Origin: Hoeflea sp.
GTDB taxonomy: Bacteria; Pseudomonadota; Alphaproteobacteria; Rhizobiales; Rhizobiaceae
Assembly (NCBI RefSeq): GCF_002733955.1
Contig: NZ_NVXQ01000005.1
Coordinates: forward strand, 62,001 to 126,000
Direction: 5' to 3'
DNA length: 64,000 bases
The notes under the pieces are model-generated. The model saw nothing but the letters and a program-made list of their open reading frames with translations, was not told the origin of the DNA and searched no databases. Both the position numbers and the translations under genes were made by a program. The stretch's first letter is position 1; every line of letters begins with the position of its first letter. This document shows, piece by piece, positions 1 to 64,000 of the stretch.

Positions 1-2
1 CA

Positions 3-85
3 GGTAGGACAAAGCATTGCAAACAAAGGATAATTCACTGTCCTACCTCATGCACTGAATACGGCGAAGGTAGGACAGGTAGGAC
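3..85. repeat. Iteron cluster GGTAGGAC, possible replication origin
   Basis: The 8-mer GGTAGGAC occurs in direct orientation at 3-10, 69-76 and 78-85, and inverted (GTCCTACC) at 40-47. The last two copies are separated by one base, and the stretch between copies is AT-rich (11-39). Repeated short motifs of this kind mark origins next to the primase or replicase genes of satellites and plasmids. Such a gene would lie just left of the window. The origin role is inferred; the repeats are seen directly. Confidence 0.55.
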
Positions 86-124
86 ACGGGCCGATATGTG
101 GCTTGGTGTTGAGCGGAGCGCGTC

Positions 125-373
125 ATGAGTGGGGTGGATATGCAGCACCTGACCAATCGGACGGGCGGCGCACTGCGAGGGGCAGGAAGGGAAGGCCCGC
201 ACGCTGGCTCACCACATAGCAGGGCGGGCGGGCCTTCCCTTCCGGATCGGTTGCGTGATCTGGCCTACCATGTTGAGCGACTGTCACCATCACACCGAGA
301 CCCCGAGAGGTTTCACGAAGACAAGAGCGAGATAGTTGCCGAGCTGATCAGGCTGGCGAGGGGCTTCCCATGA
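125..373 (+). CDS. Small hypothetical protein of the element
   Basis: An 82-residue protein of unknown function. The C-terminal half (from about residue 40) looks like a real, conserved fold: an Arg-rich stretch with the pattern RLRDLAYHVERLSPSHRDPE, then a helix with KSEIVAELIRLAR. I recall similar short proteins in alphaproteobacterial prophage-like elements, but I cannot assign a role. The N-terminal part is low-complexity (Gly/Arg/His/Ser) and is encoded by a perfect 16-bp inverted repeat. The gene lies between the iterons and terS on the same strand. The ATG at 125 is the only upstream start, but the true protein could begin later. Confidence 0.5.
   Translation: MSGVDMQHLTNRTGGALRGAGREGPHAGSPHSRAGGPSLPDRLRDLAYHVERLSPSHRDPERFHEDKSEIVAELIRLARGFP
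185..243. repeat. Perfect 16-bp inverted repeat
   Basis: Bases 185-200 (GGAAGGGAAGGCCCGC) are exactly complementary to 228-243, with a 27-base loop. The repeat lies inside the small gene at 125-373, so a terminator role would cut that gene. No T-run follows. It could be a protein-binding or packaging-recognition site, or an RNA hairpin. The symmetry is certain; the function is not. Confidence 0.6.
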
Positions 374-481
374 CGGCGGGTCCTTCCCCGGCAGATTGCG
401 CTGCGGGGCGGAAAGCTCCCGAGATTTCGCTCTGTGAGGTCAATTTGATAGATAAAAGAAAATAGAAACAAAGGGTTAGAT

Positions 482-985
482 ATGCAGATGGTGCATGGCA
501 ATGAGAAGATTGGAGAGCCGAAAAGCCTGAAAAAGGTGGATTTCGCCAAGCTTGTTGGCGTGTCGCCTGGTCGGGTGTCTCACATGATCCGGGATGGCCT
601 TCCCGTCGAACCCGATGGCCGGATCGATGTTGCACGGGGCAAGCTCTGGATACAGGCCAATGTTGATCCGAAGCGGTCGGCGGCACAATCAGCCCAAGGC
701 GAAATGCCTTTTGCCGCCGCTCCGGATGCCAGCGCCGAACGAATGCGGCTCTTGCGCGAACAGGCGGATTACGCGGCGCTCAAGAACGCCGAGAAACGGC
801 GTGAACTCGTCCCGTCATCCGAAGTGGAAAGGGTTTGGGAATCAGAATGGCGGCAACTGAGGTCGGCCGTTCTAGCCGCCCCGTCGCGCCTTCGCCAGTT
901 ATTGCCACACCTGTCCGCCGCTGATGTCTCGGAAATTGATGCCGAACTGAGGCGCATCCTGGAGGAATTCGGTAATGGTCAGTGA
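482..985 (+). CDS. Phage terminase small subunit (Nu1-like)
   Basis: This 167-residue protein is the likely DNA-recognition subunit of the packaging motor. Residues about 15-45 form a helix-turn-helix (KKVDFAKLVGVSPGRVSHMI) followed by a wing with GLPVEPDGRIDV, the pattern of lambda Nu1-type terminase small subunits. The C-terminal half is a charged helical region (EKRRELVPSSEVERVW), typical of this family. The start at 482 has an AAAGGG ribosome site about 7 bases upstream. The stop overlaps the start of the large terminase gene by 11 bases, which supports translational coupling and the assignment. In a satellite this protein would direct packaging to the element's own pac or cos site. Confidence 0.8.
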   Translation: MQMVHGNEKIGEPKSLKKVDFAKLVGVSPGRVSHMIRDGLPVEPDGRIDVARGKLWIQANVDPKRSAAQSAQGEMPFAAAPDASAERMRLLREQADYAALKNAEKRRELVPSSEVERVWESEWRQLRSAVLAAPSRLRQLLPHLSAADVSEIDAELRRILEEFGNGQ

Positions 986-2753
986 TGTTCTGGAAGCCGT
1001 GAGACTTCGCGCTCGCCGCGCTATGGTTCCGCCGCCGCGCCTGGCGCTTTCCGAATGGATCGAACGCGAGATCAGGCTTCCATCGGACGTGTCCGCGCTG
1101 CCTGGCTCGATCCGGCTCTATCCATTTCAGCGCGGCATGGCGGATGCCATGAGCGATCCCTCAATCCAGCGGGTGACAGTCGTAAAATCCGCCCGCATCG
1201 GGTACACGACATTGCTCGTCGGGCTGTTGGGATCGCACATCGCAAATGAGCCGGCGCCGGTCCTATTCGTGTTGCCGACCGAAGATGACTGCCGGAACTT
1301 CGTGGTCTCGAATGTCGAGCCGACATTCGAAGCCTCGCCTTGTCTCGCTGGCTCGCTGTCAAAGGACCAGGGCGACAACCGCAACACGCTCTTGTCCCGG
1401 CGCTTCCCTGGCGGGTCTCTCAAGGTGGTTGCAGCAAAAGCGCCGCGAAACTTGCGGGCTCATAACACGCGCATCCTGATCATTGATGAAGCGGATGCCA
1501 TGGCGATGACGCCGGAAGGTCCGCCGATATTGATCGCCGAACGGCGCACCATGCAGTTTCCGGACAGAAAGATCGTTGTCGGATCGACGCCGATCTATGA
1601 GGAAACCAGCCAAGTTCTCAGCGCTTATGAGCGATCTGACAAACGCATTTTTGAAGTGCCTTGCCCGGAATGTGGCGATCACCATGAGATCCGATGGCGG
1701 GACATCCATTGGCCGGAAGGCAAGCCGGAAGAAGCGCATTGGGCTTGCCCGTCATGCGGCGGAATCGTGGATGACCGCGGCAAACACACGATGGTCGCAA
1801 AGGGCCGTTGGCGCGCGACAGCGCCGAGCGTCAAACGACATGCGGGCTTCCGGATCAATGCGCTGGTCTCGCCCATGGAGAACGCCGCCTGGGGCGTTCT
1901 GGCGCAAGAGTTTCTTGATGCCAAAGACGATCCGACCCTGTTGCAGACATTCGTCAACCTGGTGCTGGGCGAAGGCTGGCGCGAGGAAGGCGGCGAGCTG
2001 GACGACGCCGAGCTTGCCAGCCGTGCCGAACCCTTCTCCCTTGATGATCTGCCCCCCGATGTTTTGGCGATCACGGCTGGCGTCGATGTGCAGCGGGACC
2101 GGCTTGAAGTGACCTTCGTTGGGTGGGGGCGTGACGGCGTGGCCTATGTCCTGGGGCACATGGTGATCTGGGGCTTGCCCGATGCAGACGCGACCTGGAC
2201 CGAACTCGACAGCGTTCTCAAGATGCGGTTCGCGCATCCGTTCGGCGGCAAACTCGCAATTGACGCGGTGGCGCTCGACAGTGGCGATGGCGAGACCATG
2301 GAAGATGTTTACGCCTTCTGTTTCCCCCGCGCATCCCGCAAGGTGCTGGCGATCAAGGGGGTGGAAGGCAACCGGCCATGGATCGAGAAGTCGAAACAGA
2401 AGATCCGGGGCGGCGCTCTTTGGATCGTCGGTGTTGACGGAATCAAGAGCCATCTGACCGCGCGGCTGTCGCGGAGCAACTCGATCCGGTTCTCGCATTC
2501 ACTGCCGCCAGTCTGGTTTGAGCAGTTGGCCGGTGAAAGGGTTGTGCTGAAATACACAAGAGGCCGCGCCCGAAGGCGGTTTGAGGAAATTCCCGGCCGT
2601 CGCCATGAGGCTCTGGACTGCGTGGTGTATGCATTCGCCGTTCGGCAAATTCTTAATGTGAATTGGGATCAGCGCGCCGATGATTTGAGGCGAGGTGTTG
2701 AAAGCAGCGCGCCGAAGGTGGCGGGCGTGATCAAGTCGAATTGGCTGCGGTGA
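975..2753 (+). CDS. Phage terminase large subunit, GpA family
   Basis: A 592-residue packaging ATPase and nuclease. The ATPase part shows a deviant Walker A at residues 71-78 (KSARIGYT), as in lambda gpA relatives, and a Walker B at 167-172 (ILIIDE). Two CxxC pairs near residues 230-262 (CPECG and CPSCG) form a zinc-ribbon-like insert. The nuclease part begins near residue 365 (ITAGVDVQRD) and has further acidic motifs (ALDSGDGETMEDV). Length is normal for the family, so the gene looks intact. A strong GGAGG site at 960-964 precedes the ATG at 975. GpA-type terminases usually make cohesive-end cuts, so a cos site may exist in the element. Confidence 0.92.
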   Translation: MVSDVLEAVRLRARRAMVPPPRLALSEWIEREIRLPSDVSALPGSIRLYPFQRGMADAMSDPSIQRVTVVKSARIGYTTLLVGLLGSHIANEPAPVLFVLPTEDDCRNFVVSNVEPTFEASPCLAGSLSKDQGDNRNTLLSRRFPGGSLKVVAAKAPRNLRAHNTRILIIDEADAMAMTPEGPPILIAERRTMQFPDRKIVVGSTPIYEETSQVLSAYERSDKRIFEVPCPECGDHHEIRWRDIHWPEGKPEEAHWACPSCGGIVDDRGKHTMVAKGRWRATAPSVKRHAGFRINALVSPMENAAWGVLAQEFLDAKDDPTLLQTFVNLVLGEGWREEGGELDDAELASRAEPFSLDDLPPDVLAITAGVDVQRDRLEVTFVGWGRDGVAYVLGHMVIWGLPDADATWTELDSVLKMRFAHPFGGKLAIDAVALDSGDGETMEDVYAFCFPRASRKVLAIKGVEGNRPWIEKSKQKIRGGALWIVGVDGIKSHLTARLSRSNSIRFSHSLPPVWFEQLAGERVVLKYTRGRARRRFEEIPGRRHEALDCVVYAFAVRQILNVNWDQRADDLRRGVESSAPKVAGVIKSNWLR

Positions 2754-2766
2754 AGGCCAGTTGGTG

Positions 2767-3099
2767 TCAGACTTTTAGTTCGGGCCAGCGCTGCAAGACC
2801 TGGACACGAACCGCGTTCCTTATTCTAGCCATAGCGGTCCCCCCGGCTCGAATCACATCTTCAGATATCTCGCTGCTAATAGTCGCGGCAGTGAGATGTG
2901 AATACTGTTCGGACACATAGGGAAAATGATGCAGCGCTTCTTGGTGAGCCGCTTTGCTCATGGCTTGAATCGACTTCAATGTACCCGTGCTTTTTTCGCT
3001 CTCAAAATGTTTCCACAATTCCTGAACGATAGTCCAACGGTCCAATACGGCCTGCGCCGCTAACACAATTTTCAATTCATCTGAGTTCGATTCATGCAT
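2767..3099 (-). CDS. Hypothetical protein in cargo region
   Basis: A 110-residue protein with no family I recognise. It looks soluble and mostly helical, with a lower-GC coding sequence than the terminase gene next to it. It is on the opposite strand to the packaging genes, starts at an ATG at 3099, and shares its strand with the XRE regulator upstream of it (gap about 120 bases containing two inverted repeats). The stop lies only 14 bases from the terL stop, so the two genes converge. Opposite orientation, AT-richness and position inside the packaging operon mark it as cargo. A regulatory-partner or defence role is possible but unsupported. Confidence 0.6.
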   Translation of the reverse strand: MHESNSDELKIVLAAQAVLDRWTIVQELWKHFESEKSTGTLKSIQAMSKAAHQEALHHFPYVSEQYSHLTAATISSEISEDVIRAGGTAMARIRNAVRVQVLQRWPELKV

Positions 3100-3148
3100 T
3101 TCAGTTTCGTCCTGATTCGAGGCAAAAGGGCACTTCCCGGCTTCTGGG

Positions 3149-3173
3149 TTCCGATAACCAGAGCTTATCGGAA
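3149..3173. promoter_or_regulatory. 9-bp inverted repeat between XRE gene and 2767-3099 gene
   Basis: TTCCGATAA at 3149-3157 pairs perfectly with TTATCGGAA at 3165-3173 across 7 bases. It lies upstream of the minus-strand gene starting at 3099 and downstream of the XRE gene. It is suited to an operator for a dimeric repressor, or a weak intercistronic hairpin. There is no T-run on the minus-strand exit. Confidence 0.45.
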
Positions 3174-3182
3174 GTCAGGATA

Positions 3183-3215
3183 ATTCAAGACCTCGCGTTG
3201 TGTGGAGTCTTGAAT
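3183..3215. promoter_or_regulatory. 9-bp inverted repeat just downstream of XRE gene
   Basis: ATTCAAGAC at 3183-3191 pairs with GTCTTGAAT at 3207-3215, with a 15-base spacer. Its right arm is part of a 14-bp sequence repeated at 3610-3623 on the other side of the XRE gene. It may be an operator or the 3' hairpin of the XRE transcript. Confidence 0.4.
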
Positions 3216-3221
3216 TTCCGA

Positions 3222-3461
3222 TTATTCGGCGGCATCGAGTGATTTGCGCAGACGGACGCCAGGTCCCTCGACGTCCTCAGGCAAAAAGACAATTCCTGCC
3301 TTCTCAAGCGCCGATTGCATGGCCTCGACGGTCCGCTCTTTCAGTTCCTCGCCTGCCTCAAATCTAGACACGGTTGCAGGGGCGACTTTCGCCAATGCAG
3401 CAAGTTCTCGCACTCCGAGTCCCAAGGCTACACGGGCCATCTTGCACTGCACTGGTAACAT
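3222..3461 (-). CDS. XRE-family helix-turn-helix regulator
   Basis: A 79-residue Cro/CI-type DNA-binding protein. The helix-turn-helix covers about residues 7-60 (ARVALGLGVRELAALAKVAPATVSRFEAG, split here by my reading into helices 1-3). The C-terminal tail has the AGIVFLPED and GPGVRLRK signature common in short alphaproteobacterial XRE proteins, and the protein has no dimerisation or cleavage domain. It starts at the ATG at 3461 and is on the minus strand, opposite to the packaging genes. A dyad at 3507-3521 upstream of its start suggests autoregulation. It may control the cargo genes or the packaging operon, or sense a helper phage; only the DNA-binding fold is clear. Confidence 0.85.
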   Translation of the reverse strand: MLPVQCKMARVALGLGVRELAALAKVAPATVSRFEAGEELKERTVEAMQSALEKAGIVFLPEDVEGPGVRLRKSLDAAE

Positions 3462-3506
3462 TTTTGTAGCACCGTTCCAAAAAGAGCTTGCAGATATAAC
3501 GCTGCC

Positions 3507-3521
3507 CTGTTATGAGAACAG
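3507..3521. promoter_or_regulatory. Candidate operator upstream of XRE gene
   Basis: CTGTT (3507-3511) and AACAG (3517-3521) form a dyad around five bases in the AT-rich region before the XRE start. A weaker outer pair (AACGCTG 3498-3504, CAGTGTT 3519-3525) is nearby. Its location suits autorepression by the XRE protein. Confidence 0.35.
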
Positions 3522-3652
3522 TGTTATTAATACATAGCCGTACCTTAACGGTTTAATTCATCGAATTCAAGGATTCGATGGGCGGCGAAGCTATGTCAAC
3601 ACGAGCGAGGTCTTGAATTTCCGCGCTCGTCACCTGCGAAAGGAATGGAATT

Positions 3653-4243
3653 ATGGGAGTAGCGAATTTTCACGGATCGGACTTCACGCGCATCGTAGAG
3701 CTGACGCCTGCGCTTCGCCGTCGCATGGAGCAAACAGTCGAACACCTGATTGCGCTGCTCGATACCTATGACGGCGATCCAGACGCGGAAAGCACCGGCG
3801 ATGATGAACCGTGGCTGGGTTGGCCGCAGCAAGGTATCGCGGCGCTTCTGAGTACGAGCGGCGATGATCGCGAGCTTGAAGACGAAAACGATGAAGACGG
3901 CGCAGACGATGAACCGACCATCGGCTGGACGGAGAACGGCTTCTGCGGACAAACCTTCGATACCGATGAGTTGGAAGAGGATCATGAGGACGGTCCTGCA
4001 GCCGACGAGAAACACAGCGATGCATTTCCAACGTCGCTTCGCAGCTCGTGGGATGGCAGTGGCTTGTATGAGCTGCAGACGACCGATGACGAAGCCCCTG
4101 TTATCTACCAGGTCGAGCGGGCCTTTAGCGATGACGGCCGCGAACAATACTGGGCTGCTCGCATGTGGGATGGATATCCTCTCGCCCCTCGAGAGTGCTT
4201 AAACTCGGACAGTCCATTTGTTCTGAGGAAGGTCGAGGGGTGA
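3653..4243 (+). CDS. Acidic hypothetical protein, cargo region
   Basis: A 196-residue very acidic protein. Its N-terminal part reads VELTPALRRRMEQTVEHLIALLDTYDGDPDAE, followed by repeated acidic motifs ending in GW: DDEPWLGW near residue 50 and DDEPTIGW near residue 90. This layout matches a group of uncharacterised rhizobial proteins with an N-terminal helix and (E)PSLGW-like repeats, often near prophages; I know of no function for them. An AAAGGAA ribosome site precedes the ATG at 3653. The gene is followed by a 74-base gap and the MerR-like gene. The charge would suit a DNA mimic, but that is speculation. Confidence 0.65.
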   Translation: MGVANFHGSDFTRIVELTPALRRRMEQTVEHLIALLDTYDGDPDAESTGDDEPWLGWPQQGIAALLSTSGDDRELEDENDEDGADDEPTIGWTENGFCGQTFDTDELEEDHEDGPAADEKHSDAFPTSLRSSWDGSGLYELQTTDDEAPVIYQVERAFSDDGREQYWAARMWDGYPLAPRECLNSDSPFVLRKVEG

Positions 4244-4317
4244 CTTTGCAGAAGGGACCCCCCTCACGAATGTCGCTTTTTTCTTGACCTTGGAAAAGTC
4301 TCGTACGAGGCTAAGCC

Positions 4318-4845
4318 ATGATCTTGGACCTAGACGAACCCCGATATACACAAGCGGAAGTTCTGAGAATGCTGCCGGGCTTGAAGGCCAAGCAGCTCCA
4401 GAACTGGAGTAATCGTGGTGTGCTGGACACAGGCGATCAAAAGCCGGGAAAGGGTCTAAGGCGGAAATACACCCCTGCTGGTGTGATCGCCCTGGATTTC
4501 ATGCAAGAGGCAACACTCTTCGGAATTCCACCAGCGAATGCGCGCCAGATGGCAGATGAATACGTCGCGGCGGCGGATGAGTTCCTGGGTTCAAATCCGG
4601 AAGTCATCACCAAGGCCGATGGATGCCGGTGGATACCGGTGACGCCGGAGAAGATGGAGAGTTTCAGGAAAGGGCGGATCACCCGGATTAGCGACAGCGA
4701 GTATCACCTCTTTGTGGAGCGCCGTGACGGCGTAATTCCTTTCGAAGATAGGTTCTCGACGATTTTTCATGTTGCGCTTGAGGTGGATTACCGCGTGGCC
4801 ATGGCGGTCAACAGGATGTTTCTTTTGGAGTGCGGGCAAATCTGA
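4318..4845 (+). CDS. MerR-like winged-helix protein of the packaging module
   Basis: A 175-residue protein. Residues about 9-65 resemble a MerR-type winged helix: YTQAEVLRMLPGLKAKQLQNW, then a basic wing (GKGLRRKYTPAGVIALDFM). The remaining residues have no domain I recognise. It has no metal-binding cysteine cluster of the classical MerR sensors. It lies between the cargo genes and the portal gene; its stop TGA overlaps the portal start as TGATG, so the two are co-translated. The constant position next to the portal suggests a regulator or an assembly partner of the packaging module. Confidence 0.65.
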   Translation: MILDLDEPRYTQAEVLRMLPGLKAKQLQNWSNRGVLDTGDQKPGKGLRRKYTPAGVIALDFMQEATLFGIPPANARQMADEYVAAADEFLGSNPEVITKADGCRWIPVTPEKMESFRKGRITRISDSEYHLFVERRDGVIPFEDRFSTIFHVALEVDYRVAMAVNRMFLLECGQI

Positions 4846-6167
4846 TGATGGCTTTTTCCGACATATTCGCTGTTTTCAAGAGGAACAAAGCGGACTCGAA
4901 ACATGTCCGTAGCGTGAACGCTGCAAGCTCGAACTGGCCGGATGATGCCAAGAGCTTCGCCCCGAGCGCGGATATTCGAGGCGCGTCACAGACGGTTTCG
5001 CAGCGGGTTGCCAGCCTCTATCTGAATGATCCGGTTGTTCGATCTGGCGTCAATTTACTGGTTTCCAATATCGTTGGCAGCGGATGCCGGTTGAACACAC
5101 CGGATCAGGCGATCGACGCTGAATTCAATTCGGCCAGAATTGACCCTTCGCGGCGGATGTCCAGCGCCGCACTACAGCGGGCTTTCATCCGATCCATTGC
5201 ATTAGCCGGCGAGGCGCTGGCACTGCACCGGCTAATCGGTGGCAGCTATGCTTGCCAGATACTCGACCCAGAGCAACTGGACCGGAGTAAGAACGAAGAT
5301 TTCGGCGATGGCGGCGGGATCGTGGCCGGTGTCGAAAAGACATTTGACGGCCAGATTGTCGCCTACTGGATTTTGCCGCAAGCGCCGGGCGATCCGTTCG
5401 CTAGGGCGATCCAGTCCCGGCGCTTCCCTGCTTCCGAAGTGATCCACATTTTCGAACAGGAGTTTCCTGGTCAGGTGCGCGGGATCAGCCCGTTTACGCC
5501 GGTCTTGTCGGTGCTCAATCAGGCAAGCATCGCAATCGAGGCGCGGCTCAAACAGTTGCAGGTCAGCGCCATGCTGACAGCGATCCTGACCAGTCCCGAT
5601 GGAACTGACGCTTTCGAGGGGAACCCCAACGCAAGCCTTGAGCCTGGCGCGATCATCCGCGCCCGTCCGGGCGAAGATGTTTCCGTGGTCAACGGACCGC
5701 AAAGCCCCGAATTCAATTCCTTCATGAAGGTGCTTTACCGGCAGGTCGCAGCGGCGCTGGGCCTGACTTACGAAGACCTGATCGGCGATCTTGAGGGTGT
5801 CAATTATTCGAGCTTCCGAGGCGGTGCATTGACCGCCAGGCGCAAGGCCGAGGCGCAGCGCAAGGTTCTTCTGATAGAAGGATTTCTACAGCCGGTCAGT
5901 GAGCGGTGGCAGGCCATCGAAGTGTTTTCCGGGCGGCAGCGGCAGATCGTCAACGCCGGATGGATCGAACCGGCATGGCCGCAGGTGGACCCGGCGAAGG
6001 AAGCCGACGCCGAGATTGCCTTGCTGGACGCCGGATTGAAAAGCCGCCGCGAAATCATCGAGGCGCGTGGGCGGGAATTCGAAACGGTGCAAGCCGAGAT
6101 TGCCGCCGATGAACCCCGCACCCCGAAAACCCCGGCAATCGCCAAACCAGATGAGGTGGTCGAATGA
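4845..6167 (+). CDS. Phage portal protein, lambda family
   Basis: A 440-residue portal that would form the dodecameric ring through which DNA enters the head. It shows the lambda-portal hallmarks: an early SLYLNDPVVRSGVNLLVSNIVG segment (split here: LYLNDPVVRSGV and LLVSNIVGSG), a middle HIFEQEFPGQVRGISPF motif, and the YEDLIGDLEGVNYSSFRGGAL region near residue 325. I chose the ATG at 4845, which overlaps the upstream stop. A GTG at 4830 is possible but lacks a good ribosome site. The stop overlaps the next start by four bases. Length is slightly short for the family, with a Pro-rich C-terminal tail. Confidence 0.93.
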   Translation: MMAFSDIFAVFKRNKADSKHVRSVNAASSNWPDDAKSFAPSADIRGASQTVSQRVASLYLNDPVVRSGVNLLVSNIVGSGCRLNTPDQAIDAEFNSARIDPSRRMSSAALQRAFIRSIALAGEALALHRLIGGSYACQILDPEQLDRSKNEDFGDGGGIVAGVEKTFDGQIVAYWILPQAPGDPFARAIQSRRFPASEVIHIFEQEFPGQVRGISPFTPVLSVLNQASIAIEARLKQLQVSAMLTAILTSPDGTDAFEGNPNASLEPGAIIRARPGEDVSVVNGPQSPEFNSFMKVLYRQVAAALGLTYEDLIGDLEGVNYSSFRGGALTARRKAEAQRKVLLIEGFLQPVSERWQAIEVFSGRQRQIVNAGWIEPAWPQVDPAKEADAEIALLDAGLKSRREIIEARGREFETVQAEIAADEPRTPKTPAIAKPDEVVE

Positions 6168-7936
6168 TCATTCAACGCTTCCAGCCGGTGATCCGGCCCA
6201 ACTCTTACGATCCGGAAACCCGGACCGGAACGGCGGTCATCGCCAGCGACAGCATTGTTGATGGAATCCGGATCGATTTCGACAGCTTTTTCCTGAACGG
6301 CTTTCCGATAAGCCTTCCGCTGCAGCCGGATCACAACAACGCCGTTACCGAAAAACGTGGCGAGTGGTTCGACTTCCAGATCGAGCAGAACGAGAACGGG
6401 AAGAAGCTCCTTATTGGAAAGTTCCGCCTATCGAAGCGAGCTGACAATGAGGCGCTGCACACGCTCTTGACCGAAGGGATGGCCCCGGCCGTCTCGATCA
6501 GTTTCCGCGTCACCGAGTGGCGCAACCATACCGACGCCGCGACCGGTAAGAAAGTCCGCATTGCCCACCGGGGCGAGCTGGTCGAAGCGTCGTTTGTCAA
6601 CAGGCCAGCGGACCCAACTTCTCAAATCAGGATGATGACAATGGAAAACGACAATCCCGATCCGCAGGTCGATGCCGTGCGGATGACGCCAGACCAGTGG
6701 GACACCATCTGCCGTGCGGCGGGTATCCCCGATGAAATCCGAACCAGCCTTCGCGATAGCGATGCGGAGGATGCCGACAAGATGAAAATCGCATTGGCTG
6801 CGACTGAGCGTAGCGCAGCGCCCGTCAACACGACGCGCAATCACAACGATCAGACGCTCGACAATCCCGGGAATCTGCGAACTGCGGTGATCGAATTCTA
6901 CGATACGGTGAACCGCGGCGAACAGCCGACCGGAGCGGCGGCGGAAGTGTTTGCCAATGGCGAACGCGGCCTTGCCGAACGGATTTGCCGGTCTGCTGGA
7001 GTATCAACGGTGGGCCTCACCGATCATGAGCTTATCCGGAGGGCTGCAACCACCAGCGACTTCGCCATCATTGCCGGCACAACCCACAACTTGGCAATGC
7101 GGCGCGAACTCGCGGCGGCCGCCTCGCCGATCTCAAGCATGTTTGGCCGGGACACCGTTGGAACCTTCAATGCGGAAACCAGGGCGCTCGCAGACTGGAC
7201 CAGCCTCGCCATTGCCGACAAGCTGGAGAGCGGCGAATACAAACATTCGTTCATCACCGAGTCCGGTGAGACCGTACAAGTGGCGGTGATCGGCGGGATC
7301 ACCTCGAAGAGCTACGAGCTGAACATCAACGCCGGTTCCCGACTTGGCAACGAAGGCACACAGTTCGGGCGGCGCATGGCGGCGGAGATTGCCGATCGGC
7401 AGGTTGCCTATCTTGAACAGGCCAGCCTCGCAGGGCCGACAATGAAGGACACCAACCCGGTGTTCCATGCCAGCCGAGGCAACATCGAGACCTTCACCAT
7501 CGATGCTGCCACCGAGGTCCGCCAGCTCATGCTGCTGCGGTCTGCGATGGCAAAGCGCAAGGGTGCGGGTGATGTCATGATCGGGCAATACCCGACCGAC
7601 TGGCTTGTGCATTCGGACTTCGAAGAGACTGCGCTGCGGCTTCTGTCTCAGGTTCAGGCAAGCGCGGTTGCTGACGTGAACCCGATGGCTGGCAAGCTCA
7701 AGATCACTGTAGAGCCTCGCTTGTCCGATCCGGATACAAGCTGGCTGGTTGTCGATCCCGCAAAGATGGACGGTGCGGTGAGAGTGTTCCTTCAAGGGCA
7801 GGAAGCACCCTTCACCGACAGCCGGATCAACTTCGACACCGACGCGGTGCAGTTCAAAATCCGCCATCCGTTCGGCCTGGGCTGGCTCGAATGGCGGTCC
7901 TGGACTCGTCTCGACCACGCAGCCGGCGGAGCATAA
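6164..7936 (+). CDS. Fused prohead protease-major capsid protein
   Basis: A 590-residue fusion. Residues 1 to about 150 look like an HK97-type prohead protease (peptidase S78-like): His57 in LQPDHNNAV, Ser111 in APAVSISF, and GELVEASFVNRPADP near residue 140 are the expected catalytic surroundings. Residues about 180-260 form a charged, scaffold-like linker. Residues about 260-590 are an HK97-fold capsid protein, ending in RHPFGLGWLEWRSWTRLDHA. Such fusions allow protease and scaffold to be delivered inside the prohead in fixed ratio and then cut away. ATG at 6164 overlaps the portal stop (ATGA). The frame is intact. Confidence 0.88.
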   Translation: MIIQRFQPVIRPNSYDPETRTGTAVIASDSIVDGIRIDFDSFFLNGFPISLPLQPDHNNAVTEKRGEWFDFQIEQNENGKKLLIGKFRLSKRADNEALHTLLTEGMAPAVSISFRVTEWRNHTDAATGKKVRIAHRGELVEASFVNRPADPTSQIRMMTMENDNPDPQVDAVRMTPDQWDTICRAAGIPDEIRTSLRDSDAEDADKMKIALAATERSAAPVNTTRNHNDQTLDNPGNLRTAVIEFYDTVNRGEQPTGAAAEVFANGERGLAERICRSAGVSTVGLTDHELIRRAATTSDFAIIAGTTHNLAMRRELAAAASPISSMFGRDTVGTFNAETRALADWTSLAIADKLESGEYKHSFITESGETVQVAVIGGITSKSYELNINAGSRLGNEGTQFGRRMAAEIADRQVAYLEQASLAGPTMKDTNPVFHASRGNIETFTIDAATEVRQLMLLRSAMAKRKGAGDVMIGQYPTDWLVHSDFEETALRLLSQVQASAVADVNPMAGKLKITVEPRLSDPDTSWLVVDPAKMDGAVRVFLQGQEAPFTDSRINFDTDAVQFKIRHPFGLGWLEWRSWTRLDHAAGGA

Positions 7937-7939
7937 TCG

Positions 7940-8152
7940 ATGACGGCGGTGGCGGATATGCAGGCTCAACTTGAAGAGCTTCGCGCCCTTCGAGCGCAGG
8001 GTGTTCGGAAGGCGAGGTTCGGTGATGATGAAACGGAATTCCGATCCGACGCCGAGCTTGCTTCCGCCATCGCCGATCTTGAACGGCGCATCGCAGCGGA
8101 GACCGCGCCGCGATCGCGCATGATCTACCCGAGAGTTTCGAAAGGATACTGA
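7940..8152 (+). CDS. gpW-like head-tail joining protein
   Basis: A 70-residue basic protein starting 3 bases after the capsid stop. Two helices (VADMQAQLEELRALRAQG and DAELASAIADLERRIAAE) flank a short beta-hairpin with VRKARFGDDETEFRS. This is the size and layout of lambda gpW, which closes the filled head below the portal and gives the platform for tail attachment. It is the only connector-type gene in the element. Its presence without tail genes fits heads made to accept another phage's tails. Confidence 0.75.
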   Translation: MTAVADMQAQLEELRALRAQGVRKARFGDDETEFRSDAELASAIADLERRIAAETAPRSRMIYPRVSKGY

Positions 8153-8153
8153 C

Positions 8154-8480
8154 ATGCGGAATTTCTATCAGACAGGCGACACCATCAACGCGACCGCGCC
8201 GAGCGGCGGCGTGGTGTCGGGCCAAGCCCTCTTGATCGGGGCGCTTTTTGGTGTGGCGGCGACCGATGCAGCGGAAGCCGCCAAGTTCGCTTTGCACCTG
8301 ACCGGCTGCTACCGATTGCCGAAGGCGACGGGCAACGGCCTCACAGAAGGCCAGAAAGCCTATTGGGATGACACGGCCAAGAAGATCACCGGCACGGCAA
8401 GCGGCAACACCCTCGTTGGCAATGCCATCGAACCAGCCGCCACCGATGCCACGGAAGCTGTTGTTAGATTGGCAAACTGA
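8154..8480 (+). CDS. DUF2190 capsid cement/decoration protein
   Basis: A 108-residue protein matching the DUF2190 pattern: N-terminal YQTGDTINATAPSGGVVSGQ, a small hydrophobic segment (ALLIGALFGVAATDA), and a C-terminal NTLVGNAIEPAATDATEAVVRLAN half. Family members decorate or stabilise phage heads. It starts at an ATG at 8154, one base after the gpW-like stop, and is the last gene of the packaging run. Length is normal. In tailed phages the next genes would be tail completion and tube genes; here the run ends at a hairpin. Confidence 0.82.
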   Translation: MRNFYQTGDTINATAPSGGVVSGQALLIGALFGVAATDAAEAAKFALHLTGCYRLPKATGNGLTEGQKAYWDDTAKKITGTASGNTLVGNAIEPAATDATEAVVRLAN

Positions 8481-8546
8481 TCCGAATCCGTCGCGCTTGT
8501 TGGTGCGGGCCGCGACGGTAAATGGTGGTGCCTGAGACGCCACCTT

Positions 8547-8576
8547 CGCCAGCCCCGATGGGGGTCGGGGCTGGCG
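8547..8576 (+). terminator. 12-bp stem hairpin after the packaging genes
   Basis: Bases 8547-8558 pair with 8565-8576 around six bases (TGGGGG). The stem is very GC-rich. It follows the DUF2190 stop by 66 bases and ends the packaging run before the small basic gene. No T-run follows, so it may act as a weak or Rho-assisted terminator, or as a recognition site. Confidence 0.55.
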
Positions 8577-8598
8577 CTCAAAACGGAAGGGCTTGATC

Positions 8599-8799
8599 AT
8601 GGAAAAGCGGAAATCGACATTGAGACAGATAACCGTGACCAGGGCCCTCAAGGCCGCTAGGGCGGCTGGATATGCGCGAGCCCGCCTCATCACCCATCCA
8701 GATGGCCGGATAGAGATCATCGGCGAAGATACTCCGGAAGTGACGCCAGCGACCGAACAATCACCTTTCGAACAGTGGAAGTCCAAGAATGCGCGCTAG
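8599..8799 (+). CDS. Small basic protein upstream of integrase
   Basis: A 66-residue protein with an N-terminal basic helix (KRKSTLRQITVTRALKAARAAG) and a beta strand pair (ARLITHPDGRIEIIGEDTP). Its ATG at 8599 has a GGAAGG ribosome site 8 bases upstream, and its last 11 bases overlap the integrase start. Small proteins of this kind commonly precede integrases in alphaproteobacterial elements. An excisionase or recombination-directionality role would suit the position, but no winged-helix motif is clear. Confidence 0.65.
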   Translation: MEKRKSTLRQITVTRALKAARAAGYARARLITHPDGRIEIIGEDTPEVTPATEQSPFEQWKSKNAR

Positions 8800-9877
8800 G
8801 CTCAAGGGCATTAACAAGATCACGCGGACCCTCGCCAGCGGCGAAAAGGCCGTCTACTACTATCACCGCGCAACGGGTGCTCGCCTTTCGGGCGAACCCG
8901 GCTCCACCGAATTTCTCGCATCGATCGCGGAAGCCGAGGCAAAATCCCGCAACCGATCGCAAGGAACATTGTCTGGTCTGATCCGAGAATTCGAAGCGAC
9001 AGCCAAGTGGCGGAAGCTCGCCGATAGCACACGCTCAGAGTACCGGCGAGTGATGACCTTCTGGGAAGATCAGTATGGGACGTGTCCACATGTCGCCCTT
9101 GAGGACAAGGCATTTCGGCGCGACGTGCTGAAATGGCATGACGGCTACTCTGCTGCGCATCCCCGCGAAGCCGACAACCGAGTGACGATCCTTGCCCGTG
9201 TGCTGTCGTGGGCCGCGAAGGATGGGCCGCTCGATCGCAATGTGCTCGACAGCTTTGACCGAGCCTACCAGGGCGACAGGTCGGAAAAAATTTGGCTCCC
9301 CGAACATGTCGAAGCATTCATGGCCGTGGCCGAGCCGGAAATGCGGCTTGCCATCGTTCTCGCTCTGCATACCGGGCAGCGCCAAGGCGACCTTCTGCAA
9401 CTGGCCTGGTCAAACTACAATGGAACGCACCTCGCCCTTCGCCAAGGCAAAAGCCGCCGAGCGGACAAACCGGGCAGGCTGGTTACGATCCGCTGCACGA
9501 AGGCGCTCAAGACCACGCTGGACGGGCTAGACAAGCGATCAACGCTGATCCTGACCACAAAGACCGGCCGGGCCTTTAAGAAGCGCTACTTCGCTGATCA
9601 ATGGGAAAAGACGTGCAAGGCCGCAGGCATTGAGGACCTGCATTTTCACGACATTCGCGGAACAACCGTCACCATGCTCTTTCAGGCGGGCTGCAATCTT
9701 GCCGAGATTGTCTCGATCACCGGCCATTCACTTCGACGCGCTCAAGAGATTCTGGACCGGTATCTTGCCCGAACCAGCACCATGGCTGACAGCGCCATTG
9801 CCAAGTTCGAGAACGTTCTGGAAACAGACTTTGCAAAACGCACTGCAAAACAGGAGGGTGGAAAAGATGCTAAGTGA
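8789..9877 (+). CDS. int: Tyrosine-type site-specific integrase
   Basis: A 362-residue tyrosine recombinase. The N-terminal part (to about 70) is a basic arm-binding region, residues about 75-165 the SAM-like core-binding domain, and the rest the catalytic domain. Catalytic residues are visible: Arg198 (HTGQRQGDLL), His287 and Arg290 (FHDIRG), His313 (TGHS) and Tyr325 (LDRYLA). The stop codon ends exactly one base before the CCA end of the tRNA-Arg gene, so that tRNA is the likely attachment gene. Transcription points out of the element towards the 3' end of the tRNA gene, which is on the opposite strand. Confidence 0.95.
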   Translation: MRARLKGINKITRTLASGEKAVYYYHRATGARLSGEPGSTEFLASIAEAEAKSRNRSQGTLSGLIREFEATAKWRKLADSTRSEYRRVMTFWEDQYGTCPHVALEDKAFRRDVLKWHDGYSAAHPREADNRVTILARVLSWAAKDGPLDRNVLDSFDRAYQGDRSEKIWLPEHVEAFMAVAEPEMRLAIVLALHTGQRQGDLLQLAWSNYNGTHLALRQGKSRRADKPGRLVTIRCTKALKTTLDGLDKRSTLILTTKTGRAFKKRYFADQWEKTCKAAGIEDLHFHDIRGTTVTMLFQAGCNLAEIVSITGHSLRRAQEILDRYLARTSTMADSAIAKFENVLETDFAKRTAKQEGGKDAK

Positions 9878-9954
9878 TGGCGCGCCCGAAAGGATTCGAA
9901 CCTCTGACCCCCAGATTCGTAGTCTGGTGCTCTATCCAGCTGAGCTACGGGCGC
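9878..9954 (-). tRNA. tRNA-Arg(ACG)
   Basis: A 77-base tRNA on the minus strand with encoded CCA (9878-9880). The acceptor stem is GCGCCCG (5' end at 9954) paired with CGGGCGC and a G discriminator. The D arm is AGCTCAGCTGGATAGAGC, and the anticodon arm is CCAGA-CTACGAA-TCTGG with ACG at positions 34-36. The T arm contains TTCGAAT. The mobile element joins it at the 3' end and leaves the tRNA intact, as is usual when integration rebuilds the gene. Confidence 0.97.
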
Positions 9955-9987
9955 GCGCTGCAGGTGTCGTTTGCCTGCGAGGCGTTC

Positions 9988-10015
9988 TCCTAAAACGGAC
10001 TGCGGGGGATTGCAA
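9988..10015 (-). promoter_or_regulatory. Candidate promoter of tRNA-Arg
   Basis: On the minus strand TTGCAA (10010-10015) and TTAGGA (9988-9993) are 16 bases apart, about 35 bases upstream of the tRNA 5' end. The -10 is a poor match, so this is tentative. Confidence 0.3.
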
Positions 10016-10346
10016 GCGGATTTGAAGAAAAAAGCGACGGCTGTGGATTTAATGCGGAGCATGCCGGGGCGAGCGGCAGGTCTGGGGCTTTGGCAGTTGA
10101 AAGCAAATGGCTAATGCATGTGATCCGCAACTGATTCATGCGGGACGCTCCAGCCCGCAGCTGCCACCATCTTGCGACGTCCGGGCGACGCCGAATGTGA
10201 TCGTGCCGCCCGTTTGCGGCTGGGTTGGCCGGCTGAAAGCCGATTGTACCGTCACGCCGCTGAGAGGCGCTCCCGTTTCGCGAAGGCTGCGCAGGGCCTG
10301 CCGCTCCCGGAGAACAATGCAAGCCTCGGCGCCGGCAAAAGCCATC

Positions 10347-10359
10347 GCCCCGAAGGGGC
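10347..10359 (-). terminator. Short hairpin after sensor kinase gene
   Basis: GCCCC pairs with GGGGC around three bases, 2 bases beyond the kinase stop codon. On the minus strand a TTTT follows a few bases later. It is a weak terminator candidate for the TVP38-oxidoreductase-kinase operon. Confidence 0.35.
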
Positions 10360-10360
10360 T

Positions 10361-11833
10361 TCAGGCGCGGGCCCGGAACTTGTCGAGGGGGACCGGCTGG
10401 TCGGGCAGTTCGATGCGGAAAGCTGTGCCCTGGGTGACCGTCTCGTCAAGCGAGATGGTGCCGCCATGGGCGATGACCAGTTCGCGGGCGATGGCCAATC
10501 CGAGACCGGTGCCGCCGGAGCGGGCCGAACCGCGGAATGGCTGGAACAGGTTCTCGCGCGCCTTGGCGGGAAGCCCCGGCCCGGTGTCGGCAACGCGGAT
10601 TTCGACCACCAGACCCTGGCGGCGGGCGGAGAAGGTAATGCGGCGCACGATGGCGTCGTCATCGCTTGCATCAGCCTCGAGCGCCTGCACGGCGTTGCGT
10701 GCCAGATTGTAGATGACCCGGAACAGCTGCTCGTTGTCGGCTTCGATCTCGATGTCCTCGTCCATGTCGAGAATGAAGCTGATATCGGTGCTGGTCTCTT
10801 CGACTATGACGTCACGGACTTCGCCGGCAAGCACGGCCAGATTGATGAAGCGGCGGCGGGGGGCCGCCTCGCGCGCCTTGCCATAGGCAAGGACCTCGCT
10901 GGAATAGGAGACCGCGCGGTCAATCGTGCGCAGCAGCTTGGGCGCGAACCGCTTGACCAGCGGATCGTCAATCGTCGCCAGACGGTCCGACATCAGCTGC
11001 GCCGAAGTCAGGATGTTGCGCATGTCGTGATTGATCTTGGACACGGCAAGGCCGAGGTCGGCCAGGTGGCGCTGTTCCTTCAAGGTTTGCTGCAAGCGCG
11101 TCTGCATCGCGGCAAGGTGGCCCTCTGCCGCCGTCAGCTCATCCCCGGCAGGGGCCGGCACAATAATGTTGTTGGGGTTTTCCGGATCCTCGGAAAAGGC
11201 CTGCATGTTCTCCGTCACCCTTTGCACCGGACGCAGCAGCAGGCGGGTGATGGAGAAGAACATCAGCCCCGCGGTGATCATCGAAATCAGCACAGAGAGA
11301 AAGAACACGTTGCGGCCGTAGATCAGCATGGCATGACGGAGATTCTTGTCCTCCAACACCAGATCGATGATCATATCGGGGTTGCCATTGACCGGGCCAT
11401 AGACGCGGATCACCCGGTCGCCGCCAAACAGGATCGTGTCGAAGGCATCAATGATGGCGTCCAACGGCGTGACCTCGGCCAGATTGTACTGATGGGTGAC
11501 AACCGGCGGCATGTCGGCCACCGCAATCATGCGCGACATGCCGTCCTTGCGCAGCACGATGGCCTTGGTCCCCGTGGCCATGACCGTATCATTCTGAATC
11601 ACCCTGGGCAGGGCCATCTCGGTCACGCCCTCGAGCACCACGGCGGCACCAGCGGCAATGTTGAGCCTGCTATCAAGCCAGCGAAGCCTGGTGTTGGCGA
11701 CAGACGGCACGAAGATCAGGACTTCGGCGATCATCACGAAAAGCACCGTCAGCCAGAACAGTTTTCCGGTCAGGCTTTTTGGCTTCGGCTTCCACCACGG
11801 AATCGTCTCTGCCTCGGTCTTCATGTCCACCAT
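10361..11833 (-). CDS. Membrane sensor histidine kinase
   Basis: A 490-residue kinase. Transmembrane segments lie at about 24-44 and 176-196 and bracket a periplasmic sensor domain of about 130 residues. A HAMP-like linker follows, then the phosphoacceptor region with His269 (SKINHDMRNIL). The ATPase domain has the N box (RVIYNLARNAVQAL), G1 (ADTGPGLP) and G2 (GGTGLGLAIA). GGAGGG lies 6 bases upstream of the ATG at 11833. It is the last gene of an apparent three-gene minus-strand operon after a TVP38 protein and an oxidoreductase, 27 bases from the latter. No response regulator is adjacent, so its partner is elsewhere. Confidence 0.88.
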   Translation of the reverse strand: MVDMKTEAETIPWWKPKPKSLTGKLFWLTVLFVMIAEVLIFVPSVANTRLRWLDSRLNIAAGAAVVLEGVTEMALPRVIQNDTVMATGTKAIVLRKDGMSRMIAVADMPPVVTHQYNLAEVTPLDAIIDAFDTILFGGDRVIRVYGPVNGNPDMIIDLVLEDKNLRHAMLIYGRNVFFLSVLISMITAGLMFFSITRLLLRPVQRVTENMQAFSEDPENPNNIIVPAPAGDELTAAEGHLAAMQTRLQQTLKEQRHLADLGLAVSKINHDMRNILTSAQLMSDRLATIDDPLVKRFAPKLLRTIDRAVSYSSEVLAYGKAREAAPRRRFINLAVLAGEVRDVIVEETSTDISFILDMDEDIEIEADNEQLFRVIYNLARNAVQALEADASDDDAIVRRITFSARRQGLVVEIRVADTGPGLPAKARENLFQPFRGSARSGGTGLGLAIARELVIAHGGTISLDETVTQGTAFRIELPDQPVPLDKFRARA

Positions 11834-11860
11834 CGTCCACCCTCCGCGCTTGCCAGCCTG

Positions 11861-13291
11861 CTATCCGAACCGCCTCAGAAAGTGCACGATCCAGCGCACA
11901 TATGGTTTGCGCGTCATGGGAATGTAATAGGAGACCGCGGCGCGCTTTCCAATCTCGGCCATCGTTGGATAGGGAGGGACATAGCCGCGCACATCTTTCA
12001 GCGTCAAACCATTGGTCACGGCGAGCGCCCACATGTTGATCATTTCGCCAGCCCCGGCACCAGCGATCGAGACGCCGAGAATGCGCGCCTTGCGGTCGAC
12101 CACCATCTTGATCAGGCCTTTCGTCTTGCGTTCGGCCTGGGCGCGGTCGTTCTCGGCATAGGGCCAGCGCAGGATCGAAATCCGGCCGCCATGGCGCCGG
12201 GCCGCCTCCTCCTCGCTCAAGCCGACATGGGCGAGCTCGGGATCGGTGTAGGTTGCCCAGGGGATGATGTCGCGGTTTTCCTTGGCCGGCACCCGGAACA
12301 GGATCTGCTGCACCACCAGGCCGGCATGATAGCCCGCGACATGGGTGAACTGCAGGCCGCCCGCGACATCGCCGATCGCATAGATGCGCTTGTTGGATGA
12401 TCTGAGATTGGCGCCGACCTTGATGCCGCGCCGGTCATGCTCGACGCCGGCCGCATCGAGCCCAAGCCCTTCGACATTGGCGAGACGGCCAACGGCCACC
12501 AGCACATCGGAGCCATCGACGAAGCCCTCGCCGGCATCGCTTTCATAATGGACCCGGACCCCGGTCTTGCCGCGCTTTTCGACCGAGGTGACCTTGGATC
12601 CCTCGTGGATGGTGACGCCCTCGGCACGGATGTTCTCAAGCACGATCGCGGCCAGTTCCGGGTCGTCCTTGCCAAGCGCCTTCTCGCCCTCGAGAACCGT
12701 GACCTCGGCGCCAAGCCTGCGGTGGGCCTGGGCCATCTCCATGCCGATCGGGCCACCGCCGATGATGATGAGATGTTTGGTTGTCCGGGTACGGTCGAAC
12801 AGGGTTTCATTCGTGAGATACTCAACCGTGTCCAGACCGGGGATTGGCGGCACGAAGGCCGAAGAGCCGGTGGCGACGACATAACGCCGGGCGCGAATCT
12901 CGGTCTCGCCGGCCATCAGCGTGGTCTTGTCGACAAAGCGGGCCTCGGCCTCGATCACGTTGACGCCCATGGCGCGGAACCGCTCCACCGAATCATTGGG
13001 GGCAATGGCGCCAATGACCGAGTGGATGTGATCATGGACTTTACCGAAATTGACCTTCACCTCGCCCGCGGTGACGCCAAAGGAGGGCGCCTCCCTGATG
13101 GCGTGGGCATGCTTTCCGGCAGCAATCATCGCCTTGGACGGCACGCAGCCGTAATTGAGGCAATCGCCGCCCATCTTGCCCTTTTCAACGAGAACCACAT
13201 CAACGCCGAAGGAGGCGGCGGCGGCTGCCACTGAGAGGCCGCCGGAGCCGCCGCCAATGATGCAGATGTCAGGGGTCAAAGGGCTGCTCAT
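11861..13291 (-). CDS. Pyridine nucleotide-disulfide oxidoreductase, LPD-like
   Basis: A 476-residue flavoprotein. The FAD Rossmann motif is at residues 11-16 (GGGSGG), the redox disulfide is GGDCLNYGCVPSKA near residues 42-55, the NAD-binding motif is IIGGGPIGMEMA near 177, and the second FAD motif is YAIGDVAGG near 310. The dimerisation domain carries VPPYPTMAEIGKRAA where lipoamide dehydrogenase and mercuric reductase have His-Pro-Thr, so the catalytic His is a Tyr. This variant is one I associate with TVP38-linked oxidoreductases, and a TVP38 gene lies 54 bases upstream on the same strand. The substrate is unknown; it is probably not the lipoamide dehydrogenase of a dehydrogenase complex. 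Confidence 0.85.
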   Translation of the reverse strand: MSSPLTPDICIIGGGSGGLSVAAAAASFGVDVVLVEKGKMGGDCLNYGCVPSKAMIAAGKHAHAIREAPSFGVTAGEVKVNFGKVHDHIHSVIGAIAPNDSVERFRAMGVNVIEAEARFVDKTTLMAGETEIRARRYVVATGSSAFVPPIPGLDTVEYLTNETLFDRTRTTKHLIIIGGGPIGMEMAQAHRRLGAEVTVLEGEKALGKDDPELAAIVLENIRAEGVTIHEGSKVTSVEKRGKTGVRVHYESDAGEGFVDGSDVLVAVGRLANVEGLGLDAAGVEHDRRGIKVGANLRSSNKRIYAIGDVAGGLQFTHVAGYHAGLVVQQILFRVPAKENRDIIPWATYTDPELAHVGLSEEEAARRHGGRISILRWPYAENDRAQAERKTKGLIKMVVDRKARILGVSIAGAGAGEMINMWALAVTNGLTLKDVRGYVPPYPTMAEIGKRAAVSYYIPMTRKPYVRWIVHFLRRFG

Positions 13292-13345
13292 GGCACTGTC
13301 GTTCCAATAAGGGGGCCCGCGACGGGCCGAGGCGGGGCGCCGGGA

Positions 13346-14125
13346 TTAGGACCGGGCGCGAAACTTGCGGACTATGGTGGGGATTGCCGCGACGATTGCA
13401 AGCCCGAGGAAGGCAATGGTGATTTCGGGCGTGACCAGATCGGCGATCGATATTTCGCGGCCGGCAGCGGCGACGATGACGCTGTCAAGCCCCTGCCCCA
13501 GCCAGGTGTAGGCAAATGTGCCGGGAATGATGCCGAGAAAGGTTGCAGCGACATAGGTGCGCAGCTTGATGTCGAAAAAGGCAGGCGCGATGTTGATGAC
13601 AAAGAACGGAAAGACCGGGGCCAGGCGCAGCACGAGGAGGTAGCCGAAAGCGTCCTCGGCAAAGCCGTCGGCCAATCTCGCGGCGAAAGGCCCGGCACGC
13701 TTGCGCAGAACATCGCCGAAAGCCGAGCGCGCGGCGAGGAAGATCGTTGCAGCACCGGTGGTGGCGGCAAAGACCGTGACGACGCCGCCGATGAACCAGC
13801 CGAACACGAAGCCCGCGAAAATCGTCAGGATCGAGGCTGCCGGGAAGGCAAACGCGACGGCGAGCGCATAGAGAACAAAGTAGCCCAGGATCGAGGCAAG
13901 GCGATGCTCCGCCACGAAGGCCTTGAGCGCATCACGCTGCTCGGCAAGAACGGAAAGCGAAAGGTAATCCTGAAGGCCGGCCGCATAGGCTGCAACCAGA
14001 CCAGCCACAATGATGGCCAATGGCAGGAACCGCCGCCAGGTCAGCGGCTGGCACGCTTCCGTCGCCGCCTCGCAAGGGCATGCCGCGGCCTTTTCGATTT
14101 GCGCTGATCGGGAATGCGAAGTCAT
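13346..14125 (-). CDS. TVP38/TMEM64 (DedA-like) membrane protein
   Basis: A 259-residue inner-membrane protein with about six hydrophobic segments. The SNARE-associated/VTT core is visible: [21 protein letters not shown], then [20 protein letters not shown], then [18 protein letters not shown]. The start I prefer is the ATG at 14125, with GGAGAA 6 bases upstream; longer upstream frame is probably not translated. An N-terminal Cys-containing stretch ([13 protein letters not shown]) precedes the first membrane segment. VTT proteins move or scramble lipids; linkage with the oxidoreductase and kinase suggests one membrane-associated pathway. Confidence 0.87.
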
Positions 14126-14293
14126 GCCGGTTCTCCAGGTTCGGTGCTGCAATCGTGCGACCGCAACGGGGTATGCCCCATCAATAGCGAAATCCAGCCG
14201 GGGCGACCAATGACAATGCCTCGCCAATTCCCAATCCCGCGTGAGGCTGAAGCCGGAAAACCTCACGGCGGCGTGAACTCCATGTCATCCGCG

Positions 14294-15103
14294 CTACAGC
14301 GCGTTGATGCTCCAGTCATAGTCGTAGCCGGAGATGGAGGCAGCTGCAATTTCGGCTGCTTTTTGCGGCGTGGCGAAGGCCATCCAGTGATCCTTCAGCC
14401 TGCCCTTGCCGCCGAAATCGCCCGCATACCAGGAATAGATCCTGGAGGCGGTGATGCGGCCCCTGTCGACAGTCACGCCGCGGGGATGATTGACATAGGC
14501 GACCGCGTTCTGGCGCAGCAGAGCGTCGACATTTGCCCCGGTGAAAGCGATGGCGGCGAGGTTGGGACAGGAATAGGAGGCGCAGTTGAGCCCGTAATGG
14601 GACATCGGGTCCTGGAAAAGGGCGCGGACGATCTCGTGTTCCACATCATCGAGCGACAGCGCGGTGGCATTGACCGTCATCAGCTTGGCCTTCCACGGCC
14701 CGGAGCCGAAGAGGAACGAACCGCCGAGATTGATCTTCTTGATCGAACTGACCGGGTAGGCGTCCGCCACCACCTCCAGCGTCTTGGCATTGTAGAGGTT
14801 GATCCAGAAGGCATGCGCCTCGCTAGGGAACAGGGACACCGGATCGGTTGCTTCCAGCGAGGCGATATAGCCGCGCAAAGCGGGGAGATTGGAGCTGACG
14901 CCGGAATAGTCGACCCTGTTATAGCCCGTGGCATCAGGTTTGACATGGGCTCGGAGCAACGCATCGAAAGCGGAATGATCCACGGCCGCCCGCCCTTTTG
15001 GCCGGAACCCGGTCAGGGCGGCGGAGGCTGCAAGCGGCTTCAGAGCCATCGCGGCCGCCAGGCTGGCAGATCCGGCAATCAGGGTTCGGCGGTCGAGGTT
15101 CAT
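14294..15103 (-). CDS. DUF547 protein with Tat-like signal
   Basis: A 269-residue exported protein. The ATG at 15103 gives [20 protein letters not shown], a twin-arginine-type signal with an Ala-rich h-region, ending near ASA at residue 28. The mature part is DUF547: [16 protein letters not shown] near residue 105, [12 protein letters not shown] near 175, and a C-terminal [10 protein letters not shown]. The family has a conserved Cys/His surround, but its reaction is not established. It is divergent from the rpmH promoter and separated from the TVP38 gene by about 170 bases. Confidence 0.85.
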
Positions 15104-15452
15104 GGCTTGAGATCTCCCGGGCTCTATTCTGTGCGAAATGTTGAGCAAGGACTTGGCGCAGGCCGGGGCTTGAGGCAACCGCAACAGGCTCGATGTCACC
15201 GGCTTGTGAACCGACGTGAACGGGGACCGGCTCTTGAGCGCCGTTGCAAGGCGGAGTGGCGGGCTGATACGGAGGACGGATCGACATCGCGGCACAGGCG
15301 AAACCGGGGCGGCTCATTGACTTTTGCCCGGGATCGCGCCTATAAGCCGCTCGTCCGTGGAAGCTTCCGGTTTCCGGGAGCGTGTTTTGACGGACTGAAC
15401 ACCCTAAACCAAGATGTTCCAAGAAGGGCCGCACACCGCGGTATTAAAATAA
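15104..15452. other. Divergent intergenic region upstream of rpmH
   Basis: About 350 bases between the DUF547 start (minus) and rpmH (plus). It contains the rpmH promoter and a leader of about 100 bases. I see no other gene. Confidence 0.6.
15317..15346 (+). promoter_or_regulatory. Sigma-70 promoter of rpmH-rnpA-yidC-engB
   Basis: TTGACT (15317-15322) and TATAAG (15341-15346) are 18 bases apart, about 105 bases before the rpmH start. It is a good match to the housekeeping promoter and the only strong one found before the operon. Confidence 0.7.
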
Positions 15453-15590
15453 ATGCCAAAGCGTACTTACCAACCATCCAAGCTTGTTCGCAAGCGCCGT
15501 CACGGTTTCCGTGCACGTATGGCTACCAAGGGCGGCCGCAAGGTCATCCAGGCTCGCCGCGCCCGCGGGCGCAATCGTCTGTCGGCTTAA
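15453..15590 (+). CDS. rpmH: Ribosomal protein L34
   Basis: A 45-residue, highly basic protein of the 50S subunit. It starts [20 protein letters not shown] and ends [12 protein letters not shown], the complete L34 signature. The ATG at 15453 is preceded by an AT-rich stretch rather than a strong ribosome site. It is the first gene of the conserved rpmH-rnpA-yidC-engB operon. Confidence 0.98.
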
Positions 15591-15625
15591 TCGCTGACGA
15601 CGAGCCCGCGAAGGACTACGATCGC

Positions 15626-16048
15626 GTGGCGCAGGACGATACCATCAAGAAACCCGGGCGGCTTAAAAACCGGCCGGATTTTCTCGCCGTGCAAAAGGGC
15701 AAACGCCTGCGCGGACCTTATTTCCTTCTGGAAACCCTCGACCGGGGCGACCCCGACCAGGCCCCGCGCATCGGCTTCACGGTGACCAAGAAGCAGGGCA
15801 ACTCGGTGGAACGCAACCGGATGCGCCGACGCCTCAGGGAAGTGGTGCGTCACATGGCAGGGGTTCCATTCAAGCCCGGACATGACTATGTGGTGGTCGC
15901 GCGCAGGGATACGCTGAGCGCGCCTTTTGACGGACTGGTCACCGCGCTCACCGAGCGGGTGAACGATTCTGCCAGAACGAAACGACCCCAGCACGCGCGC
16001 GCCGACACTGACCGGCGCTCCGGACAACACCAGAACACCAGGCCATAG
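15626..16048 (+). CDS. rnpA: Ribonuclease P protein component
   Basis: A 140-residue protein that helps the RNase P RNA process tRNA 5' ends. The family core is clear: [20 protein letters not shown], then [29 protein letters not shown] (RNR motif region) and [12 protein letters not shown] chose the GTG at 15626, with AAGGA about 10 bases upstream. An open frame continues far upstream through rpmH, so the start is set by position and family length. The C-terminal tail is longer and more basic than usual. Confidence 0.9.
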
Positions 16049-16072
16049 CTGCCTGAACATCAGGATTGATTG

Positions 16073-17887
16073 ATGGAAAACAATCGCAATTATTTCGTCG
16101 CAATTCTTCTGTCGGTGCTTGTCCTTGTGGCCTGGCAATTCCTCTATGTTTCTCCCAAGATCGAACGCGAGCGCGTGGCCGCTGAAGCGCTGCAGGCCGA
16201 GCAAGCGGCCCAGGCACCGGCGACCTCGACCGGCAACACGACAACGCCCGGAGTGAGCGGAGCGGCGCCCGGCGGCGACGTGGCCATTCCCGGTTCGACG
16301 ACACAGGCTGCCGGCCTGACGCGCGAAGAGACGGTCGCCCAGACCGGCCGCATCGCCATCGACACACCGTCGCTTTCGGGCTCGATCAATCTCTCCGGCG
16401 CGCGCATCGACGATCTGCTGCTCAAGGAATACCGCCAGACAATCGATCCCACGAGCCCCAACATCACGCTGTTCAGCCCGGCAGCCATGGCCGACGGCTA
16501 TTTTGCCGAGGTGGGCTTCATCGCCGATGCCCAGTCCGGCCCGGCGCCCGGCCCCAATACCGTCTGGACCGCTGCCGCCGGACAGACCCTGACCGAATCC
16601 TCCCCGGTTACACTGACCTATGACAATGGCGAAGGCCTGGTCTTCACCCGCGTCATTTCGGTCGATGAGCATTATCTCTTCAGCTTCGAGGACACGATTT
16701 CCAACTCCGGCGACGCAGCCGCTTCCGTTGCCGGCTACGGCCGCGTGACCCGGTTCTTCAAGCCACAGACCGAAGGCATCTACGTTCTGCATGAAGGCCT
16801 GGTCGGCGTCATCGGTGAAGAGGGACTGCAGGAAATCGATTATTCCGATGTCGAGGACACCCCGGTCATCGCCCATGCGAAAGCAACTGCCGGCTGGATG
16901 GGCATCACCGACAAGTACTGGGCTGCAGCGCTTATCCCGCCGCAGGGCGCGGGCTTCGAGACCCGCTTTGCCCACTTTACCGATGGCCGTGCGCGCTACC
17001 AGTCGGACTTCAAGACCGATTCGATGGCGATCGCACCCGGCGGCAGCGTGACCTCCAAGACACTGGTGTTTGCCGGCGCCAAGGAAGTCCCGGTGATCGA
17101 GGGCTATCAGTCGCAGTTCGATATCCTCAATTTCGACCTGATGATCGACTGGGGATGGTTCTACTTCATCACCAAGCCGATGTTCTGGCTGATCGACTAT
17201 CTGTACAAGCTGTTCGGCAATTTCGGCGTTGCGATCCTGGCGACGACCGTGGTGGTCAAGCTGATCTTCTTCCCGCTGGCCAACAAGTCCTATGTTTCGA
17301 TGGCCAACATGAAGAAGGTGCAGCCGAAACTGGAAGAGCTCAAGGCCAAGCACGGCGACGACAAGATGGCGCTGCAGCAAGGCATGATGGAGCTCTACAA
17401 GAAAGAGAAGATCAACCCGGTGGCCGGCTGCTGGCCGGTGCTGCTCCAGATCCCGGTGTTCTTCGCGCTCTACAAGGTGCTCTACATCACCATCGAAATG
17501 CGGCATGCGCCGTTCTTCGGCTGGATCCAGGACCTATCCGCGCCGGATCCGACCTCGCTGTTCAACCTGTTCGGCCTGCTGCCTTATGACGTGCCGTCGT
17601 TCCTGATGATCGGCGTCTGGCCGCTGATCATGGGCCTGACCATGTTCATCCAGATGCGCATGAACCCGACCCCTCCGGATCCGACCCAGGCGATGATCTT
17701 CACCTGGATGCCGGTGGTCTTCACCTTCATGCTGGCGACCTTCCCGGCCGGTCTGGTGATCTACTGGGCCTGGAACAACACCTTGTCGGTGCTGCAGCAG
17801 GGCGTGATCATGAAGCGCCAGGGCGCCAAGATCGAGCTGTGGGACAATCTCAGGGATCTGTTCAAGCCCAAAGCCAAGAAAACCTGA
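16073..17887 (+). CDS. yidC: Membrane protein insertase
   Basis: A 604-residue inner-membrane insertase that works with or without SecYEG. The N-terminal transmembrane segment is at about 7-23 ([20 protein letters not shown]). A large periplasmic domain follows, preceded by an Ala/Thr-rich linker. The conserved C-terminal Oxa1 domain begins near residue 365 ([20 protein letters not shown]) and has five membrane segments, with [20 protein letters not shown] in the coiled-coil loop. The start is the ATG at 16073. It lies 24 bases after rnpA. Confidence 0.97.
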
Positions 17888-17909
17888 CCGGCACGAGAGA
17901 GGCGGCGCG

Positions 17910-18587
17910 ATGACCCAACTGTCCGCAGACCCGGCCATGCAGGCCGCCAAGGAACTCTCCGCCACGCTGTTCGGCAAGCCGTGGGTGTTCATCCGCGGCG
18001 TGCCGTCGCTCAAGTTCCTGCCGCCGGAAGGCCCTCCGGAGATTGCCTTTGCCGGCCGCTCCAATGTCGGCAAGTCGTCGCTGATCAATGCGCTTGTCGG
18101 CGTCAACGGTCTGGCTCGGACATCCAACACGCCGGGCCGGACGCAGGAGCTGAACTATTTCGTGCCGTCGGGCTATTCCGGCGACGAGGGCGACCTGCCG
18201 CCGATGGCGCTGGTCGACATGCCGGGCTACGGCTATGCCAAAGCTCCGAAGGATCAGGTCGATCTGTGGACCAAGCTTGTGTTTGACTACATGCGCGGCC
18301 GGTCGACGCTGAAGCGGGTGTATCTGCTGATCGACAGCCGGCATGGCTTGAAGAAGAACGACGAAGGCGTGATGGACCTACTCGACAAGGCGGCGATGTC
18401 CTACCAGATCGTGCTGACCAAGACCGACAAGATCAAGGAAGCCGGTGTGCCGCGGCTGATGTCGGAAACCGTGGCTGCGCTAAAGCGCCGGCCTGCGGCC
18501 TATCCGGAAATCATCGCCACATCGTCTGAAAAAGGCTCCGGCATCGCGGATCTGCGGACCGCGATCGCACTGGCGATCACGGTGTAA
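17910..18587 (+). CDS. engB: Ribosome biogenesis GTP-binding protein EngB (YihA/YsxC)
   Basis: A 225-residue essential GTPase for large-subunit assembly. The G motifs are all visible: G1 GRSNVGKSS near residue 49, G2 NTPGRT, G3 DMPGYG near 107, G4 TKTDK near 170, and G5 TSSEKGSG. The ATG at 17910 follows GAGAGG. It lies 22 bases after yidC in the same operon. In relatives argB usually follows directly; here a minus-strand module of four genes intervenes. Confidence 0.96.
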
Positions 18588-18705
18588 GGAATAGCCGCGC
18601 GTTGGGTCAAACGCACGGCTCTCATCATTTCGAGACTTCCAGGGCATGTCGCGTTCAAATGGTTTCGTTTAAACGATAACGTACATGCGTCATTTCAAGG
18701 TGTTA

Positions 18706-18743
18706 CAGCGAGTTTTGCGCATCCAATCGGATGCGCGGCGCTG
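18706..18743. repeat. REP-like palindromic element
   Basis: GCGCATCC (18717-18724) pairs with GGATGCGC (18729-18736) around four bases, and outer CAGCG (18706-18710) pairs with CGCTG (18739-18743). The surrounding sequence (from about 18620, with GGCATGTCGCG and GTTTAAACGATAACG) resembles a dispersed intergenic repeat that I recall from rhizobial genomes. There is no T-run for a terminator on either strand. It may protect the 3' ends of the converging engB and msrB transcripts. Confidence 0.5.
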
Positions 18744-18753
18744 AAGACGGTCT

Positions 18754-19260
18754 TCAGGCGGCTTCAGCCGGTTTGAAGGTCAAGGCGAAGCCGTTGATGC
18801 AATGGCGCTTGCCGGTCGGTGGCGGGCCATCATCGAAAATGTGCCCGAAGTGACCACCACAACGGCGGCAATGCACTTCCGTGCGGACGGAAAACAGCGA
18901 GCGGTCTTCCTTGGTGCGGACCGCATTGTCTTCGGCCTGCCAGAAGCTGGGCCAGCCGGTGCCGCTGTCGTATTTGGTTTCAGAGGAATAGACCGGCAGG
19001 TCGCAACCGGCACAATGGAACATGCCCTTGCGCTTTTCGCCGTTGAGCGCACTGGTGAAGGCCCGCTCGGTGGCTTCCTCACGCAGAATGGCAAATTGCT
19101 GCGGTGTCAGTTTCGCTTTCCACTCGGCCTCGCTGAGCATGACCTCGAATTCGCCTTCGGTTGCCGTTGCAGGGCTCCAGCGACCGAACAGCGACAGGGC
19201 AACTCCGGCAACTCCGGCCGTCAACAGCGCGCGGCGGCTCATTTCTGTCCTGGTTGTCAT
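18754..19260 (-). CDS. msrB: Tat-exported peptide methionine (R)-S-oxide reductase
   Basis: A 168-residue MsrB. Residues 1-35 form a Tat-like signal (EMSRRALLTAGVAGVALSLFG, ending near ATA). The SelR domain has zinc pairs CAGC (near residue 84) and CRRC (near 132), SGTGWPSF, and the catalytic Cys in RHCINGFAL near 153. It would repair oxidised methionine outside the cytoplasm. It is downstream of, and co-oriented with, the sigma/anti-sigma/fasciclin genes, about 190 bases from the fasciclin gene. Confidence 0.92.
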   Translation of the reverse strand: MTTRTEMSRRALLTAGVAGVALSLFGRWSPATATEGEFEVMLSEAEWKAKLTPQQFAILREEATERAFTSALNGEKRKGMFHCAGCDLPVYSSETKYDSGTGWPSFWQAEDNAVRTKEDRSLFSVRTEVHCRRCGGHFGHIFDDGPPPTGKRHCINGFALTFKPAEAA

Positions 19261-19341
19261 CGTGTCTCTCCTGTTGGTGATGCAAGGCTAGGCCATCGGG
19301 TGACGAAGCGCCAAGCACATGTCTTCACTTGGCCGTGAATT

Positions 19342-19368
19342 GCCTCCCGCCCATAAAGAGCGGGAGGC
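19342..19368 (-). terminator. Hairpin between fasciclin gene and msrB
   Basis: GCCTCCCGC (19342-19350) and GCGGGAGGC (19360-19368) form a perfect 9-bp stem around nine bases. It follows the fasciclin stop by about 80 bases on the minus strand. A T-run is absent, so read-through into msrB is possible. Confidence 0.5.
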
Positions 19369-19450
19369 TGGCCGGCACGCCGCATTTTCGATGCAGGGGC
19401 TGCGACGTGGCCGGACATCAGGCAAGGCCTCTAAAGGCTTGCGCTCTGCT

Positions 19451-20017
19451 TCAGCCCTTGGGCAGAAGAACCTTGTCGATGACGTGGATGACGCCATTGG
19501 ACTGATCGACATCGGCGATGGTGACATTGGCCACGCCACCGGTCTCGTCCTCGATCATGATCTTGTCGCCCTGATAGGTGACGTTGAGCATGCAGCCGCC
19601 GACGGTCTTGACCGGGTGCGCGCCGCCATCATCATCAACCATTTTCATGATTGCGTCCGACATCGCGTCAGCAGCAACCACGTGACAGGTCAGGACCTTG
19701 GTCAGCTGATCCTTGTTCTCGGGCTTGAGCAGCGTGTCGACGGTGCCGTCCGGCAGAGCGGCAAAAGCGTCATTGGTCGGCGCGAAGACGGTGAACGGAC
19801 CTTCGCCCATCAGGGTGTCGACGAGACCCGCAGCCTTGACGGCAGCAACCAGTGTGGTGTGATCGGCAGAGTTGACGGCGTTTTCGACGATGTTCTTGTC
19901 GGGGAACATTTCGGCGCCGCCGACCATCTTGTTGCCACCATGGCTGGCGGCGTAGGACAGGCTCACGCCTGCGAGAAGAACAGCGGTGGCGGCAATGGAG
20001 CGAAGAGTATTTTTCAT
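19451..20017 (-). CDS. Secreted fasciclin-domain protein
   Basis: A 188-residue exported protein. Residues 1-23 are a Sec signal peptide (MKNTLRSIAATAVLLAGVSL, cut near SYA-AS). The single fasciclin (FAS1) domain covers about 40-187: NIVENAVNSADHTTLVAAVK, then the H1-like FTVFAPTNDAFAAL, and the H2-like GVIHVIDKVLLP. FAS1 proteins act in adhesion or envelope surfaces. It lies 124 bases downstream of the anti-sigma gene on the same strand, echoing the mycobacterial sigK-rskA-mpt70/mpt83 arrangement. Confidence 0.93.
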   Translation of the reverse strand: MKNTLRSIAATAVLLAGVSLSYAASHGGNKMVGGAEMFPDKNIVENAVNSADHTTLVAAVKAAGLVDTLMGEGPFTVFAPTNDAFAALPDGTVDTLLKPENKDQLTKVLTCHVVAADAMSDAIMKMVDDDGGAHPVKTVGGCMLNVTYQGDKIMIEDETGGVANVTIADVDQSNGVIHVIDKVLLPKG

Positions 20018-20141
20018 AGTTCAGCCTCTTTGTCGTTTGCAGGCCGGGTTATCCGGGCCTTTGCTCAACCCGCCGCATCTTGGTTGCGGCGGTTAAAGAG
20101 GAAGACGGAGGCTGTTCGATTATAGTTTCAGGCTGGCCGAA

Positions 20142-20843
20142 TTAATTTTTTGACAGTGAACCCGACAACACCACGGGGCCGGTCGCGACGCCGGTGGGTG
20201 ACCCACCCAGCGGCTCGACACTGACAGCCAGAAGCGCGCCATCCGAGATCTGCTGAACCAGCGGCTGATCAAGGACCAGACGACCACCATCGGAAGGCAC
20301 CAGCCCGAGCGACACCGGCGCGCCCTCGCCCGGCACCAGCCACAATTCAAGCGACTTGCCGTCATCGGGAGAAAACGCAGCTGGCGTGATGGTAAAGGCG
20401 CCCTCAGCCGGGTCGAGCGCTGCGATCAAGCCGACAGAACTGCCCGGCGCGCCGAGTTCGGCGATAAGGGCCGGAGCCGAACCCGGCGCCGGTTGCTGGA
20501 CAAGGTTGCCGGAATAGATGCCGAACGCCGCGGCGGCGGCCAGCGATGCGAAAGCCAGCCCGCGCCAGAACACCAGCGAGCCCCACAGACCGCCGGCAGG
20601 TTTCGCCGCCTCGGCAAACAGCCGGGCATCAACCCGCGCCTTGACGCCCTGCGGCGGAGTCTGCGGCTGGTAGGCCTCGTCAAGATGCGCCAGGTCTGTC
20701 TGCCAGGATGCGACGAGCGCTGCGAAACCGCTGTCGCGCGCCATCCGCTCCTCGACCTTGCGGCGCTCGGACATCGGCAGCACGCCTAGCACGTATTCGC
20801 CGGCAAGCGCGTTGTCGTCGGGTCTATGCGTACCGGTGCTCAT
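20142..20843 (-). CDS. RskA-type transmembrane anti-sigma factor
   Basis: A 233-residue anti-sigma factor. The N-terminal anti-sigma domain (residues about 8-75) has ALAGEYVLGVLPMSERRKVE, and it lacks a zinc-binding HxxxCxxC motif. One transmembrane segment lies at about 92-112 (GLAFASLAAAAAFGIYSG). The rest is the RskA C-terminal beta domain outside the membrane, with KSLELWLVPGEGAPVSLG and GSPTGVATGPVVLSG. I chose the ATG at 20843, which overlaps the sigma gene stop as ATGA. It would hold the neighbouring sigma factor at the membrane until regulated proteolysis. Confidence 0.88.
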   Translation of the reverse strand: MSTGTHRPDDNALAGEYVLGVLPMSERRKVEERMARDSGFAALVASWQTDLAHLDEAYQPQTPPQGVKARVDARLFAEAAKPAGGLWGSLVFWRGLAFASLAAAAAFGIYSGNLVQQPAPGSAPALIAELGAPGSSVGLIAALDPAEGAFTITPAAFSPDDGKSLELWLVPGEGAPVSLGLVPSDGGRLVLDQPLVQQISDGALLAVSVEPLGGSPTGVATGPVVLSGSLSKN

Positions 20844-21379
20844 CGGCTCATGCACTCTCTCAGTTTGATCAGGCTGCGGCGCAGCCAGGTTCGCATCGTG
20901 TTGAGCGGCACGGCATGTTGCTCGGCCAGCTCCTGGTAACTCAGTCCCTCCACATAGGCAGCCACCACAGCGGTAGCCCTGTCAGCGTCCAACTCGGACA
21001 GGCAGGTGTCAATGCGGCGGCTTTCTCCGCTCAAGACAGCCCTAGCTTCCGGGTCCGGGGCAGCGTCGGCAACCTCGGGCGCCTCATCATACTCCAGCGT
21101 CGCAGGCTGGCGCGCCCTTATCAGATCAATCGCCTGATTGCGGGCGATGGTGACCAGCCAGGCCATGGCCGAGGCCTGCCCGACGCGAAAGCTGCCCGCG
21201 CGCCGCCAGATCCGGACGTAGACCTCCTGAAGCGCATCCTCGGCCTGCGCCCTGTCCTTGAGAATACGGAGGGCGACGCCAAAAAGTTTCGCACTGGTTT
21301 GCGAATAGAGCGACGAAAACGCCACCCGGTCGCCCAGTGCGGTGCGCGCGATCAATCCAGAGAGTTCATCTTGGCTCAT
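20840..21379 (-). CDS. ECF sigma factor (SigK-like, ECF19-type)
   Basis: A 179-residue extracytoplasmic-function sigma factor. Region 2 covers about 10-80 (LFGVALRILKDRAQAEDALQ then VYVRIWRRAGSF and WLVTIARNQAIDLIR). Region 4 covers about 120-175 (LSYQELAEQHAVPLNTMRTW then LRRSLIKLRE). The start at 21379 begins MSQDELSGLIA; an upstream in-frame extension is unlikely. A promoter with a SigK-like CATCC -35 and CGTAATA -10 lies upstream and suggests autoregulation. It is co-translated with the anti-sigma gene. Confidence 0.92.
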   Translation of the reverse strand: MSQDELSGLIARTALGDRVAFSSLYSQTSAKLFGVALRILKDRAQAEDALQEVYVRIWRRAGSFRVGQASAMAWLVTIARNQAIDLIRARQPATLEYDEAPEVADAAPDPEARAVLSGESRRIDTCLSELDADRATAVVAAYVEGLSYQELAEQHAVPLNTMRTWLRRSLIKLRECMSR

Positions 21380-21441
21380 GTTGGAATAGGTGTCCCCGCT
21401 TGTCGGATCCGTCAGTATCAGCTTTGCGGCCCCATCGCACC

Positions 21442-21470
21442 TATTACGGCAAAATGCGGCGATTGGATGC
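21442..21470 (-). promoter_or_regulatory. Candidate auto-regulated ECF promoter
   Basis: On the minus strand GCATCC (CATCC at 21465-21469) is followed after 16 bases by CGTAATA (21442-21448). This resembles the SigK-type pair CCATCC and CGAATA. Transcription would start about 55 bases before the sigma gene. I did not find the same pair before the fasciclin gene or msrB. Confidence 0.5.
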
Positions 21471-21557
21471 CACAATCATTGAAGCCGTGACAGATTGCGG
21501 CTAAACAGCGCCGGACCTTTTGCCTCTTGTGCTCATGCGAACCGGGACGCCACGCCA

Positions 21558-22454
21558 ATGTCTGACACTCCTAATGACGATGCCGCAACCCAGGCTCGCC
21601 TTCTCGCAGAAGCACTGCCATTCATGCAGCGCTATGAAAACAAGACCGTGGTGGTCAAATATGGTGGCCACGCCATGGGCAACGCGGCACTCGGCAAGGC
21701 CTTCGCGCAGGACATAGCCCTGCTCAAGCAATCCGGCGTCAACCCGATCGTGGTGCATGGCGGCGGGCCGCAGATCGCGGCCATGCTGAGCAAGATGGGC
21801 ATCGAGTCCCGTTTCGAAGGCGGGCTGCGCGTCACCGATGCCAAGACGGTCGAGATCGTCGAAATGGTGCTGGCCGGATCGATCAACAAGGAAATCGTTG
21901 CGCTGATCAACGCCGAGGGCGAATGGGCCATCGGCTTGTGCGGCAAGGACGGCAACATGGTCTATGCCGAAAAGGCGCACAAGACCATGATCGACCCCGA
22001 TTCCAATATCGAGCGGGCGCTCGACCTGGGTTTTGTCGGCGAACCGGTGGAAGTCGATCGGACGCTGCTGGACCTGCTGGCCAAGTCCGAGATGATCCCG
22101 GTCCTGGCTCCGGTGGCGCCGGGCCGCGACGGCCATACCTACAACATCAACGCCGATACATTTGCCGGCGCCATTGCCGGCGCCGTCGAGGCTTCACGGC
22201 TTCTGTTCCTGACCGATGTGCCCGGGGTTCTCGACAAGAACGGCAAGCTGATTGACGAGCTGACCGTCACCCAGGCCCGCGCGCTGATTGCCGACGGCAC
22301 GATTTCGGGCGGCATGATCCCCAAGGTGGAAACCTGCATCGAGGCGATTGAGCGCGGTGTGAAGGGGGTGGTCATCCTCAATGGCAAGACCGCGCATGCG
22401 GTGCTGCTGGAACTGTTCACGGCCCACGGCGCGGGTACCTTGCTGGTTCCCTGA
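21558..22454 (+). CDS. argB: N-acetylglutamate kinase
   Basis: A 298-residue amino-acid kinase for the second step of arginine synthesis, making N-acetylglutamyl-5-phosphate from N-acetylglutamate and ATP. Motifs: KYGGHAMGN near residue 35, [10 protein letters not shown] near 71, [14 protein letters not shown] near 196, and [10 protein letters not shown] near 252. I chose the ATG at 21558 (MSDTPNDD). Upstream in-frame codons overlap the ECF promoter region and are unlikely to be coding. In related genomes it follows engB directly. Confidence 0.97.
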
Positions 22455-22483
22455 CACTCCGAAGAAACGCCGTCATCTTCGGC

Positions 22484-23809
22484 TCAACAGCTGCTCACCT
22501 GGGCGGTACACCTGGTGGCGCCGGGAACATCACCGGACAGGTTTGGTGCCAACCCGGTGGCGCCAAGTCCCCGGCCAAAGCGTCGGGATTGGGCCGTGAA
22601 GGCATCACGCGAATTCGGATCGAGAATGGCAATCGGTGCCGTGATCGCCATACCTGCTGCAGAACCGACCGTGTCGGTCAGCGTCAGTGCAGATGCTCCC
22701 AGTTCCGTGCCAAGCCCGATGTCCTGGTCAGTGACCGTCTGACCGGCGATCAGGCGCTGACCGAGCAGCTTGACCACTTCCGGGCTCTCGGCAAATTTGG
22801 AGTGGTTGAGACGGTCACCGACCTGAAGTGCCGACAGGTCGAGAACCGTGATGCCGGCATTCTCGAGACCTTCGCGATAGACCGGGTTACTGATATCGAT
22901 CTGACCGAGCCTGTCGACATTGCCTGAAATGCGGCGCGACAGCGTCAACGCCCGGTCATCCTTGGACACGAAGATTGTAAACTTGGGACGGTTCGGTCCC
23001 ATGTCGGCAATCTGCTGACGGAAAACATCGACATCGAGATCGGGAGACGCAAGGATGACGTCGGTGATCTTGGGCGCAATTTCCCCATTGCGGATCGCCA
23101 TCTGCCTGAGAGACTCGACCGTCAGCCAGGTGCCCATGGAATGGGCCAGTATGGTGATTTCCTTGATCTCCGGCACCGCGACTGCGCTTGTCAGAAGGGT
23201 TTCAAGCGCCGATCGCGAGTAATTGGTGCTTTCCTTGTCATAGCCATAATCAAACACCGACCCGCGCGATGGCCAGGTGAACATGACCGGTGTGGCGTCA
23301 GTCTTGCTGTCATGGGCAATCTGGGCAAACCGGTAAACCGCACTCTCGTAGCGGGTGTTGAAGCCATGAACGAAGAGGAGAACACGTCCGGAAGGCGACC
23401 TTTGTTGATCGTACCACGCCTGCACTTCCTGAACGGAACCAAATTGCCGGGTCGAAATGGTCGCAAAGTCCGTTGAAGGGTCGGCGGGCAAGCGCTTGGG
23501 CCATTGCACCTCGCCGATCTTGCGCTCGCTGTCCGGTGGGATCGAGACCACGATTTCGTTGAAATCAATCTGGGGGCCGCGCTCGCCGGAGTAGAGCAGC
23601 CCCGGATCTTCCGACGGAGCACGTGTGGTGGCGACCAGAATGGAGGTTTCGGTCGCGTTTGGTTCAGTCTGAGCCACCGGAGCCAGAACGCCTTCAGGCA
23701 GGCCTGCGCAGCCACCCAGTCCCAAGCCAAGCGACATTGCCACAGCGAGGATCCTTCTGCGGAACGCAGGCGATGATGACGTCATCAATGGGGCATGGGA
23801 AACAGGCAT
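22484..23809 (-). CDS. Lipoprotein alpha/beta hydrolase (DUF900)
   Basis: A 441-residue exported hydrolase. A lipoprotein signal ends at LGLGLGGC near residue 34. The DUF900 alpha/beta hydrolase domain has VLLFVHGFNTRYESAVYR near 144, the nucleophile region TILAHSMGTW near 218, the acid region near ILASPDLD, and HSKFAESPEVVKLL near 360. The C-terminal tail is variable. The ATG at 23809 gives an eight-residue longer signal than the ATG at 23785, and either may be used. Substrate unknown. Confidence 0.83.
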   Translation of the reverse strand: MPVSHAPLMTSSSPAFRRRILAVAMSLGLGLGGCAGLPEGVLAPVAQTEPNATETSILVATTRAPSEDPGLLYSGERGPQIDFNEIVVSIPPDSERKIGEVQWPKRLPADPSTDFATISTRQFGSVQEVQAWYDQQRSPSGRVLLFVHGFNTRYESAVYRFAQIAHDSKTDATPVMFTWPSRGSVFDYGYDKESTNYSRSALETLLTSAVAVPEIKEITILAHSMGTWLTVESLRQMAIRNGEIAPKITDVILASPDLDVDVFRQQIADMGPNRPKFTIFVSKDDRALTLSRRISGNVDRLGQIDISNPVYREGLENAGITVLDLSALQVGDRLNHSKFAESPEVVKLLGQRLIAGQTVTDQDIGLGTELGASALTLTDTVGSAAGMAITAPIAILDPNSRDAFTAQSRRFGRGLGATGLAPNLSGDVPGATRCTAQVSSC

Positions 23810-23868
23810 GGGACGGGTCCGATCAGAATCAGCGACAAGCAGATTGCGCCTGTCATTCCTGCCGCCAG

Positions 23869-24771
23869 TCAGACCAGCAGCAGGACCAGTATACCAGCAA
23901 CAATGAATATGCAGCCGAAAATTTCAACCTTGTTGACGTGTTCCCGAAACACCAGCACCGATGAGGCGAAGGTGAAGATCATCTCCACCTGAGCCAAGGC
24001 CTTGACGGCAGCGGCTGTTTGCAGTGTCATGGCCATGAACCAGCCGAAGGATGCCGTGGCGCCAACCAGGCCGACCAGGGCCGAGATTTTCCAGGCGGTG
24101 CGGACACGGGAAAGCTCACCCGGCGCCCGGAACCACATCCAGACCAGCATGATCAGCGACTGCAGCACGATGGCGACCAGCAGCGTGAGCGCCGCCTGCA
24201 TCATGAAATTCGGACCATCCAGCGACAGCGAGGCCCCGCGATAGCCGACGGCGGCAATTCCGAAAAAGGCTCCCGACGCCAGCCCCAGAGCCGAGGTGCG
24301 GGAAAACACCGAGCGCAGCAGCGCCGGGGTGCCGGCAGCCGAGCGGGCAACGGAGATCAGCACCACGCCGACAAGGCTGATGGCAATGGCTACAAGCGTG
24401 CCTGCATTGAGCCGGTCACCGAGGAATATCAGACCGAACAGGGCTGCCTGGGCCGGTTCGGTGCGGGAATAGGCGGTGCCGACGGTAAAGTTGCGATGGC
24501 TGAACATCTGGATCAGCAAGGCCTGGCCGCCGATCTGCGCCAGTGCAGCGATCGTCACCCAGCCGGCAAAGCCGGGATTTGGCCGGGGCACGGGGTACCC
24601 CATGCCGAAGGCGAGCAGGCCGACGAAGAGGATTGCGAAGGGCACCCCGAAACCAAAGCGGACGAATGTTGCCCCGGTGGTTCCCATTACCCCCTTGAGG
24701 TGTTTTTGCAGGACCGAGCGGATATTTTGCAGAAAAGCCGCGGCAATGGTTATGAGAACCCAGGTTTCCAT
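23869..24771 (-). CDS. EamA/DMT-family transporter
   Basis: A 300-residue inner-membrane protein with about ten hydrophobic segments in two EamA repeats. The repeat pattern is visible in YSRTEPAQAALFGLIFLGD (first half) and ALAQVEMIFTFASSVLVFRE (second half). It would export or import a small metabolite; the substrate cannot be read. It is separated from the hydrolase gene by about 60 bases on the same strand. Confidence 0.85.
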   Translation of the reverse strand: METWVLITIAAAFLQNIRSVLQKHLKGVMGTTGATFVRFGFGVPFAILFVGLLAFGMGYPVPRPNPGFAGWVTIAALAQIGGQALLIQMFSHRNFTVGTAYSRTEPAQAALFGLIFLGDRLNAGTLVAIAISLVGVVLISVARSAAGTPALLRSVFSRTSALGLASGAFFGIAAVGYRGASLSLDGPNFMMQAALTLLVAIVLQSLIMLVWMWFRAPGELSRVRTAWKISALVGLVGATASFGWFMAMTLQTAAAVKALAQVEMIFTFASSVLVFREHVNKVEIFGCIFIVAGILVLLLV

Positions 24772-25132
24772 CTTGGCGTCAGGCGTCCTGTCCGGGAAAA
24801 TGTGTTATGAGGCGGCCGTCCGAAACGATGGAAGCCGGGTTTTCTGTTTCAATTGTCAGGATCTAACAGTCCGCTTCGTCGAGCGACAGTCTTGATCGAA
24901 CAGTTTTCGGACAGAACCGCTATTGCGCGTCGGCTTATCGCCTGGAACACACCGGTTCAGGCCGCCCTTGCAGCCTCTGACGTTATGCAGTCCAAAGCGG
25001 GGCCGCCGTTTTGGGTTTGCAGAAGGTGCTCGTCGGCGCGGCGCATCCTGTTCTTGCGAGTGAGGCTGATCCACGGGTGCGTTATCGATAGGGCCGGTTC
25101 CGGAGAGCCTTGCTCCCTTACACGTTCGGGCT
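24772..25132. other. Intergenic region, no gene recognised
   Basis: About 360 bases between the start of the EamA gene and the end of the diguanylate cyclase gene, both on the minus strand. Open frames here have no family resemblance. Promoter elements for the transporter must lie at the left end, but I see no strong one. Confidence 0.4.
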
Positions 25133-25981
25133 TTAGGCCGCGCGGACTGCCTGGCCGGCGACAAGAGCCTGGTTTCGTCCGTTGCGCTTGGCCTCGTAGA
25201 GCTGGTGGTCGGCTGCACGCATGACTTCCTTGGTGCGCGATTGCGGATCGAACGGAGCCCCACCGATGCTCACCGTAAATTTCAACAGGATGTTGTCGTC
25301 CGTTGTCAGTGAAATCCGCTCGACACAAGCCCGGATCCGCTCTGCAGTCACGACCGCATCTTCCCGGCTCGCTCCATGCAGGACGACAGCAAACTCCTCA
25401 CCGCCAATGCGGGCACCGAGATCCGTGGCCCTTATCGAGCCGGAGATGGCCTGTCCGATGGCCAGCAAGGCGCGGTCTCCCGCCTCGTGCCCATGCAGGT
25501 CGTTGATCTGCTTGAACAGGTCAGCATCAATGACAAGCAGGTAACCGGAATCGTCCTTGCGCTTGAGTTCGGACAGGCGGGCAAGAAACTTGTCGCGATT
25601 GGCAAGGCCGGTCATGCTGTCATGGCTGGCCTTGTGCTCGAGATCCCGATGCGCATCCTTGAGCCTGGCGTGCACTTCTGACAGTCTGCGGTGGGCTTCC
25701 TCCAGCGCCTTGTGCGCGGCTTCGAGTTCCAGTGTTTGCCGGTTGAACAGATATACCGCCAGAGGAGTGGCTGCCAGCGGACACGCCGTGGCGATCGAGA
25801 GCCCCAGCGGCAACGCGTGAGTTTCGCCGACCATCCACATGATGAAGCTCGTCATCAGCAATGACACAATCACCGACGCGGCGGTCAGGAAGATAATCTT
25901 TTTGAGCATGGCACGGGAAGTCTTCGGCGGCGTACCGGTATTCTGCATGGTGGCGCTTCCTGAAATCTGGTCGCGCGTCAT
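25133..25981 (-). CDS. Membrane diguanylate cyclase (GGDEF)
   Basis: A 282-residue protein that makes cyclic di-GMP from GTP. Two transmembrane segments lie at about 27-48 and 54-73, joined by only a few residues, so there is no large sensor domain. A coiled-coil follows (about 80-115, ELEAAHKALEEAHRRLSEVH). The GGDEF domain begins with DSMTGLANRDKFLARL near 120 and has an active RIGGEEFAVVL motif. The RATD five residues upstream is an intact product-inhibition I-site. The coiled coil suggests dimerisation-driven activation. Confidence 0.93.
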   Translation of the reverse strand: MTRDQISGSATMQNTGTPPKTSRAMLKKIIFLTAASVIVSLLMTSFIMWMVGETHALPLGLSIATACPLAATPLAVYLFNRQTLELEAAHKALEEAHRRLSEVHARLKDAHRDLEHKASHDSMTGLANRDKFLARLSELKRKDDSGYLLVIDADLFKQINDLHGHEAGDRALLAIGQAISGSIRATDLGARIGGEEFAVVLHGASREDAVVTAERIRACVERISLTTDDNILLKFTVSIGGAPFDPQSRTKEVMRAADHQLYEAKRNGRNQALVAGQAVRAA

Positions 25982-26098
25982 ATCGCAGGGAAGTTTTGAC
26001 AGCGGGTATACAGAGTAGGTAAATCAGCGGTTTACAAATGGCGCCAGTGCACCAGATTGAGCCACAGCGCCTATCTCCCGCAACAGGATCGAGATTTC

Positions 26099-26806
26099 AT
26101 GTCCCCCAAATCGGCCCTGCCGGATCCCTCAGCCTTCGCCCATGTCACGGAATGGGTGTTCGATCTCGACAATACGCTTTATCCGCGTCACACCGATCTG
26201 TTCTCCCAGATCGACAAGAAGATGACCGCCTATGTGCGGGAACTGCTTGACCTTGACCACGACGCTGCCCGTGGCATTCAGAAGAAATACTACCGAGAGC
26301 ATGGCACCACGCTACAGGGACTGATGCTGCATCACGGTATCGATCCGAATGACTTTCTCGAGAAAGTCCATGACATCGACTACTCCTGGGTAAAGCCGGA
26401 TCCTGCGCTTTCGGACGCGATCAAGGCACTGCCAGGGCGCAAGTTCATCTTCACCAATGGCGACACGCCGCATGCCGAGCGGACCGCGCGCGCACTTGGC
26501 GTTCTCGATCACTTCGACGACATCTTCGATATTGTCGCGGCCGATCTCAAGCCCAAGCCGGCGCCCGAAACCTATGACCGGTTTCTGGCCAAGCATGGCG
26601 TGCACAAGGACAAGGCGGCGATGTTCGAGGATCTGCCGCGCAACCTGCTGGCGCCGCATGCGCTGGGCATGCGCACGGTCCTGATCGTGCCCAACAATCT
26701 CGATGTGGTGCTGGACGAAGTCTGGGAGCACGAGGGCAAGGATGGCACCCATATCGACCATGTGACCGATGATCTGGCGGCGTTCCTGAACCGGGTCATC
26801 TCCTGA
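26099..26806 (+). CDS. HAD-family hydrolase, pyrimidine 5'-nucleotidase type
   Basis: A 235-residue haloacid-dehalogenase-like phosphatase. Motif I is VFDLDNTLYPRHTDLF near residue 22, motif II is IFTNGD near 123, the Lys motif is LKPKPAPETYDRF, and motif III is AMFEDLPRNL near 175. The DNTLYP signature and cap layout match pyrimidine 5'-nucleotidase-like members. I chose the ATG at 26099 (MSPKSALPDP); the earlier in-frame start at 26057 is less likely. It stands alone between divergent and intergenic regions and precedes the EF-hand gene by about 140 bases. Confidence 0.86.
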   Translation: MSPKSALPDPSAFAHVTEWVFDLDNTLYPRHTDLFSQIDKKMTAYVRELLDLDHDAARGIQKKYYREHGTTLQGLMLHHGIDPNDFLEKVHDIDYSWVKPDPALSDAIKALPGRKFIFTNGDTPHAERTARALGVLDHFDDIFDIVAADLKPKPAPETYDRFLAKHGVHKDKAAMFEDLPRNLLAPHALGMRTVLIVPNNLDVVLDEVWEHEGKDGTHIDHVTDDLAAFLNRVIS

Positions 26807-26943
26807 CCATCGCCTCCGCGAAGTCACGCCACAGAACAGCACCTTTCCAAAGTTTAATCTACATTACAGGGCTTTAAGTGGTGATCAGGGGTCGGACGAT
26901 CCACATTGGGGATGCACACCACGCCCCCCAATGAAGGATAACA

Positions 26944-27600
26944 ATGATGAAGAAGACAATTCTCGCAACTCTCGCCGCAGCCCTGATCGCATCCACCGCT
27001 GCACCCGCCTTCGCCGCCCAGGGCAAAGGCGACGGCCCTCGTCATGGCTCCCGGCACGGCGGCCCGCGCATTGAGCGCATGATGGAACGGTTCGACGCTG
27101 ACCGCGACGGCGCAGTGCAGCTCGAGGAAATCTCGGCACACCGTCTTGCCATGTTCGAAAGCGTGGACACCGACAAGTCCGGTTCGCTCAGCAAGGACGA
27201 ACTCAAGGCCTTTGGCGACATGCGCAAGCAGGAGCGGAAGGAAATGCGCGAAGAACGCCGCGCCGAGCGCAAGGCCATGAAGGACGGCGCCAAGGAAGGC
27301 GGCGACGAGATGGGTAAGCGGGCCGAACGTGACGGCAAGAAGGGCGACCGCGACGGCCGCGTGGCCGGCAAGCATGACGGCAAGCGCCACGGCGAAGGCA
27401 AACGTCACGGCGAAGGCCGGGGTCACCATGGCGGAATGCGCATGGAGCGCCTCGACGCCGACAAGAACGGCGAAATCAGCCTCGAGGAGTTCACCGCGCT
27501 CGACACCAAGATGTTCGCTCGTTTCGACCGCAATGGCGACAACAAGATCGACATCACCGACTTCTATCGCGACGCCAAGACCAACACCGACAACAACTGA
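26944..27600 (+). CDS. Secreted EF-hand calcium-binding protein
   Basis: A 218-residue exported protein. The signal peptide covers about 1-25 (MMKKTILATLAAALIASTAA, cut near AFA-AQ). Four EF-hand loops are visible: DADRDGAVQLEE, DTDKSGSLSKDE, DADKNGEISLEE and DRNGDNKIDITD, in two pairs. Between the pairs lies a basic, His/Lys/Gly-rich segment with GKRHGEGKRHGEG and HDGKRHG repeats. An AAGGA site precedes the ATG pair at 26944 and 26947. Calcium binding in the periplasm is expected; the basic insert may bind metals or polyanions. Confidence 0.92.
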   Translation: MMKKTILATLAAALIASTAAPAFAAQGKGDGPRHGSRHGGPRIERMMERFDADRDGAVQLEEISAHRLAMFESVDTDKSGSLSKDELKAFGDMRKQERKEMREERRAERKAMKDGAKEGGDEMGKRAERDGKKGDRDGRVAGKHDGKRHGEGKRHGEGRGHHGGMRMERLDADKNGEISLEEFTALDTKMFARFDRNGDNKIDITDFYRDAKTNTDNN

Positions 27601-27625
27601 CACTCCAGATCAGTTGAAGACAGAG

Positions 27626-27658
27626 CCCAGGCCGGGATTTTTCCGGCCTGGGTTTTTT
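27626..27658 (+). terminator. Rho-independent terminator of EF-hand gene
   Basis: CCCAGGCCGG (27626-27635) pairs with CCGGCCTGGG (27643-27652) around seven bases and is followed by six T (27653-27658). It lies 25 bases after the EF-hand stop and touches the stop codon of the converging LOG gene. Confidence 0.95.
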
Positions 27659-28513
27659 CTATGTCAGCGGGGCGATCTCGTGATGCCTGGCAATGATCGA
27701 CCAGGCTTGTTCCGCCGTGTCGACGAAGTTGAGCAGGTCAAGATCTTCAGGCGAAATCGTGCCGAAATCGGCAAGCGCCTGGAAATCCACGATCGAATTC
27801 CAGAATTCCGACCCGAACAGGATCAGCGGCACATGATCCATCCGCCGGGTCTGAATCAGGGTGAGTGTCTCGAACAGCTCGTCCATGGTGCCGAAGCCGC
27901 CGGGGAAGATGGTGATCGCCTTGGCGCGCATCAGGAAATGCATCTTGCGAATGGCGAAATAGTGAAAGTTGAGGCTGAACTCGGGTGTGACATACTCGTT
28001 GGGCGCCTGCTCATGCGGCAACACCACATTGAGCCCGATCGAGGCTGCGCCGACATCATGGGCGCCACGGTTGCCGGCTTCCATCACGCCCGGACCACCA
28101 CCGGTGCAGACAACATATTCCTGGCCATTGGCCGCCAGCGAGTGGGTTGAACACAGCCGGGCAAAGGAGCGGGCCTCCTCGTAATAGCGGGACGCGGCGG
28201 TAAGGTTTTTCGCCTGGGTCTCGTTCTTGGCGGCCCAGGGATCCTTGCCGGGTTCGGGAATGCGGGCACCGCCGAACATCACCACGGTGGAGCGGATGCC
28301 CGCTTCCATCAGGATCATTTCAGGCTTGAGCAGCTCCAGCTGCAGCCGCACCGGCCTCAACTCCTCGCGGCACAGGAAATCCTCGTCCGCATAGGCCAGC
28401 CGGTAGGCCGGCGACGTGCTTTGCGGGGTTCTGGGCTGGCGGTCCGCGCGCCGCTTGTCCTCGCGGCTGTCGGCGAGTGGATCCCAGGCCTCATTCGTTA
28501 GTTTGGCATTCAT
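27659..28513 (-). CDS. LOG-family protein (TIGR00730-type)
   Basis: A 284-residue Rossmann-like protein. It has the two family signatures: CTGGGPGVMEAGNRGAHDVG near residue 142 and FPGGFGTMDELFETLTLIQ near 210. LOG proteins release cytokinin or related bases from nucleotide monophosphates, but this is a longer bacterial type whose substrate is not settled. The first possible start is a TTG at 28519; I prefer the ATG at 28513. It converges with the EF-hand gene and shares its terminator. Confidence 0.88.
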   Translation of the reverse strand: MNAKLTNEAWDPLADSREDKRRADRQPRTPQSTSPAYRLAYADEDFLCREELRPVRLQLELLKPEMILMEAGIRSTVVMFGGARIPEPGKDPWAAKNETQAKNLTAASRYYEEARSFARLCSTHSLAANGQEYVVCTGGGPGVMEAGNRGAHDVGAASIGLNVVLPHEQAPNEYVTPEFSLNFHYFAIRKMHFLMRAKAITIFPGGFGTMDELFETLTLIQTRRMDHVPLILFGSEFWNSIVDFQALADFGTISPEDLDLLNFVDTAEQAWSIIARHHEIAPLT

Positions 28514-28660
28514 CTGCAAGTTCCCGTTTGGCGTCGCCGAGGAGACCGGAATTGACCCCGCGCCCTGCCTCGCTTAGGAGAGTGGCAACGGCGCTGGCGG
28601 TCCGGCTTGATACGGCCATGACCGCCCACACTAGACGTTGAACCTTAAGGAATCGCCACG

Positions 28661-29515
<855 letters not shown>

Positions 29516-29521
29516 AACCCG

Positions 29522-29902
29522 ATGGCGCGGCGGCCCGGCTCCGGCATGCGCTGGCTTCTGTTCAGCGTGTCGGGCCGGCTGTCGCGCCGGACCTATGCCT
29601 GGGCCCTGCTGTTCTGGTCTGTGGTGATGGCGATCCCGGTCTCCGCTGCCGTGAGCGCGGAGCCTGACAGCAGCGCGATCGCGATGGCGGGTCTCGGCTT
29701 TATCCTCTGCTTCATGCCCGCAGCCTGGTCGACCGCCGTCATGAGCATAAAGCGACTGCATGATGCCGGCCTGCCTGGCATTCTGGTCGTCGTGCTGGTG
29801 ATCCCCGCCGCGTCCTTCTTCATGCTGCTCCTGATCCTGCTGTGGCCGTCGGTCAAAGGCCCCAACCGGCACGGCCCGGCGCCGGACCATCCCGGTTACT
29901 GA
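29522..29902 (+). CDS. DUF805 membrane protein
   Basis: A 126-residue inner-membrane protein with about three hydrophobic segments. The DUF805 signature is seen as LFSVSGRLSRRTYAWALLFW near residue 13, SIKRLHDAGLPG near 76, and WPSVKGPNRHGP near 108. It starts 6 bases after the dapD stop and precedes dapE by about 60 bases. The family has no known reaction. Its place within the dap operon is conserved enough to support expression with it. Confidence 0.85.
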   Translation: MARRPGSGMRWLLFSVSGRLSRRTYAWALLFWSVVMAIPVSAAVSAEPDSSAIAMAGLGFILCFMPAAWSTAVMSIKRLHDAGLPGILVVVLVIPAASFFMLLLILLWPSVKGPNRHGPAPDHPGY

Positions 29903-29963
29903 ACGGCTTTTTCAGCCGCCGCGCCCAGTCGACAGTGCCGGGGCAATGTTCTAATCACGAAGC

Positions 29964-31172
29964 ATGAAACTTACCGATCCGACACAGACACTCGCCGCCC
30001 TGATCCGATGCCGCTCCGTCACGCCCGCGGAAGGCGGCGCGCTGACCACGCTGTCGACAATGCTCAGCGAACTCGGCTTTGCCAATGACCGGGTAACGTT
30101 TTCCGACGAGGGCACACCCGATGTGGAAAACCTCTACTCGCGGCTGGGGACCAGCGGCCCGCACCTGATGTTTGCCGGCCATACCGACGTGGTGCCGGTC
30201 GGCGACGAGGACGCCTGGACGCAAGGCCCGTTTGGCGCAGACATCATTGATGGCGAGATGTATGGCCGGGGGGCTGTCGACATGAAGGGCGGCATTGCCT
30301 GTTTCGTCTCGGCTCTGGCGCGGGTGATCGAGCGCTCCGGCACGCCGAAAGGCTCCGTGTCGTTGCTGATCACCGGCGACGAGGAAGGCCCCTCGATCAA
30401 CGGCACCGAAAAGCTGCTCGCCTATGCGAAAGCCAAGGGCGAGACCTGGGATGCAGCCGTGGTTGGGGAGCCGACCAACCCCGACAAGATGGGCGACATG
30501 ATCAAGATCGGCCGGCGCGGCTCGCTTTCGGGCACGCTCAGAGTGGACGGGGTACAGGGCCATGTCGCCTATCCGCATCTTGCCGACAACCCGCTACGCG
30601 GCATGGTCAGCCTGGTGGAAGCACTGCTCGATCCACCACTTGATGCCGGCAATGAGCGCTTTCCGCCTTCCAACCTGGAAGTCACCAGCATTGACACCGG
30701 CAACACGGCAACCAACGTGATCCCGGCGCGGGCGACGGCCCGGTTCAACATCCGCTTCAACGACCAGTGGACCGCCGAGAGCCTCGCCGCCGCCCTGCGC
30801 GAACGGCTGGAGCAGGCTGGCAAGGCGACAAACACGCGACCCGGGCGCGAGCCCGTGCGCTACAGCGTCGACTTCGATGCGCGCTCTTCACCCTCGTTCC
30901 TGACCCGGGACGATGCCCTGATCGAGGCGCTGTCGGAAGCAGTGAAGCAGGCAACCGGTCAGACGCCGGCGCTGTCGACAACCGGCGGCACCTCGGACGC
31001 ACGCTTCATCAAGGACTACTGCCCGGTGGTCGAATTCGGGCTGGTCGGAAAGACCATGCACATGGTCGACGAGCGGGTTGCGCTGAGCGACCTCGAAATC
31101 CTGACCGGGGTGTATGAGAAATTCATCGAAGGCTGGTTCGAACGCCAGTCTGCTGGCGCAGAGGCTCGCTGA
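29964..31172 (+). CDS. dapE: Succinyl-diaminopimelate desuccinylase
   Basis: A 402-residue M20-family metallohydrolase that frees diaminopimelate from its N-succinyl form. Metal-binding and catalytic motifs: FAGHTDVVPVGDE near residue 69, YGRGAVDMKGG near 96, ITGDEEGPSINGTE near 136, and STTGGTSDARFIKDY near 338. The ATG at 29964 follows GAAGC. A small membrane gene starts 3 bases after the stop. Confidence 0.97.
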   Translation: MKLTDPTQTLAALIRCRSVTPAEGGALTTLSTMLSELGFANDRVTFSDEGTPDVENLYSRLGTSGPHLMFAGHTDVVPVGDEDAWTQGPFGADIIDGEMYGRGAVDMKGGIACFVSALARVIERSGTPKGSVSLLITGDEEGPSINGTEKLLAYAKAKGETWDAAVVGEPTNPDKMGDMIKIGRRGSLSGTLRVDGVQGHVAYPHLADNPLRGMVSLVEALLDPPLDAGNERFPPSNLEVTSIDTGNTATNVIPARATARFNIRFNDQWTAESLAAALRERLEQAGKATNTRPGREPVRYSVDFDARSSPSFLTRDDALIEALSEAVKQATGQTPALSTTGGTSDARFIKDYCPVVEFGLVGKTMHMVDERVALSDLEILTGVYEKFIEGWFERQSAGAEAR

Positions 31173-31174
31173 AC

Positions 31175-31777
31175 TTGGCCGCCGGCTTCATCCCGACCCG
31201 CGCCGAGGCCGGCAGGTCGCTCGCCGGACTGTTCTACATGATCCTGGGAAACCGAGATGGCCTGCGCTTTCTCGACAGTTCGCCCGACGGTTTCTGGCGG
31301 TCGTTCGGCGCGTTCTTCTGGGCCTGGCCGGCGCAATGCTTTCTGTGGACCGGGATCTGGCGCGCCTCACCCGAACTCAGGCCTGAAACGGCTGCCGAGG
31401 TGGCCGGGTTCTTTGCCGTCTCCAGCGGTTTCGACGTGGTCGCCTGGGTGCTGCCGGCGCTGCTGTTGTTGCCGGTGTGCCAGGTCTTCGGCCTGTCGGG
31501 CAAGTTCACCCGGCTGGTGGTCGTCAACAACTGGTTCGGACTGCTTTCGGCCTATATCGGATTTTTCCCCGCATCGCTGCGCTACCTGACCCCGGTGTCA
31601 GACGCGGCCAGCGCCTTCATTTCACTTGCGGTCTATGCAGCGGTCATCTGGCTCTATTTCCGGGTGATCCGGATCTGCATGGAAGGGGACGTGATGATCA
31701 GTGTCTTCATTACGCTGCTGATGGTGATGAGCGGCTTGACCATATCGGAACTCGCCTACAGCTCACTGAGCACCTAA
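31175..31777 (+). CDS. Conserved hypothetical membrane protein after dapE
   Basis: A 200-residue protein with about five hydrophobic segments (for example VVAWVLPALLLLPVCQVFGL and AASAFISLAVYAAVIWLYFR). It has no family name I recognise. The likely start is the TTG at 31175, two bases after the dapE stop, so it is probably co-translated with dapE. A hairpin follows the stop. Its position after dapE seems conserved in rhizobia, from memory. Confidence 0.75.
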   Translation: MAAGFIPTRAEAGRSLAGLFYMILGNRDGLRFLDSSPDGFWRSFGAFFWAWPAQCFLWTGIWRASPELRPETAAEVAGFFAVSSGFDVVAWVLPALLLLPVCQVFGLSGKFTRLVVVNNWFGLLSAYIGFFPASLRYLTPVSDAASAFISLAVYAAVIWLYFRVIRICMEGDVMISVFITLLMVMSGLTISELAYSSLST

Positions 31778-31781
31778 AGCT

Positions 31782-31800
31782 GCCGCTCTCGCGGAGCGGC
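31782..31800 (+). terminator. Hairpin after the dapE-linked membrane gene
   Basis: GCCGCTC (31782-31788) pairs with GAGCGGC (31794-31800) around five bases. A T-rich stretch (TGTGTTTC) follows. It lies a few bases after the stop at 31777 and ends the dapD-dapE transcript. Confidence 0.6.
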
Positions 31801-31896
31801 TGTGTTTCAGGGGTATGTGAAAACCGAAAGCCACCCCCTTGCCGCTCGCACGAGCAGAAAAGGGATGGCTTGAAGTGACGCGATTGCGAAAGAGTG

Positions 31897-32370
31897 TCAG
31901 GCGGCCATTTCGTCTTCGGTCGAAAACAGCGCATCGAGATCCAGGTAGCAGATCATCTGCTCGTCGACCGGGATGATGGCCTTGGTCAACGCGCGCTCGG
32001 CTGCGGGCAAGACATCCGGCGCCGGCTGCAGATCAGCGTTCTTGACGGTGATCATGTCGGAGACATTTTCGACCAGCAGGCCGACCAGCTTGCCGGCAAT
32101 GTTGGTGACGATGATCGCCGATCGTTCGGTCGGCTTGATCGCCGGCAGGCCGAGACGGATGGCCATGTCGATGACCGGGATCACCGATCCGCGCAGGTTG
32201 ATCACACCCAGAACATGGGGCGGCGAGTGCGGCAGTGTGGTCGATGGCGCCCAGCCGCGGATCTCGCGAACCGACATGATGTTGACGCAGAAGACCTGCT
32301 TGCCGAGATGGAACGAAATAATTTCAAGATAGCCGCTGGTGGCGACGTTGTTGTTCGCGGTTTCCTGCAT
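31897..32370 (-). CDS. cheW: CheW-like chemotaxis coupling protein
   Basis: A 157-residue CheW. The fold's typical pieces are visible: LEIISFHLGKQVFCVNIMSV, then VREIRGW, HVLGVINLRGSVIPVIDMAI and GLLVENVSDMI. Its ATG at 32370 overlaps the stop of the chemoreceptor gene (ATGA), so the two are co-translated. No CheA, CheR or CheB is in the window, so this pair feeds a pathway encoded elsewhere. Confidence 0.93.
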   Translation of the reverse strand: MQETANNNVATSGYLEIISFHLGKQVFCVNIMSVREIRGWAPSTTLPHSPPHVLGVINLRGSVIPVIDMAIRLGLPAIKPTERSAIIVTNIAGKLVGLLVENVSDMITVKNADLQPAPDVLPAAERALTKAIIPVDEQMICYLDLDALFSTEDEMAA

Positions 32371-34868
32371 CAGAATTCCTCCCAGTCGTCCTGAGACGCT
32401 GCGGTTGGGTTGTTGGACTTGCCGCCGCCAAATGCGCGGGCAACAGTGTTTAACATGTTCCTTGCCGGAGACTGGACCGGCCGGGAATTGGATGTGGATT
32501 CGCCAACGGCACTTGCCACTGCCTTGGGACGGGCGGCCGGTTTCGGCGCTGCGGGCGCCGAGGTGTGCTTGGCCGGGCCGGGCATCGATGCCTGCGCCGA
32601 CACGGAGACGGGTCGGCTGCCACCGGTCAGGGTAAACTGGCGCACCAGCCCCTCAAGCGAGGCAGCTCCACTGGTAAGCCTGTGGGTGACGGCCGTGGTT
32701 TCCTCGACCATGGCAGCGTTCTGCTGGGTCACCTGGTCCATCTGGTTGACTGCGGAGTTGATCTCGGTGAGGCCGTTGGCCTGTTCCCGGGCTGCAGTGG
32801 CAATCGAGTTGATCTGATCATTGATGGCGGTGACATGCTCGGCGATCATGCTGAGCGCTTCACCGGTTTCACGCACCAGTGTGACGCCGGACTTGACCTC
32901 TTCACCGGACTTGTTGATCAGGCCCTTGATGTCCTTGGCGGCAGTGGCAGAGCGCTGCGCCAGTTCGCGGACTTCCTGGGCGACGACGGCAAAGCCTTTC
33001 CCGGCTTCTCCCGCACGGGCGGCCTCGACACCGGCATTGAGCGCCAGCAGATTGGTCTGGAAGGCAATCTCGTCGATCACGTTGATGATCTTCGAGATCT
33101 CGCCGGAGGCTTCCTCGATCCGACCCATCGCGTTGATGGCCTGGCTGACAACCTTGCTCGACGTGTCGGTCGACTGCTTGGCTTCAGCCACCTTGCTGGT
33201 GGCTTCGTCAGCACGCTCGGACGAGTTCTTCACCGTAGCAGTAATCTCGTCGAGGGCTGCAGATGTCTGCTCGAGCGAAGCCGCCTGCTGTTCGGTCCGG
33301 CGCGACAGATCATCAGCAGCGGCACGCAACTCGCCGGTATCGCCGTTGATGCCGTGAATGTTCTCGGTGACATCGCTGAGCGTTTCGTTGAGTTTTTCGA
33401 CCGAGGCATTGAAGTCGAGACGAAGCCGGTCGAGGCTGTCGATGAACGGTGTTTCGAGCCTGATGGTCAGATCGCCTTCGGAGAGCTTGTGCAAACCGTC
33501 GGCCAGCGAATCCACGGCCTGTTGCATCAAACGGGTTTCCTCGGCCTTGGCCGCTTCACGATCCTGGCGCCTCTTCTCCGTCTGCGAGCGGTTGTCGTCG
33601 GCCTCGCGCTCAAGCTCCACCTTCTCGATGGCGGCATTGCGGAAGACCGCAACCGAGCGGACCATTTCGCCGATCTCGTCCTTGCGGTTTTCACCGGCGA
33701 GTTCGATCGAGGTATCGCCTTCGGCAAGACGGCGCATGTTGTCCACCAGCGCTTCGATCGGCTTAGTCAGCGAGCGCGAGAACCAGATGCTGACCGCAAG
33801 CGCGCCGAGCAACAGCAGCAGGGCAACGCCGAGAATGGCGTTGCGCATCATCACCATGCTGGCGCCGGCTTCGCTCTTGTCGATCAGAGCGGCAACGGTC
33901 CAGTCCGCGCCGTCGAACTTGACCCCGGTCATGGCGACGCTGGAGTCCATGTTGCGGTAGCCCTCGAGACTTCCGACGACGACCGAGCTGCCCCGGGCAT
34001 TGCGCTGAACATCGCTATCGATCCGGACTGCCAGCATGTCGTTTGCCGGCGTGCGGATCGAATCGCTGATCAGGTAACCGTCGGAGTTGAGCAGAACGGT
34101 TTCGCCGGTTTCGCCGAGACCGGCGGTGTTGGTCATGATGTCAGCGATCTTGCCGCTGGGAACGCGAATAATGATGACGCCGACCATGCCCATCTGCGAG
34201 TTCAGGGCGTGCCCCATGAAGGCCGCCGGCTGCCCGTTGATGGGCGCATAGGGTTCGTAATCGGCAAACACGGTGCGGTCGGTGACATTGTCTCCGACGA
34301 TGCCCTGGAACACCTGTCCAAGACCGGTGCCTTTCATGGCGTCGGACCTGAGATTGCTGGCGTAGTCGTCGTACTTGTTGACCGAGTACATGACATTGCC
34401 GTTCATATCGACCAGGTAGAAATCCTCCCAGCCGCGGCTGCTTGCCATCTCGCGGAGCTGGCCGTGGTAGCGCTCATGGGTCTGGTCGTAGGAGCTGATC
34501 TTTGCCGCGTCAGGCTTCTGGGCGGTGTCGTATTTCTGGCGCTCGCCAGCGGGGAACGGATTTTCCGTGATGTAGCGCCGCTTCAGTTCCGGGCTGACAT
34601 CGGCGCCGAGGAATCCCCAATCGTACTTGAAGCCTTCCAGCGCGATGCGCATCAGATTGTTTTGCGACGTGGCGGTGAGATCCTGCTGCAGGTTGGCGAG
34701 AAAGGTTTCGAGCTGATTGCGCCGGCCGTCGACAACGGCTTCAAGCTTCTCAACAATCTTTTCATTGACCGCGCTGGATCCGATTTGCAGGCTGACAATG
34801 CTCGAAGCGCCGATCGACATGATGGTCAACAGGGCAGCCGCCAAGGGCAATTTGCGAGAAATGAGCAT
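32370..34868 (-). CDS. Methyl-accepting chemotaxis protein with CheR/CheB tail
   Basis: An 832-residue chemoreceptor. Transmembrane segments lie at about 8-28 and 343-366. The 300-residue periplasmic part looks like a Cache-type ligand domain ([19 protein letters not shown]). HAMP domains follow ([20 protein letters not shown] and a second one near 450). The signalling hairpin has [21 protein letters not shown] near 620. The C-terminus ends in a flexible Pro/Ala/Ser linker and the pentapeptide DWEEF, a CheR/CheB tether. ATG at 34868. The ligand is unknown. Confidence 0.95.
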
Positions 34869-35108
34869 CGAGAATCCCGAATGTTAGCTTGTGGACAGAC
34901 ATGTCTCGCTGGGTTCGAGACCTCCAGATCGGCATCATGCGGTCCGCGCGGACGCGGATACTGGCCATTCAAGCTTTCGGCGGTTTGCGTTACCTTTCTG
35001 TTAAAAATCGATCGCTAATAAGTAATAAATCCCGAAAACAACCACTCACCTGCCCGTTATCCCCCGGCAAAGACCAGCGGCACGACTGCTTTGGTGCGGC
35101 CGTGCCGG

Positions 35109-38100
35109 CTAGCTGTGCAACGGTTCAGGTTTGTGGAGATGAAAACCCTGACCGAAATCCACGCCTATTTCCATCAGCTTTGCCATCACCTCTTCATCGC
35201 CGACATATTCTGCAATGGTCTGAATGCCCAGAACCCTTGCCACCTCGACGAAACAGCGCACGGTGGCATCGTTGAGCGGGTCGTCGATAAGATCGCGGAT
35301 GAACTGGCCGTCGATCTTTAAGTAATCGACCGGAAAGCGCTTGAGATATCCGAACGAGGATGCCCCTGCCCCGAAATCGTCCAGGGCGACCCGAACTTTT
35401 TTCTCCCTCACCTTTTCGATGAACGAGCTGGCGTCGGCGAGATTGGTGATCGCCGCCGTTTCGGTGATCTCGAAACACAGCCTTGTGCAGATGTCTTCGC
35501 CAGCCTGCTCAAGCAATTTCAGGGCATGAAGGTGGAAGGAGCGGTCTCCGACCGACTGGCCGGAAAGGTTCAGGCTGATGGTGGCGATATCACTCTTACT
35601 TGAGTTTTCGGCGACCCAGTCGATGGCGTGCGAGAGCACCCAGCGGTCAATGCGGGAGGCAAGATTGAAGCGTTCGGCCGAAGGCAGGAACGCCGAGGGG
35701 GAAATCAGGCTTCCGTCCTCGTGCGTCATCCTGATCAGGAGTTCGGCATGACGGCCGCTGCTCGCGCCGGAGAACGGCCGGATGTCCTGGACGAAGAGCA
35801 CGAACCGGTCCTCGTCGAGCGCCTGCTCGATGCGCGACGCCCAGCGCATCTCACCCGACCTGGTGGCCAGCGCCTCATCACTGTCGACCCAGACCTGCAC
35901 CCGGTTGCGGCCGGCTTCCTTGGCTGCATAGCAAGCGCTGTCAGCGGCCTGAAGAATGGATGCAACGCTCGGCATGGAGCCATCGACCGGGACCAACCCG
36001 ATGCTGGTGCCAACGCGAAACCGCTTGTCATCATGGACAAAACGGAAATCGCTCATCCGGTCGCACATCTTCTGCGCAATCCGCGTCGCGTTCTCGATCG
36101 AACAGCGCTGCAGGATGACGGCAAACTCGTCGCCACCGAGACGGGCGAGCGTGTCCCCAGATCGGATTGTCTCGGAGAGCAGCTTGCTGACCTGCTTGAG
36201 CAAGACGTCACCCACCGCATGGCCGCAGGAATCATTGACGATCTTGAACTGGTCGAGGTCGATATAGAACAAGGCATTGGGCGTTTCATCCACCACCGAC
36301 TTTTCGAACACCGAAGTCAGACGACGGTCGAATTCGGCGCGATTGATCAGACCGGTCAGCGGATCATGGGTCGCCCGGTGGCGCATCTCGCGCGACAGGC
36401 GGCGCTGTTCGCTGACATCGTGAAACACAAGAACGGCGCCGAGTGTCTCGCCATCGGAATTGCGGATCGGCGCGGCCGAATCCTCAATGCTGAACTCACG
36501 GCCATCGCGCGAAAGCAGCATGGTGTCATGATCAAGGCCGACGACCTCGACCTTGTCGAGGCAGGCTGCGATCGGATCGGGTGCCGTCTGCCGGGACTCT
36601 TCATGCACGATGTTGAAAACGGCGTGGCTCGGCTTGCCCTTCGCCTCGGCGGCGCTCCAGCCCGTCATTCTTTCGGCAACAGGGTTGAGCCACTGCACGA
36701 TTCCCTTGGCATCAGTGGTCATTACCGCATCGCCGATGGAGTGCAGCGTGACGCGCAGCAGTTCATGCTGCTCTTCGAGCTCCAGCGCCATGGTGCGCAT
36801 TCTGGTGACGTCCCAGGCAGCGCCGACGATCTTCAGGGCCCTGCCAGGCTCGCTGGACGTCACATTGGCCGAAACACGGATATGGTGGATCGAGTTGTCA
36901 GGATGGAAGATCCGGTACTCCTCTTCCAATGGCGCCACACCGACGACCGCCTGCCTGACCGCCTTTTCCATCCGATCGAGATCTTCCGGATGGACATGCC
37001 GTTGCCAGATCTTTGAGAGTGGCTCGGTGTGATTCTCGTCCACACCAAACAGCCGGTACATCCAGGGATCCCACGCTGCTTCGTTCCTGACCAGGTCAAG
37101 TTCCCAGATACCGATGCCACCGCTGTCGGTGGCGATGGTGATCCTCTCGGCCAGTTCGAGCTGTTTCTCCTCGGCCTGCTTCTGGCTGGTGATGTCTATA
37201 TGGGTGCCGATCATCCGGGTCGGGTTGCCGTCCGCATCCCGCGTGATCACCCGGCCACGATCAAGGATCCAGACCCAGCCGCCATTCTTGTGGCGCATCC
37301 GGAACTGCTCTTCGAAGAACGGGGTCTTGCCGGCAATGTGGTCTAGGTCTGCGCATTTCGCCCGTTCCCGGTCATCGGGATGGACAAGGTTGAGCCAGCT
37401 CTCCAGCGCATCGCCCATTTCCTCGCGGGTATAGCCCAGAAGCTGGCACCACATTTCGGAATAATGCGTTGTCCCGTTGACGAGATCGGCATCCCAGATG
37501 CCGATGCGGCCATTTTCTGTCGCGACAGCCTGCCTGTCGCTGAGAACCTCCAGCGCAAGGCGTTGTTCCACCCGCTCGGTAATGTCCTGAAACGCGCCGG
37601 CGAGCCGCACCGGAACACCGTTCTCGAACTCCGCAGAGCCGGCCGTGCGCACCCAGATGGGGGTCCCGTCGGCCTTGTTGAACGGCAATTCGATGTCCCA
37701 GCTCTCACCGGTTTCGATGCTTTTCTCGACGGCGGCCTGAATGATGGGCCTTGCCTCGGGCGCATAAAAGTTCAGCGCCTCTTCCAAAGCAGGCGTATAG
37801 CCGGGTTCGAGCCCGTGAATACGGCAGGTCTCGTCGGACCAGAAGATTTCGCCGGCAACAAGATCCAGCTCCCAGCCGCCGATGCCAGCCAGACGCCCGG
37901 TCTTGTCGAGAAAGATCTGGCTCTTGCGCAGATCATCCTGCTGCAGCTTCCGCTCGTTGATGTCCTGGTGGGTTCCGAACATCCATTCGGGCTTGCCGTC
38001 CGGCGTCCTGGTGATCACCTTGCCGCGGTCAAGCACCCAGACCCAGTGGCCGTCCTTGTGGCGCATCCGCGCCTCGAACTGGTAGGTGTCGGTCTCGCCA

Positions 38101-39209
38101 TCGAAATGACGCTGCAACGCCTTCCTCGAGCCTTCCAGATCGTCGGGTTCGGTGTTGTTTAACCAGGTCTCGATCGAGACCGGCTTCAACTCATCGAGCG
38201 TGTAGCCGATGATTTCCGCCCAGCGCTCGTTGAAACGGGTTTCGCCGGTCTGGACGTTCCACTCCCATGTTCCCGCCCCGGTGCCTTCAAGAATGTTTTG
38301 AAGCCGCTGACGTTCTTCGTCCAGTCCCTGCTTTGCAGCCACGCTTTCACTGATGTCACGAATGATATCCGTGCGGGCAATCACCTCGCCGTCCTGTGAG
38401 TAGACCGGACCGGTGGAAATCGAGACGGGAATGACGGTGCCATCTTTTGTTCGTCTGAACGTCTCGCGAAGATCAGGCTTTTCCTCACCGAAGGACGACC
38501 CGATGGCGGCCTCCGTCTGCCCCGGATCCAGCGGCAGGATCATGCTGACGGGTTTGCCCACGGCTTCTTCTGCGGTGTAGCCGAACATGGCTTCGGCCGC
38601 AGCGTTCCAGAGCTCGATGATGCCATCCGTTCCTACGGTGACAATTGCATCGAGGCTGTTTTCAACAATCGACGCCGCGCGCGACCGGGTCAGGCGCAGT
38701 TGCTGTTCCTCGCCAAGCGCAAGCCTGGCTTCGAGCGACCTGGCGGCTGCGTAGCCCAGATGTTCGAGGATTTCGCGCTGATGCGAGGTCAGCTTGCCCG
38801 GCGTGTGGCCAATGACGCAGAGCGTGCCGACATTTTCCCCATTGGAAAGAGTGAGGGGAACGCCGGCGTAAAACCGGACATCAGGTTCCCTGGTCACCAG
38901 CGGATTGTCCGAAAAACGTGGATCGGCGGTTGCGTCCTCGACTTCCATGATGTCTTCGCCATAGATGGCGTGCGCGCAGAAGGAGATATCGCGCGGCGTT
39001 TCAGTGACGCCAGGCAAACCGAAATTTGCCTTGAACCACTGCCGGTCCTGCTCAACGAGGGTGATCAGGGAAATCGGCGTCCCGCAAACAAGCGCTGCGG
39101 CCTTGACCAGAGCCTCGAACTCGCGCTCGGGCGCTGTATCGAGAACATGAAGGTCACGCAACGCCTTGAGCCGCTTGGCCTCACCAGGAGGCAGGTCCTG
39201 TTTGTTCAC
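35109..39209 (-). CDS. GAF-PAS(6)-GGDEF-EAL cyclic di-GMP protein
   Basis: A 1366-residue cytoplasmic sensor. By my reading it has an N-terminal GAF domain (about 20-165), six PAS domains in tandem (about 170-920), a GGDEF domain (about 930-1095) and an EAL domain (about 1100-1366). The cyclase motif RLGGDEFAVIL is intact, with an RSGD I-site five residues upstream. In the EAL domain AELLIRM replaces the usual EAL start, keeping the Glu; LNLSGQS, EITE and DDFGAGASSFGYLK are present, so phosphodiesterase activity is plausible. PAS2 and PAS4 share MRHKxGxWVWxLDRGxVITR. Start is a GTG at 39209. No transmembrane segment. Confidence 0.95.
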   Translation of the reverse strand: MNKQDLPPGEAKRLKALRDLHVLDTAPEREFEALVKAAALVCGTPISLITLVEQDRQWFKANFGLPGVTETPRDISFCAHAIYGEDIMEVEDATADPRFSDNPLVTREPDVRFYAGVPLTLSNGENVGTLCVIGHTPGKLTSHQREILEHLGYAAARSLEARLALGEEQQLRLTRSRAASIVENSLDAIVTVGTDGIIELWNAAAEAMFGYTAEEAVGKPVSMILPLDPGQTEAAIGSSFGEEKPDLRETFRRTKDGTVIPVSISTGPVYSQDGEVIARTDIIRDISESVAAKQGLDEERQRLQNILEGTGAGTWEWNVQTGETRFNERWAEIIGYTLDELKPVSIETWLNNTEPDDLEGSRKALQRHFDGETDTYQFEARMRHKDGHWVWVLDRGKVITRTPDGKPEWMFGTHQDINERKLQQDDLRKSQIFLDKTGRLAGIGGWELDLVAGEIFWSDETCRIHGLEPGYTPALEEALNFYAPEARPIIQAAVEKSIETGESWDIELPFNKADGTPIWVRTAGSAEFENGVPVRLAGAFQDITERVEQRLALEVLSDRQAVATENGRIGIWDADLVNGTTHYSEMWCQLLGYTREEMGDALESWLNLVHPDDRERAKCADLDHIAGKTPFFEEQFRMRHKNGGWVWILDRGRVITRDADGNPTRMIGTHIDITSQKQAEEKQLELAERITIATDSGGIGIWELDLVRNEAAWDPWMYRLFGVDENHTEPLSKIWQRHVHPEDLDRMEKAVRQAVVGVAPLEEEYRIFHPDNSIHHIRVSANVTSSEPGRALKIVGAAWDVTRMRTMALELEEQHELLRVTLHSIGDAVMTTDAKGIVQWLNPVAERMTGWSAAEAKGKPSHAVFNIVHEESRQTAPDPIAACLDKVEVVGLDHDTMLLSRDGREFSIEDSAAPIRNSDGETLGAVLVFHDVSEQRRLSREMRHRATHDPLTGLINRAEFDRRLTSVFEKSVVDETPNALFYIDLDQFKIVNDSCGHAVGDVLLKQVSKLLSETIRSGDTLARLGGDEFAVILQRCSIENATRIAQKMCDRMSDFRFVHDDKRFRVGTSIGLVPVDGSMPSVASILQAADSACYAAKEAGRNRVQVWVDSDEALATRSGEMRWASRIEQALDEDRFVLFVQDIRPFSGASSGRHAELLIRMTHEDGSLISPSAFLPSAERFNLASRIDRWVLSHAIDWVAENSSKSDIATISLNLSGQSVGDRSFHLHALKLLEQAGEDICTRLCFEITETAAITNLADASSFIEKVREKKVRVALDDFGAGASSFGYLKRFPVDYLKIDGQFIRDLIDDPLNDATVRCFVEVARVLGIQTIAEYVGDEEVMAKLMEIGVDFGQGFHLHKPEPLHS

Positions 39210-39491
39210 TGTCTCTGTCCCTGCATTGGTTCCGTGTGAGAGAAGCGGATCTAACCAGGCAATGCCTATTCTCGTTTCCTTGCCTGAAGCTTCACAGCCA
39301 CGGCACCGTCAGTTCAGCTCGGCATATTGCAAACTTGATTACATAGCTTGATAAATCTCTAATATAGTAGGCCAAATGTTGCGTTTCGCCGGATTAACAC
39401 CGCAACTTGCCCCCTTCAAGCACGGCTTCGGCCAAGCGAATGAACACTCTGGGCCGGCAAGCCTGGCTCACAATCAACAGGCATCCGCCCT

Positions 39492-40256
39492 TCAATCTGA
39501 CGGGTCTGGATAATCCACCGCCCGGAAGTAAAGCCCCTCGGGAGCCGCCACCGGGCCACAGGCCTTGCGGCTTCTGGCACCGAGTGCGGCTTCGACGTCT
39601 GCGGTCGTCCACTTGCCCTCGCCGACCAGCCGCAAGGTGCCTGCGAAGGAGCGGATCTGGTTGTGCAGGAAACTGCGCGCGGAGGCATGAATTTCGATCA
39701 GCCCGTCCTGCGCGCCGGCCATGACATCGAGCCGGTCCAGACTGCGCACAGGCGAATTGGCCTGACACTGGACCGAGCGGAAGGTGGTGAAATCATGCCG
39801 GCCGACCAGCGCCTGCGCCGCGTCGTGCATGGCGGCAATGTCGAGCGGCTTGACCGACCACATCGCCCGGTTCTTCTCGATCACAAGCGGCGCACGGCGG
39901 CAGATGATGCGGTAGACATAGTGCCGCTTGAGGGCCGAGAAGCGGGCGTCGAACTCTTTGTCGACCTGACGCGCGGCGATGATCGCCACCCGCTCCCGCG
40001 CCATCTGCAGATGGGCGTTGATCGCGTCGCGGACCGTGTCGTCGGGCCAGGTCTTTTCCAGGTCGACATGGGCCACCTGACCCAGGGCATGAACACCCGC
40101 ATCGGTGCGCCCGGCGCCACGGATACTGACAGTCTCGCCACAAAAGCCCAGGATCGCGGTTTCGATGGCCTGCTGGATGGAGGGGTGCTCATCCTGACGC
40201 TGCCAGCCGGCATAGCCGGTGCCGTCATACTCGACATCGAGTCGGTAACGCGGCAT
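39492..40256 (-). CDS. truA: tRNA pseudouridine synthase A
   Basis: A 254-residue enzyme that makes pseudouridine at positions 38-40 of tRNA anticodon arms. Motifs: [14 protein letters not shown] near residue 8, the catalytic Asp in [14 protein letters not shown] near 51, and [14 protein letters not shown] near 200. The start ATG overlaps the fmt stop (ATGA). It is the last gene of the def-fmt-truA set. Confidence 0.96.
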
Positions 40257-41194
40257 CAGCCGATCACCGTGCCGGGAGCAATAGCGGTTCCGCGCAGGAA
40301 ATCCTCGGCCTTGAGTGGTTTGCCACCGGCCTTCTGCAAGGTAAGCAACCTGATCGCGCCCTTGCCCGTGGCAATCGTCAGCTGGTCGTCCAGCACGGTT
40401 CCGGGCGCCTGCCCTTTCACGTCCATGTCTGCCACCTCGGCGGCCAGCAGCTTGACCCGCTCTGCACGATCACCACTGGCGATCTCGAACCAGGCGCCGG
40501 GTGACGGGGCCAGCCCGCGCACATGGTCGTGCACCTGTTGCGCCTCCAGCGTGAAATCGACCCGGGTTTCGGCCTTGCTGATCTTGGCCGCATAGGTGAC
40601 GCCTTCATCCGGCTGCGCTGTCACCGGGAGCTTGCCCGTTTCAAGACGCGCCATGGCCTCGACCATCAGCTTCGCGGTGACATCGGCGAGCTTGTCATGC
40701 AGTTCGCCGGTGGTCATGGCAGGGGTGATCTCGACGGTCTCAGTCAGCGCCACCGGGCCGGTGTCGAGGCCTTCGTCCATCTGCATGATCATCACGCCGG
40801 TTTCACTGTCACCGGCCATGATGGCGCGCTGGATCGGCGCGGCGCCACGCCAGCGCGGCAGCAGCGAGGCGTGACCATTCCAGGCGCCCAGCCTTGGAGC
40901 CTCCAGAATGGGCTTGGGCAGGATCAGGCCGTAGGCGACGACAACCGCCGCATCGGCATTCAGCGCCCGGAAAGCCGCCTGCTCGTCTTCACTCTTCAGG
41001 CTTTTCGGGGTGAACACCTCAATACCCAACGCATCCGCGGTGCGGTGAACCGGTGAAGGCAAGACTTCCAGCCCGCGGCGGCCCGCCGGACGCGGCGGCT
41101 GCGAGTAGACCGCAACGATCTCATGCCCTGCCGCATGCAGCGCTTCCAGCGTCGGCGCCGCGTAACCGGGCGTTCCCATAAAGATGATGCGCAT
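40256..41194 (-). CDS. fmt: Methionyl-tRNA formyltransferase
   Basis: A 312-residue enzyme that formylates initiator Met-tRNA using 10-formyl-THF. Motifs: [17 protein letters not shown] near residue 3, the catalytic Asn/His in [17 protein letters not shown] near 105, and [14 protein letters not shown] near 133. The C-terminal domain binds tRNA. ATG at 41194; def is 65 bases upstream. Confidence 0.96.
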
Positions 41195-41259
41195 GGTCGA
41201 TCCTCATACGGGTGGGCAACAGCCTGACGGCCGGGCGGCAGCGGTGTTGACGCCTCAGA

Positions 41260-41778
41260 TCAGGCGGTCATGCGGGCCTTTGCCAGCTTGGTGAACTTGC
41301 GCACCACCATGTCACGCTTGAGCTTGGAAATGTGGTCGATGAACAGGACTCCGTTGAGATGGTCAATCTCGTGCTGCAGGCAAGTGGCGAGCAGGCCGTC
41401 GGCCTCGGTCAGCTGTTCCTTGCCGTCGCGGTCGAGATGCTTGACGGTGATCGTCGCCGGGCGCTCGACTTCGGCGTAATAGTCCGGGATCGAGAGGCAG
41501 CCCTCTTCATAGACGCTGGTCTCGTCTCCGGTCGCCACCAGTTCCGGGTTGATGAAGACCTGCGGGGCGGGCTCTTCGTCCTTGCCGGCGATGTCGATCA
41601 CCAGCAGACGCCGCGGCACGCCGATCTGGATCGCGGCCAGGCCGATACCGGGCGCGTCATACATGGTTTCGAGCATATCATCGATAAAGCTCTGCATTTC
41701 CGAATCGACGCGTTCCACCGCAGCGCTTTGCTGGCGGAGAACGGGGTCGGGCAAATAGATGATCGGCTTGGTGGTCAT
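41260..41778 (-). CDS. def: Peptide deformylase
   Basis: A 172-residue metalloenzyme that removes the formyl group from new proteins. The three motifs are intact: [10 protein letters not shown] near residue 45, EGCLSIPD near 91, and HEIDHLNG near 134. I chose the ATG at 41778 ([11 protein letters not shown]), which gives the family length; an upstream ATG at 41862 would add an unrelated 28 residues. It heads the def-fmt-truA operon and is divergent from rmuC. Confidence 0.96.
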
Positions 41779-41890
41779 AGCGGTGAAATAGTCATTGAAC
41801 CGCGCGCCGTCAATCAGCGCCGGCAACCAGCCAATAATGATGTTCTCGTTTTGATCTGACAAAAGCCGCAGAATCAGCTAGGGCAAGAGA

Positions 41891-43177
41891 ATGCAGACCG
41901 GTACAGCCCTGTTTTCGTCTCCGTTATTTCAGCTCAATGGCCATACGGTCACACTGGGTGAGAGCCTGATGGCTTTGTTGGTTGTGCTGATGCTGTGTGC
42001 CCTCTTGCTGGCGTTCAGCCTGACGCGCACAGCGCGCAAACGGGCGCAGGCAGACACGGACGCCGTGACCCGCGCGGCCCAGGCCGAGGAGCGGCTTGCA
42101 GAAATCCTAAAGGCACAAGCGGAAATGCAGGGCCGCATGGGCGCGATGGCGGAGCTGTTTGGCGCGCGTCAGGCCGAACTTAACCAGGCGATCGGCCAGC
42201 GCATTGACGGCATGACCCAGCGGCTGGGATCCTCGATCAGCGAGCAGACCAAATCGACCCATGAGAACCTGTCGAAACTGCAGGAACGGCTGGCGGTGAT
42301 CGACACGGCGCAAAACAACATCCAGTCGCTGGCGCGCGACGTGGTGGGGCTGCAGGCGATCCTGTCGAACAAGCAGACCCGCGGTGCCTTCGGCCAATCG
42401 CGGATGGAAACCATCATCCAGGACGGGCTTCCGTTTGGAGCGTTCAGTTTCCAGCCGACGCTGTCAAACGGCATGCGGCCCGATTGCACGATCTCCATGC
42501 CCAACGGCGCGCCGGATCTGGTCATCGATGCGAAATTTCCGCTGGAAGCCTGGAACGCCATGCGCGCGGCGGAAGCCGAGGGCAGCAGCGACCAGGCTGC
42601 CCAGCAGGCACAACAGAGGTTCCGCCGGGACATCGAAGTCCATATCCGCGACATCTCGGACAAGTACCTGATCCCGGGCGAGACCCAGGACACGGCCTTC
42701 CTGTTCGTGCCGTCGGAATCGATCTTCGCCGAGATTCACGAGAACTTTGAAGCCATCGTGCACAAGGCGCAGCGCTCCCGCGTGGTCATTGTCTCGCCAT
42801 CGCTGCTGATGCTGTCGATCCAGGTGATCCAGGCGCTGCTCAAGGATGCGCGGATGCGCGAGCAGGCTCATCTGATCCAGGGCGAGGTGATCCGACTGAT
42901 GGAGGATCTTTCGCGGCTCGATGACCGGACGCGGAAGCTGCAGGCGCATTTCTCGATGGCGCAGAAGGATGTCGACCTGATCCTGACCTCTTCGGACAAG
43001 CTGACCAAGCGCGGCGCCAAGATCGAGGCGCTGGAGTTCGCGCAACTGGCTGACGAGGCCAAGGCCGCTGACAACAAAGGACAGACGACAGAGCGTTCCG
43101 CGGCTTCCAGTCAGTCACCGAAGTTCGAACCGCGATCCTCGACCCTCAAGCTGAGCGTCGTGGACGAAGACAACTGA
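41891..43177 (+). CDS. rmuC: DNA recombination protein RmuC
   Basis: A 428-residue protein thought to restrain recombination at inverted repeats. One transmembrane segment at about 22-42 (SLMALLVVLMLCALLLAFSL) is followed by a long coiled coil (about 45-155), then the nuclease-like RmuC domain with LPFGAFSFQP near 178, PDLVIDAKFPLEAW near 207 and QDTAFLFVPSE near 265. ATG at 41891. It is divergent from def by about 110 bases, as is common in rhizobia. Confidence 0.93.
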   Translation: MQTGTALFSSPLFQLNGHTVTLGESLMALLVVLMLCALLLAFSLTRTARKRAQADTDAVTRAAQAEERLAEILKAQAEMQGRMGAMAELFGARQAELNQAIGQRIDGMTQRLGSSISEQTKSTHENLSKLQERLAVIDTAQNNIQSLARDVVGLQAILSNKQTRGAFGQSRMETIIQDGLPFGAFSFQPTLSNGMRPDCTISMPNGAPDLVIDAKFPLEAWNAMRAAEAEGSSDQAAQQAQQRFRRDIEVHIRDISDKYLIPGETQDTAFLFVPSESIFAEIHENFEAIVHKAQRSRVVIVSPSLLMLSIQVIQALLKDARMREQAHLIQGEVIRLMEDLSRLDDRTRKLQAHFSMAQKDVDLILTSSDKLTKRGAKIEALEFAQLADEAKAADNKGQTTERSAASSQSPKFEPRSSTLKLSVVDEDN

Positions 43178-43278
43178 CCCCTTTTCTCAGCCCCGATAAC
43201 CTGACAAAAAGCTGCCCACAGGATTGAAGCGCAGCCCGGCAGCCGAACCGCTGATACGGGTGAGCAAGGGAGAGAGCC

Positions 43279-44178
43279 ATGATCACCGTCATCGGATCCA
43301 TCAACATGGACCTGATCGCCACCACGCCGCGGCTGCCCGAACCGGGCGAGACCGTCAGCGGGCCGGATTTCACTACGGCGCAGGGCGGCAAGGGCGCCAA
43401 CCAGGCGCTGGCTGCGCAACGCGCAGGCGCATCAGTGACCATGTGCGGCGCGGTTGGCGATGACGCTTTCGCGGACGACGCCCTGGCGTTGCTTGACGAG
43501 GCAGGGGCTGACCTTACGGCTGTGCGTCATGTGGATGGCCCGACCGGAATCGCGGTGATCCTTGTGGGCGGCGACGGCGAGAACATGATCGTTGTGGTCC
43601 CCGGCGCCAATGGCAAGGTAACTGCGGATGACGCGGACCGGGCGGTCGCGGAGATGGCAAAGGGCGATACGCTGCTGCTGCAGATGGAGATCCCGGACGT
43701 AGCCACCGAGGCCGCACTCAAGGCCGCGCGGGCCAAGGGCGTGCGCAGCGTGCTCAACATCGCGCCGCTGACCGATGCAGTCGAGCGTCTGGCACCATTG
43801 GCCGACATCGTCATCGCCAACGAGACCGAATTCGCGCGGTTGTCAGGCCAGCCGGCGGAAACGCTGGAGGCTGCGAAGGCAGAGCTTGAAAAACTGCATG
43901 GCAAAACCGGCCAGTGCCTGATTGTCACGCTCGGCGGTGATGGTGTGCTTTGGGCCAGGGACGGCGCGATCGAACACGTGGCCTCGCTCAAGATCACGCC
44001 GGTCGACACTGTCGGTGCAGGCGATACGTTCTGCGGCTACCTGGCCCAGGGTCTCGATGCGGGGCTCGAGTTTTCAGCCGCGGTCCGCCGGGCCGCCGTG
44101 GCAGGCGCGCTGGCCTGCCTCAAGCCCGGCGCGCAGCCATCGATCCCGCTGTCAGCCGACGTCGACGCACGGCTCTGA
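43279..44178 (+). CDS. rbsK: Ribokinase (PfkB family)
   Basis: A 299-residue sugar kinase. Signature 1 is QGGKGANQALAAQRAG near residue 35; signature 2 with the catalytic Asp is TPVDTVGAGDTFCGYLAQG near 240. The N-terminal GSINMDLIA is typical of ribokinase. The substrate is probably D-ribose. It converges with a nucleoside hydrolase gene 5 bases away, which would release ribose, so the two make one salvage route. Confidence 0.9.
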   Translation: MITVIGSINMDLIATTPRLPEPGETVSGPDFTTAQGGKGANQALAAQRAGASVTMCGAVGDDAFADDALALLDEAGADLTAVRHVDGPTGIAVILVGGDGENMIVVVPGANGKVTADDADRAVAEMAKGDTLLLQMEIPDVATEAALKAARAKGVRSVLNIAPLTDAVERLAPLADIVIANETEFARLSGQPAETLEAAKAELEKLHGKTGQCLIVTLGGDGVLWARDGAIEHVASLKITPVDTVGAGDTFCGYLAQGLDAGLEFSAAVRRAAVAGALACLKPGAQPSIPLSADVDARL

Positions 44179-44183
44179 AACGA

Positions 44184-45122
44184 TCACAGGCGGCCAAGCC
44201 GCTCGATAAGCAGATCGAAAAAGCGATCCGCATCGACGTCCTTGACGACAAGGGCGTTCTGGGGACGCTCGGTCACCCTCCACCAGTCCACCACGGTGGC
44301 GCCCAGGGTCAGTTCCGAACCGGTCTCGATCTCGACATTGCAGTTGCGGCCTGAGAACATGTCCGGATCGAGCAACCAGGCAATGACCGTCGGGTCGTGC
44401 AGCGGACCGCCATCAGTGCCGTATTTCTCCTCGTCGAAGCGCTCGAAAAACTCCAGCATGTCGGCCATGGCGACTGAGGCCCGGTTGCCGTTTGCGCGCA
44501 AGCGTTCGACCCGGATCTTGGTGGTCAGCACCTTGTGGGTCACATCGAGCGGCATCATGGTGAGCGGTATGCCCGCACCAAACACTATCTTGGCGGCTTC
44601 GGGATCGACATAGATGTTGAACTCGGCCGACGGCGTGATGTTGCCGCCCTCGAAGAAACCGCCCCCCATCAGCACGATCTGCTTGATCCGTCCGGCGACA
44701 TCAGGGGCCCGCTCGAGGACCATGGCTATGTTGGTCAGCGGACCAAGCGGACACAAGGTGACGGTTCCGGCCGGTTCGCTGCGCAGTGTCTCGATGATGA
44801 AATCGACGGCGTGTTTCGATTCCAGCGGGCGGGCGGGCTCAAACAGGTCGATGCCATCAAGGCCGGTCTTGCCGTGAACATGCTCGGCGGTGACCAGCTT
44901 GCGGGCAAGCGGCCTGTCGGCGCCGGCATAGACCGCGATGTCTCCCCTGCCGCAGATTTCGGTAACCATGCGGGCGTTGCGCCCGGTCAGCGCCAGCGGC
45001 ACGTTGCCTGCGACCGCAGTAATGCCGAGCACCTCGAGTTCCGGGCTGGCAAGCGCCAGCATGATCGCGGCGGCATCGTCCTGGCCGGGGTCTGTATCGA
45101 TGATGATCTTGCTCGGCGTCAT
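44184..45122 (-). CDS. Inosine/uridine-preferring nucleoside hydrolase
   Basis: A 312-residue enzyme that splits ribonucleosides into base and ribose. The calcium-binding signature is IIDTDPGQDDAAAIMLAL near residue 7; other family motifs are GPLTNIAMVLER near 124 and GGGFFEGGNITPSAEFNIYV near 150. ATG at 45122. Base specificity cannot be read. It is convergent with the ribokinase gene, which can use its product. Confidence 0.92.
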   Translation of the reverse strand: MTPSKIIIDTDPGQDDAAAIMLALASPELEVLGITAVAGNVPLALTGRNARMVTEICGRGDIAVYAGADRPLARKLVTAEHVHGKTGLDGIDLFEPARPLESKHAVDFIIETLRSEPAGTVTLCPLGPLTNIAMVLERAPDVAGRIKQIVLMGGGFFEGGNITPSAEFNIYVDPEAAKIVFGAGIPLTMMPLDVTHKVLTTKIRVERLRANGNRASVAMADMLEFFERFDEEKYGTDGGPLHDPTVIAWLLDPDMFSGRNCNVEIETGSELTLGATVVDWWRVTERPQNALVVKDVDADRFFDLLIERLGRL

Positions 45123-45192
45123 GGTTTGTCCTTGCGAAAAAGCGATTCGATTGCCCGGACATTAGGAGCGGCAGCACTCGTGGGGCAAGGTT

Positions 45193-45221
45193 CTTGCGAA
45201 GCTCGGTGTAAGTTCCCATAT
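45193..45221 (+). promoter_or_regulatory. RpoH (sigma-32) heat-shock promoter of hsp20
   Basis: CTTGCGA (45193-45199) and TCCCATAT (45214-45221) are separated by 14 bases, close to the sigma-32 pair CTTGAAA and CCCCATNT. The inferred start is near 45228, giving a leader of about 56 bases to hsp20. Confidence 0.75.
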
Positions 45222-45230
45222 TACGATCAT

Positions 45231-45282
45231 GCCGGATGCCGATTTAGGGTCCGGCGCCTGTCGCTTGAGAACGAGGACAAGC
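45231..45282 (+). promoter_or_regulatory. Structured hsp20 leader with possible RNA thermometer
   Basis: Two hairpins lie in the leader: GCCGGA (45231-45236) with TCCGGC (45250-45255), and GCTTG (45263-45267) with CAAGC (45278-45282). The second places the GAGGA ribosome site (45273-45277) in its ten-base loop, one base before the ATG region. It lacks the usual ROSE signature, so a thermometer is only a possibility. Confidence 0.4.
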
Positions 45283-45283
45283 C

Positions 45284-45718
45284 ATGTCGCGTATGACGCC
45301 CTTTTCAAGTCCGCTGCTGCTGGGCTTTGACACAATGGAAAAGACCCTGGAGCGGATTGCCAAGGGGTCTGAAGGCTATCCACCCTACAATATCGAACGC
45401 ATCCGCGCCTCGGCGGACGGAAGCAAGGCCGAACGGCTCAGGATCACGCTGGCGGTTGCCGGTTTTTGTGACGAAGATCTCGAGGTGACGACGGAAGAAA
45501 ACCAGCTCGTCATCCGCGGTCGCCAGTCTGACGAGAGTGACGGGCGTGAATATTTGCACCGCGGCATTGCCGCACGGCAGTTCCAGCGGATGTTCGTGCT
45601 CGCCGACGGCATGCGGGTTGTCAGTGCGGAATTGAAAAACGGATTGCTGTCCGTTGATCTAATTCGCCCGGAACCGGAGCGCATGGTGCGAAAAATTAAC
45701 ATTTCGGTTCGAGACTAG
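45284..45718 (+). CDS. Small heat-shock protein Hsp20 (IbpA-like)
   Basis: A 144-residue alpha-crystallin-type chaperone that holds unfolded proteins. The N-terminal PFSSPLLLGFDTMEKTLERI is typical of rhizobial class A Hsp20. The alpha-crystallin domain covers about 38-130, with RITLAVAGFCDEDLEVTTEE and the GLLSVDLIRPEPER motif (the IxI partner region follows). ATG at 45284. An RpoH promoter precedes it, and a DUF1150 gene follows 55 bases after. Confidence 0.94.
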   Translation: MSRMTPFSSPLLLGFDTMEKTLERIAKGSEGYPPYNIERIRASADGSKAERLRITLAVAGFCDEDLEVTTEENQLVIRGRQSDESDGREYLHRGIAARQFQRMFVLADGMRVVSAELKNGLLSVDLIRPEPERMVRKINISVRD

Positions 45719-45773
45719 GACCAACAGTTCGAGCCAACAGGATGTTTCCTGCCACCTTCAGGAGGAAATCGAC

Positions 45774-46031
45774 ATGATTGCCAAATCGGGAAAAACCCAA
45801 TTGTCCGCCAATGACCTGGCCCTACTGGGCTCGGGCAAGGTCGGCTATATCCGCAAGATGCGCTCGGAAGACGTCATCGCGCGCTTTCCGGAAGCACCGG
45901 TGCTTGATCCGGGGCTCGAGCTCTGGGCGCTGTTTGGCGCCGACGGCACGCCGATCCTCCTGACCGACAATCGCTCCAGCACATTCTACCGTGCGGCAGA
46001 GGACGAGCTCAAAACCGTCGCCCTGCACTGA
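45774..46031 (+). CDS. DUF1150 family protein
   Basis: An 85-residue protein of the DUF1150 family: GSGKVGYIRKMRSEDV near residue 22, then LDPGLELWALFGADGTPILL and DNRSSTFYRAAEDELK. A strong AGGAGG site lies 10 bases before the ATG at 45774. It regularly follows hsp20 in rhizobia, so it is probably heat-induced with it. No function is known. Confidence 0.92.
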   Translation: MIAKSGKTQLSANDLALLGSGKVGYIRKMRSEDVIARFPEAPVLDPGLELWALFGADGTPILLTDNRSSTFYRAAEDELKTVALH

Positions 46032-46111
46032 CGGCGCTGCGTAAGGCCTGAACGCCGACCGGGCTGACGCCAGGGTCAGAGTGCAGTGCCTGCCAGACAG
46101 AGAACACCAAG

Positions 46112-46142
46112 AAGCCCGGAAATCATGGTGATTTCCGGGCTT
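46112..46142. terminator. Bidirectional terminator between DUF1150 and ptsN
   Basis: AAGCCCGGAAATCA (46112-46125) pairs perfectly with 46129-46142 around three bases. The plus-strand exit is TTTGTTG-like and the minus exit is CTTCTTGG. It lies between converging genes and should end both transcripts. Confidence 0.85.
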
Positions 46143-46203
46143 TGTTGCATCCGCAGATCGAGATTTTTCAGCAGCTCACTCAGGGCCGTGGGCCCAGCCG
46201 GGA

Positions 46204-46668
46204 TCAGGCCGCGTTGGAGGCCGGCTCTTCGGTCAGGAAGGCGTGCAATGAGGCTGCATTGTCGGTGGCGCGCAGCTTGGCGACCATTTCACTGTCGCGC
46301 ATGACGCGGGCAATTCGCGAGAGTGCCTTGAGGTGGTCGGCGCCAGCGCCTTCCGGCGCCAGAAGCAGGAAGACCAGATCGACCGGCTGGTCGTCCAGGG
46401 CTTCGAAGTCGACAGGCTGATCCAGCCGCGCGAATACGCCGACGATCTTGTCCAGCGACGCCAGCTTGCCGTGGGGAATGGCAATGCCATTGCCAACTCC
46501 GGTCGAGCCAAGCCTTTCGCGCTGGAGAATGACGTCGAACACCTCGCGCTCGGCAAGTCCGGTGACTTCCGAGGCCTTGGCCGCCAGTTCCTGCAACAGC
46601 TGCTTCTTGGAGTTTGCCTTGAGCGCAGGCAGAACAGAGTTCTGCGCAATCAGATCAGCAAGCGCCAT
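46204..46668 (-). CDS. ptsN: Nitrogen-type PTS EIIA (PtsN)
   Basis: A 154-residue regulator phosphorylated by PtsP/PtsO. The active His is in GIAIPHGK near residue 66; the fold continues with VFARLDQPVDFEAL and VFLLLAPEGAGADHLKAL. I chose the ATG at 46668 (MALADLIAQN). It follows hpf by about 125 bases on the same strand, the conserved rpoN-hpf-ptsN order. Its role is regulation of nitrogen, potassium and metabolism rather than sugar import. Confidence 0.95.
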   Translation of the reverse strand: MALADLIAQNSVLPALKANSKKQLLQELAAKASEVTGLAEREVFDVILQRERLGSTGVGNGIAIPHGKLASLDKIVGVFARLDQPVDFEALDDQPVDLVFLLLAPEGAGADHLKALSRIARVMRDSEMVAKLRATDNAASLHAFLTEEPASNAA

Positions 46669-46793
46669 GTCAAATTCCTTGTTCTGGGTCCGCGTACCGG
46701 ACCTCATTGTTCGCTTCATGTGAAAGGCAGCAAGCCTCTGGCAATCAACTTCGCCGAGGGCCTGCCTGCCTTACTTCATATCAGCCAACGCCG

Positions 46794-47366
46794 TCAGGAC
46801 TTGATCCCGCCGGCGTCAATCCAACCGATGTTTCCGTCATCGCGGCGATATACCACATTGAGTGCATCATTGCCGGCATTGCGGAACATCAAGATCCGTT
46901 CATCCGTCATATCGAGCGCCATCACAGCATTGGCGACACTCATGGTCACAAGCTGCTTGGTGCTTTCGGCGATGATCGCCGGTGCATAGTCTTCTGGTAT
47001 CTCAGCCACATCATCGCCAGCTGAATCCACCACCGCATAAGCCAGCTCGGACTGAGCCTGCTGGCTGTTGGCATGGTGATCCTTGAGCCGGCGCTTGTAG
47101 CGACGCAGGCGTTTTTCGACCCGTTCCGCCGCAGCATCAAACGCAGGCTGCGGATCCTGGGCTTCGCCTGTTGCATGCAGCACAACGCCCGTATCGAGGT
47201 GGATCTTGCAGTCTGCCTTAAAGCGCGACCCGGATTTCTCCACAATTACGTGGCTAGAGAATCCGCCATCGTAATATTTACGAACTGCTCCTGTGACATG
47301 GTCCTCAATGCGGGTCGTGAATGACTCGCCGATTTCCATATGCTTACCAGACACTCGCACGCTCAT
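46794..47366 (-). CDS. hpf: Ribosome hibernation promoting factor, long form
   Basis: A 190-residue two-domain HPF that binds and dimerises ribosomes in stationary phase. The N-terminal S30AE domain covers about 1-105 (SVRVSGKHMEIGESFTTRI, then AERVEKRLRRYKRRLKDH). The C-terminal dimerisation domain covers about 130-190 (SVANAVMALDMTDERILMFR, then NVVYRRDDGNIGWI). An AAGGGA site precedes the ATG at 47366. It is preceded by its own sigma-70 promoter at 47528-47556. Confidence 0.96.
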   Translation of the reverse strand: MSVRVSGKHMEIGESFTTRIEDHVTGAVRKYYDGGFSSHVIVEKSGSRFKADCKIHLDTGVVLHATGEAQDPQPAFDAAAERVEKRLRRYKRRLKDHHANSQQAQSELAYAVVDSAGDDVAEIPEDYAPAIIAESTKQLVTMSVANAVMALDMTDERILMFRNAGNDALNVVYRRDDGNIGWIDAGGIKS

Positions 47367-47527
47367 GGGTCATCCCTTCTTGTTATGGTTTGGGAATTTA
47401 GTCTAGGCCATGCGCCGCGCTCATCCAAGCGCCTGACGTCGGTCAAATGGCCCGGTCCCTGCAATTTTTTGCTTGACAGAAACCGGATGAGGCTCGCGAT
47501 CCACCCGCGTCACCCAATGCGGGGCGG

Positions 47528-47556
47528 CTTCTACGCCGATGCGCACAGGCTGTCAA
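47528..47556 (-). promoter_or_regulatory. Sigma-70 promoter for hpf
   Basis: On the minus strand TTGACA (47551-47556) and TAGAAG (47528-47533) are 17 bases apart. The leader to hpf would be about 155 bases. It lies just downstream of the rpoN stop and lets hpf-ptsN be expressed apart from rpoN. Confidence 0.65.
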
Positions 47557-47558
47557 GT

Positions 47559-47575
47559 TTGGCATTTTCCTTGCT
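47559..47575 (+). promoter_or_regulatory. Sigma-54-like promoter facing into the rpoN 3' end
   Basis: TTGGCATTTTCCTTGCT has the conserved GG (47561-47562) and GC (47573-47574) with the required ten-base gap, close to TGGCAC-N5-TTGCA. It points on the plus strand, so a transcript from about 47586 would be antisense to the end of rpoN. It may be a chance match. Confidence 0.35.
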
Positions 47576-47613
47576 TTATTAGGCAGCCTTTTCAAGCAAT
47601 TGGGCCTTGGGCA

Positions 47614-49158
47614 TCATACTGCTGCCGCCCGCGCACGGGCGCGTTTTTCGCGCCGCCGCTGCACCGAGGACGGAATGGCCATCGCTTCGCGATACTTGGC
47701 GACCGTGCGGCGAGCGATCTCGACACCGGACTTCTTGAGCATATTCACCAGGTCATCATCGGAAAGCACCGCTTCGGGCGTTTCCTGCTCGACCAGCACA
47801 CGAATGCGGTGGCGCACTGATTCGGCTGAATGGGCGTCTCCGCCGGCTTGGGCCGAGGCAATGGACACCGTGAAGAAGTACTTCAGCTCGAAGACGCCGC
47901 GCGGCGTGATCATGTATTTGTTCGACGTCACCCGACTGACGGTCGATTCATGCATGCCGATGGCTTCGGCCACGGCCTTGAGATTGAGAGGCCGCAGATG
48001 ATCGACACCATGCAGCAGGAAAGCGTCCTGCTGGCGGACGATTTCAGTGGCGACCTTCATGATCGTGCGGGCACGCTGGTCGAGCGAGCGCGCAAGCCAG
48101 TTGGCGGTCTGGAGGCACTCACTGAGAAATTCCTGCCCCGCCGTGTTCTTTTGCATCTTTCCGGAGACGGTGGTGAAATAGGTCTGGTTGACCAGCACCC
48201 TCGGCAAGGTGTCGGGGTTGAGCTCGACGGTCCATCCGCCGTCGGCTGCCGGACGCACCGACACGTCGGGAACAATCAACTCGCTGGAGCCGGTTTCAAA
48301 CCGGGTGCCGGGCTTGGGATCAAGCGCACGGATCTCGGCCATCATCTCGAGAAGGTCTTCCTCGTCAACGCCACAGATCCGGGTCAGCGCGCCGAAATCA
48401 CGCCGGGCCAGCAATTCGAGATTATCGACCAGAGCTGCCATCGCCGGGTCCAGCCGGTCCTTGCGTTTCAACTGCAGGCCAAGACATTCGGACAGCGACC
48501 GCGCAAAGATACCGGCCGGCTCAAACTCCTGCAGACGAGCCAGCACCGCATCGACCTGTTCCGGAGCCGCGCCGAGACGTTCGACCGTCTCGGCCAGCTC
48601 ACCCACCATGTAGCCGGCCGCATCCAGCTGATCGGCAAGCTCGGTGGCAATCAGTTTCTCGGCCGGCTCGGCAAAGGCAAATGCGATCTGTTCGGCAACG
48701 TGATCGCGCAAGGTCGGCGCGCGGGCCGCAAAATCATCAAGATCACAGCCTTCACCTGCCTGGCCGCCTTCGCTGCCCGGCATCGATTTCCAGTTGTCGA
48801 GGAATTCAGGCTGATCAACCCGCTCGGTGCCATGGTCGTCCGGAAAGACGTTCTCATAGCGTGCATCGATTTCCGAGGTCATGCGCTCGGTCTGGCTGTC
48901 AGACGTTTCAGCCCAGGTGGCATCCTCACTGGCGGCGGTTTGCTCCAGGGAAACCTCAGGCGCAACTTCCGGCACCGCATCGGCGTGCTCGCTCTCCGCA
49001 TTGACCAGCTCAAGCAGCGGATTGCGCTCCACCTCCTGCTCGATAAACCGGGTCAACTCGATATGACTGAATTGCAGCAGACGGATCGACTGCATCAGTT
49101 GAGGCGTCATGACCAGTGACTGGCTTTGACGCATTTGAAGACCGGCTGACATAGCCAT
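47614..49158 (-). CDS. rpoN: RNA polymerase sigma-54 factor
   Basis: A 514-residue sigma-54. Region I is Gln-rich (QMRQSQSLVMTPQLMQSIRL), region II acidic (about 60-140), and region III holds the core-binding part, the helix-turn-helix (ESTVSRVTSNKYMITPRG near residue 390) and the RpoN box ARRTVAKYREAMAIPSS near 485. I chose the ATG at 49158 (MAMSAGLQ); the longer upstream frame is probably untranslated. It lies between lptB and hpf, the standard rhizobial order. Confidence 0.96.
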   Translation of the reverse strand: MAMSAGLQMRQSQSLVMTPQLMQSIRLLQFSHIELTRFIEQEVERNPLLELVNAESEHADAVPEVAPEVSLEQTAASEDATWAETSDSQTERMTSEIDARYENVFPDDHGTERVDQPEFLDNWKSMPGSEGGQAGEGCDLDDFAARAPTLRDHVAEQIAFAFAEPAEKLIATELADQLDAAGYMVGELAETVERLGAAPEQVDAVLARLQEFEPAGIFARSLSECLGLQLKRKDRLDPAMAALVDNLELLARRDFGALTRICGVDEEDLLEMMAEIRALDPKPGTRFETGSSELIVPDVSVRPAADGGWTVELNPDTLPRVLVNQTYFTTVSGKMQKNTAGQEFLSECLQTANWLARSLDQRARTIMKVATEIVRQQDAFLLHGVDHLRPLNLKAVAEAIGMHESTVSRVTSNKYMITPRGVFELKYFFTVSIASAQAGGDAHSAESVRHRIRVLVEQETPEAVLSDDDLVNMLKKSGVEIARRTVAKYREAMAIPSSVQRRREKRARARAAAV

Positions 49159-49395
49159 GCGACGCATTACTCCCCGCTTGGGCCGCCCTGAACCTGGCTG
49201 GCAGCGCTGCTGCACCCAAGCTGTCCGGACTCGGAACGTCTCCAGCGACGCCCGATAACCCCATCTGGCCCGAAAATTGCCTTTTTCTTCCTTCGGGTCA
49301 AGCCTGACCTCGGGACAGGGTAAATTTGCCTCAGGCCAGCCAGCCAGTGACACTTGAAAAGGCAGGTGCCTTGCAGGGGCGTCGCAGCGGCCGCG

Positions 49396-50202
49396 TTACA
49401 GGGAGAACTGCTCACCAAGATAGAGGCGGCGGACATCGGGATTGGCGACGATGTCGGCAGGCCGGCCATGGGTCAGCAAAACGCCCGCATTCATGATGTA
49501 GGCACGGTCGATCAGGCCCAGGGTTTCACGCACATTGTGATCGGTGATCAGCACCCCGATGCCACGGCGGGTAAGGTGGCGCACGAGATCCTGAATGTCT
49601 GACACCGCGATCGGGTCCACGCCTGCAAAAGGCTCGTCCAGCAGCATGAAGGTCGGATCCGACGCCAGTGCCCGGGCGATCTCGAGCCGGCGTCGCTCCC
49701 CGCCCGACAGCGCAATGGAGGGAGACTTGCGCAGATGCGAGATGTGAAACTCCTCCAGCAGACTGTCGAGTTTCTCTTCACGTTTGGCGCGGTTTTTTTC
49801 CACCACCTCCAGCACGGCGCGGATATTGGCCTCGACGCTCAGCCCGCGGAAAATCGAGGCTTCCTGTGGCAGATAGCCAACGCCGAGCCGGGCGCGGCGG
49901 TACATCGGCAGGCTGGAGACATCATGCCCGTCAATCTCGATCGTACCGGCATCCACGGGAACCAGACCGGTGATCATGTAGAAACAGGTGGTCTTGCCGG
50001 CTCCGTTCGGACCCAGCAGCCCCACGGCCTCGCCGCGGCGAACGCCAAGCGAGACACCATCCACAACCCGGCGGGATTTGTAGGCCTTGGTCAGATTGCG
50101 GGCAATGAGCGTTCCGTCATAGCGCGTCGCCCCCTCGGGAGCCTGCGCCACGTCGCCGTCACCGTTGTTGCTGCCCAGTGATGAAAATAGAGCCCGGATC
50201 AC
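49396..50202 (-). CDS. lptB: LPS export ABC transporter ATP-binding protein LptB
   Basis: A 268-residue ATPase that powers LPS extraction from the inner membrane with LptFG. Walker A is [11 protein letters not shown] near residue 60, the signature is [16 protein letters not shown] near 157, and Walker B is [13 protein letters not shown] near 178, followed by TDHNVRE. I chose the GTG at 50202, which overlaps the lptA stop (GTGA). The N-terminus of about 30 residues before the ABC core is longer than usual. Confidence 0.95.
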
Positions 50203-50756
50203 TGCTTGGGTCGCGATTTGGGGTCCAGCTGAATCATGACGCGGCGGCCGCAGCTGTCGAGCTTGGCCTGGCCGTTCTTCATCTGAACCGTGAGCTTGCA
50301 ACCGATAAAGATGTTGTCGGCATCGGTGAGCACGACTTTCTCACCCGTCAGCACCAGCACCTCGTCAAGCATGTTGAAATTGCCGGTATCCGCCGTTGCG
50401 GTCTGGGTGCCGGACTGGATGAACACCTTCTTGTAGAGTTCGATCTCCCTGATGTCGGCCGTCCCCGACGACACCGAGCCACCGCCATCATTGGTGTAAT
50501 TGACGATCATCTCGCCTGCCTGCAACAGCGTATCGCCCTGCACCACCTTGACGTTGCCGGTGAAGGTCGCCTGGCTGGTTTCCTCGTTGATCTGGAGCAG
50601 GTCGCTTTCGATCTGGATCGGCTCGTCGCCGGACAAGGCCAGCCCCGACATCCTGCTCTCGGTGTCCTGGGCAAAGGTGCCCGAGACGGGCGCCAGCAAT
50701 CCGGCGGCGATCACGGCCGCCGCAATAATAGTCAAATGCAAAGGCGATCTTGCCAT
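50199..50756 (-). CDS. lptA: LPS transport periplasmic protein LptA
   Basis: A 185-residue periplasmic bridge protein. A signal peptide covers about 1-29 ([21 protein letters not shown]). The OstA domain follows: [20 protein letters not shown] near residue 46, then [21 protein letters not shown]. The C-terminus is Lys/Arg-rich. The start lies 1 base after the lptC stop; the stop overlaps lptB. Confidence 0.93.
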
Positions 50757-50757
50757 A

Positions 50758-51438
50758 TCAGTTCGTCACTCCATCCTTCGGCTTTAGCGCCGAGGGGTTG
50801 ATCGTCATACGGACCTTGTCCTTGAAGATGATGATGCGGCCCTTATCAGTCATCTGCATGGATTGCGCAACCACGGAGGCATCTCCGGTGCTGATCGAAA
50901 CCGGTGCGTCAGTCACAAGGCCACCATTGGCCATATCCACGTCTGCCGATTGCAACTGCACTTTCATGCCGTCTTCCGTGGTGACTGACAAAGGCTGATC
51001 AAACATAATTGTCTGGGCAGCCTTGTTCAGGGTGCCGCTGGCGGCATTGAGAACGGCATTGGTGCTATTGGGAGCAGGCAGATCAGCCACGATGTCCTCG
51101 AGCACAATGACATCAGGAACGGACAGGTCCTGGACCGCGCGCGCAGCGCGCATTGTATAGGGCCGGGCGTCAGAACTCTGGCCGCTCATCACCGGATTCT
51201 GCATGACAAGCTTTCCGTCGCGGACGACCACCGATTCGATGCCGACGCCATCGGGCACCAGATTGTCGAGCCAGGAGACCACGACAAACGCCACGACAAC
51301 GAGCACGGCAGAGAGCGGCAATATGAACTTGAGGAGACGGACCAGGCGCGAGTGGGATTGAGCACGCCTGTACTCGGCATGCGATCGGCCTGCATAATGG
51401 CCGCTGTCGGGCACCTCGGAGACTGTCGTTGTGGTCAT
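50758..51438 (-). CDS. lptC: LPS export protein LptC
   Basis: A 226-residue bitopic protein that receives LPS from LptBFG. One transmembrane segment at about 38-58 (LKFILPLSAVLVVVAFVVVS) is followed by a beta-jellyroll: VVVRDGKLVMQNPVMSG and DQPLSVTTEDGMKVQLQSAD. I chose the ATG at 51438 (MTTTTVSEV), because earlier in-frame codons are Pro/Arg-rich and unlike the family. It heads the lptC-lptA-lptB-rpoN run and is divergent from sppA. Confidence 0.9.
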   Translation of the reverse strand: MTTTTVSEVPDSGHYAGRSHAEYRRAQSHSRLVRLLKFILPLSAVLVVVAFVVVSWLDNLVPDGVGIESVVVRDGKLVMQNPVMSGQSSDARPYTMRAARAVQDLSVPDVIVLEDIVADLPAPNSTNAVLNAASGTLNKAAQTIMFDQPLSVTTEDGMKVQLQSADVDMANGGLVTDAPVSISTGDASVVAQSMQMTDKGRIIIFKDKVRMTINPSALKPKDGVTN

Positions 51439-51687
51439 TCGGCTCGGAAGTCCTGATGGTGAGCAGCGCTGGATAGGGCCCGGCCGGCACGGTCCGGTTG
51501 TTTGGCAGAGTTGTGGTTGCGGTCGGCTTCGCATGCCAATATGGTGATTTTACGAAGCAATTGATGCAGATTGCCATGCCGCGCCGGCAATGGCAAAAGC
51601 AAAGCCGCAACAGGTGCGCTTAAAGCCGTTAAAACTGCCAAGCTGCAACCTTTTTTGACTGCCCAGGACACATTCGGAGGACAACGC

Positions 51688-52671
51688 GTGACCGACCCGG
51701 ACATTCTTGCCGATCGCCGCCGGATCCGGCGCAAGCTGAGCTTCTGGCGCTTCATGACCATTGTGGTCGCCATTGCGCTTGTTGCCGGGCTGTTCATGCG
51801 GTTTCAGGGCACGGGCCGCGGCGGCAGCCATATCGCACGTATCGACATCAGCGGCGTGATCACCGACGACCAGCCGCTGCTTGACCTGATTGCCGATGCG
51901 GCCGAGAGCGAAGCTGCCAAGGCACTGGTGGTCTCTATTTCCTCGCCCGGCGGTACCACCTATGGCGGCGAGCGCATTCACAAGGCGTTGCTCAAGGCCG
52001 GCGAGTCGAAACCGGTGGTCGCCGACATTCACACGCTGGCAGCATCGGCCGGCTACATGATCGCTGCCTCGACCGACCATATCGTCGCCGGTGAAAGCTC
52101 GATCGTCGGCTCGATCGGGGTCATTTTCCAGTATGCCCAGGCACAGGATCTGCTGGACAAGATCGGCGTGCAGATGGAGGAGATCAAATCTTCGCCGCTG
52201 AAAGCCGAACCCTCGCCTTTTCATGAAACCAGCGAAGAGGCCAAGGCGATGATCCGCTCGATGGTGCTCGACAGCTATGACTGGTTTGTCGATCTGGTTG
52301 CCGATCACCGCGAAATGAGCCGCAGCGACGTGCTGGCGCTTGCGGACGGCTCAATCTTTACCGGCCGTCAGGCGCTGAAGAACGGTCTCGTGGATGCGCT
52401 GGGCGGGGAAGCGGAAATCCGCGCCTATCTGAAAAGCCGCGATATCGATGACAGCCTCGAATTTGTCGACTGGAAACCGGCCAGGGAAACCGCGAACCTG
52501 TTCTTCAGCGCCGGCGCGGGAGACCTGATCCGGCAGTTCCTGGGCATGCCCGCATCGCTTGCAACCGAAATTGACCGGTTGTCGGGCGGCAAGTTGTTCC
52601 TTGACGGCCTTGTGTCTGTTTGGCAGGTTGGCGGGCAGTCGGAGAGTGTCGAGTTGGGGCGAGGGAAATGA
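51688..52671 (+). CDS. sppA: Signal peptide peptidase SppA (S49)
   Basis: A 327-residue membrane-bound serine peptidase that degrades cleaved signal peptides. A transmembrane segment lies at about 20-38 ([18 protein letters not shown]). The single S49 domain has [19 protein letters not shown] near residue 88, the nucleophile region [14 protein letters not shown] near 115, [11 protein letters not shown] near 142 and the Lys region [15 protein letters not shown] near 168. I chose the GTG at 51688, with CGGAGG 7 bases upstream. The stop overlaps ihfB. Confidence 0.93.
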
Positions 52672-52958
52672 TCAAATCGGAATTGGTTCAAGCAGTTGCG
52701 GCGCGCAACCCGCATCTCTATCACCGGGATGTCGAGAACATCGTCAATGCTGTCCTGGACGAGATCACCGAGGCGCTGTCAGAGGGCAACCGGGTTGAAT
52801 TGCGCGGATTTGGTGCATTTTCGGTCAAGAACCGCCCCCCGCGCTCCGGCCGCAATCCGCGCACCGGCGAACCGGTGTTCGTCGAGGAAAAATGGGTGCC
52901 GTTCTTCAAGACCGGCAAGGAACTGCGCGAGCGGCTCAATCCCAACGACAAGGACTAA
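52668..52958 (+). CDS. ihfB: Integration host factor beta subunit
   Basis: A 96-residue DNA-bending protein, partner of IhfA. It has the HU/IHF signature: [20 protein letters not shown] at the N-terminus, [20 protein letters not shown] near residue 47 with the DNA-intercalating Pro, and [15 protein letters not shown] at the end. ATG at 52668 overlaps the sppA stop (ATGA). Sigma-54 promoters usually need IHF, and rpoN is nearby. Confidence 0.97.
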
Positions 52959-53088
52959 GCTTGCCCCGGCTGTCGGACAGCCCTATCTGATACAGCATCG
53001 TCGACCGGATTGAGAGGTAGCGCAGGCAGTGCGACCGGCTTGATGATCCGGCCGCCGACGAGCCTGTATCAACGAAGACAAACCCGGG

Positions 53089-53111
53089 GAGCCCGAGGCG
53101 ATCCCGGGCTC
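53089..53111 (+). terminator. Hairpin between ihfB and lapA
   Basis: GAGCCCG (53089-53095) pairs with CGGGCTC (53105-53111) around nine bases, 20 bases before the lapA-like ATG. It has no T-run and may be an attenuator or an mRNA end stabiliser. Confidence 0.3.
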
Positions 53112-53130
53112 ACAGAGACTGGATCGAACC

Positions 53131-53481
53131 ATGATCAAGCGCATTATCGGACTGGCCATTCTTGTGCCCCTGGGCATCATTCTCATCATGCTGTCGGTGG
53201 CGAACCGCCAGGCGGTGACGCTGGCGCTCAATCCGTTTGACCCGGCCGATACCGTGTTGTCGGTGTCGCTGCCGTTTTTCGTATTCCTGTTCCTGGCGCT
53301 GATCATCGGCATGATCATCGGTTCGCTTGCGACCTGGTTCAAACAGGGCAAGCACCGCAAGCGGGCGCGCGTCAATGCCAATGAAGCAGTCAAATGGCAT
53401 ACCGAAGCCGACCGCGAAAAGGCCAAGGCGCAACAGATCGCCGCGTCCCTCCCCGCCCCCGACAAGCGCTCTGCGGCCTGA
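53131..53481 (+). CDS. LapA-domain (DUF1049) membrane protein
   Basis: A 116-residue protein with two transmembrane segments, at about 3-22 (RIIGLAILVPLGIILIMLSV) and 46-66 (LPFFVFLFLALIIGMIIGSL), and a basic, Ala-rich coiled tail. The NRQAVTLALNPFDP between them is typical of the LapA/DUF1049 group, linked to LPS assembly in other bacteria. It follows ihfB by about 170 bases, as in E. coli-like orders. Confidence 0.87.
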   Translation: MIKRIIGLAILVPLGIILIMLSVANRQAVTLALNPFDPADTVLSVSLPFFVFLFLALIIGMIIGSLATWFKQGKHRKRARVNANEAVKWHTEADREKAKAQQIAASLPAPDKRSAA

Positions 53482-53584
53482 GCCGGACAGCTTATTGATT
53501 AGCGCCCCGATCGCTTCGGGCTGTACCTCCACGCGCGACGGCCCATGCTCGACGGCGACGCATGCCTGCGGATTATCCGCCACC

Positions 53585-54283
53585 TCAATGGTCGTGGCCA
53601 TGGCTCTGCAGCGCGCCGAGATTTTCGCCGGTGCGGTATTCCTTGACGGCCTGAACCAGAATGAGCTGGGCCGAGCGCAGGAACAGGCCGGCCATCAGCA
53701 GGGCGACGATAAGGTCGGGCCAGGCGGATGCGGTGAGCCAGACGGCGGCACTTGCAATCATCACTGCGACGTTGCCGATGGCGTCGTTGCGCGAGCAGAG
53801 CCAGACCGAGCGCACATTGGCATCGCCATCCTTGTACCGCATCAGCAAAAACACGCTGGCCAGGTTGGCCGCCAGCGCCAGCAGGCCGATCGATCCCATG
53901 ATCCCGGCGCTGGGCACACCGAGGATGAGAACCTGATAGGCGGTCGAGCCGAACACCCAGAGCCCCATCGCCAGCAAGCTCAAACCCTTCAGCAAGGCCG
54001 CAGTGGAGCGGACCCTGATGCTCATGCCGATGACGGCGAGGCTCATGCCGTAGGTCAATGCATCGCCAAGAAAATCCAGCGCATCGGCCTGCAAGGCCTG
54101 TGAACCGGCCAGCTGGCCCGCCGACATCTCGACGAAGAACATGGCGGCATTGATGGCGATCACCGTCCACAAGACGCGCTTGTAGGAAGCGTCCATGCCG
54201 TCGAAGCGCGGGTTACCTGAGCAGCCGCAGGCTTGGGTTTCCGTGCCCCAGGAAGGGGCGTCCAGGGTGGGGGTATCTGCCAT
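53585..54283 (-). CDS. Cation diffusion facilitator-type efflux protein
   Basis: A 232-residue inner-membrane protein with about six transmembrane segments. The CDF pattern shows as MFFVEMSAGQLAGSQALQAD then ALDFLGDALTYGMSL, with the second metal-site region SRNDAIGNVAVMIASAAV. It has a Cys-containing N-terminus (CGCSGNPRF) and a His-rich end (SHGHDH). No long cytoplasmic C-terminal domain is present. It is divergent from a MerR regulator across a MerR-type promoter, so it is probably a heavy-metal exporter (Zn, Cd, Pb or Co). Confidence 0.87.
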   Translation of the reverse strand: MADTPTLDAPSWGTETQACGCSGNPRFDGMDASYKRVLWTVIAINAAMFFVEMSAGQLAGSQALQADALDFLGDALTYGMSLAVIGMSIRVRSTAALLKGLSLLAMGLWVFGSTAYQVLILGVPSAGIMGSIGLLALAANLASVFLLMRYKDGDANVRSVWLCSRNDAIGNVAVMIASAAVWLTASAWPDLIVALLMAGLFLRSAQLILVQAVKEYRTGENLGALQSHGHDH

Positions 54284-54313
54284 TTCGTTGTCCTTGCCTC
54301 ATCAATGGCGCAA

Positions 54314-54344
54314 TCTATAATCCCTCTAGCGACTATAGATTCAA
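54314..54344 (-). promoter_or_regulatory. MerR-type 19-bp-spacer promoter/operator
   Basis: On the minus strand TTGAAT (54339-54344) and TATAGA (54314-54319) are 19 bases apart, the overlong spacing that MerR proteins untwist. A dyad CTATAG-TCG-CTAGAG lies within the spacer. It drives the efflux gene and overlaps the start region of the divergent merR gene. Confidence 0.75.
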
Positions 54345-54356
54345 GAGGGCATTTTG

Positions 54357-54767
54357 ATGTTTTCCATCGGCGAGCTTTCCAAACGCACCGGGGTGAAAAT
54401 CCCGACCATCCGCTACTACGAGCAAATGGGGCTGATCGAGGCACCGGAACGCTCGCAAGGCAATCAGCGGCGCTACTCAAAGGACGGGATGCAACGCCTG
54501 TCCTTCATCCGCCATTCGCGTGAGCTGGGGTTTTCGATAGGGGACATCAAAGGCTTGCTGGAGCTGAGCCAGCATCCGGAAAAGCCATGCCATGATGCAC
54601 ACAACATGGCGGCGCGGCGGCTTGAGGACGTCCGGGCAAGGATTGCCAAACTGCAGCGATTGGAACGCGAGCTCAAGCGCATTTCCGATTGTGACGCAGA
54701 CACCGTCGCCCATTGCGCGGTGATCGAGACGCTGGCCGATCACAACCTGTGCGAGACGGAGCACTGA
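54357..54767 (+). CDS. MerR-family metal-responsive regulator (CadR/PbrR-like)
   Basis: A 136-residue regulator. The winged helix covers about 1-70 (SIGELSKRTGVKIPTIRYYE, then NQRRYSKDGMQRLSFIRHS). A dimerisation helix follows. Cys78, Cys112 and Cys120 are placed like the metal ligands of CadR/PbrR, with a further Cys132 and His134 at the end. The start I prefer is the ATG at 54357. It would activate the divergent efflux gene through the 19-bp-spacer promoter. Confidence 0.92.
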   Translation: MFSIGELSKRTGVKIPTIRYYEQMGLIEAPERSQGNQRRYSKDGMQRLSFIRHSRELGFSIGDIKGLLELSQHPEKPCHDAHNMAARRLEDVRARIAKLQRLERELKRISDCDADTVAHCAVIETLADHNLCETEH

Positions 54768-54794
54768 GCGGAGGCAGTTAAAGTGATCAGTTTC

Positions 54795-55250
54795 CTAGAC
54801 ACCAGCAGCCCGAGCGCTGACGACCTCGTTGAATTTGGTAAAGAACTGGCCTGCGAGTTTCTTCGAGGTTGAATCAATCAGCCGGGAGCCGAGCTGGGCG
54901 ATCTTGCCGCCGACCTGTGCCTTCACGTCGTAGGTGAGCACGGTTTCCGCGCCGTCTTCGACCAGTTTCACATCAGCCCCGCCCTTGGCGAAGCCGGCGA
55001 TGCCGCCCTTGCCTTCGCCGGCAATGGTGTAGCTCTCGGGCGGGTTGATGTTTTCCAGCGTCACATCGCCGGTGAACTTGGCAGAGACCGGTCCGATCTT
55101 GATCTTGACGGTGGCCGACATCTCGGTGTCGGAGGTTTTTTCCAGCGTCTGGCAACCCGGAATGCACTCGCGCAGAACGTCGGGATCGTTGAGCGCTTCC
55201 CATACCAGCTGACGCGGGGCCGCGATGCGTTCTTCGCCGTTCATTTCCAT
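54795..55250 (-). CDS. CoxG-like SRPBCC protein (CO dehydrogenase subunit G family)
   Basis: A 151-residue SRPBCC-fold protein. The CoxG signature is seen in MEMNGEERIAAPRQLVWEAL, then CIPGCQTLEKTSDTE, and GPVSAKFTGDVTLENI. The family includes CoxG, a membrane anchor in CO dehydrogenase maturation, but stand-alone copies are common and no cox genes are nearby. ATG at 55250. It is divergent from the methyltransferase gene. Confidence 0.88.
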   Translation of the reverse strand: MEMNGEERIAAPRQLVWEALNDPDVLRECIPGCQTLEKTSDTEMSATVKIKIGPVSAKFTGDVTLENINPPESYTIAGEGKGGIAGFAKGGADVKLVEDGAETVLTYDVKAQVGGKIAQLGSRLIDSTSKKLAGQFFTKFNEVVSARAAGV

Positions 55251-55340
55251 TGGACAAGATCCTCCCTGATTGTGAGCCTATCTATGCAAAGCGAAAACGG
55301 CTTTGCCAAGTGCATATCGGGTTGCTATGTCCAATCTCTC

Positions 55341-56627
55341 ATGAAATCGCCGGGACATGGCGCTGCCCAGGGCCCGGCCACGCACATTAACTGGACATTT
55401 CGGACCTTGGCCGACAAGCGCACCCAAAAGCCACGACGCGGCGGCCCCGCCCAGCCGGGAGAGCCCAGGCCAAAAACCAACCGGCCCAAGGGCGGCAGTG
55501 GCGGCGGCAAGCCGCGGGATGGCAAGTTTCGTGACGACAGAGCACGAGCCGACAAGCCGGCTCACACCGATGCAGCGAAAAGGCATACGGACAAGCGCGC
55601 GAGAAACGACCGGAAGCCGGCCGACCGCCAGGCGTCAGACCGCAAGGCCGACACCCAGCCGCAAGCGCCGCTCAGGCCGCTGACCAAGCGTCAGGGGCCG
55701 CTGCCGCAGCAGATCGTGCCGCTGATCCTGGAAACCGGCAACGAGGACGGCTACCAGCTTCTCGACATGGGACTCAACGAAGCCGGCCAGGGCGAGAAGC
55801 TCGAGCAATATGGCAGCCTGCGCATCGTGCGTCCGGAGGCGCAGGCGCTGTGGGGCCGCGGGCTGCCGGATTCCGAATGGGCCAAGGCGGACGCGGTGTT
55901 TACCGGCGACACCGACGAGGACGGCATCGGCCGCTGGGCGTTCCCGCGCATGCCGCTGGGCGAAACCTGGCCAATGAAGCTGCTCGGTGTCGATTTTCAT
56001 GGCCGGCTGACCTCGTTCCGCCATGTCGGGGTATTTCCCGAGCAGATCGCACACTGGCGCTGGATGGCGGACCGGATCACCGAGGCCAGCCGGCCGCTGA
56101 AGGTGCTCAACCTGTTCGGCTATACAGGCGTCGCCTCGCTGGTCGCCGCCCATGCCGGGGCCGAGGTCACCCATGTCGATGCGTCGAAGAAGGCGATCGG
56201 CTGGGCGCGGGAAAACCAGGCGCTGGCGCGGCTTGAGGACAAGCCGATCCGCTGGATCTGCGAAGACGCGATGAAGTTCATTGCGCGCGAAGAGCGCCGC
56301 GGCAACAGCTACGACATCATTCTCACCGATCCGCCAAAATTCGGCAGAGGCCCGAATGGCGAAGTCTGGCAGTTGTTCGAGCATCTGCCTCTGATGCTCG
56401 ATATCTGCCGCGAATTGCTGAGCGACAAGCCGGTGGGGTTGGTGCTGACCGCCTATTCGATCCGGGCCTCCTTCTATGCAACACACGAGTTGATGCGCGA
56501 GACCATGCGCGGCGCTGGCGGCCGGGTGGAATCGGGCGAACTGATCATCCGCGAGAGCGGCAAGCCCGAAGCAGACGAATGCCGGGCACTGTCGACCTCG
56601 CTTTATTCAAGGTGGCTGCCGCAATGA
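55341..56627 (+). CDS. Class I SAM-dependent methyltransferase, probably rRNA
   Basis: About 428 residues. The first 120 are very basic and disordered (Lys, Arg, Gly, Pro; for example RGGPAQPGEPRPKTNRPKGG). The methyltransferase domain starts near residue 150 and has the SAM-binding LNLFGYTGVASLVAAHAGAE, the DASKKAIGWARENQ acid loop, and ILTDPPKFGRGPNGEVWQL as motif IV. It resembles RlmI-type 23S rRNA cytosine methyltransferases, but specificity is not shown. The start is uncertain: I prefer the ATG at 55341 but a GTG at 55272 or ATG at 55284 are open. The stop overlaps the next gene. Confidence 0.83.
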   Translation: MKSPGHGAAQGPATHINWTFRTLADKRTQKPRRGGPAQPGEPRPKTNRPKGGSGGGKPRDGKFRDDRARADKPAHTDAAKRHTDKRARNDRKPADRQASDRKADTQPQAPLRPLTKRQGPLPQQIVPLILETGNEDGYQLLDMGLNEAGQGEKLEQYGSLRIVRPEAQALWGRGLPDSEWAKADAVFTGDTDEDGIGRWAFPRMPLGETWPMKLLGVDFHGRLTSFRHVGVFPEQIAHWRWMADRITEASRPLKVLNLFGYTGVASLVAAHAGAEVTHVDASKKAIGWARENQALARLEDKPIRWICEDAMKFIAREERRGNSYDIILTDPPKFGRGPNGEVWQLFEHLPLMLDICRELLSDKPVGLVLTAYSIRASFYATHELMRETMRGAGGRVESGELIIRESGKPEADECRALSTSLYSRWLPQ

Positions 56628-57490
56628 GTGATCACGACCATCCAAGTCATCGCGCGACCAAAGTCGGGCAGGTGAAAGAAATCACCAGCCTTTCCAATCC
56701 GGTGATCAAGGACATCCGCGCGCTGTCAATGAAGAAGCATCGCGACGAGACCGGCACCTTTCTGGCCGAAGGCCTGAAGCTGGTGATCGACGCGCTCGAT
56801 CTCGGCTGGACAATCCGCACGCTGATTTATGCCAAGAACCAGCGCGGCAAGGAACAGGTTGAAAAGATCGCAGCACTCACGGTGGCGCGCGGCGGGCTGG
56901 TGCTGGAAGTCAGCGAGAAGGTGCTGACAGCCATCACAAGGCGCGACAATCCGCAAGCCGTGATCGCCGTTTTCGAGCAGAAGCTGGCCCCGCTTGGCGG
57001 CATCAAGCCTGCCAAGGACGACACCTGGATTGCGCTCGACCGGGTCCGCGATCCGGGCAATCTGGGCACCATCATCCGCACCGCAGACGCCGCCGGTGCT
57101 GCGGGCGTGATCCTGATCGGCGAAACCGTCGATCCGTTTTCGATGGAAACGGTGCGCGCCACCATGGGATCGGTGTTTGCGGTTCCGCTGGTGCGGGCGA
57201 CGGAGTCTGAATTCCTGAGCTGGTCGAAGACATCCTCAACGCTGATGGTCGGTAGCCATCTCAAGGGCAGCGTCGACTACCGGACGATCACGTACACCGA
57301 GCAGCCGGTGGTGCTGCTGATGGGCAATGAACAACAGGGCCTGCCAGACACGCTGGCCGCGGCCTGCGGCAAGCTCGCCCGGATTCCGCAGACCGGCCGG
57401 GCGGATTCGCTCAATCTGGCGATCGCCACCGGGGTGATGCTGTTTGAAGCACGGCGGCACCTGCTTTCGCTCGACGAGCCCGGCACATGA
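56624..57490 (+). CDS. TrmH/SpoU-family RNA 2'-O-methyltransferase
   Basis: A 288-residue SPOUT-fold enzyme. An N-terminal substrate-binding domain (about 15-110, ITSLSNPVIKDIRALSMKKH) is followed by the catalytic domain: ALDRVRDPGNLGTIIRTADA near residue 142, GSVFAVPLVRA near 182, VVLLMGNEQQGL near 224, and RADSLNLAIATGVML near 256. ATG at 56624 overlaps the upstream stop (ATGA). Two adjoining RNA methyltransferase genes suggest joint expression. Confidence 0.92.
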   Translation: MSDHDHPSHRATKVGQVKEITSLSNPVIKDIRALSMKKHRDETGTFLAEGLKLVIDALDLGWTIRTLIYAKNQRGKEQVEKIAALTVARGGLVLEVSEKVLTAITRRDNPQAVIAVFEQKLAPLGGIKPAKDDTWIALDRVRDPGNLGTIIRTADAAGAAGVILIGETVDPFSMETVRATMGSVFAVPLVRATESEFLSWSKTSSTLMVGSHLKGSVDYRTITYTEQPVVLLMGNEQQGLPDTLAAACGKLARIPQTGRADSLNLAIATGVMLFEARRHLLSLDEPGT

Positions 57491-57996
57491 GCCCTCCCCG
57501 ATCCGAACCATCGGCGCTGAGCCGGCTGATGCCGATGCTGCTGCTTGTTTCAGCCAGCGTCGCGATCGACCAGGTGATCAAATGGCTGGTGGAGACACGG
57601 CTGCCGTTTCACGAGCTGGTGCCGGTGATCCCGATGTTTGCGCTCTACCGCACCTGGAACGAGGGCATCGCGTTCTCGATGCTCGGAGGACTGCCGGATA
57701 CCGCACTGCTGGCACTGACCGGGCTGGTGATCATCTTTGTGCTTTATCTCTGGTGGCGCACGCCGCCCGGTCGCAGGATCGCGCATCTGGGCTATGCGCT
57801 GATTATCGGCGGCGCGCTCGGCAACCTGATCGACCGGGCCGTCTACGGTCATGTGGTCGACTACATCCTGTTTCACACCGAGACATGGTCATTTGCCGTC
57901 TTCAACCTCGCCGACGCCTTCATCAGCATCGGAGCCGGATTGATCGTTCTCGATGAACTGATCGTCATGCTGCACGAACGCAAGAGCCGAACCTGA
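57487..57996 (+). CDS. lspA: Lipoprotein signal peptidase
   Basis: A 169-residue inner-membrane aspartyl peptidase that removes lipoprotein signals. Four hydrophobic segments are visible. The catalytic Asp pair lies in GNLIDRAVYGHVVDYILFH near residue 116 and FNLADAFISIGAG near 138. ATG at 57487 overlaps the TrmH stop (ATGA). It is the last gene of the methyltransferase operon. Confidence 0.95.
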   Translation: MSPPRSEPSALSRLMPMLLLVSASVAIDQVIKWLVETRLPFHELVPVIPMFALYRTWNEGIAFSMLGGLPDTALLALTGLVIIFVLYLWWRTPPGRRIAHLGYALIIGGALGNLIDRAVYGHVVDYILFHTETWSFAVFNLADAFISIGAGLIVLDELIVMLHERKSRT

Positions 57997-58068
57997 AAGC
58001 CAACCGGACGTCGCCCTTGATCTTGAGGGCCGGGCGGGCCAGTCTGGATCAACACAAGAGGAGCTTCC

Positions 58069-59073
58069 ATGCAAGACCGTTTCAAGGGCATTCTGCTCAC
58101 CCGTGACGAGAACAAGGTTATGTCGGTCAATGTGACCGAGCTCGGCCTCGATGATCTGATGGAAGGCGACGTGGTCGTCGAGGTGGAATGGACCACCATC
58201 AACTACAAGGACGGCCTGGCCATCACCGGCAAGGGCCCGGTGGTGCGGCGCTGGCCGATGGTGCCCGGCATTGACTGCGCCGGCACCGTGGTGAGTTCGG
58301 AGAACGAGCGCTTCAAGGCCGGCGACAAGGTGATCCTCAACGGCTTCGGTGTCGGCGAGGTGCATACCGGCGCCTACGCCACCTATGCCCGGCTGAAGGG
58401 CGACTGGCTGATCCCGATGCCCGAAGGCATGGACGGCCGGTCGGCGATGGCCATCGGCACCGCCGGTTACACGGCCATGCTGTCGGTGATGGCGCTGGAG
58501 CGGCACGGCATTACGCCAGGCCGCGGGCCGGTGGTGGTTACCGGCGCAAATGGCGGCGTCGGCACCGTGGCAATCGCCGTACTCGGAAAACTCGGCTACG
58601 AGGTCATCGCCTCGACCGGACGCACCGAGGAAGCCGACTTCCTCAAGAGCCTCGGCGCGTCCGAAGTGATCCACCGCGATGAACTCTCCGGCCCGGCCAA
58701 GCCGCTCAACAAGGAACGCTGGGCCGGTGCGGTTGACGCCGTTGGCAGCCACACGCTGGCCAATGTGCTGTCGATGACCTCCTATGGCGGTGCTGTGACG
58801 GCCTGTGGCCTGGCGCAGGGCATGGATCTTCCGGCCTCGGTGGCACCCTTCATCCTGCGTGGCGTTTCGCTGCTCGGCATCGATTCGGTGATGGCGCCGC
58901 TGGCGCTCAGGCAGGAAGCCTGGTCGCGGCTGGTCACCGATCTGGATCTCGACAAGCTCGAGGCGCTGTCGAGCGAAATCGGCTTCGACGGCATCATTGA
59001 TGCGGCGCATCAGATCATCGACGGCAAGATCCGCGGACGCGTGGTTGTCGACATGAAAAAGCCAAATGCGTAA
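58069..59073 (+). CDS. MDR oxidoreductase, acrylyl-CoA reductase (AcuI/YhdH)-like
   Basis: A 334-residue zinc-free medium-chain dehydrogenase/reductase. The N-terminal DVVVEVEWTTINYKDGLAIT and PGIDCAGTVVSSENERFKAG are typical of AcuI/YhdH; the NADPH motif is VVVTGANGGVGTVAIAVLG near residue 161. AcuI reduces acryloyl-CoA to propionyl-CoA and relatives protect from acrylate. AGAGGAG lies 7 bases before the ATG at 58069. It stands alone. Confidence 0.88.
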   Translation: MQDRFKGILLTRDENKVMSVNVTELGLDDLMEGDVVVEVEWTTINYKDGLAITGKGPVVRRWPMVPGIDCAGTVVSSENERFKAGDKVILNGFGVGEVHTGAYATYARLKGDWLIPMPEGMDGRSAMAIGTAGYTAMLSVMALERHGITPGRGPVVVTGANGGVGTVAIAVLGKLGYEVIASTGRTEEADFLKSLGASEVIHRDELSGPAKPLNKERWAGAVDAVGSHTLANVLSMTSYGGAVTACGLAQGMDLPASVAPFILRGVSLLGIDSVMAPLALRQEAWSRLVTDLDLDKLEALSSEIGFDGIIDAAHQIIDGKIRGRVVVDMKKPNA

Positions 59074-59113
59074 TCGCTAAAATTTGACGGTTTCGCTGAA
59101 GTCTTTGCTCACG

Positions 59114-59135
59114 GGGCCCGTGCTATCACGGGCCC
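59114..59135 (+). promoter_or_regulatory. 9-bp hairpin ending at the start codon of the hybrid kinase
   Basis: GGGCCCGTG (59114-59122) pairs perfectly with CACGGGCCC (59127-59135) around CTAT. The base after it is the A of the ATG at 59136. It could end acuI transcription or limit translation of the kinase. No ribosome site is visible between it and the ATG. Confidence 0.55.
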
Positions 59136-61463
59136 ATGATGACAGAACCATTGCGACTGCAAGAAACCCTTCAGCGAGCCCTGAGCGAACAGGCGGTCAC
59201 GCATCCGAGCTTTTCGCCGTCCGTTGCAGAGCCTGAACATGCGATTCCGGAAGTCGCGGTCGACACCGAGCGCATGCAAGCGGGCGACACAGCCAGCTCT
59301 GCGTCACGCCCGCTGTTTGCAGTTTCTGCCGCGCTGGCGGCCACGGCTGTTTCCGTTGCGTTCAACGCGCCTGCGGTATTGCTTGCCTCGGTTGCAGGCA
59401 TTGCCGTCTATGCGGCCGCTCCGCTGTTCCGGCGCGCGTCCAGCGGTTCCACCTCACAGATTTCCGGCCGTCAGACCCGACCGGCAAGCACGGACCTGGA
59501 GCACGAATTTGACCGCAAGTGGGAGCAGCTTGGCGAGTTTTCAAGCCAGCTGGCAAGCGTGTTCGATTCCCTTGGCGACATGGTCGCGGTCTGCGGCAGC
59601 AATGGCCAGATCATCTTTGCCAATGAAACATTCAAGTCCGCGACGGGGTTTGACAGCCCGGTCGGCCTGACCCTGTCGATGGCACGCATCGAGCCGCTGG
59701 ACACCACCAACACCGGCGCGCTCGAACTGGTGCTTGGCGATGGTGACGAGCAGACCATCTGGACGTGGCATGAAACCGTGACCCGCGACCCGGCCACCGG
59801 CGAACTGGTTCTGCAATGCATCGGCCGCAACATCACCTCGGCACGTCTTACCGAGGCCGAACTGGTCGAGGCACGGCAAAAGGCAGAGGCTGCCAACCAC
59901 GCCAAATCGCGTTTCCTGGCAACCGTCAGCCACGAGATCCGCACGCCGCTGAATGGTATTCTGGGCATGACACACCTGCTCGAGCAGACCCAGACAACGC
60001 CGGAACAGGCGAGCTACCTCAAGACCGCCGGCGAATCCGGCATGGCGCTCTTGTCGCTGATCGAGGATCTGCTTGATGTGACCTCGATCGAAGCCGGCCG
60101 CCTGCATCTCAGACATGAAGAGGGAAATCTGGAAGAGCTGGTCAACGGCGTCTCCGAGCTGATGGCCTCGCGCGCCCACGAAAAGGGCATCGAGATTGCG
60201 GTCCACATCGCCCCGGAAGCGCCGCGCCTGATCACGTCGGATATCGGCAGGTTGCGGCAGGTCTTATTCAACCTGGTCGGCAATGCCATCAAGTTCACTG
60301 AAACCGGCGGCGTGCTGATCGAGGTGGTGCGCGAAGACATGCAGCTGGCCTTCATCGTTTCCGACACCGGTCCCGGGCTGAAACAGGCTGACCAGACGCG
60401 GATCTTCGAGGAATTCGAGCGCGCCAGCAACGGTCCGACCCGCAGCCATGGCGGTGCCGGCCTGGGACTTTCCATCTCGGCCCGCATTGTCGAGGCGCTG
60501 GGCGGTGAAATCGGCGTGACGTCAACCGCCGGCAAGGGCAGCAGCTTCCGCTTCACCGTCCCGGTCAGGGAACTCGCCGTGCCGGAAACCATCGCACCCG
60601 TGCGGGGGCCGCTGGCTGACCGTGCCGTATTGGTGATAGCGCCGAGCGGGCCGGTCTCGACAGCCTTGTTGTGGACAATTCGCGACCTGGGCGGCATCGC
60701 CGAGGCTGCGCACGACCCCGACAGCATGATTGCGGCCCTGACCCGGCTCTACCGCTCCGGCGCGCAACTGAGCGATATCGTCGTCGACCGCAGGCTTGCG
60801 GACAATGCAGAAAGCCTTCTGGCCGCGGCTCCGACGGAATTACCATCAGGCATTGAACGCACCTTGATCATTGCGCCCGAAAACAGCCGCGATCTCGAGA
60901 GCCATGCCGGCCATGGCGCCAATGCCTGGCTTGTGCGCCCGGTGCGGCGGGTATCGCTGATCAATGTGCTGACCCGGCGAGACGATCGCGAAGATCGCGA
61001 CCGGTTGGGCGGCAAACCGCGCCCGGTGATGCTCGAGCGCTCGTCCGACAACCCGACGCTGGACATTCTCCTGGCCGAGGACGACCCGGTCAATGCGCTG
61101 GTGGTGCGAACCAATCTGGCGCGCCAGGGCCACCGTGTCACGGTTGTCGGCAATGGCCGCGAGCTCGTCAACCAGGCGATGGAACGCCCCGGTGGGGTCG
61201 CGGGCTATGATCTGATCATCACCGACATTTCGATGCCGGAACTCGACGGCCGCAGTGCCATCGAGCAGATCCGCGCCGAAGAAGCCGCGGGCAAGCTCAG
61301 GCGTCTGCCGATCATCGTGCTGACCGCCGATGGCCAGGCCTCGACCCGCGATGACCTGCTGGCAGCCGGTGCTGACGGGCATGCGGAGAAACCGGTCGAC
61401 CCGGAGTGGCTGCTGCAGCTGGTGACGATGACCGCTGGCAAGAAAGCACGTGCCGCCGGCTAA
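59136..61463 (+). CDS. Hybrid sensor histidine kinase-response regulator
   Basis: A 775-residue protein. Two hydrophobic segments lie at about 54-90 (LFAVSAALAATAVSVAFNAP and VLLASVAGIAVYAAAPLF). A PAS domain follows (about 140-240, LGDMVAVCGSNGQIIFANET). HisKA has His266 (ATVSHEIRTPLNGILG); the ATPase domain has DTGPGLKQ and GGAGLGLSISARIVEALGGE. A degenerate receiver-like region comes next (about 490-620), then a true receiver domain with Asp697 (IITDISMPELDG) and the DILLAEDDPVNALV start. The kinase may phosphorylate its own receiver. Start at 59136 or 59139. Confidence 0.92.
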   Translation: MMTEPLRLQETLQRALSEQAVTHPSFSPSVAEPEHAIPEVAVDTERMQAGDTASSASRPLFAVSAALAATAVSVAFNAPAVLLASVAGIAVYAAAPLFRRASSGSTSQISGRQTRPASTDLEHEFDRKWEQLGEFSSQLASVFDSLGDMVAVCGSNGQIIFANETFKSATGFDSPVGLTLSMARIEPLDTTNTGALELVLGDGDEQTIWTWHETVTRDPATGELVLQCIGRNITSARLTEAELVEARQKAEAANHAKSRFLATVSHEIRTPLNGILGMTHLLEQTQTTPEQASYLKTAGESGMALLSLIEDLLDVTSIEAGRLHLRHEEGNLEELVNGVSELMASRAHEKGIEIAVHIAPEAPRLITSDIGRLRQVLFNLVGNAIKFTETGGVLIEVVREDMQLAFIVSDTGPGLKQADQTRIFEEFERASNGPTRSHGGAGLGLSISARIVEALGGEIGVTSTAGKGSSFRFTVPVRELAVPETIAPVRGPLADRAVLVIAPSGPVSTALLWTIRDLGGIAEAAHDPDSMIAALTRLYRSGAQLSDIVVDRRLADNAESLLAAAPTELPSGIERTLIIAPENSRDLESHAGHGANAWLVRPVRRVSLINVLTRRDDREDRDRLGGKPRPVMLERSSDNPTLDILLAEDDPVNALVVRTNLARQGHRVTVVGNGRELVNQAMERPGGVAGYDLIITDISMPELDGRSAIEQIRAEEAAGKLRRLPIIVLTADGQASTRDDLLAAGADGHAEKPVDPEWLLQLVTMTAGKKARAAG

Positions 61464-61682
61464 GCCCGAGCCAGGCCAGATCTGAACATTCCGGCACAGG
61501 CGCCGGGATCGGCGAAGCCGGTTGATGCCGCTGCCGTTTGAGCTGCAATGTCCGCGTCTCGCCCGCGCTCTGTGCCCGAAACACAATATAACCTCGAAAA
61601 CACCGTATCCGGGATGGCAAATGTCATTCGGATGTCGCAGAATCATGGTTGAAACCCGCCATCACCAAGCGGGAGATTACCC

Positions 61683-62552
61683 ATGGAAACGCACGTGCCT
61701 CGGCCTTCATCCACGCCATTCCTTGCTCCCCTCGCCGGCTACAAGCCGGCAAGCCAGGTGCTTGGCCGCATCGGTTCACTGGAAGTGCGGCTGGCCGCGA
61801 CCAAGAGTGAAGTCGAAGCGGCACAAGCCCTCCGCTACCGGGTTTTCGTCGAGGAAATGGGAGCACGGCTTCCCGAAGACGCAATGCTGCAGAAACGTGA
61901 TTTCGACAGCGTCGATCGCTATTGCGACCACCTGCTGGTGCTTGACACCGCGCTGACCGGCGACGTCGAAGAGCAGATTGTCGGAACCTACCGGCTTTTG
62001 CGGCAGGAGGTCGCGGCGCGTCATGACGGGTTCTACTCGCAAAGCGAATTCGATGTTGCCGATCTCGTCGGCCGCAACGCCGGCAAGCGGTTTCTGGAGC
62101 TCGGCCGATCGTGCGTTTTGCACACCTACCGGACCCGGCGCACGCTCGAGGCATTGTGGCAAGGCAATTGGGCCTATGCACTCAACCACGAAATTGACGT
62201 GATGTTCGGCTGCGCCTCATTTCCCGGCGACAAGCCGCACGCGCACGCCCTGGCGCTGTCGTTCCTCAACAATGCCGCAGCAGCCGATGCCAGCTGGCAG
62301 GTCAAGGCAATTGCCGGTCGTGGCCTGTCGCTCGACATGATGCCGGTCGAGGCGATTAATCCGCGCGCGGCGCTGGCCGCGATGCCGCCGCTGGTCAAGG
62401 GCTACCTGCGGGTCGGCGCCCTGGTTTCGCGGGAAGCCGTGGTAGACCCGGCCTTCGGTACCACCGATGTGCTGGTGATCCTGCCGGTCAGCCAGATCAA
62501 TGGCCGCTACATCAATCATTATCGCGCGGACGCCTCGCGTTTCGCCGCCTGA
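61683..62552 (+). CDS. olsB: L-ornithine N-acyltransferase OlsB
   Basis: A 289-residue GNAT-fold enzyme that acylates ornithine with 3-hydroxyacyl-ACP, the first step to ornithine lipids. Signatures: AQALRYRVFVEEMGARLPE near residue 48, GTYRLLRQEVAARHDGFYSQ near 100, and ELGRSCVLHTYRTRRTLEAL near 140. The C-terminal PLVKGYLRVGALVSREAVVD fits OlsB. The ATG at 61683 follows GGGAG. No olsA is adjacent; rhizobial olsA is often elsewhere. Confidence 0.92.
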   Translation: METHVPRPSSTPFLAPLAGYKPASQVLGRIGSLEVRLAATKSEVEAAQALRYRVFVEEMGARLPEDAMLQKRDFDSVDRYCDHLLVLDTALTGDVEEQIVGTYRLLRQEVAARHDGFYSQSEFDVADLVGRNAGKRFLELGRSCVLHTYRTRRTLEALWQGNWAYALNHEIDVMFGCASFPGDKPHAHALALSFLNNAAAADASWQVKAIAGRGLSLDMMPVEAINPRAALAAMPPLVKGYLRVGALVSREAVVDPAFGTTDVLVILPVSQINGRYINHYRADASRFAA

Positions 62553-62637
62553 GACTGCCTGGCGGCGAAACGCCACGGAGCGCCCCTTGCCTTGGTGCGG
62601 AGGCGTGGAACCGTCAGCAACTTGAATTGTTCAAATT

Positions 62638-62664
62638 GCCCCAATCCCCAATGAGGGTTGGGGC
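62638..62664 (+). terminator. Hairpin downstream of olsB
   Basis: GCCCCAA (62638-62644) pairs with TTGGGGC (62658-62664) around 13 bases. It lies 86 bases after olsB and before the converging gene. There is no T-run; it is a weak terminator candidate. Confidence 0.4.
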
Positions 62665-62819
62665 GACACATTCTGGCGGGTTGTTTTAACGTACGCCTCG
62701 CCGGACAAGAGCCTGCCCCACCGTGGAAACCGTTGCGAGAACATGCAGGCCCACACAAAAACCTGGCTGAGACCAGGCCGGGCCGTTGTCGGTTTGCAAC
62801 GAAGCGTTATCCCCGCCTG

Positions 62820-64000
62820 TCACTCTGCCTTCTGTCGTGTCGCAACCAGCAGCGCGGCCAGCGTCATGATGAAACAGACAAAAAGCTGTCTATTAGCGTT
62901 CCATCGTATGTAAGTGTCCGAGAGGCCAAACAAAACCGAAGCCGCCACGACTATCAGGCCGGCCTGCCCCAGCATTTTTCGAATCGGGTCAGGGTTCAGA
63001 TACGCTCGCCAGAACACGACAGCGGATGCGGCATACATGAATAGCCAACTTAGAAAGCCGACCAACCCATTTGCAGCCAGCAGCTGAATCGCCTCATTGT
63101 GCAGGGCACCCATGCTGACGATTTTCGAATTCACTTCGTGCAGGGCAATCTTCTCGCCTATTCTCTCGGTCACTCCGTCTTGACTGTGACCCAGCCAGGG
63201 CTTCTCCGACCATATTTGCAAACCAGCATTCCAGAGCTCCAGCCGCGGCGCTGCAGAAAGTTCGACAATTTCACCTGTCCGGAACCATTGAAGTGCACCG
63301 ATTGCAGCATCATTGATTCGTTCGACACTTTTGTTGATCGGCATGAGCGGCAGCAGGAAAGCGAATGCAACAGCAACAATCAGCAACGACAGCCGTTCCC
63401 GTTTCGAAGCGCGCCAGAAATCCTCAATGAGAACCCAAAGCAGAACGATCGGGAAAAGCGGCCAACCGCCTTTGGATTGGGTCGTCAGACTGGCTGCAAG
63501 CCCAAGAAAGAACGCGATATAGGCAAAGGCGAGCCAAACAGGCTTGCGCAATCGAAATGGTGGATCGTGCCTGCCGGCGAGGGCGACAGACCCCAGCAGA
63601 AGGGTGTTGTTGCCGAAGAAAATCGGGCTGGTAAGGAAACCGCTTGGACGCTCTAAGCCGAGGTAGACCGATTGATAGAGTGCCAGGGCGCAGGCAAACA
63701 TGGCACCCAACCCACACCCCAACCATATCAAGCGACGATCGATCTGACCGTCCATCACGGCAAGGAAGATCAGTGGCGCCCACAGGAATGGTATGTACAT
63801 TTCATACTGGCCGGCCGGTGTGTCGTGCAGCAGGTTGATTGAAGCCCCTACGACCGCAAAAGCCATGAAAACCAAGGGCAGCTTGCCTGCCCACGTTGGC
63901 TGCAGCAGCGGCGCGCGCGCCAGAAGCCGCTTCAACAGGAAGCACAATCCCATTCCAGCAAAAATAACGCCGCCGAATGAATACACGGCCGGCAACGCCA
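62820..64000 (-). CDS. O-antigen ligase/polymerase-like membrane protein, partial at window end
   Basis: At least 391 residues, cut by the window edge at its N-terminus; the first visible start is a TTG at 63995, so the real start is probably outside. It has about ten transmembrane segments. A large loop near residue 255-300 has SAAPRLELWNAGLQIWSEKP and WLGHSQDGVTERIGEKI, with a following LHNEAIQLLAANGLVGFL. This matches the Wzy_C/O-antigen ligase group, which joins or polymerises surface sugars. Which polymer is unknown. Its GC content seems lower than its neighbours, a hint of variable surface genes. Confidence 0.8.
   Translation of the reverse strand, partial: ALPAVYSFGGVIFAGMGLCFLLKRLLARAPLLQPTWAGKLPLVFMAFAVVGASINLLHDTPAGQYEMYIPFLWAPLIFLAVMDGQIDRRLIWLGCGLGAMFACALALYQSVYLGLERPSGFLTSPIFFGNNTLLLGSVALAGRHDPPFRLRKPVWLAFAYIAFFLGLAASLTTQSKGGWPLFPIVLLWVLIEDFWRASKRERLSLLIVAVAFAFLLPLMPINKSVERINDAAIGALQWFRTGEIVELSAAPRLELWNAGLQIWSEKPWLGHSQDGVTERIGEKIALHEVNSKIVSMGALHNEAIQLLAANGLVGFLSWLFMYAASAVVFWRAYLNPDPIRKMLGQAGLIVVAASVLFGLSDTYIRWNANRQLFVCFIMTLAALLVATRQKAE

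Follow-up and report, generated by a model that had tools for sequence, protein, structure and literature searches.

The 12,063-bp element at the left edge of the analysed DNA is very probably an integrated phage satellite that forms its own capsids. The window, meaning the whole stretch of 64,000 nucleotides analysed, corresponds to C37:62001-126000 of a draft genome of Hoeflea sp., and the size of the element includes sequence fetched to the left of it. An earlier note, made from the window alone, had recognised the logic of the capsid-forming phage-inducible islands (cf-PICIs), which make their own heads and take tails and lysis from a helper. These islands are a recent discovery and are best described in enterobacteria and Gram-positives. 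That interpretation is supported by a unit closed by att sites in which no tail or lysis gene was recognised, and judged by its sequence the element does not look like a decayed prophage. On the evidence here, the lineage appears to be widespread in Alphaproteobacteria and unrelated in capsid sequence to EcCI2, a cf-PICI whose capsid has been solved.

The left end of the element lay out of sight in the window. Once the adjoining C37 sequence had been fetched, it was located about 2.2 kb beyond the window start, where one copy of an exact 46-nt repeat (attL, C37:59814-59859) is paired with a second at window positions 9877-9922 (attR). This repeat is the 3′ half of a tRNA-Arg(acg) gene at 9878-9954 on the minus strand. 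As in a cf-PICI, the integrase adjoins the att site and the att-bounded island is of satellite size. The features of the element are listed below; coordinates are those of the window unless C37 is given.

C37:59814-59859, no strand: attL, 46-nt repeat identical to attR
C37:59971-60366, left of the window: 131-aa ORF
C37:60363-61802, left of the window: helicase ORF, 479 aa
1..86, no strand: right part of the iteron array, with TGTCCTACC in both directions; the array starts at C37:61808
482..985, plus: terminase small subunit TerS, Nu1-like (PHROG 57, E=1e-28; Pfam Nu1 weak, E=0.02, below cut-off)
975..2753, plus: terminase large subunit TerL, lambda gpA type (GpA_ATPase, 4e-85; GpA_nuclease, 7e-96)
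2767..3099, minus: 110-aa ORF downstream of the antisense HTH gene, in a variable cargo position (no match of weight in Pfam, PHROG or PADLOC)
3222..3461, minus: XRE-type HTH protein, presumed repressor (HTH_31, E=2.5e-5, just below the Pfam cut-off)
3653..4243, plus: 196-aa ORF, oriented divergently to the HTH gene (no strong family match in Pfam or PHROG)
4318..4845, plus: MerR-like HTH protein (MerR_1, E=0.001, below the Pfam cut-off)
4830..6167, plus: portal protein, lambda family (Phage_portal_2, E=9e-69)
6164..7936, plus: fused prohead protease and major capsid protein (PHROG 4523, E=1e-56; Phage_capsid_4, E=2e-27; Peptidase_S78, E=5e-4, just below cut-off)
7940..8152, plus: head-tail adaptor Ad1, gpW-like (PHROG 2545, E=1e-14; no Pfam match)
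8154..8480, plus: head decoration or cement protein, DUF2190 (Phage_cement_2, E=7e-28; PHROG 122, head decoration)
8593..8799, plus: 68-aa ORF directly 5′ of the integrase (no match of weight in Pfam or PHROG)
8789..9877, plus: tyrosine integrase (Phage_integrase, E=4e-17; PHROG 1, E=4e-34)
9877..9922, no strand: attR core, second copy of the 46-nt repeat (3′ half of tRNA-Arg)

The corresponding site was inspected in stretches of 17-20 kb from nine relatives within the genus. The tRNA-Arg and right flank are kept in these stretches, and the satellite genes are absent except for C-terminal pieces of the integrase in two of them. No clean empty site was found among the nine because the left flank next to the tRNA is not conserved. 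In the genome G1012, a 125-bp match (79%) spans another copy of att at a distance of 7.4 kb, and a different insert lies in between. Among the matches examined in 18 genomes of the genus, a satellite-type capsid occurred only in the element's own genome and in G1014, a scarcity that makes it conceivable that the element is a recent and possibly inactive copy.

Searches with Pfam and PHROGs found no tail or lysis family among the 16 candidate ORFs of the element. Between capsid and integrase, where the earlier note had seen no such gene, the accepted ORFs are indeed only those for Ad1, the cement protein and the 68-aa protein; the last has matches in 46 of 181 loci, its own counted, and possibly encodes an excisionase-like protein, a guess from its position only. 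The same two collections recognised no tail or lysis gene in the added left stretch, which holds the 131-aa ORF, the helicase and the iterons. With the sequence followed to the distal att, neither tail, baseplate and lysis genes nor the remnants that would mark a prophage were recognised in the unit. A set of 90 tail or lysis queries was applied to other loci carrying similar genes. It matched 15 of 20 control loci (12 with at least six ORFs matched, three with one) and was silent in five, so that a tail protein of an unusual kind might escape it in the relatives; between capsid and integrase it gave matches in one of 59 named loci, none of 14 genome loci and one of nine viral loci. Two relatives, L112 and L167, carry a tape-measure gene although the remainder of a tail is lacking, and in L167 it forms a pair with a gene resembling a tail chaperone (TAC). 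Such a gene would be understandable if the missing tail parts are obtained from another source.

The major capsid protein, head protease and portal are all encoded by the element, as in cf-PICIs, with the protease fused to the capsid protein. By profile A2, the portal was matched to a PDB chain annotated as Portal protein B (8k38, E=1e-36), which is the portal of lambda. The model of the protease-capsid protein matches capsids of the HK97 fold, and in the fusion H57 and S111 are invariant in all 17 aligned rows; for the genome scan a profile of 8 rows was used, the 17-row alignment being too diverse. Ad1 was the single head-tail connector recognised, and no stopper was recognised. Its profile A5 matches the head-to-tail joining protein W (1hyw, E=1e-4). 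In lambda, gpW joins the head to the tail. Both terminase subunits are likewise encoded by the element, again as in cf-PICIs, and TerL is the sole phrog_15 match in its draft genome.

The packaging, head and integrase genes had been described as intact and contiguous. All are present and open, but the packaging and head genes are not fully contiguous, since a 2.1-kb cassette of two antisense and two sense ORFs parts TerL from the portal gene. Of the 115 loci whose TerL-portal gap could be measured, 51 have a homologue of the XRE-type HTH protein, and the position of the 110-aa ORF is taken by other ORFs in relatives (102 of the 375 ORFs found in these gaps were used in the scan). Matches, own locus counted, were obtained in 16 of 181 loci for the 196-aa ORF and in 49 of 181 for the MerR-like protein. 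At the other end of the packaging genes, the 679 bp from the helicase stop to TerS (C37:61803-62481) contain ten exact copies of the iteron, as well as inverted arms of 34 nt that are 97% complementary. The iteron does not recur elsewhere in the element and occurs once in window positions 10001-64000. This array is likely to be a replication origin. A 91-aa ORF at C37:61853-62128 coincides with the array and was rejected as a gene.

The gene order of the element recurs in dozens of other loci, mostly alphaproteobacterial, indicating that the layout is more than chance. Of 80 named loci, 66 had at least 4 kb downstream, and in 59 of these an integrase lies within 5.5 kb of the capsid gene, just past the head genes; TerS, TerL and portal are in order in 52 of 66 loci with more than 7 kb upstream. 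A search for flanking repeats of at least 16 nt succeeded in 59 of 73 usable loci, with distances between the repeats of 8.2-12.8 kb (median 11.8). The list had 84 rows, of which 11 were unusable (searched stretches overlapping or contig short); three elements are listed twice (L042/L138, L044/L140, L050/L201) and one, L205 (8.2 kb, 16 nt), is doubtful. The reversed-sequence control gave 0 of 84. Stappia indica (L146), Rhodobacter viridis (L165) and Celeribacter neptunius (L172) are examples of hosts in which both satellite and repeat are clear. Additionally, pN/pS values of 0.02-0.14 in the three close pairs tested indicate that TerL, portal and capsid are under purifying selection in these pairs. 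When ORFs with early starts were allowed and the tailed phage L197 was left out, the gpW-like gene lay after the capsid in all 71 named loci scored and before the portal in none; a narrower filter placed it after the capsid in 48 of 72 and before the portal in one. In the control loci, it lies before the portal in 13 of 18 and after the capsid in three.

Among tailed phages, the closest parallels include the Rhodobacter phage RcKemmy and the Paracoccus phage Psul1. Both possess a fused protease-capsid protein like that of the element, and their TerS, TerL, gpW, portal, protease-capsid and DUF2190-size genes stand in broadly the same order; capsids of this type share 28-29% identity with that of the element over part of the length. 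In contrast, RcKemmy and Psul1 are complete phages 38-41 kb long, in which the cement gene is followed by tail and lysis genes where the element carries its integrase, and their gpW gene lies between TerL and portal, where the element has the regulatory cassette, gpW being displaced behind the capsid. In both the portal and the capsid tree, a single branch separates the group from the tailed phages; the portal tree omits L004, L042, L044, L049, L050 and L053 as copies or presumed copies, together with the presumed copy L045, and L197 was labelled a phage by hand in it; its labels are reused in the TerL and capsid trees. The TerL tree has three changes between the satellite and phage sides, which weakens the case for a single origin of this gene; terminases may have been exchanged, or some rows may be badly placed. 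The suggestion of a separate lineage is supported by the gene order, the portal and capsid trees (TerL being less clean) and the lack of sequence kinship with the EcCI2 capsid.

The head genes are homologous to their counterparts in RcKemmy and other complete tailed phages, as would also be expected of a defective prophage, a lambda-type phage that is decaying after deletion of its tail and lysis region. This explanation is very improbable, because the tailless layout of dozens of loci, the att repeats that many of them possess and the purifying selection on close pairs agree across many loci; the displaced gpW and the open head and packaging ORFs of the element also speak against it. Equally hard to credit, and if anything slightly more so, is a transfer element that consists of a head alone, or a domesticated head, akin to a gene transfer agent or an encapsulated-DNA device and making no use of a helper tail. 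It would fit an element with no recognised tail gene, no known helper and only one neck gene kept, but not the constant presence of a gpW-like adaptor after the capsid in the named loci scored, nor the two satellites with a tape-measure gene of their own. Gene transfer agents are domesticated chromosomal clusters that lack an integrase and att sites and include tail genes. The element, with its integrase, att sites and helicase and without recognised tails, differs from these, and its integration and replication modules point to a mobile rather than a domesticated element.

A further alternative, unlikely but deserving more weight than these, is that the satellite belongs to a cf-PICI capsid radiation already described and catalogued. 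As described, cf-PICIs such as EcCI2 and EcCIEDL933 encode their own capsid, protease, portal, connectors and both terminase subunits, as the element does, and need a helper only for tails (PMC10690885); for the element, tail borrowing is inferred. Three capsid radiations are mentioned elsewhere (PMC11389934), and some cf-PICIs carry putative tmp genes (PMC12987554), as L112 and L167 carry a tape-measure gene. However, the element has a lambda/Mu-type head, with a lambda-family portal, gpA/Nu1-type terminase, fused protease-capsid, gpW and DUF2190, and no HNH endonuclease family, which would be expected in a cf-PICI, was found among its 16 candidate ORFs (Pfam, PHROGs). The EcCI2 capsid (9gyi), the sole cf-PICI head protein compared, was not found by the capsid profile A1 at E up to 10 and was matched by fold only, at rank 34 with 11% identity. 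Moreover, full-text searches for satellites or cfPICI in combination with Rhizobiales, Alphaproteobacteria or Rhodobacteraceae yielded no such element, subscription papers being thinly covered. The Streptomyces satellites MulchRoom and MiniFlayer are similar in encoding terminase, portal, capsid and head-tail adaptor, and MulchRoom also encodes an integrase and apparently uses the tail of its helper; unlike the element, they are actinobacterial, 14.8 and 17.4 kb long, and possess HNH (PMC10690885). Among the Vibrio PLEs, PLE11 offers a parallel to L167, since its own TMP and TAC go into a tail built by the helper (PMC12987554). A difference is that the capsid remodelled by PLEs is believed to come from the helper by theft (PMC10945586), while the element encodes its own.

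If the element is a capsid-forming satellite, induction would lead to its excision and to replication from the iteron origin, with the antisense HTH gene of the TerL-portal cassette as the likely repressor of the switch. The genome would then be packaged into its own small head with gpW presented at the neck, and stopper, tail and lysis would be taken from a co-resident or infecting tailed phage. As one neck gene was recognised, docking on the helper's stopper is assumed. In the element's own genome, C12 carries a Mu-like tail region with a sheath, and a tape measure lies close to one end of contig C31; no link from either region to the satellite was found. A gene transfer agent as helper was rejected, since a search of the genome for PF05065 capsids at E up to 0.01 gave no match.

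It seems rather probable that these elements form an old, separate satellite lineage across the Alphaproteobacteria (Hyphomicrobiales, Rhodobacterales and scattered other orders) that arose from a lambda/Mu-type head module whose late operon was broken in two places. Between TerL and portal, gpW would have given way to a lysogeny switch and cargo slot, and everything after the cement gene to the integrase, while gpW, the only joint kept, moved behind the capsid. Some members would later have regained a tape measure, or a tape measure and tail chaperone, and may dictate the length of the stolen tail. If true, this would be a second lineage, class-wide and built on a different head, and keeping the head while stealing tails would have evolved more than once. 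It would also provide a natural experiment on which parts a head has to retain in order to be accepted by foreign tails, here apparently little beyond the gpW adaptor. Such a lineage also suggests that some viral-database records of 10-13 kb that resemble prophage fragments are whole satellites. The hosts of the named loci include culturable strains.

The proposed capsid-forming satellite lies between two copies of a direct repeat that are spaced 12,063 bp apart. The left end, which lay out of view for the earlier note, was located once the stretch C37:52001-72000 (L002) had been extracted to cover the region left of the window, itself C37:62001-126000 on one of the 40 contigs that make up the 4.86-Mb genome, and the genes up to this end were listed. 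Outside the left repeat are host-type genes, including a GntR regulator (family search), an oxidoreductase and a TRAP-type transporter, the last two read from translations, with names that come from no search. The right att core overlaps the integrase gene by a single base, the final one of its stop codon, where the core starts.

C37:59814-59859, left copy of the exact 46-nt repeat core
Window 9877-9922, right copy of the core
Window 9878-9954, minus strand, tRNA-Arg(acg), whose 3' half is the att core
Leftmost in the element, 131-aa ORF, PHROG 25398, function unknown
Left of the iterons, 479-aa helicase (DUF5906), similar to longer phage primase families over their C-terminal part

From left to right, the element begins with the 131-aa ORF, the helicase, an iteron array, an 82-aa ORF, TerS and TerL. 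These are followed by two antisense ORFs (110 aa; XRE-type HTH), a 196-aa ORF, a MerR-like ORF and the portal, and then by a protease-capsid fusion, the gpW-like head-tail adaptor Ad1, the DUF2190 cement protein, a 68-aa ORF and the integrase. Because the helicase matches the primase families in this one part only, the primase half seems to be absent. Together with a 91-aa ORF coinciding with the iterons, these make up the 16 chosen ORFs. Searches of all 16 in Pfam and PHROGs, with matches up to E=1 considered, gave no family of the tail, baseplate, holin, endolysin or HNH type. The earlier claim that tail and lysis genes are missing thus holds for these ORFs of the whole att-bounded unit.

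The head proteins resemble those of known phages at the profile level. The portal profile matched Portal protein B (8k38, E=1e-36) and the adaptor profile the head-to-tail joining protein W (1hyw, E=1e-4), both of which we take to be lambda's. For the capsid profile, the matches include a phage major capsid protein (9jod, E=4e-8) and, at E=0.002, proteins with a Mu GpT domain. In the predicted capsid structure (mean pLDDT 77, pTM 0.53), a helical linker connects a strand-rich N-terminal domain with the C-terminal part, and the top PDB matches of this model are HK97-fold capsids. Phage records gave 42 matches to the capsid, of which a single one covers more than 80% of the protein, and 267 to the helicase, all below 60% identity.

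The layout of the element recurs in its relatives, which the earlier note had proposed to search for the same gene set. An IMG/VR scan with the capsid alone gave eight loci and one with a capsid alignment 569 relatives, of which the best 80 were used. Of the 149 relatives from a genome scan, the best 80, with names, were used (named loci). Genes were assigned by profiles built in this analysis. Among these best 80 of 149, an integrase lies at most 5.5 kb from the capsid in 59 of the 66 named loci with at least 4 kb downstream, and TerS, TerL and portal occur in that order in 52 of the 66 with more than 7 kb upstream. The seven loci without such an integrase include a tailed phage (L197) and one with terminases after the cement gene (L194); the others (L184, L196, L210, L211, L213) are cut short or ambiguous. 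A script sought a repeat shared by the stretches after the integrase and before the terminases in 84 testable loci, 73 with usable spans. Exact repeats of at least 16 nt were found in 59 of the 73 and of at least 20 nt in 32, compared with 0 of 84 in a reversed-sequence control. The elements span 8.2-12.8 kb (median 11.8), and many of the longer repeats resemble, by eye, the 3' ends of various tRNAs.

The named hosts are, by title, alphaproteobacteria where classified, several being titled only Proteobacteria, Pseudomonadota or bacterium; L179, a 5.3-kb MAG contig titled Gammaproteobacteria, has ambiguous gene content. Some capsid match was present in 56 of 297 genomes of the same order, ordinary prophages included, and 16 places hand-picked from 15 of these genomes had an integrase in 14, with L055 reordered and L056 ambiguous. 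Matches were found in 60 of 385 genomes class-wide, mostly weak, and in 82 of 398 phylum-wide, where the two strongest outside the class (L262, L263) are tailed phages. In L055, L096, L194, L273 and L301 the terminases follow the cement gene or the integrase lies upstream of the portal, and the order looks as if the same circular map had been opened at another point. At L056:4825-14376 (genome G287), a 3,183-aa open frame starts from the cement position, directly 3' of a satellite-type head module.

Tailed phages with related capsids are organized differently. TerS and TerL are followed in eight phage records by a gpW-size gene, the portal, the capsid, a DUF2190-size gene and then neck, tail or lysis genes, although LPPA33 is annotated as all hypothetical and extra genes are interspersed in some. 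When 90 tail or lysis proteins from these records were used as queries, they matched 15 of 20 control loci, picked from the weaker capsid matches within the same taxonomic order (12 with at least six ORFs, three, L236, L238 and L241, with one; five had none), versus 13 of 181 loci in the related set, where a match at any position in the locus counted. Between capsid and integrase, matches occurred in one of 59 named loci (L167; best 80 of 149), none of 14 genome loci and one of nine viral loci (L112). Ad1 follows the capsid in all 71 named loci scored (best 80 of 149), 16 of 16 genome loci and 73 of 77 viral loci among the matches listed, and in none of these does it precede the portal; in the control loci it precedes the portal in 13 of 18 and follows the capsid in 3 of 18, with 4 loci giving no Ad1. 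The median TerL-portal gap is 1,985 bp in 58 named loci (best 80 of 149) versus 216 bp in 12 control loci, and its sequence looks like a cargo slot. Among 102 gap ORFs from many loci, single ones match type II methyltransferase, Fic, HEPN, GmrSD and other defence-like families.

Trees of portal, capsid and TerL were compared for the two groups. In the portal tree (111 rows), one branch with 100% SH-aLRT parts the satellite side from 20 tailed phages and six unclassified control loci. All 85 satellite-side rows fall together: 52 have both integrase and att repeat, 23 have the integrase alone and 10 were scored for neither. The capsid tree (102 rows) contains one satellite/phage change with 80% support and the TerL tree (91 rows) three. 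All are quick, unrooted LG trees with long-branch warnings, and their rows were picked for resemblance to the window, a choice that favours a clean split. In three close pairs, pN/pS was 0.02 to 0.14 for TerL, portal and capsid and 0.05 to 0.40 for Ad1 and cement. Between the window's packaging and head genes and four of the nearest relatives it was 0.21 to 0.52, and synonymous sites are nearly saturated there. One Brucella pituitosa genome holds two satellites (L135, L137) whose TerL, portal and capsid proteins are 95-99% identical but whose integrases share only 25% identity.

Some satellites carry tail-like genes. By PHROGs, a tape-measure gene lies between capsid and integrase in two of them, at L112:11780-13828 and, in Bosea vaviloviae, at L167:12150-14603. 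A further ORF of L167 matches a phage tail chaperone, a match without confirmation by PHROGs. L302 (G106), with a similar tape measure in that position, groups with phages in the portal tree, where it is row L238. In PMC12987554, chimeric tails are described for PLE11, which has a part in tail assembly, and some cf-PICIs carry putative tmp genes. The tape-measure genes of L167 and L112 support a similar role, and such satellites may possibly form chimeric tails. Tape-measure-like ORFs occur elsewhere in L064, L084, L136, L187 and L206, and baseplate-hub-like ORFs (PHROG 177, minus strand) upstream in two loci with a satellite head module (L068:5632-6720, L114:1157-2137); these ORFs may or may not belong to the satellites. 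In two satellites (L131:2338-3042, L174:4097-4801), a gene like the RcKemmy minor tail protein gp12 lies just upstream of TerS; that of L131 is PHROG 6367, function unknown.

The 679 bp separating helicase from TerS contain 10 exact copies of TGTCCTACC in both directions; it occurs nowhere else in the element and once in window 10001-64000. Two 34-nt arms, 97% complementary, flank an 86-nt centre, and an alternating CG/TG tract (L002:9915-9945) lies between both inverted iteron arms. Four iteron-like repeats of different sequence lie upstream of TerS in each of L034 and L036; none were found in the 231 bp tested of L037. The array is a putative replication origin. The element's boundaries, its gene content and conservation, and the lack of any recognised tail or lysis family are seen in the sequences; as a predicted mechanism, the element would excise and replicate via the iterons. 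The gpA/Nu1 terminase family performs cos-type packaging, and gpA/Nu1 would package the element in this way. The genome would be enclosed in a small head, since at 12 kb it is less than a third as long as those of RcKemmy and Psul1 (38-41 kb). The gpW-like protein would dock this head on a foreign stopper, and the helper's lysis would release the particles.

In PMC10690885, cf-PICIs are characterised by having both terminases, a portal, capsid and protease, connectors and HNH; by this description the present element differs in HNH. Three capsid radiations are mentioned and satellite families listed in PMC11389934. A search on phage satellites and cfPICI in Rhizobiales, Alphaproteobacteria and Rhodobacteraceae, covering mostly open-access full text and no bioRxiv preprints, found no such element; papers on Streptomyces satellites and on Wolbachia were among those retrieved, and no paper among those listed had a title on elements of this type. 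With this coverage the result is weak evidence of novelty; the element is placed among the capsid-forming satellites.

Within the genus sample, 12 of 18 genomes had some capsid match, and those examined included the full-length capsid of the window's own genome and G1014 with a reordered satellite (L301: portal, capsid, Ad1, cement, 131-aa homologue, TerS, TerL, antisense HTH). Nine genus relatives keep the tRNA-Arg and right flank; satellite head genes are absent from the stretch fetched in each, and two have integrase C-terminal pieces in that stretch. The only gpA-type terminase match in the own genome is the satellite's own. Helper candidates, and no more than that, are a tape measure close to one end of contig C31 and, on C12, a sheath with tape measure and gp47-like gene. 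Flanked by copies of this tRNA-Arg att sequence, G1012 carries a different insert of about 7.4 kb (L292:6265-13762) and G1010 possibly one of 62 kb (C1:866453-929251).
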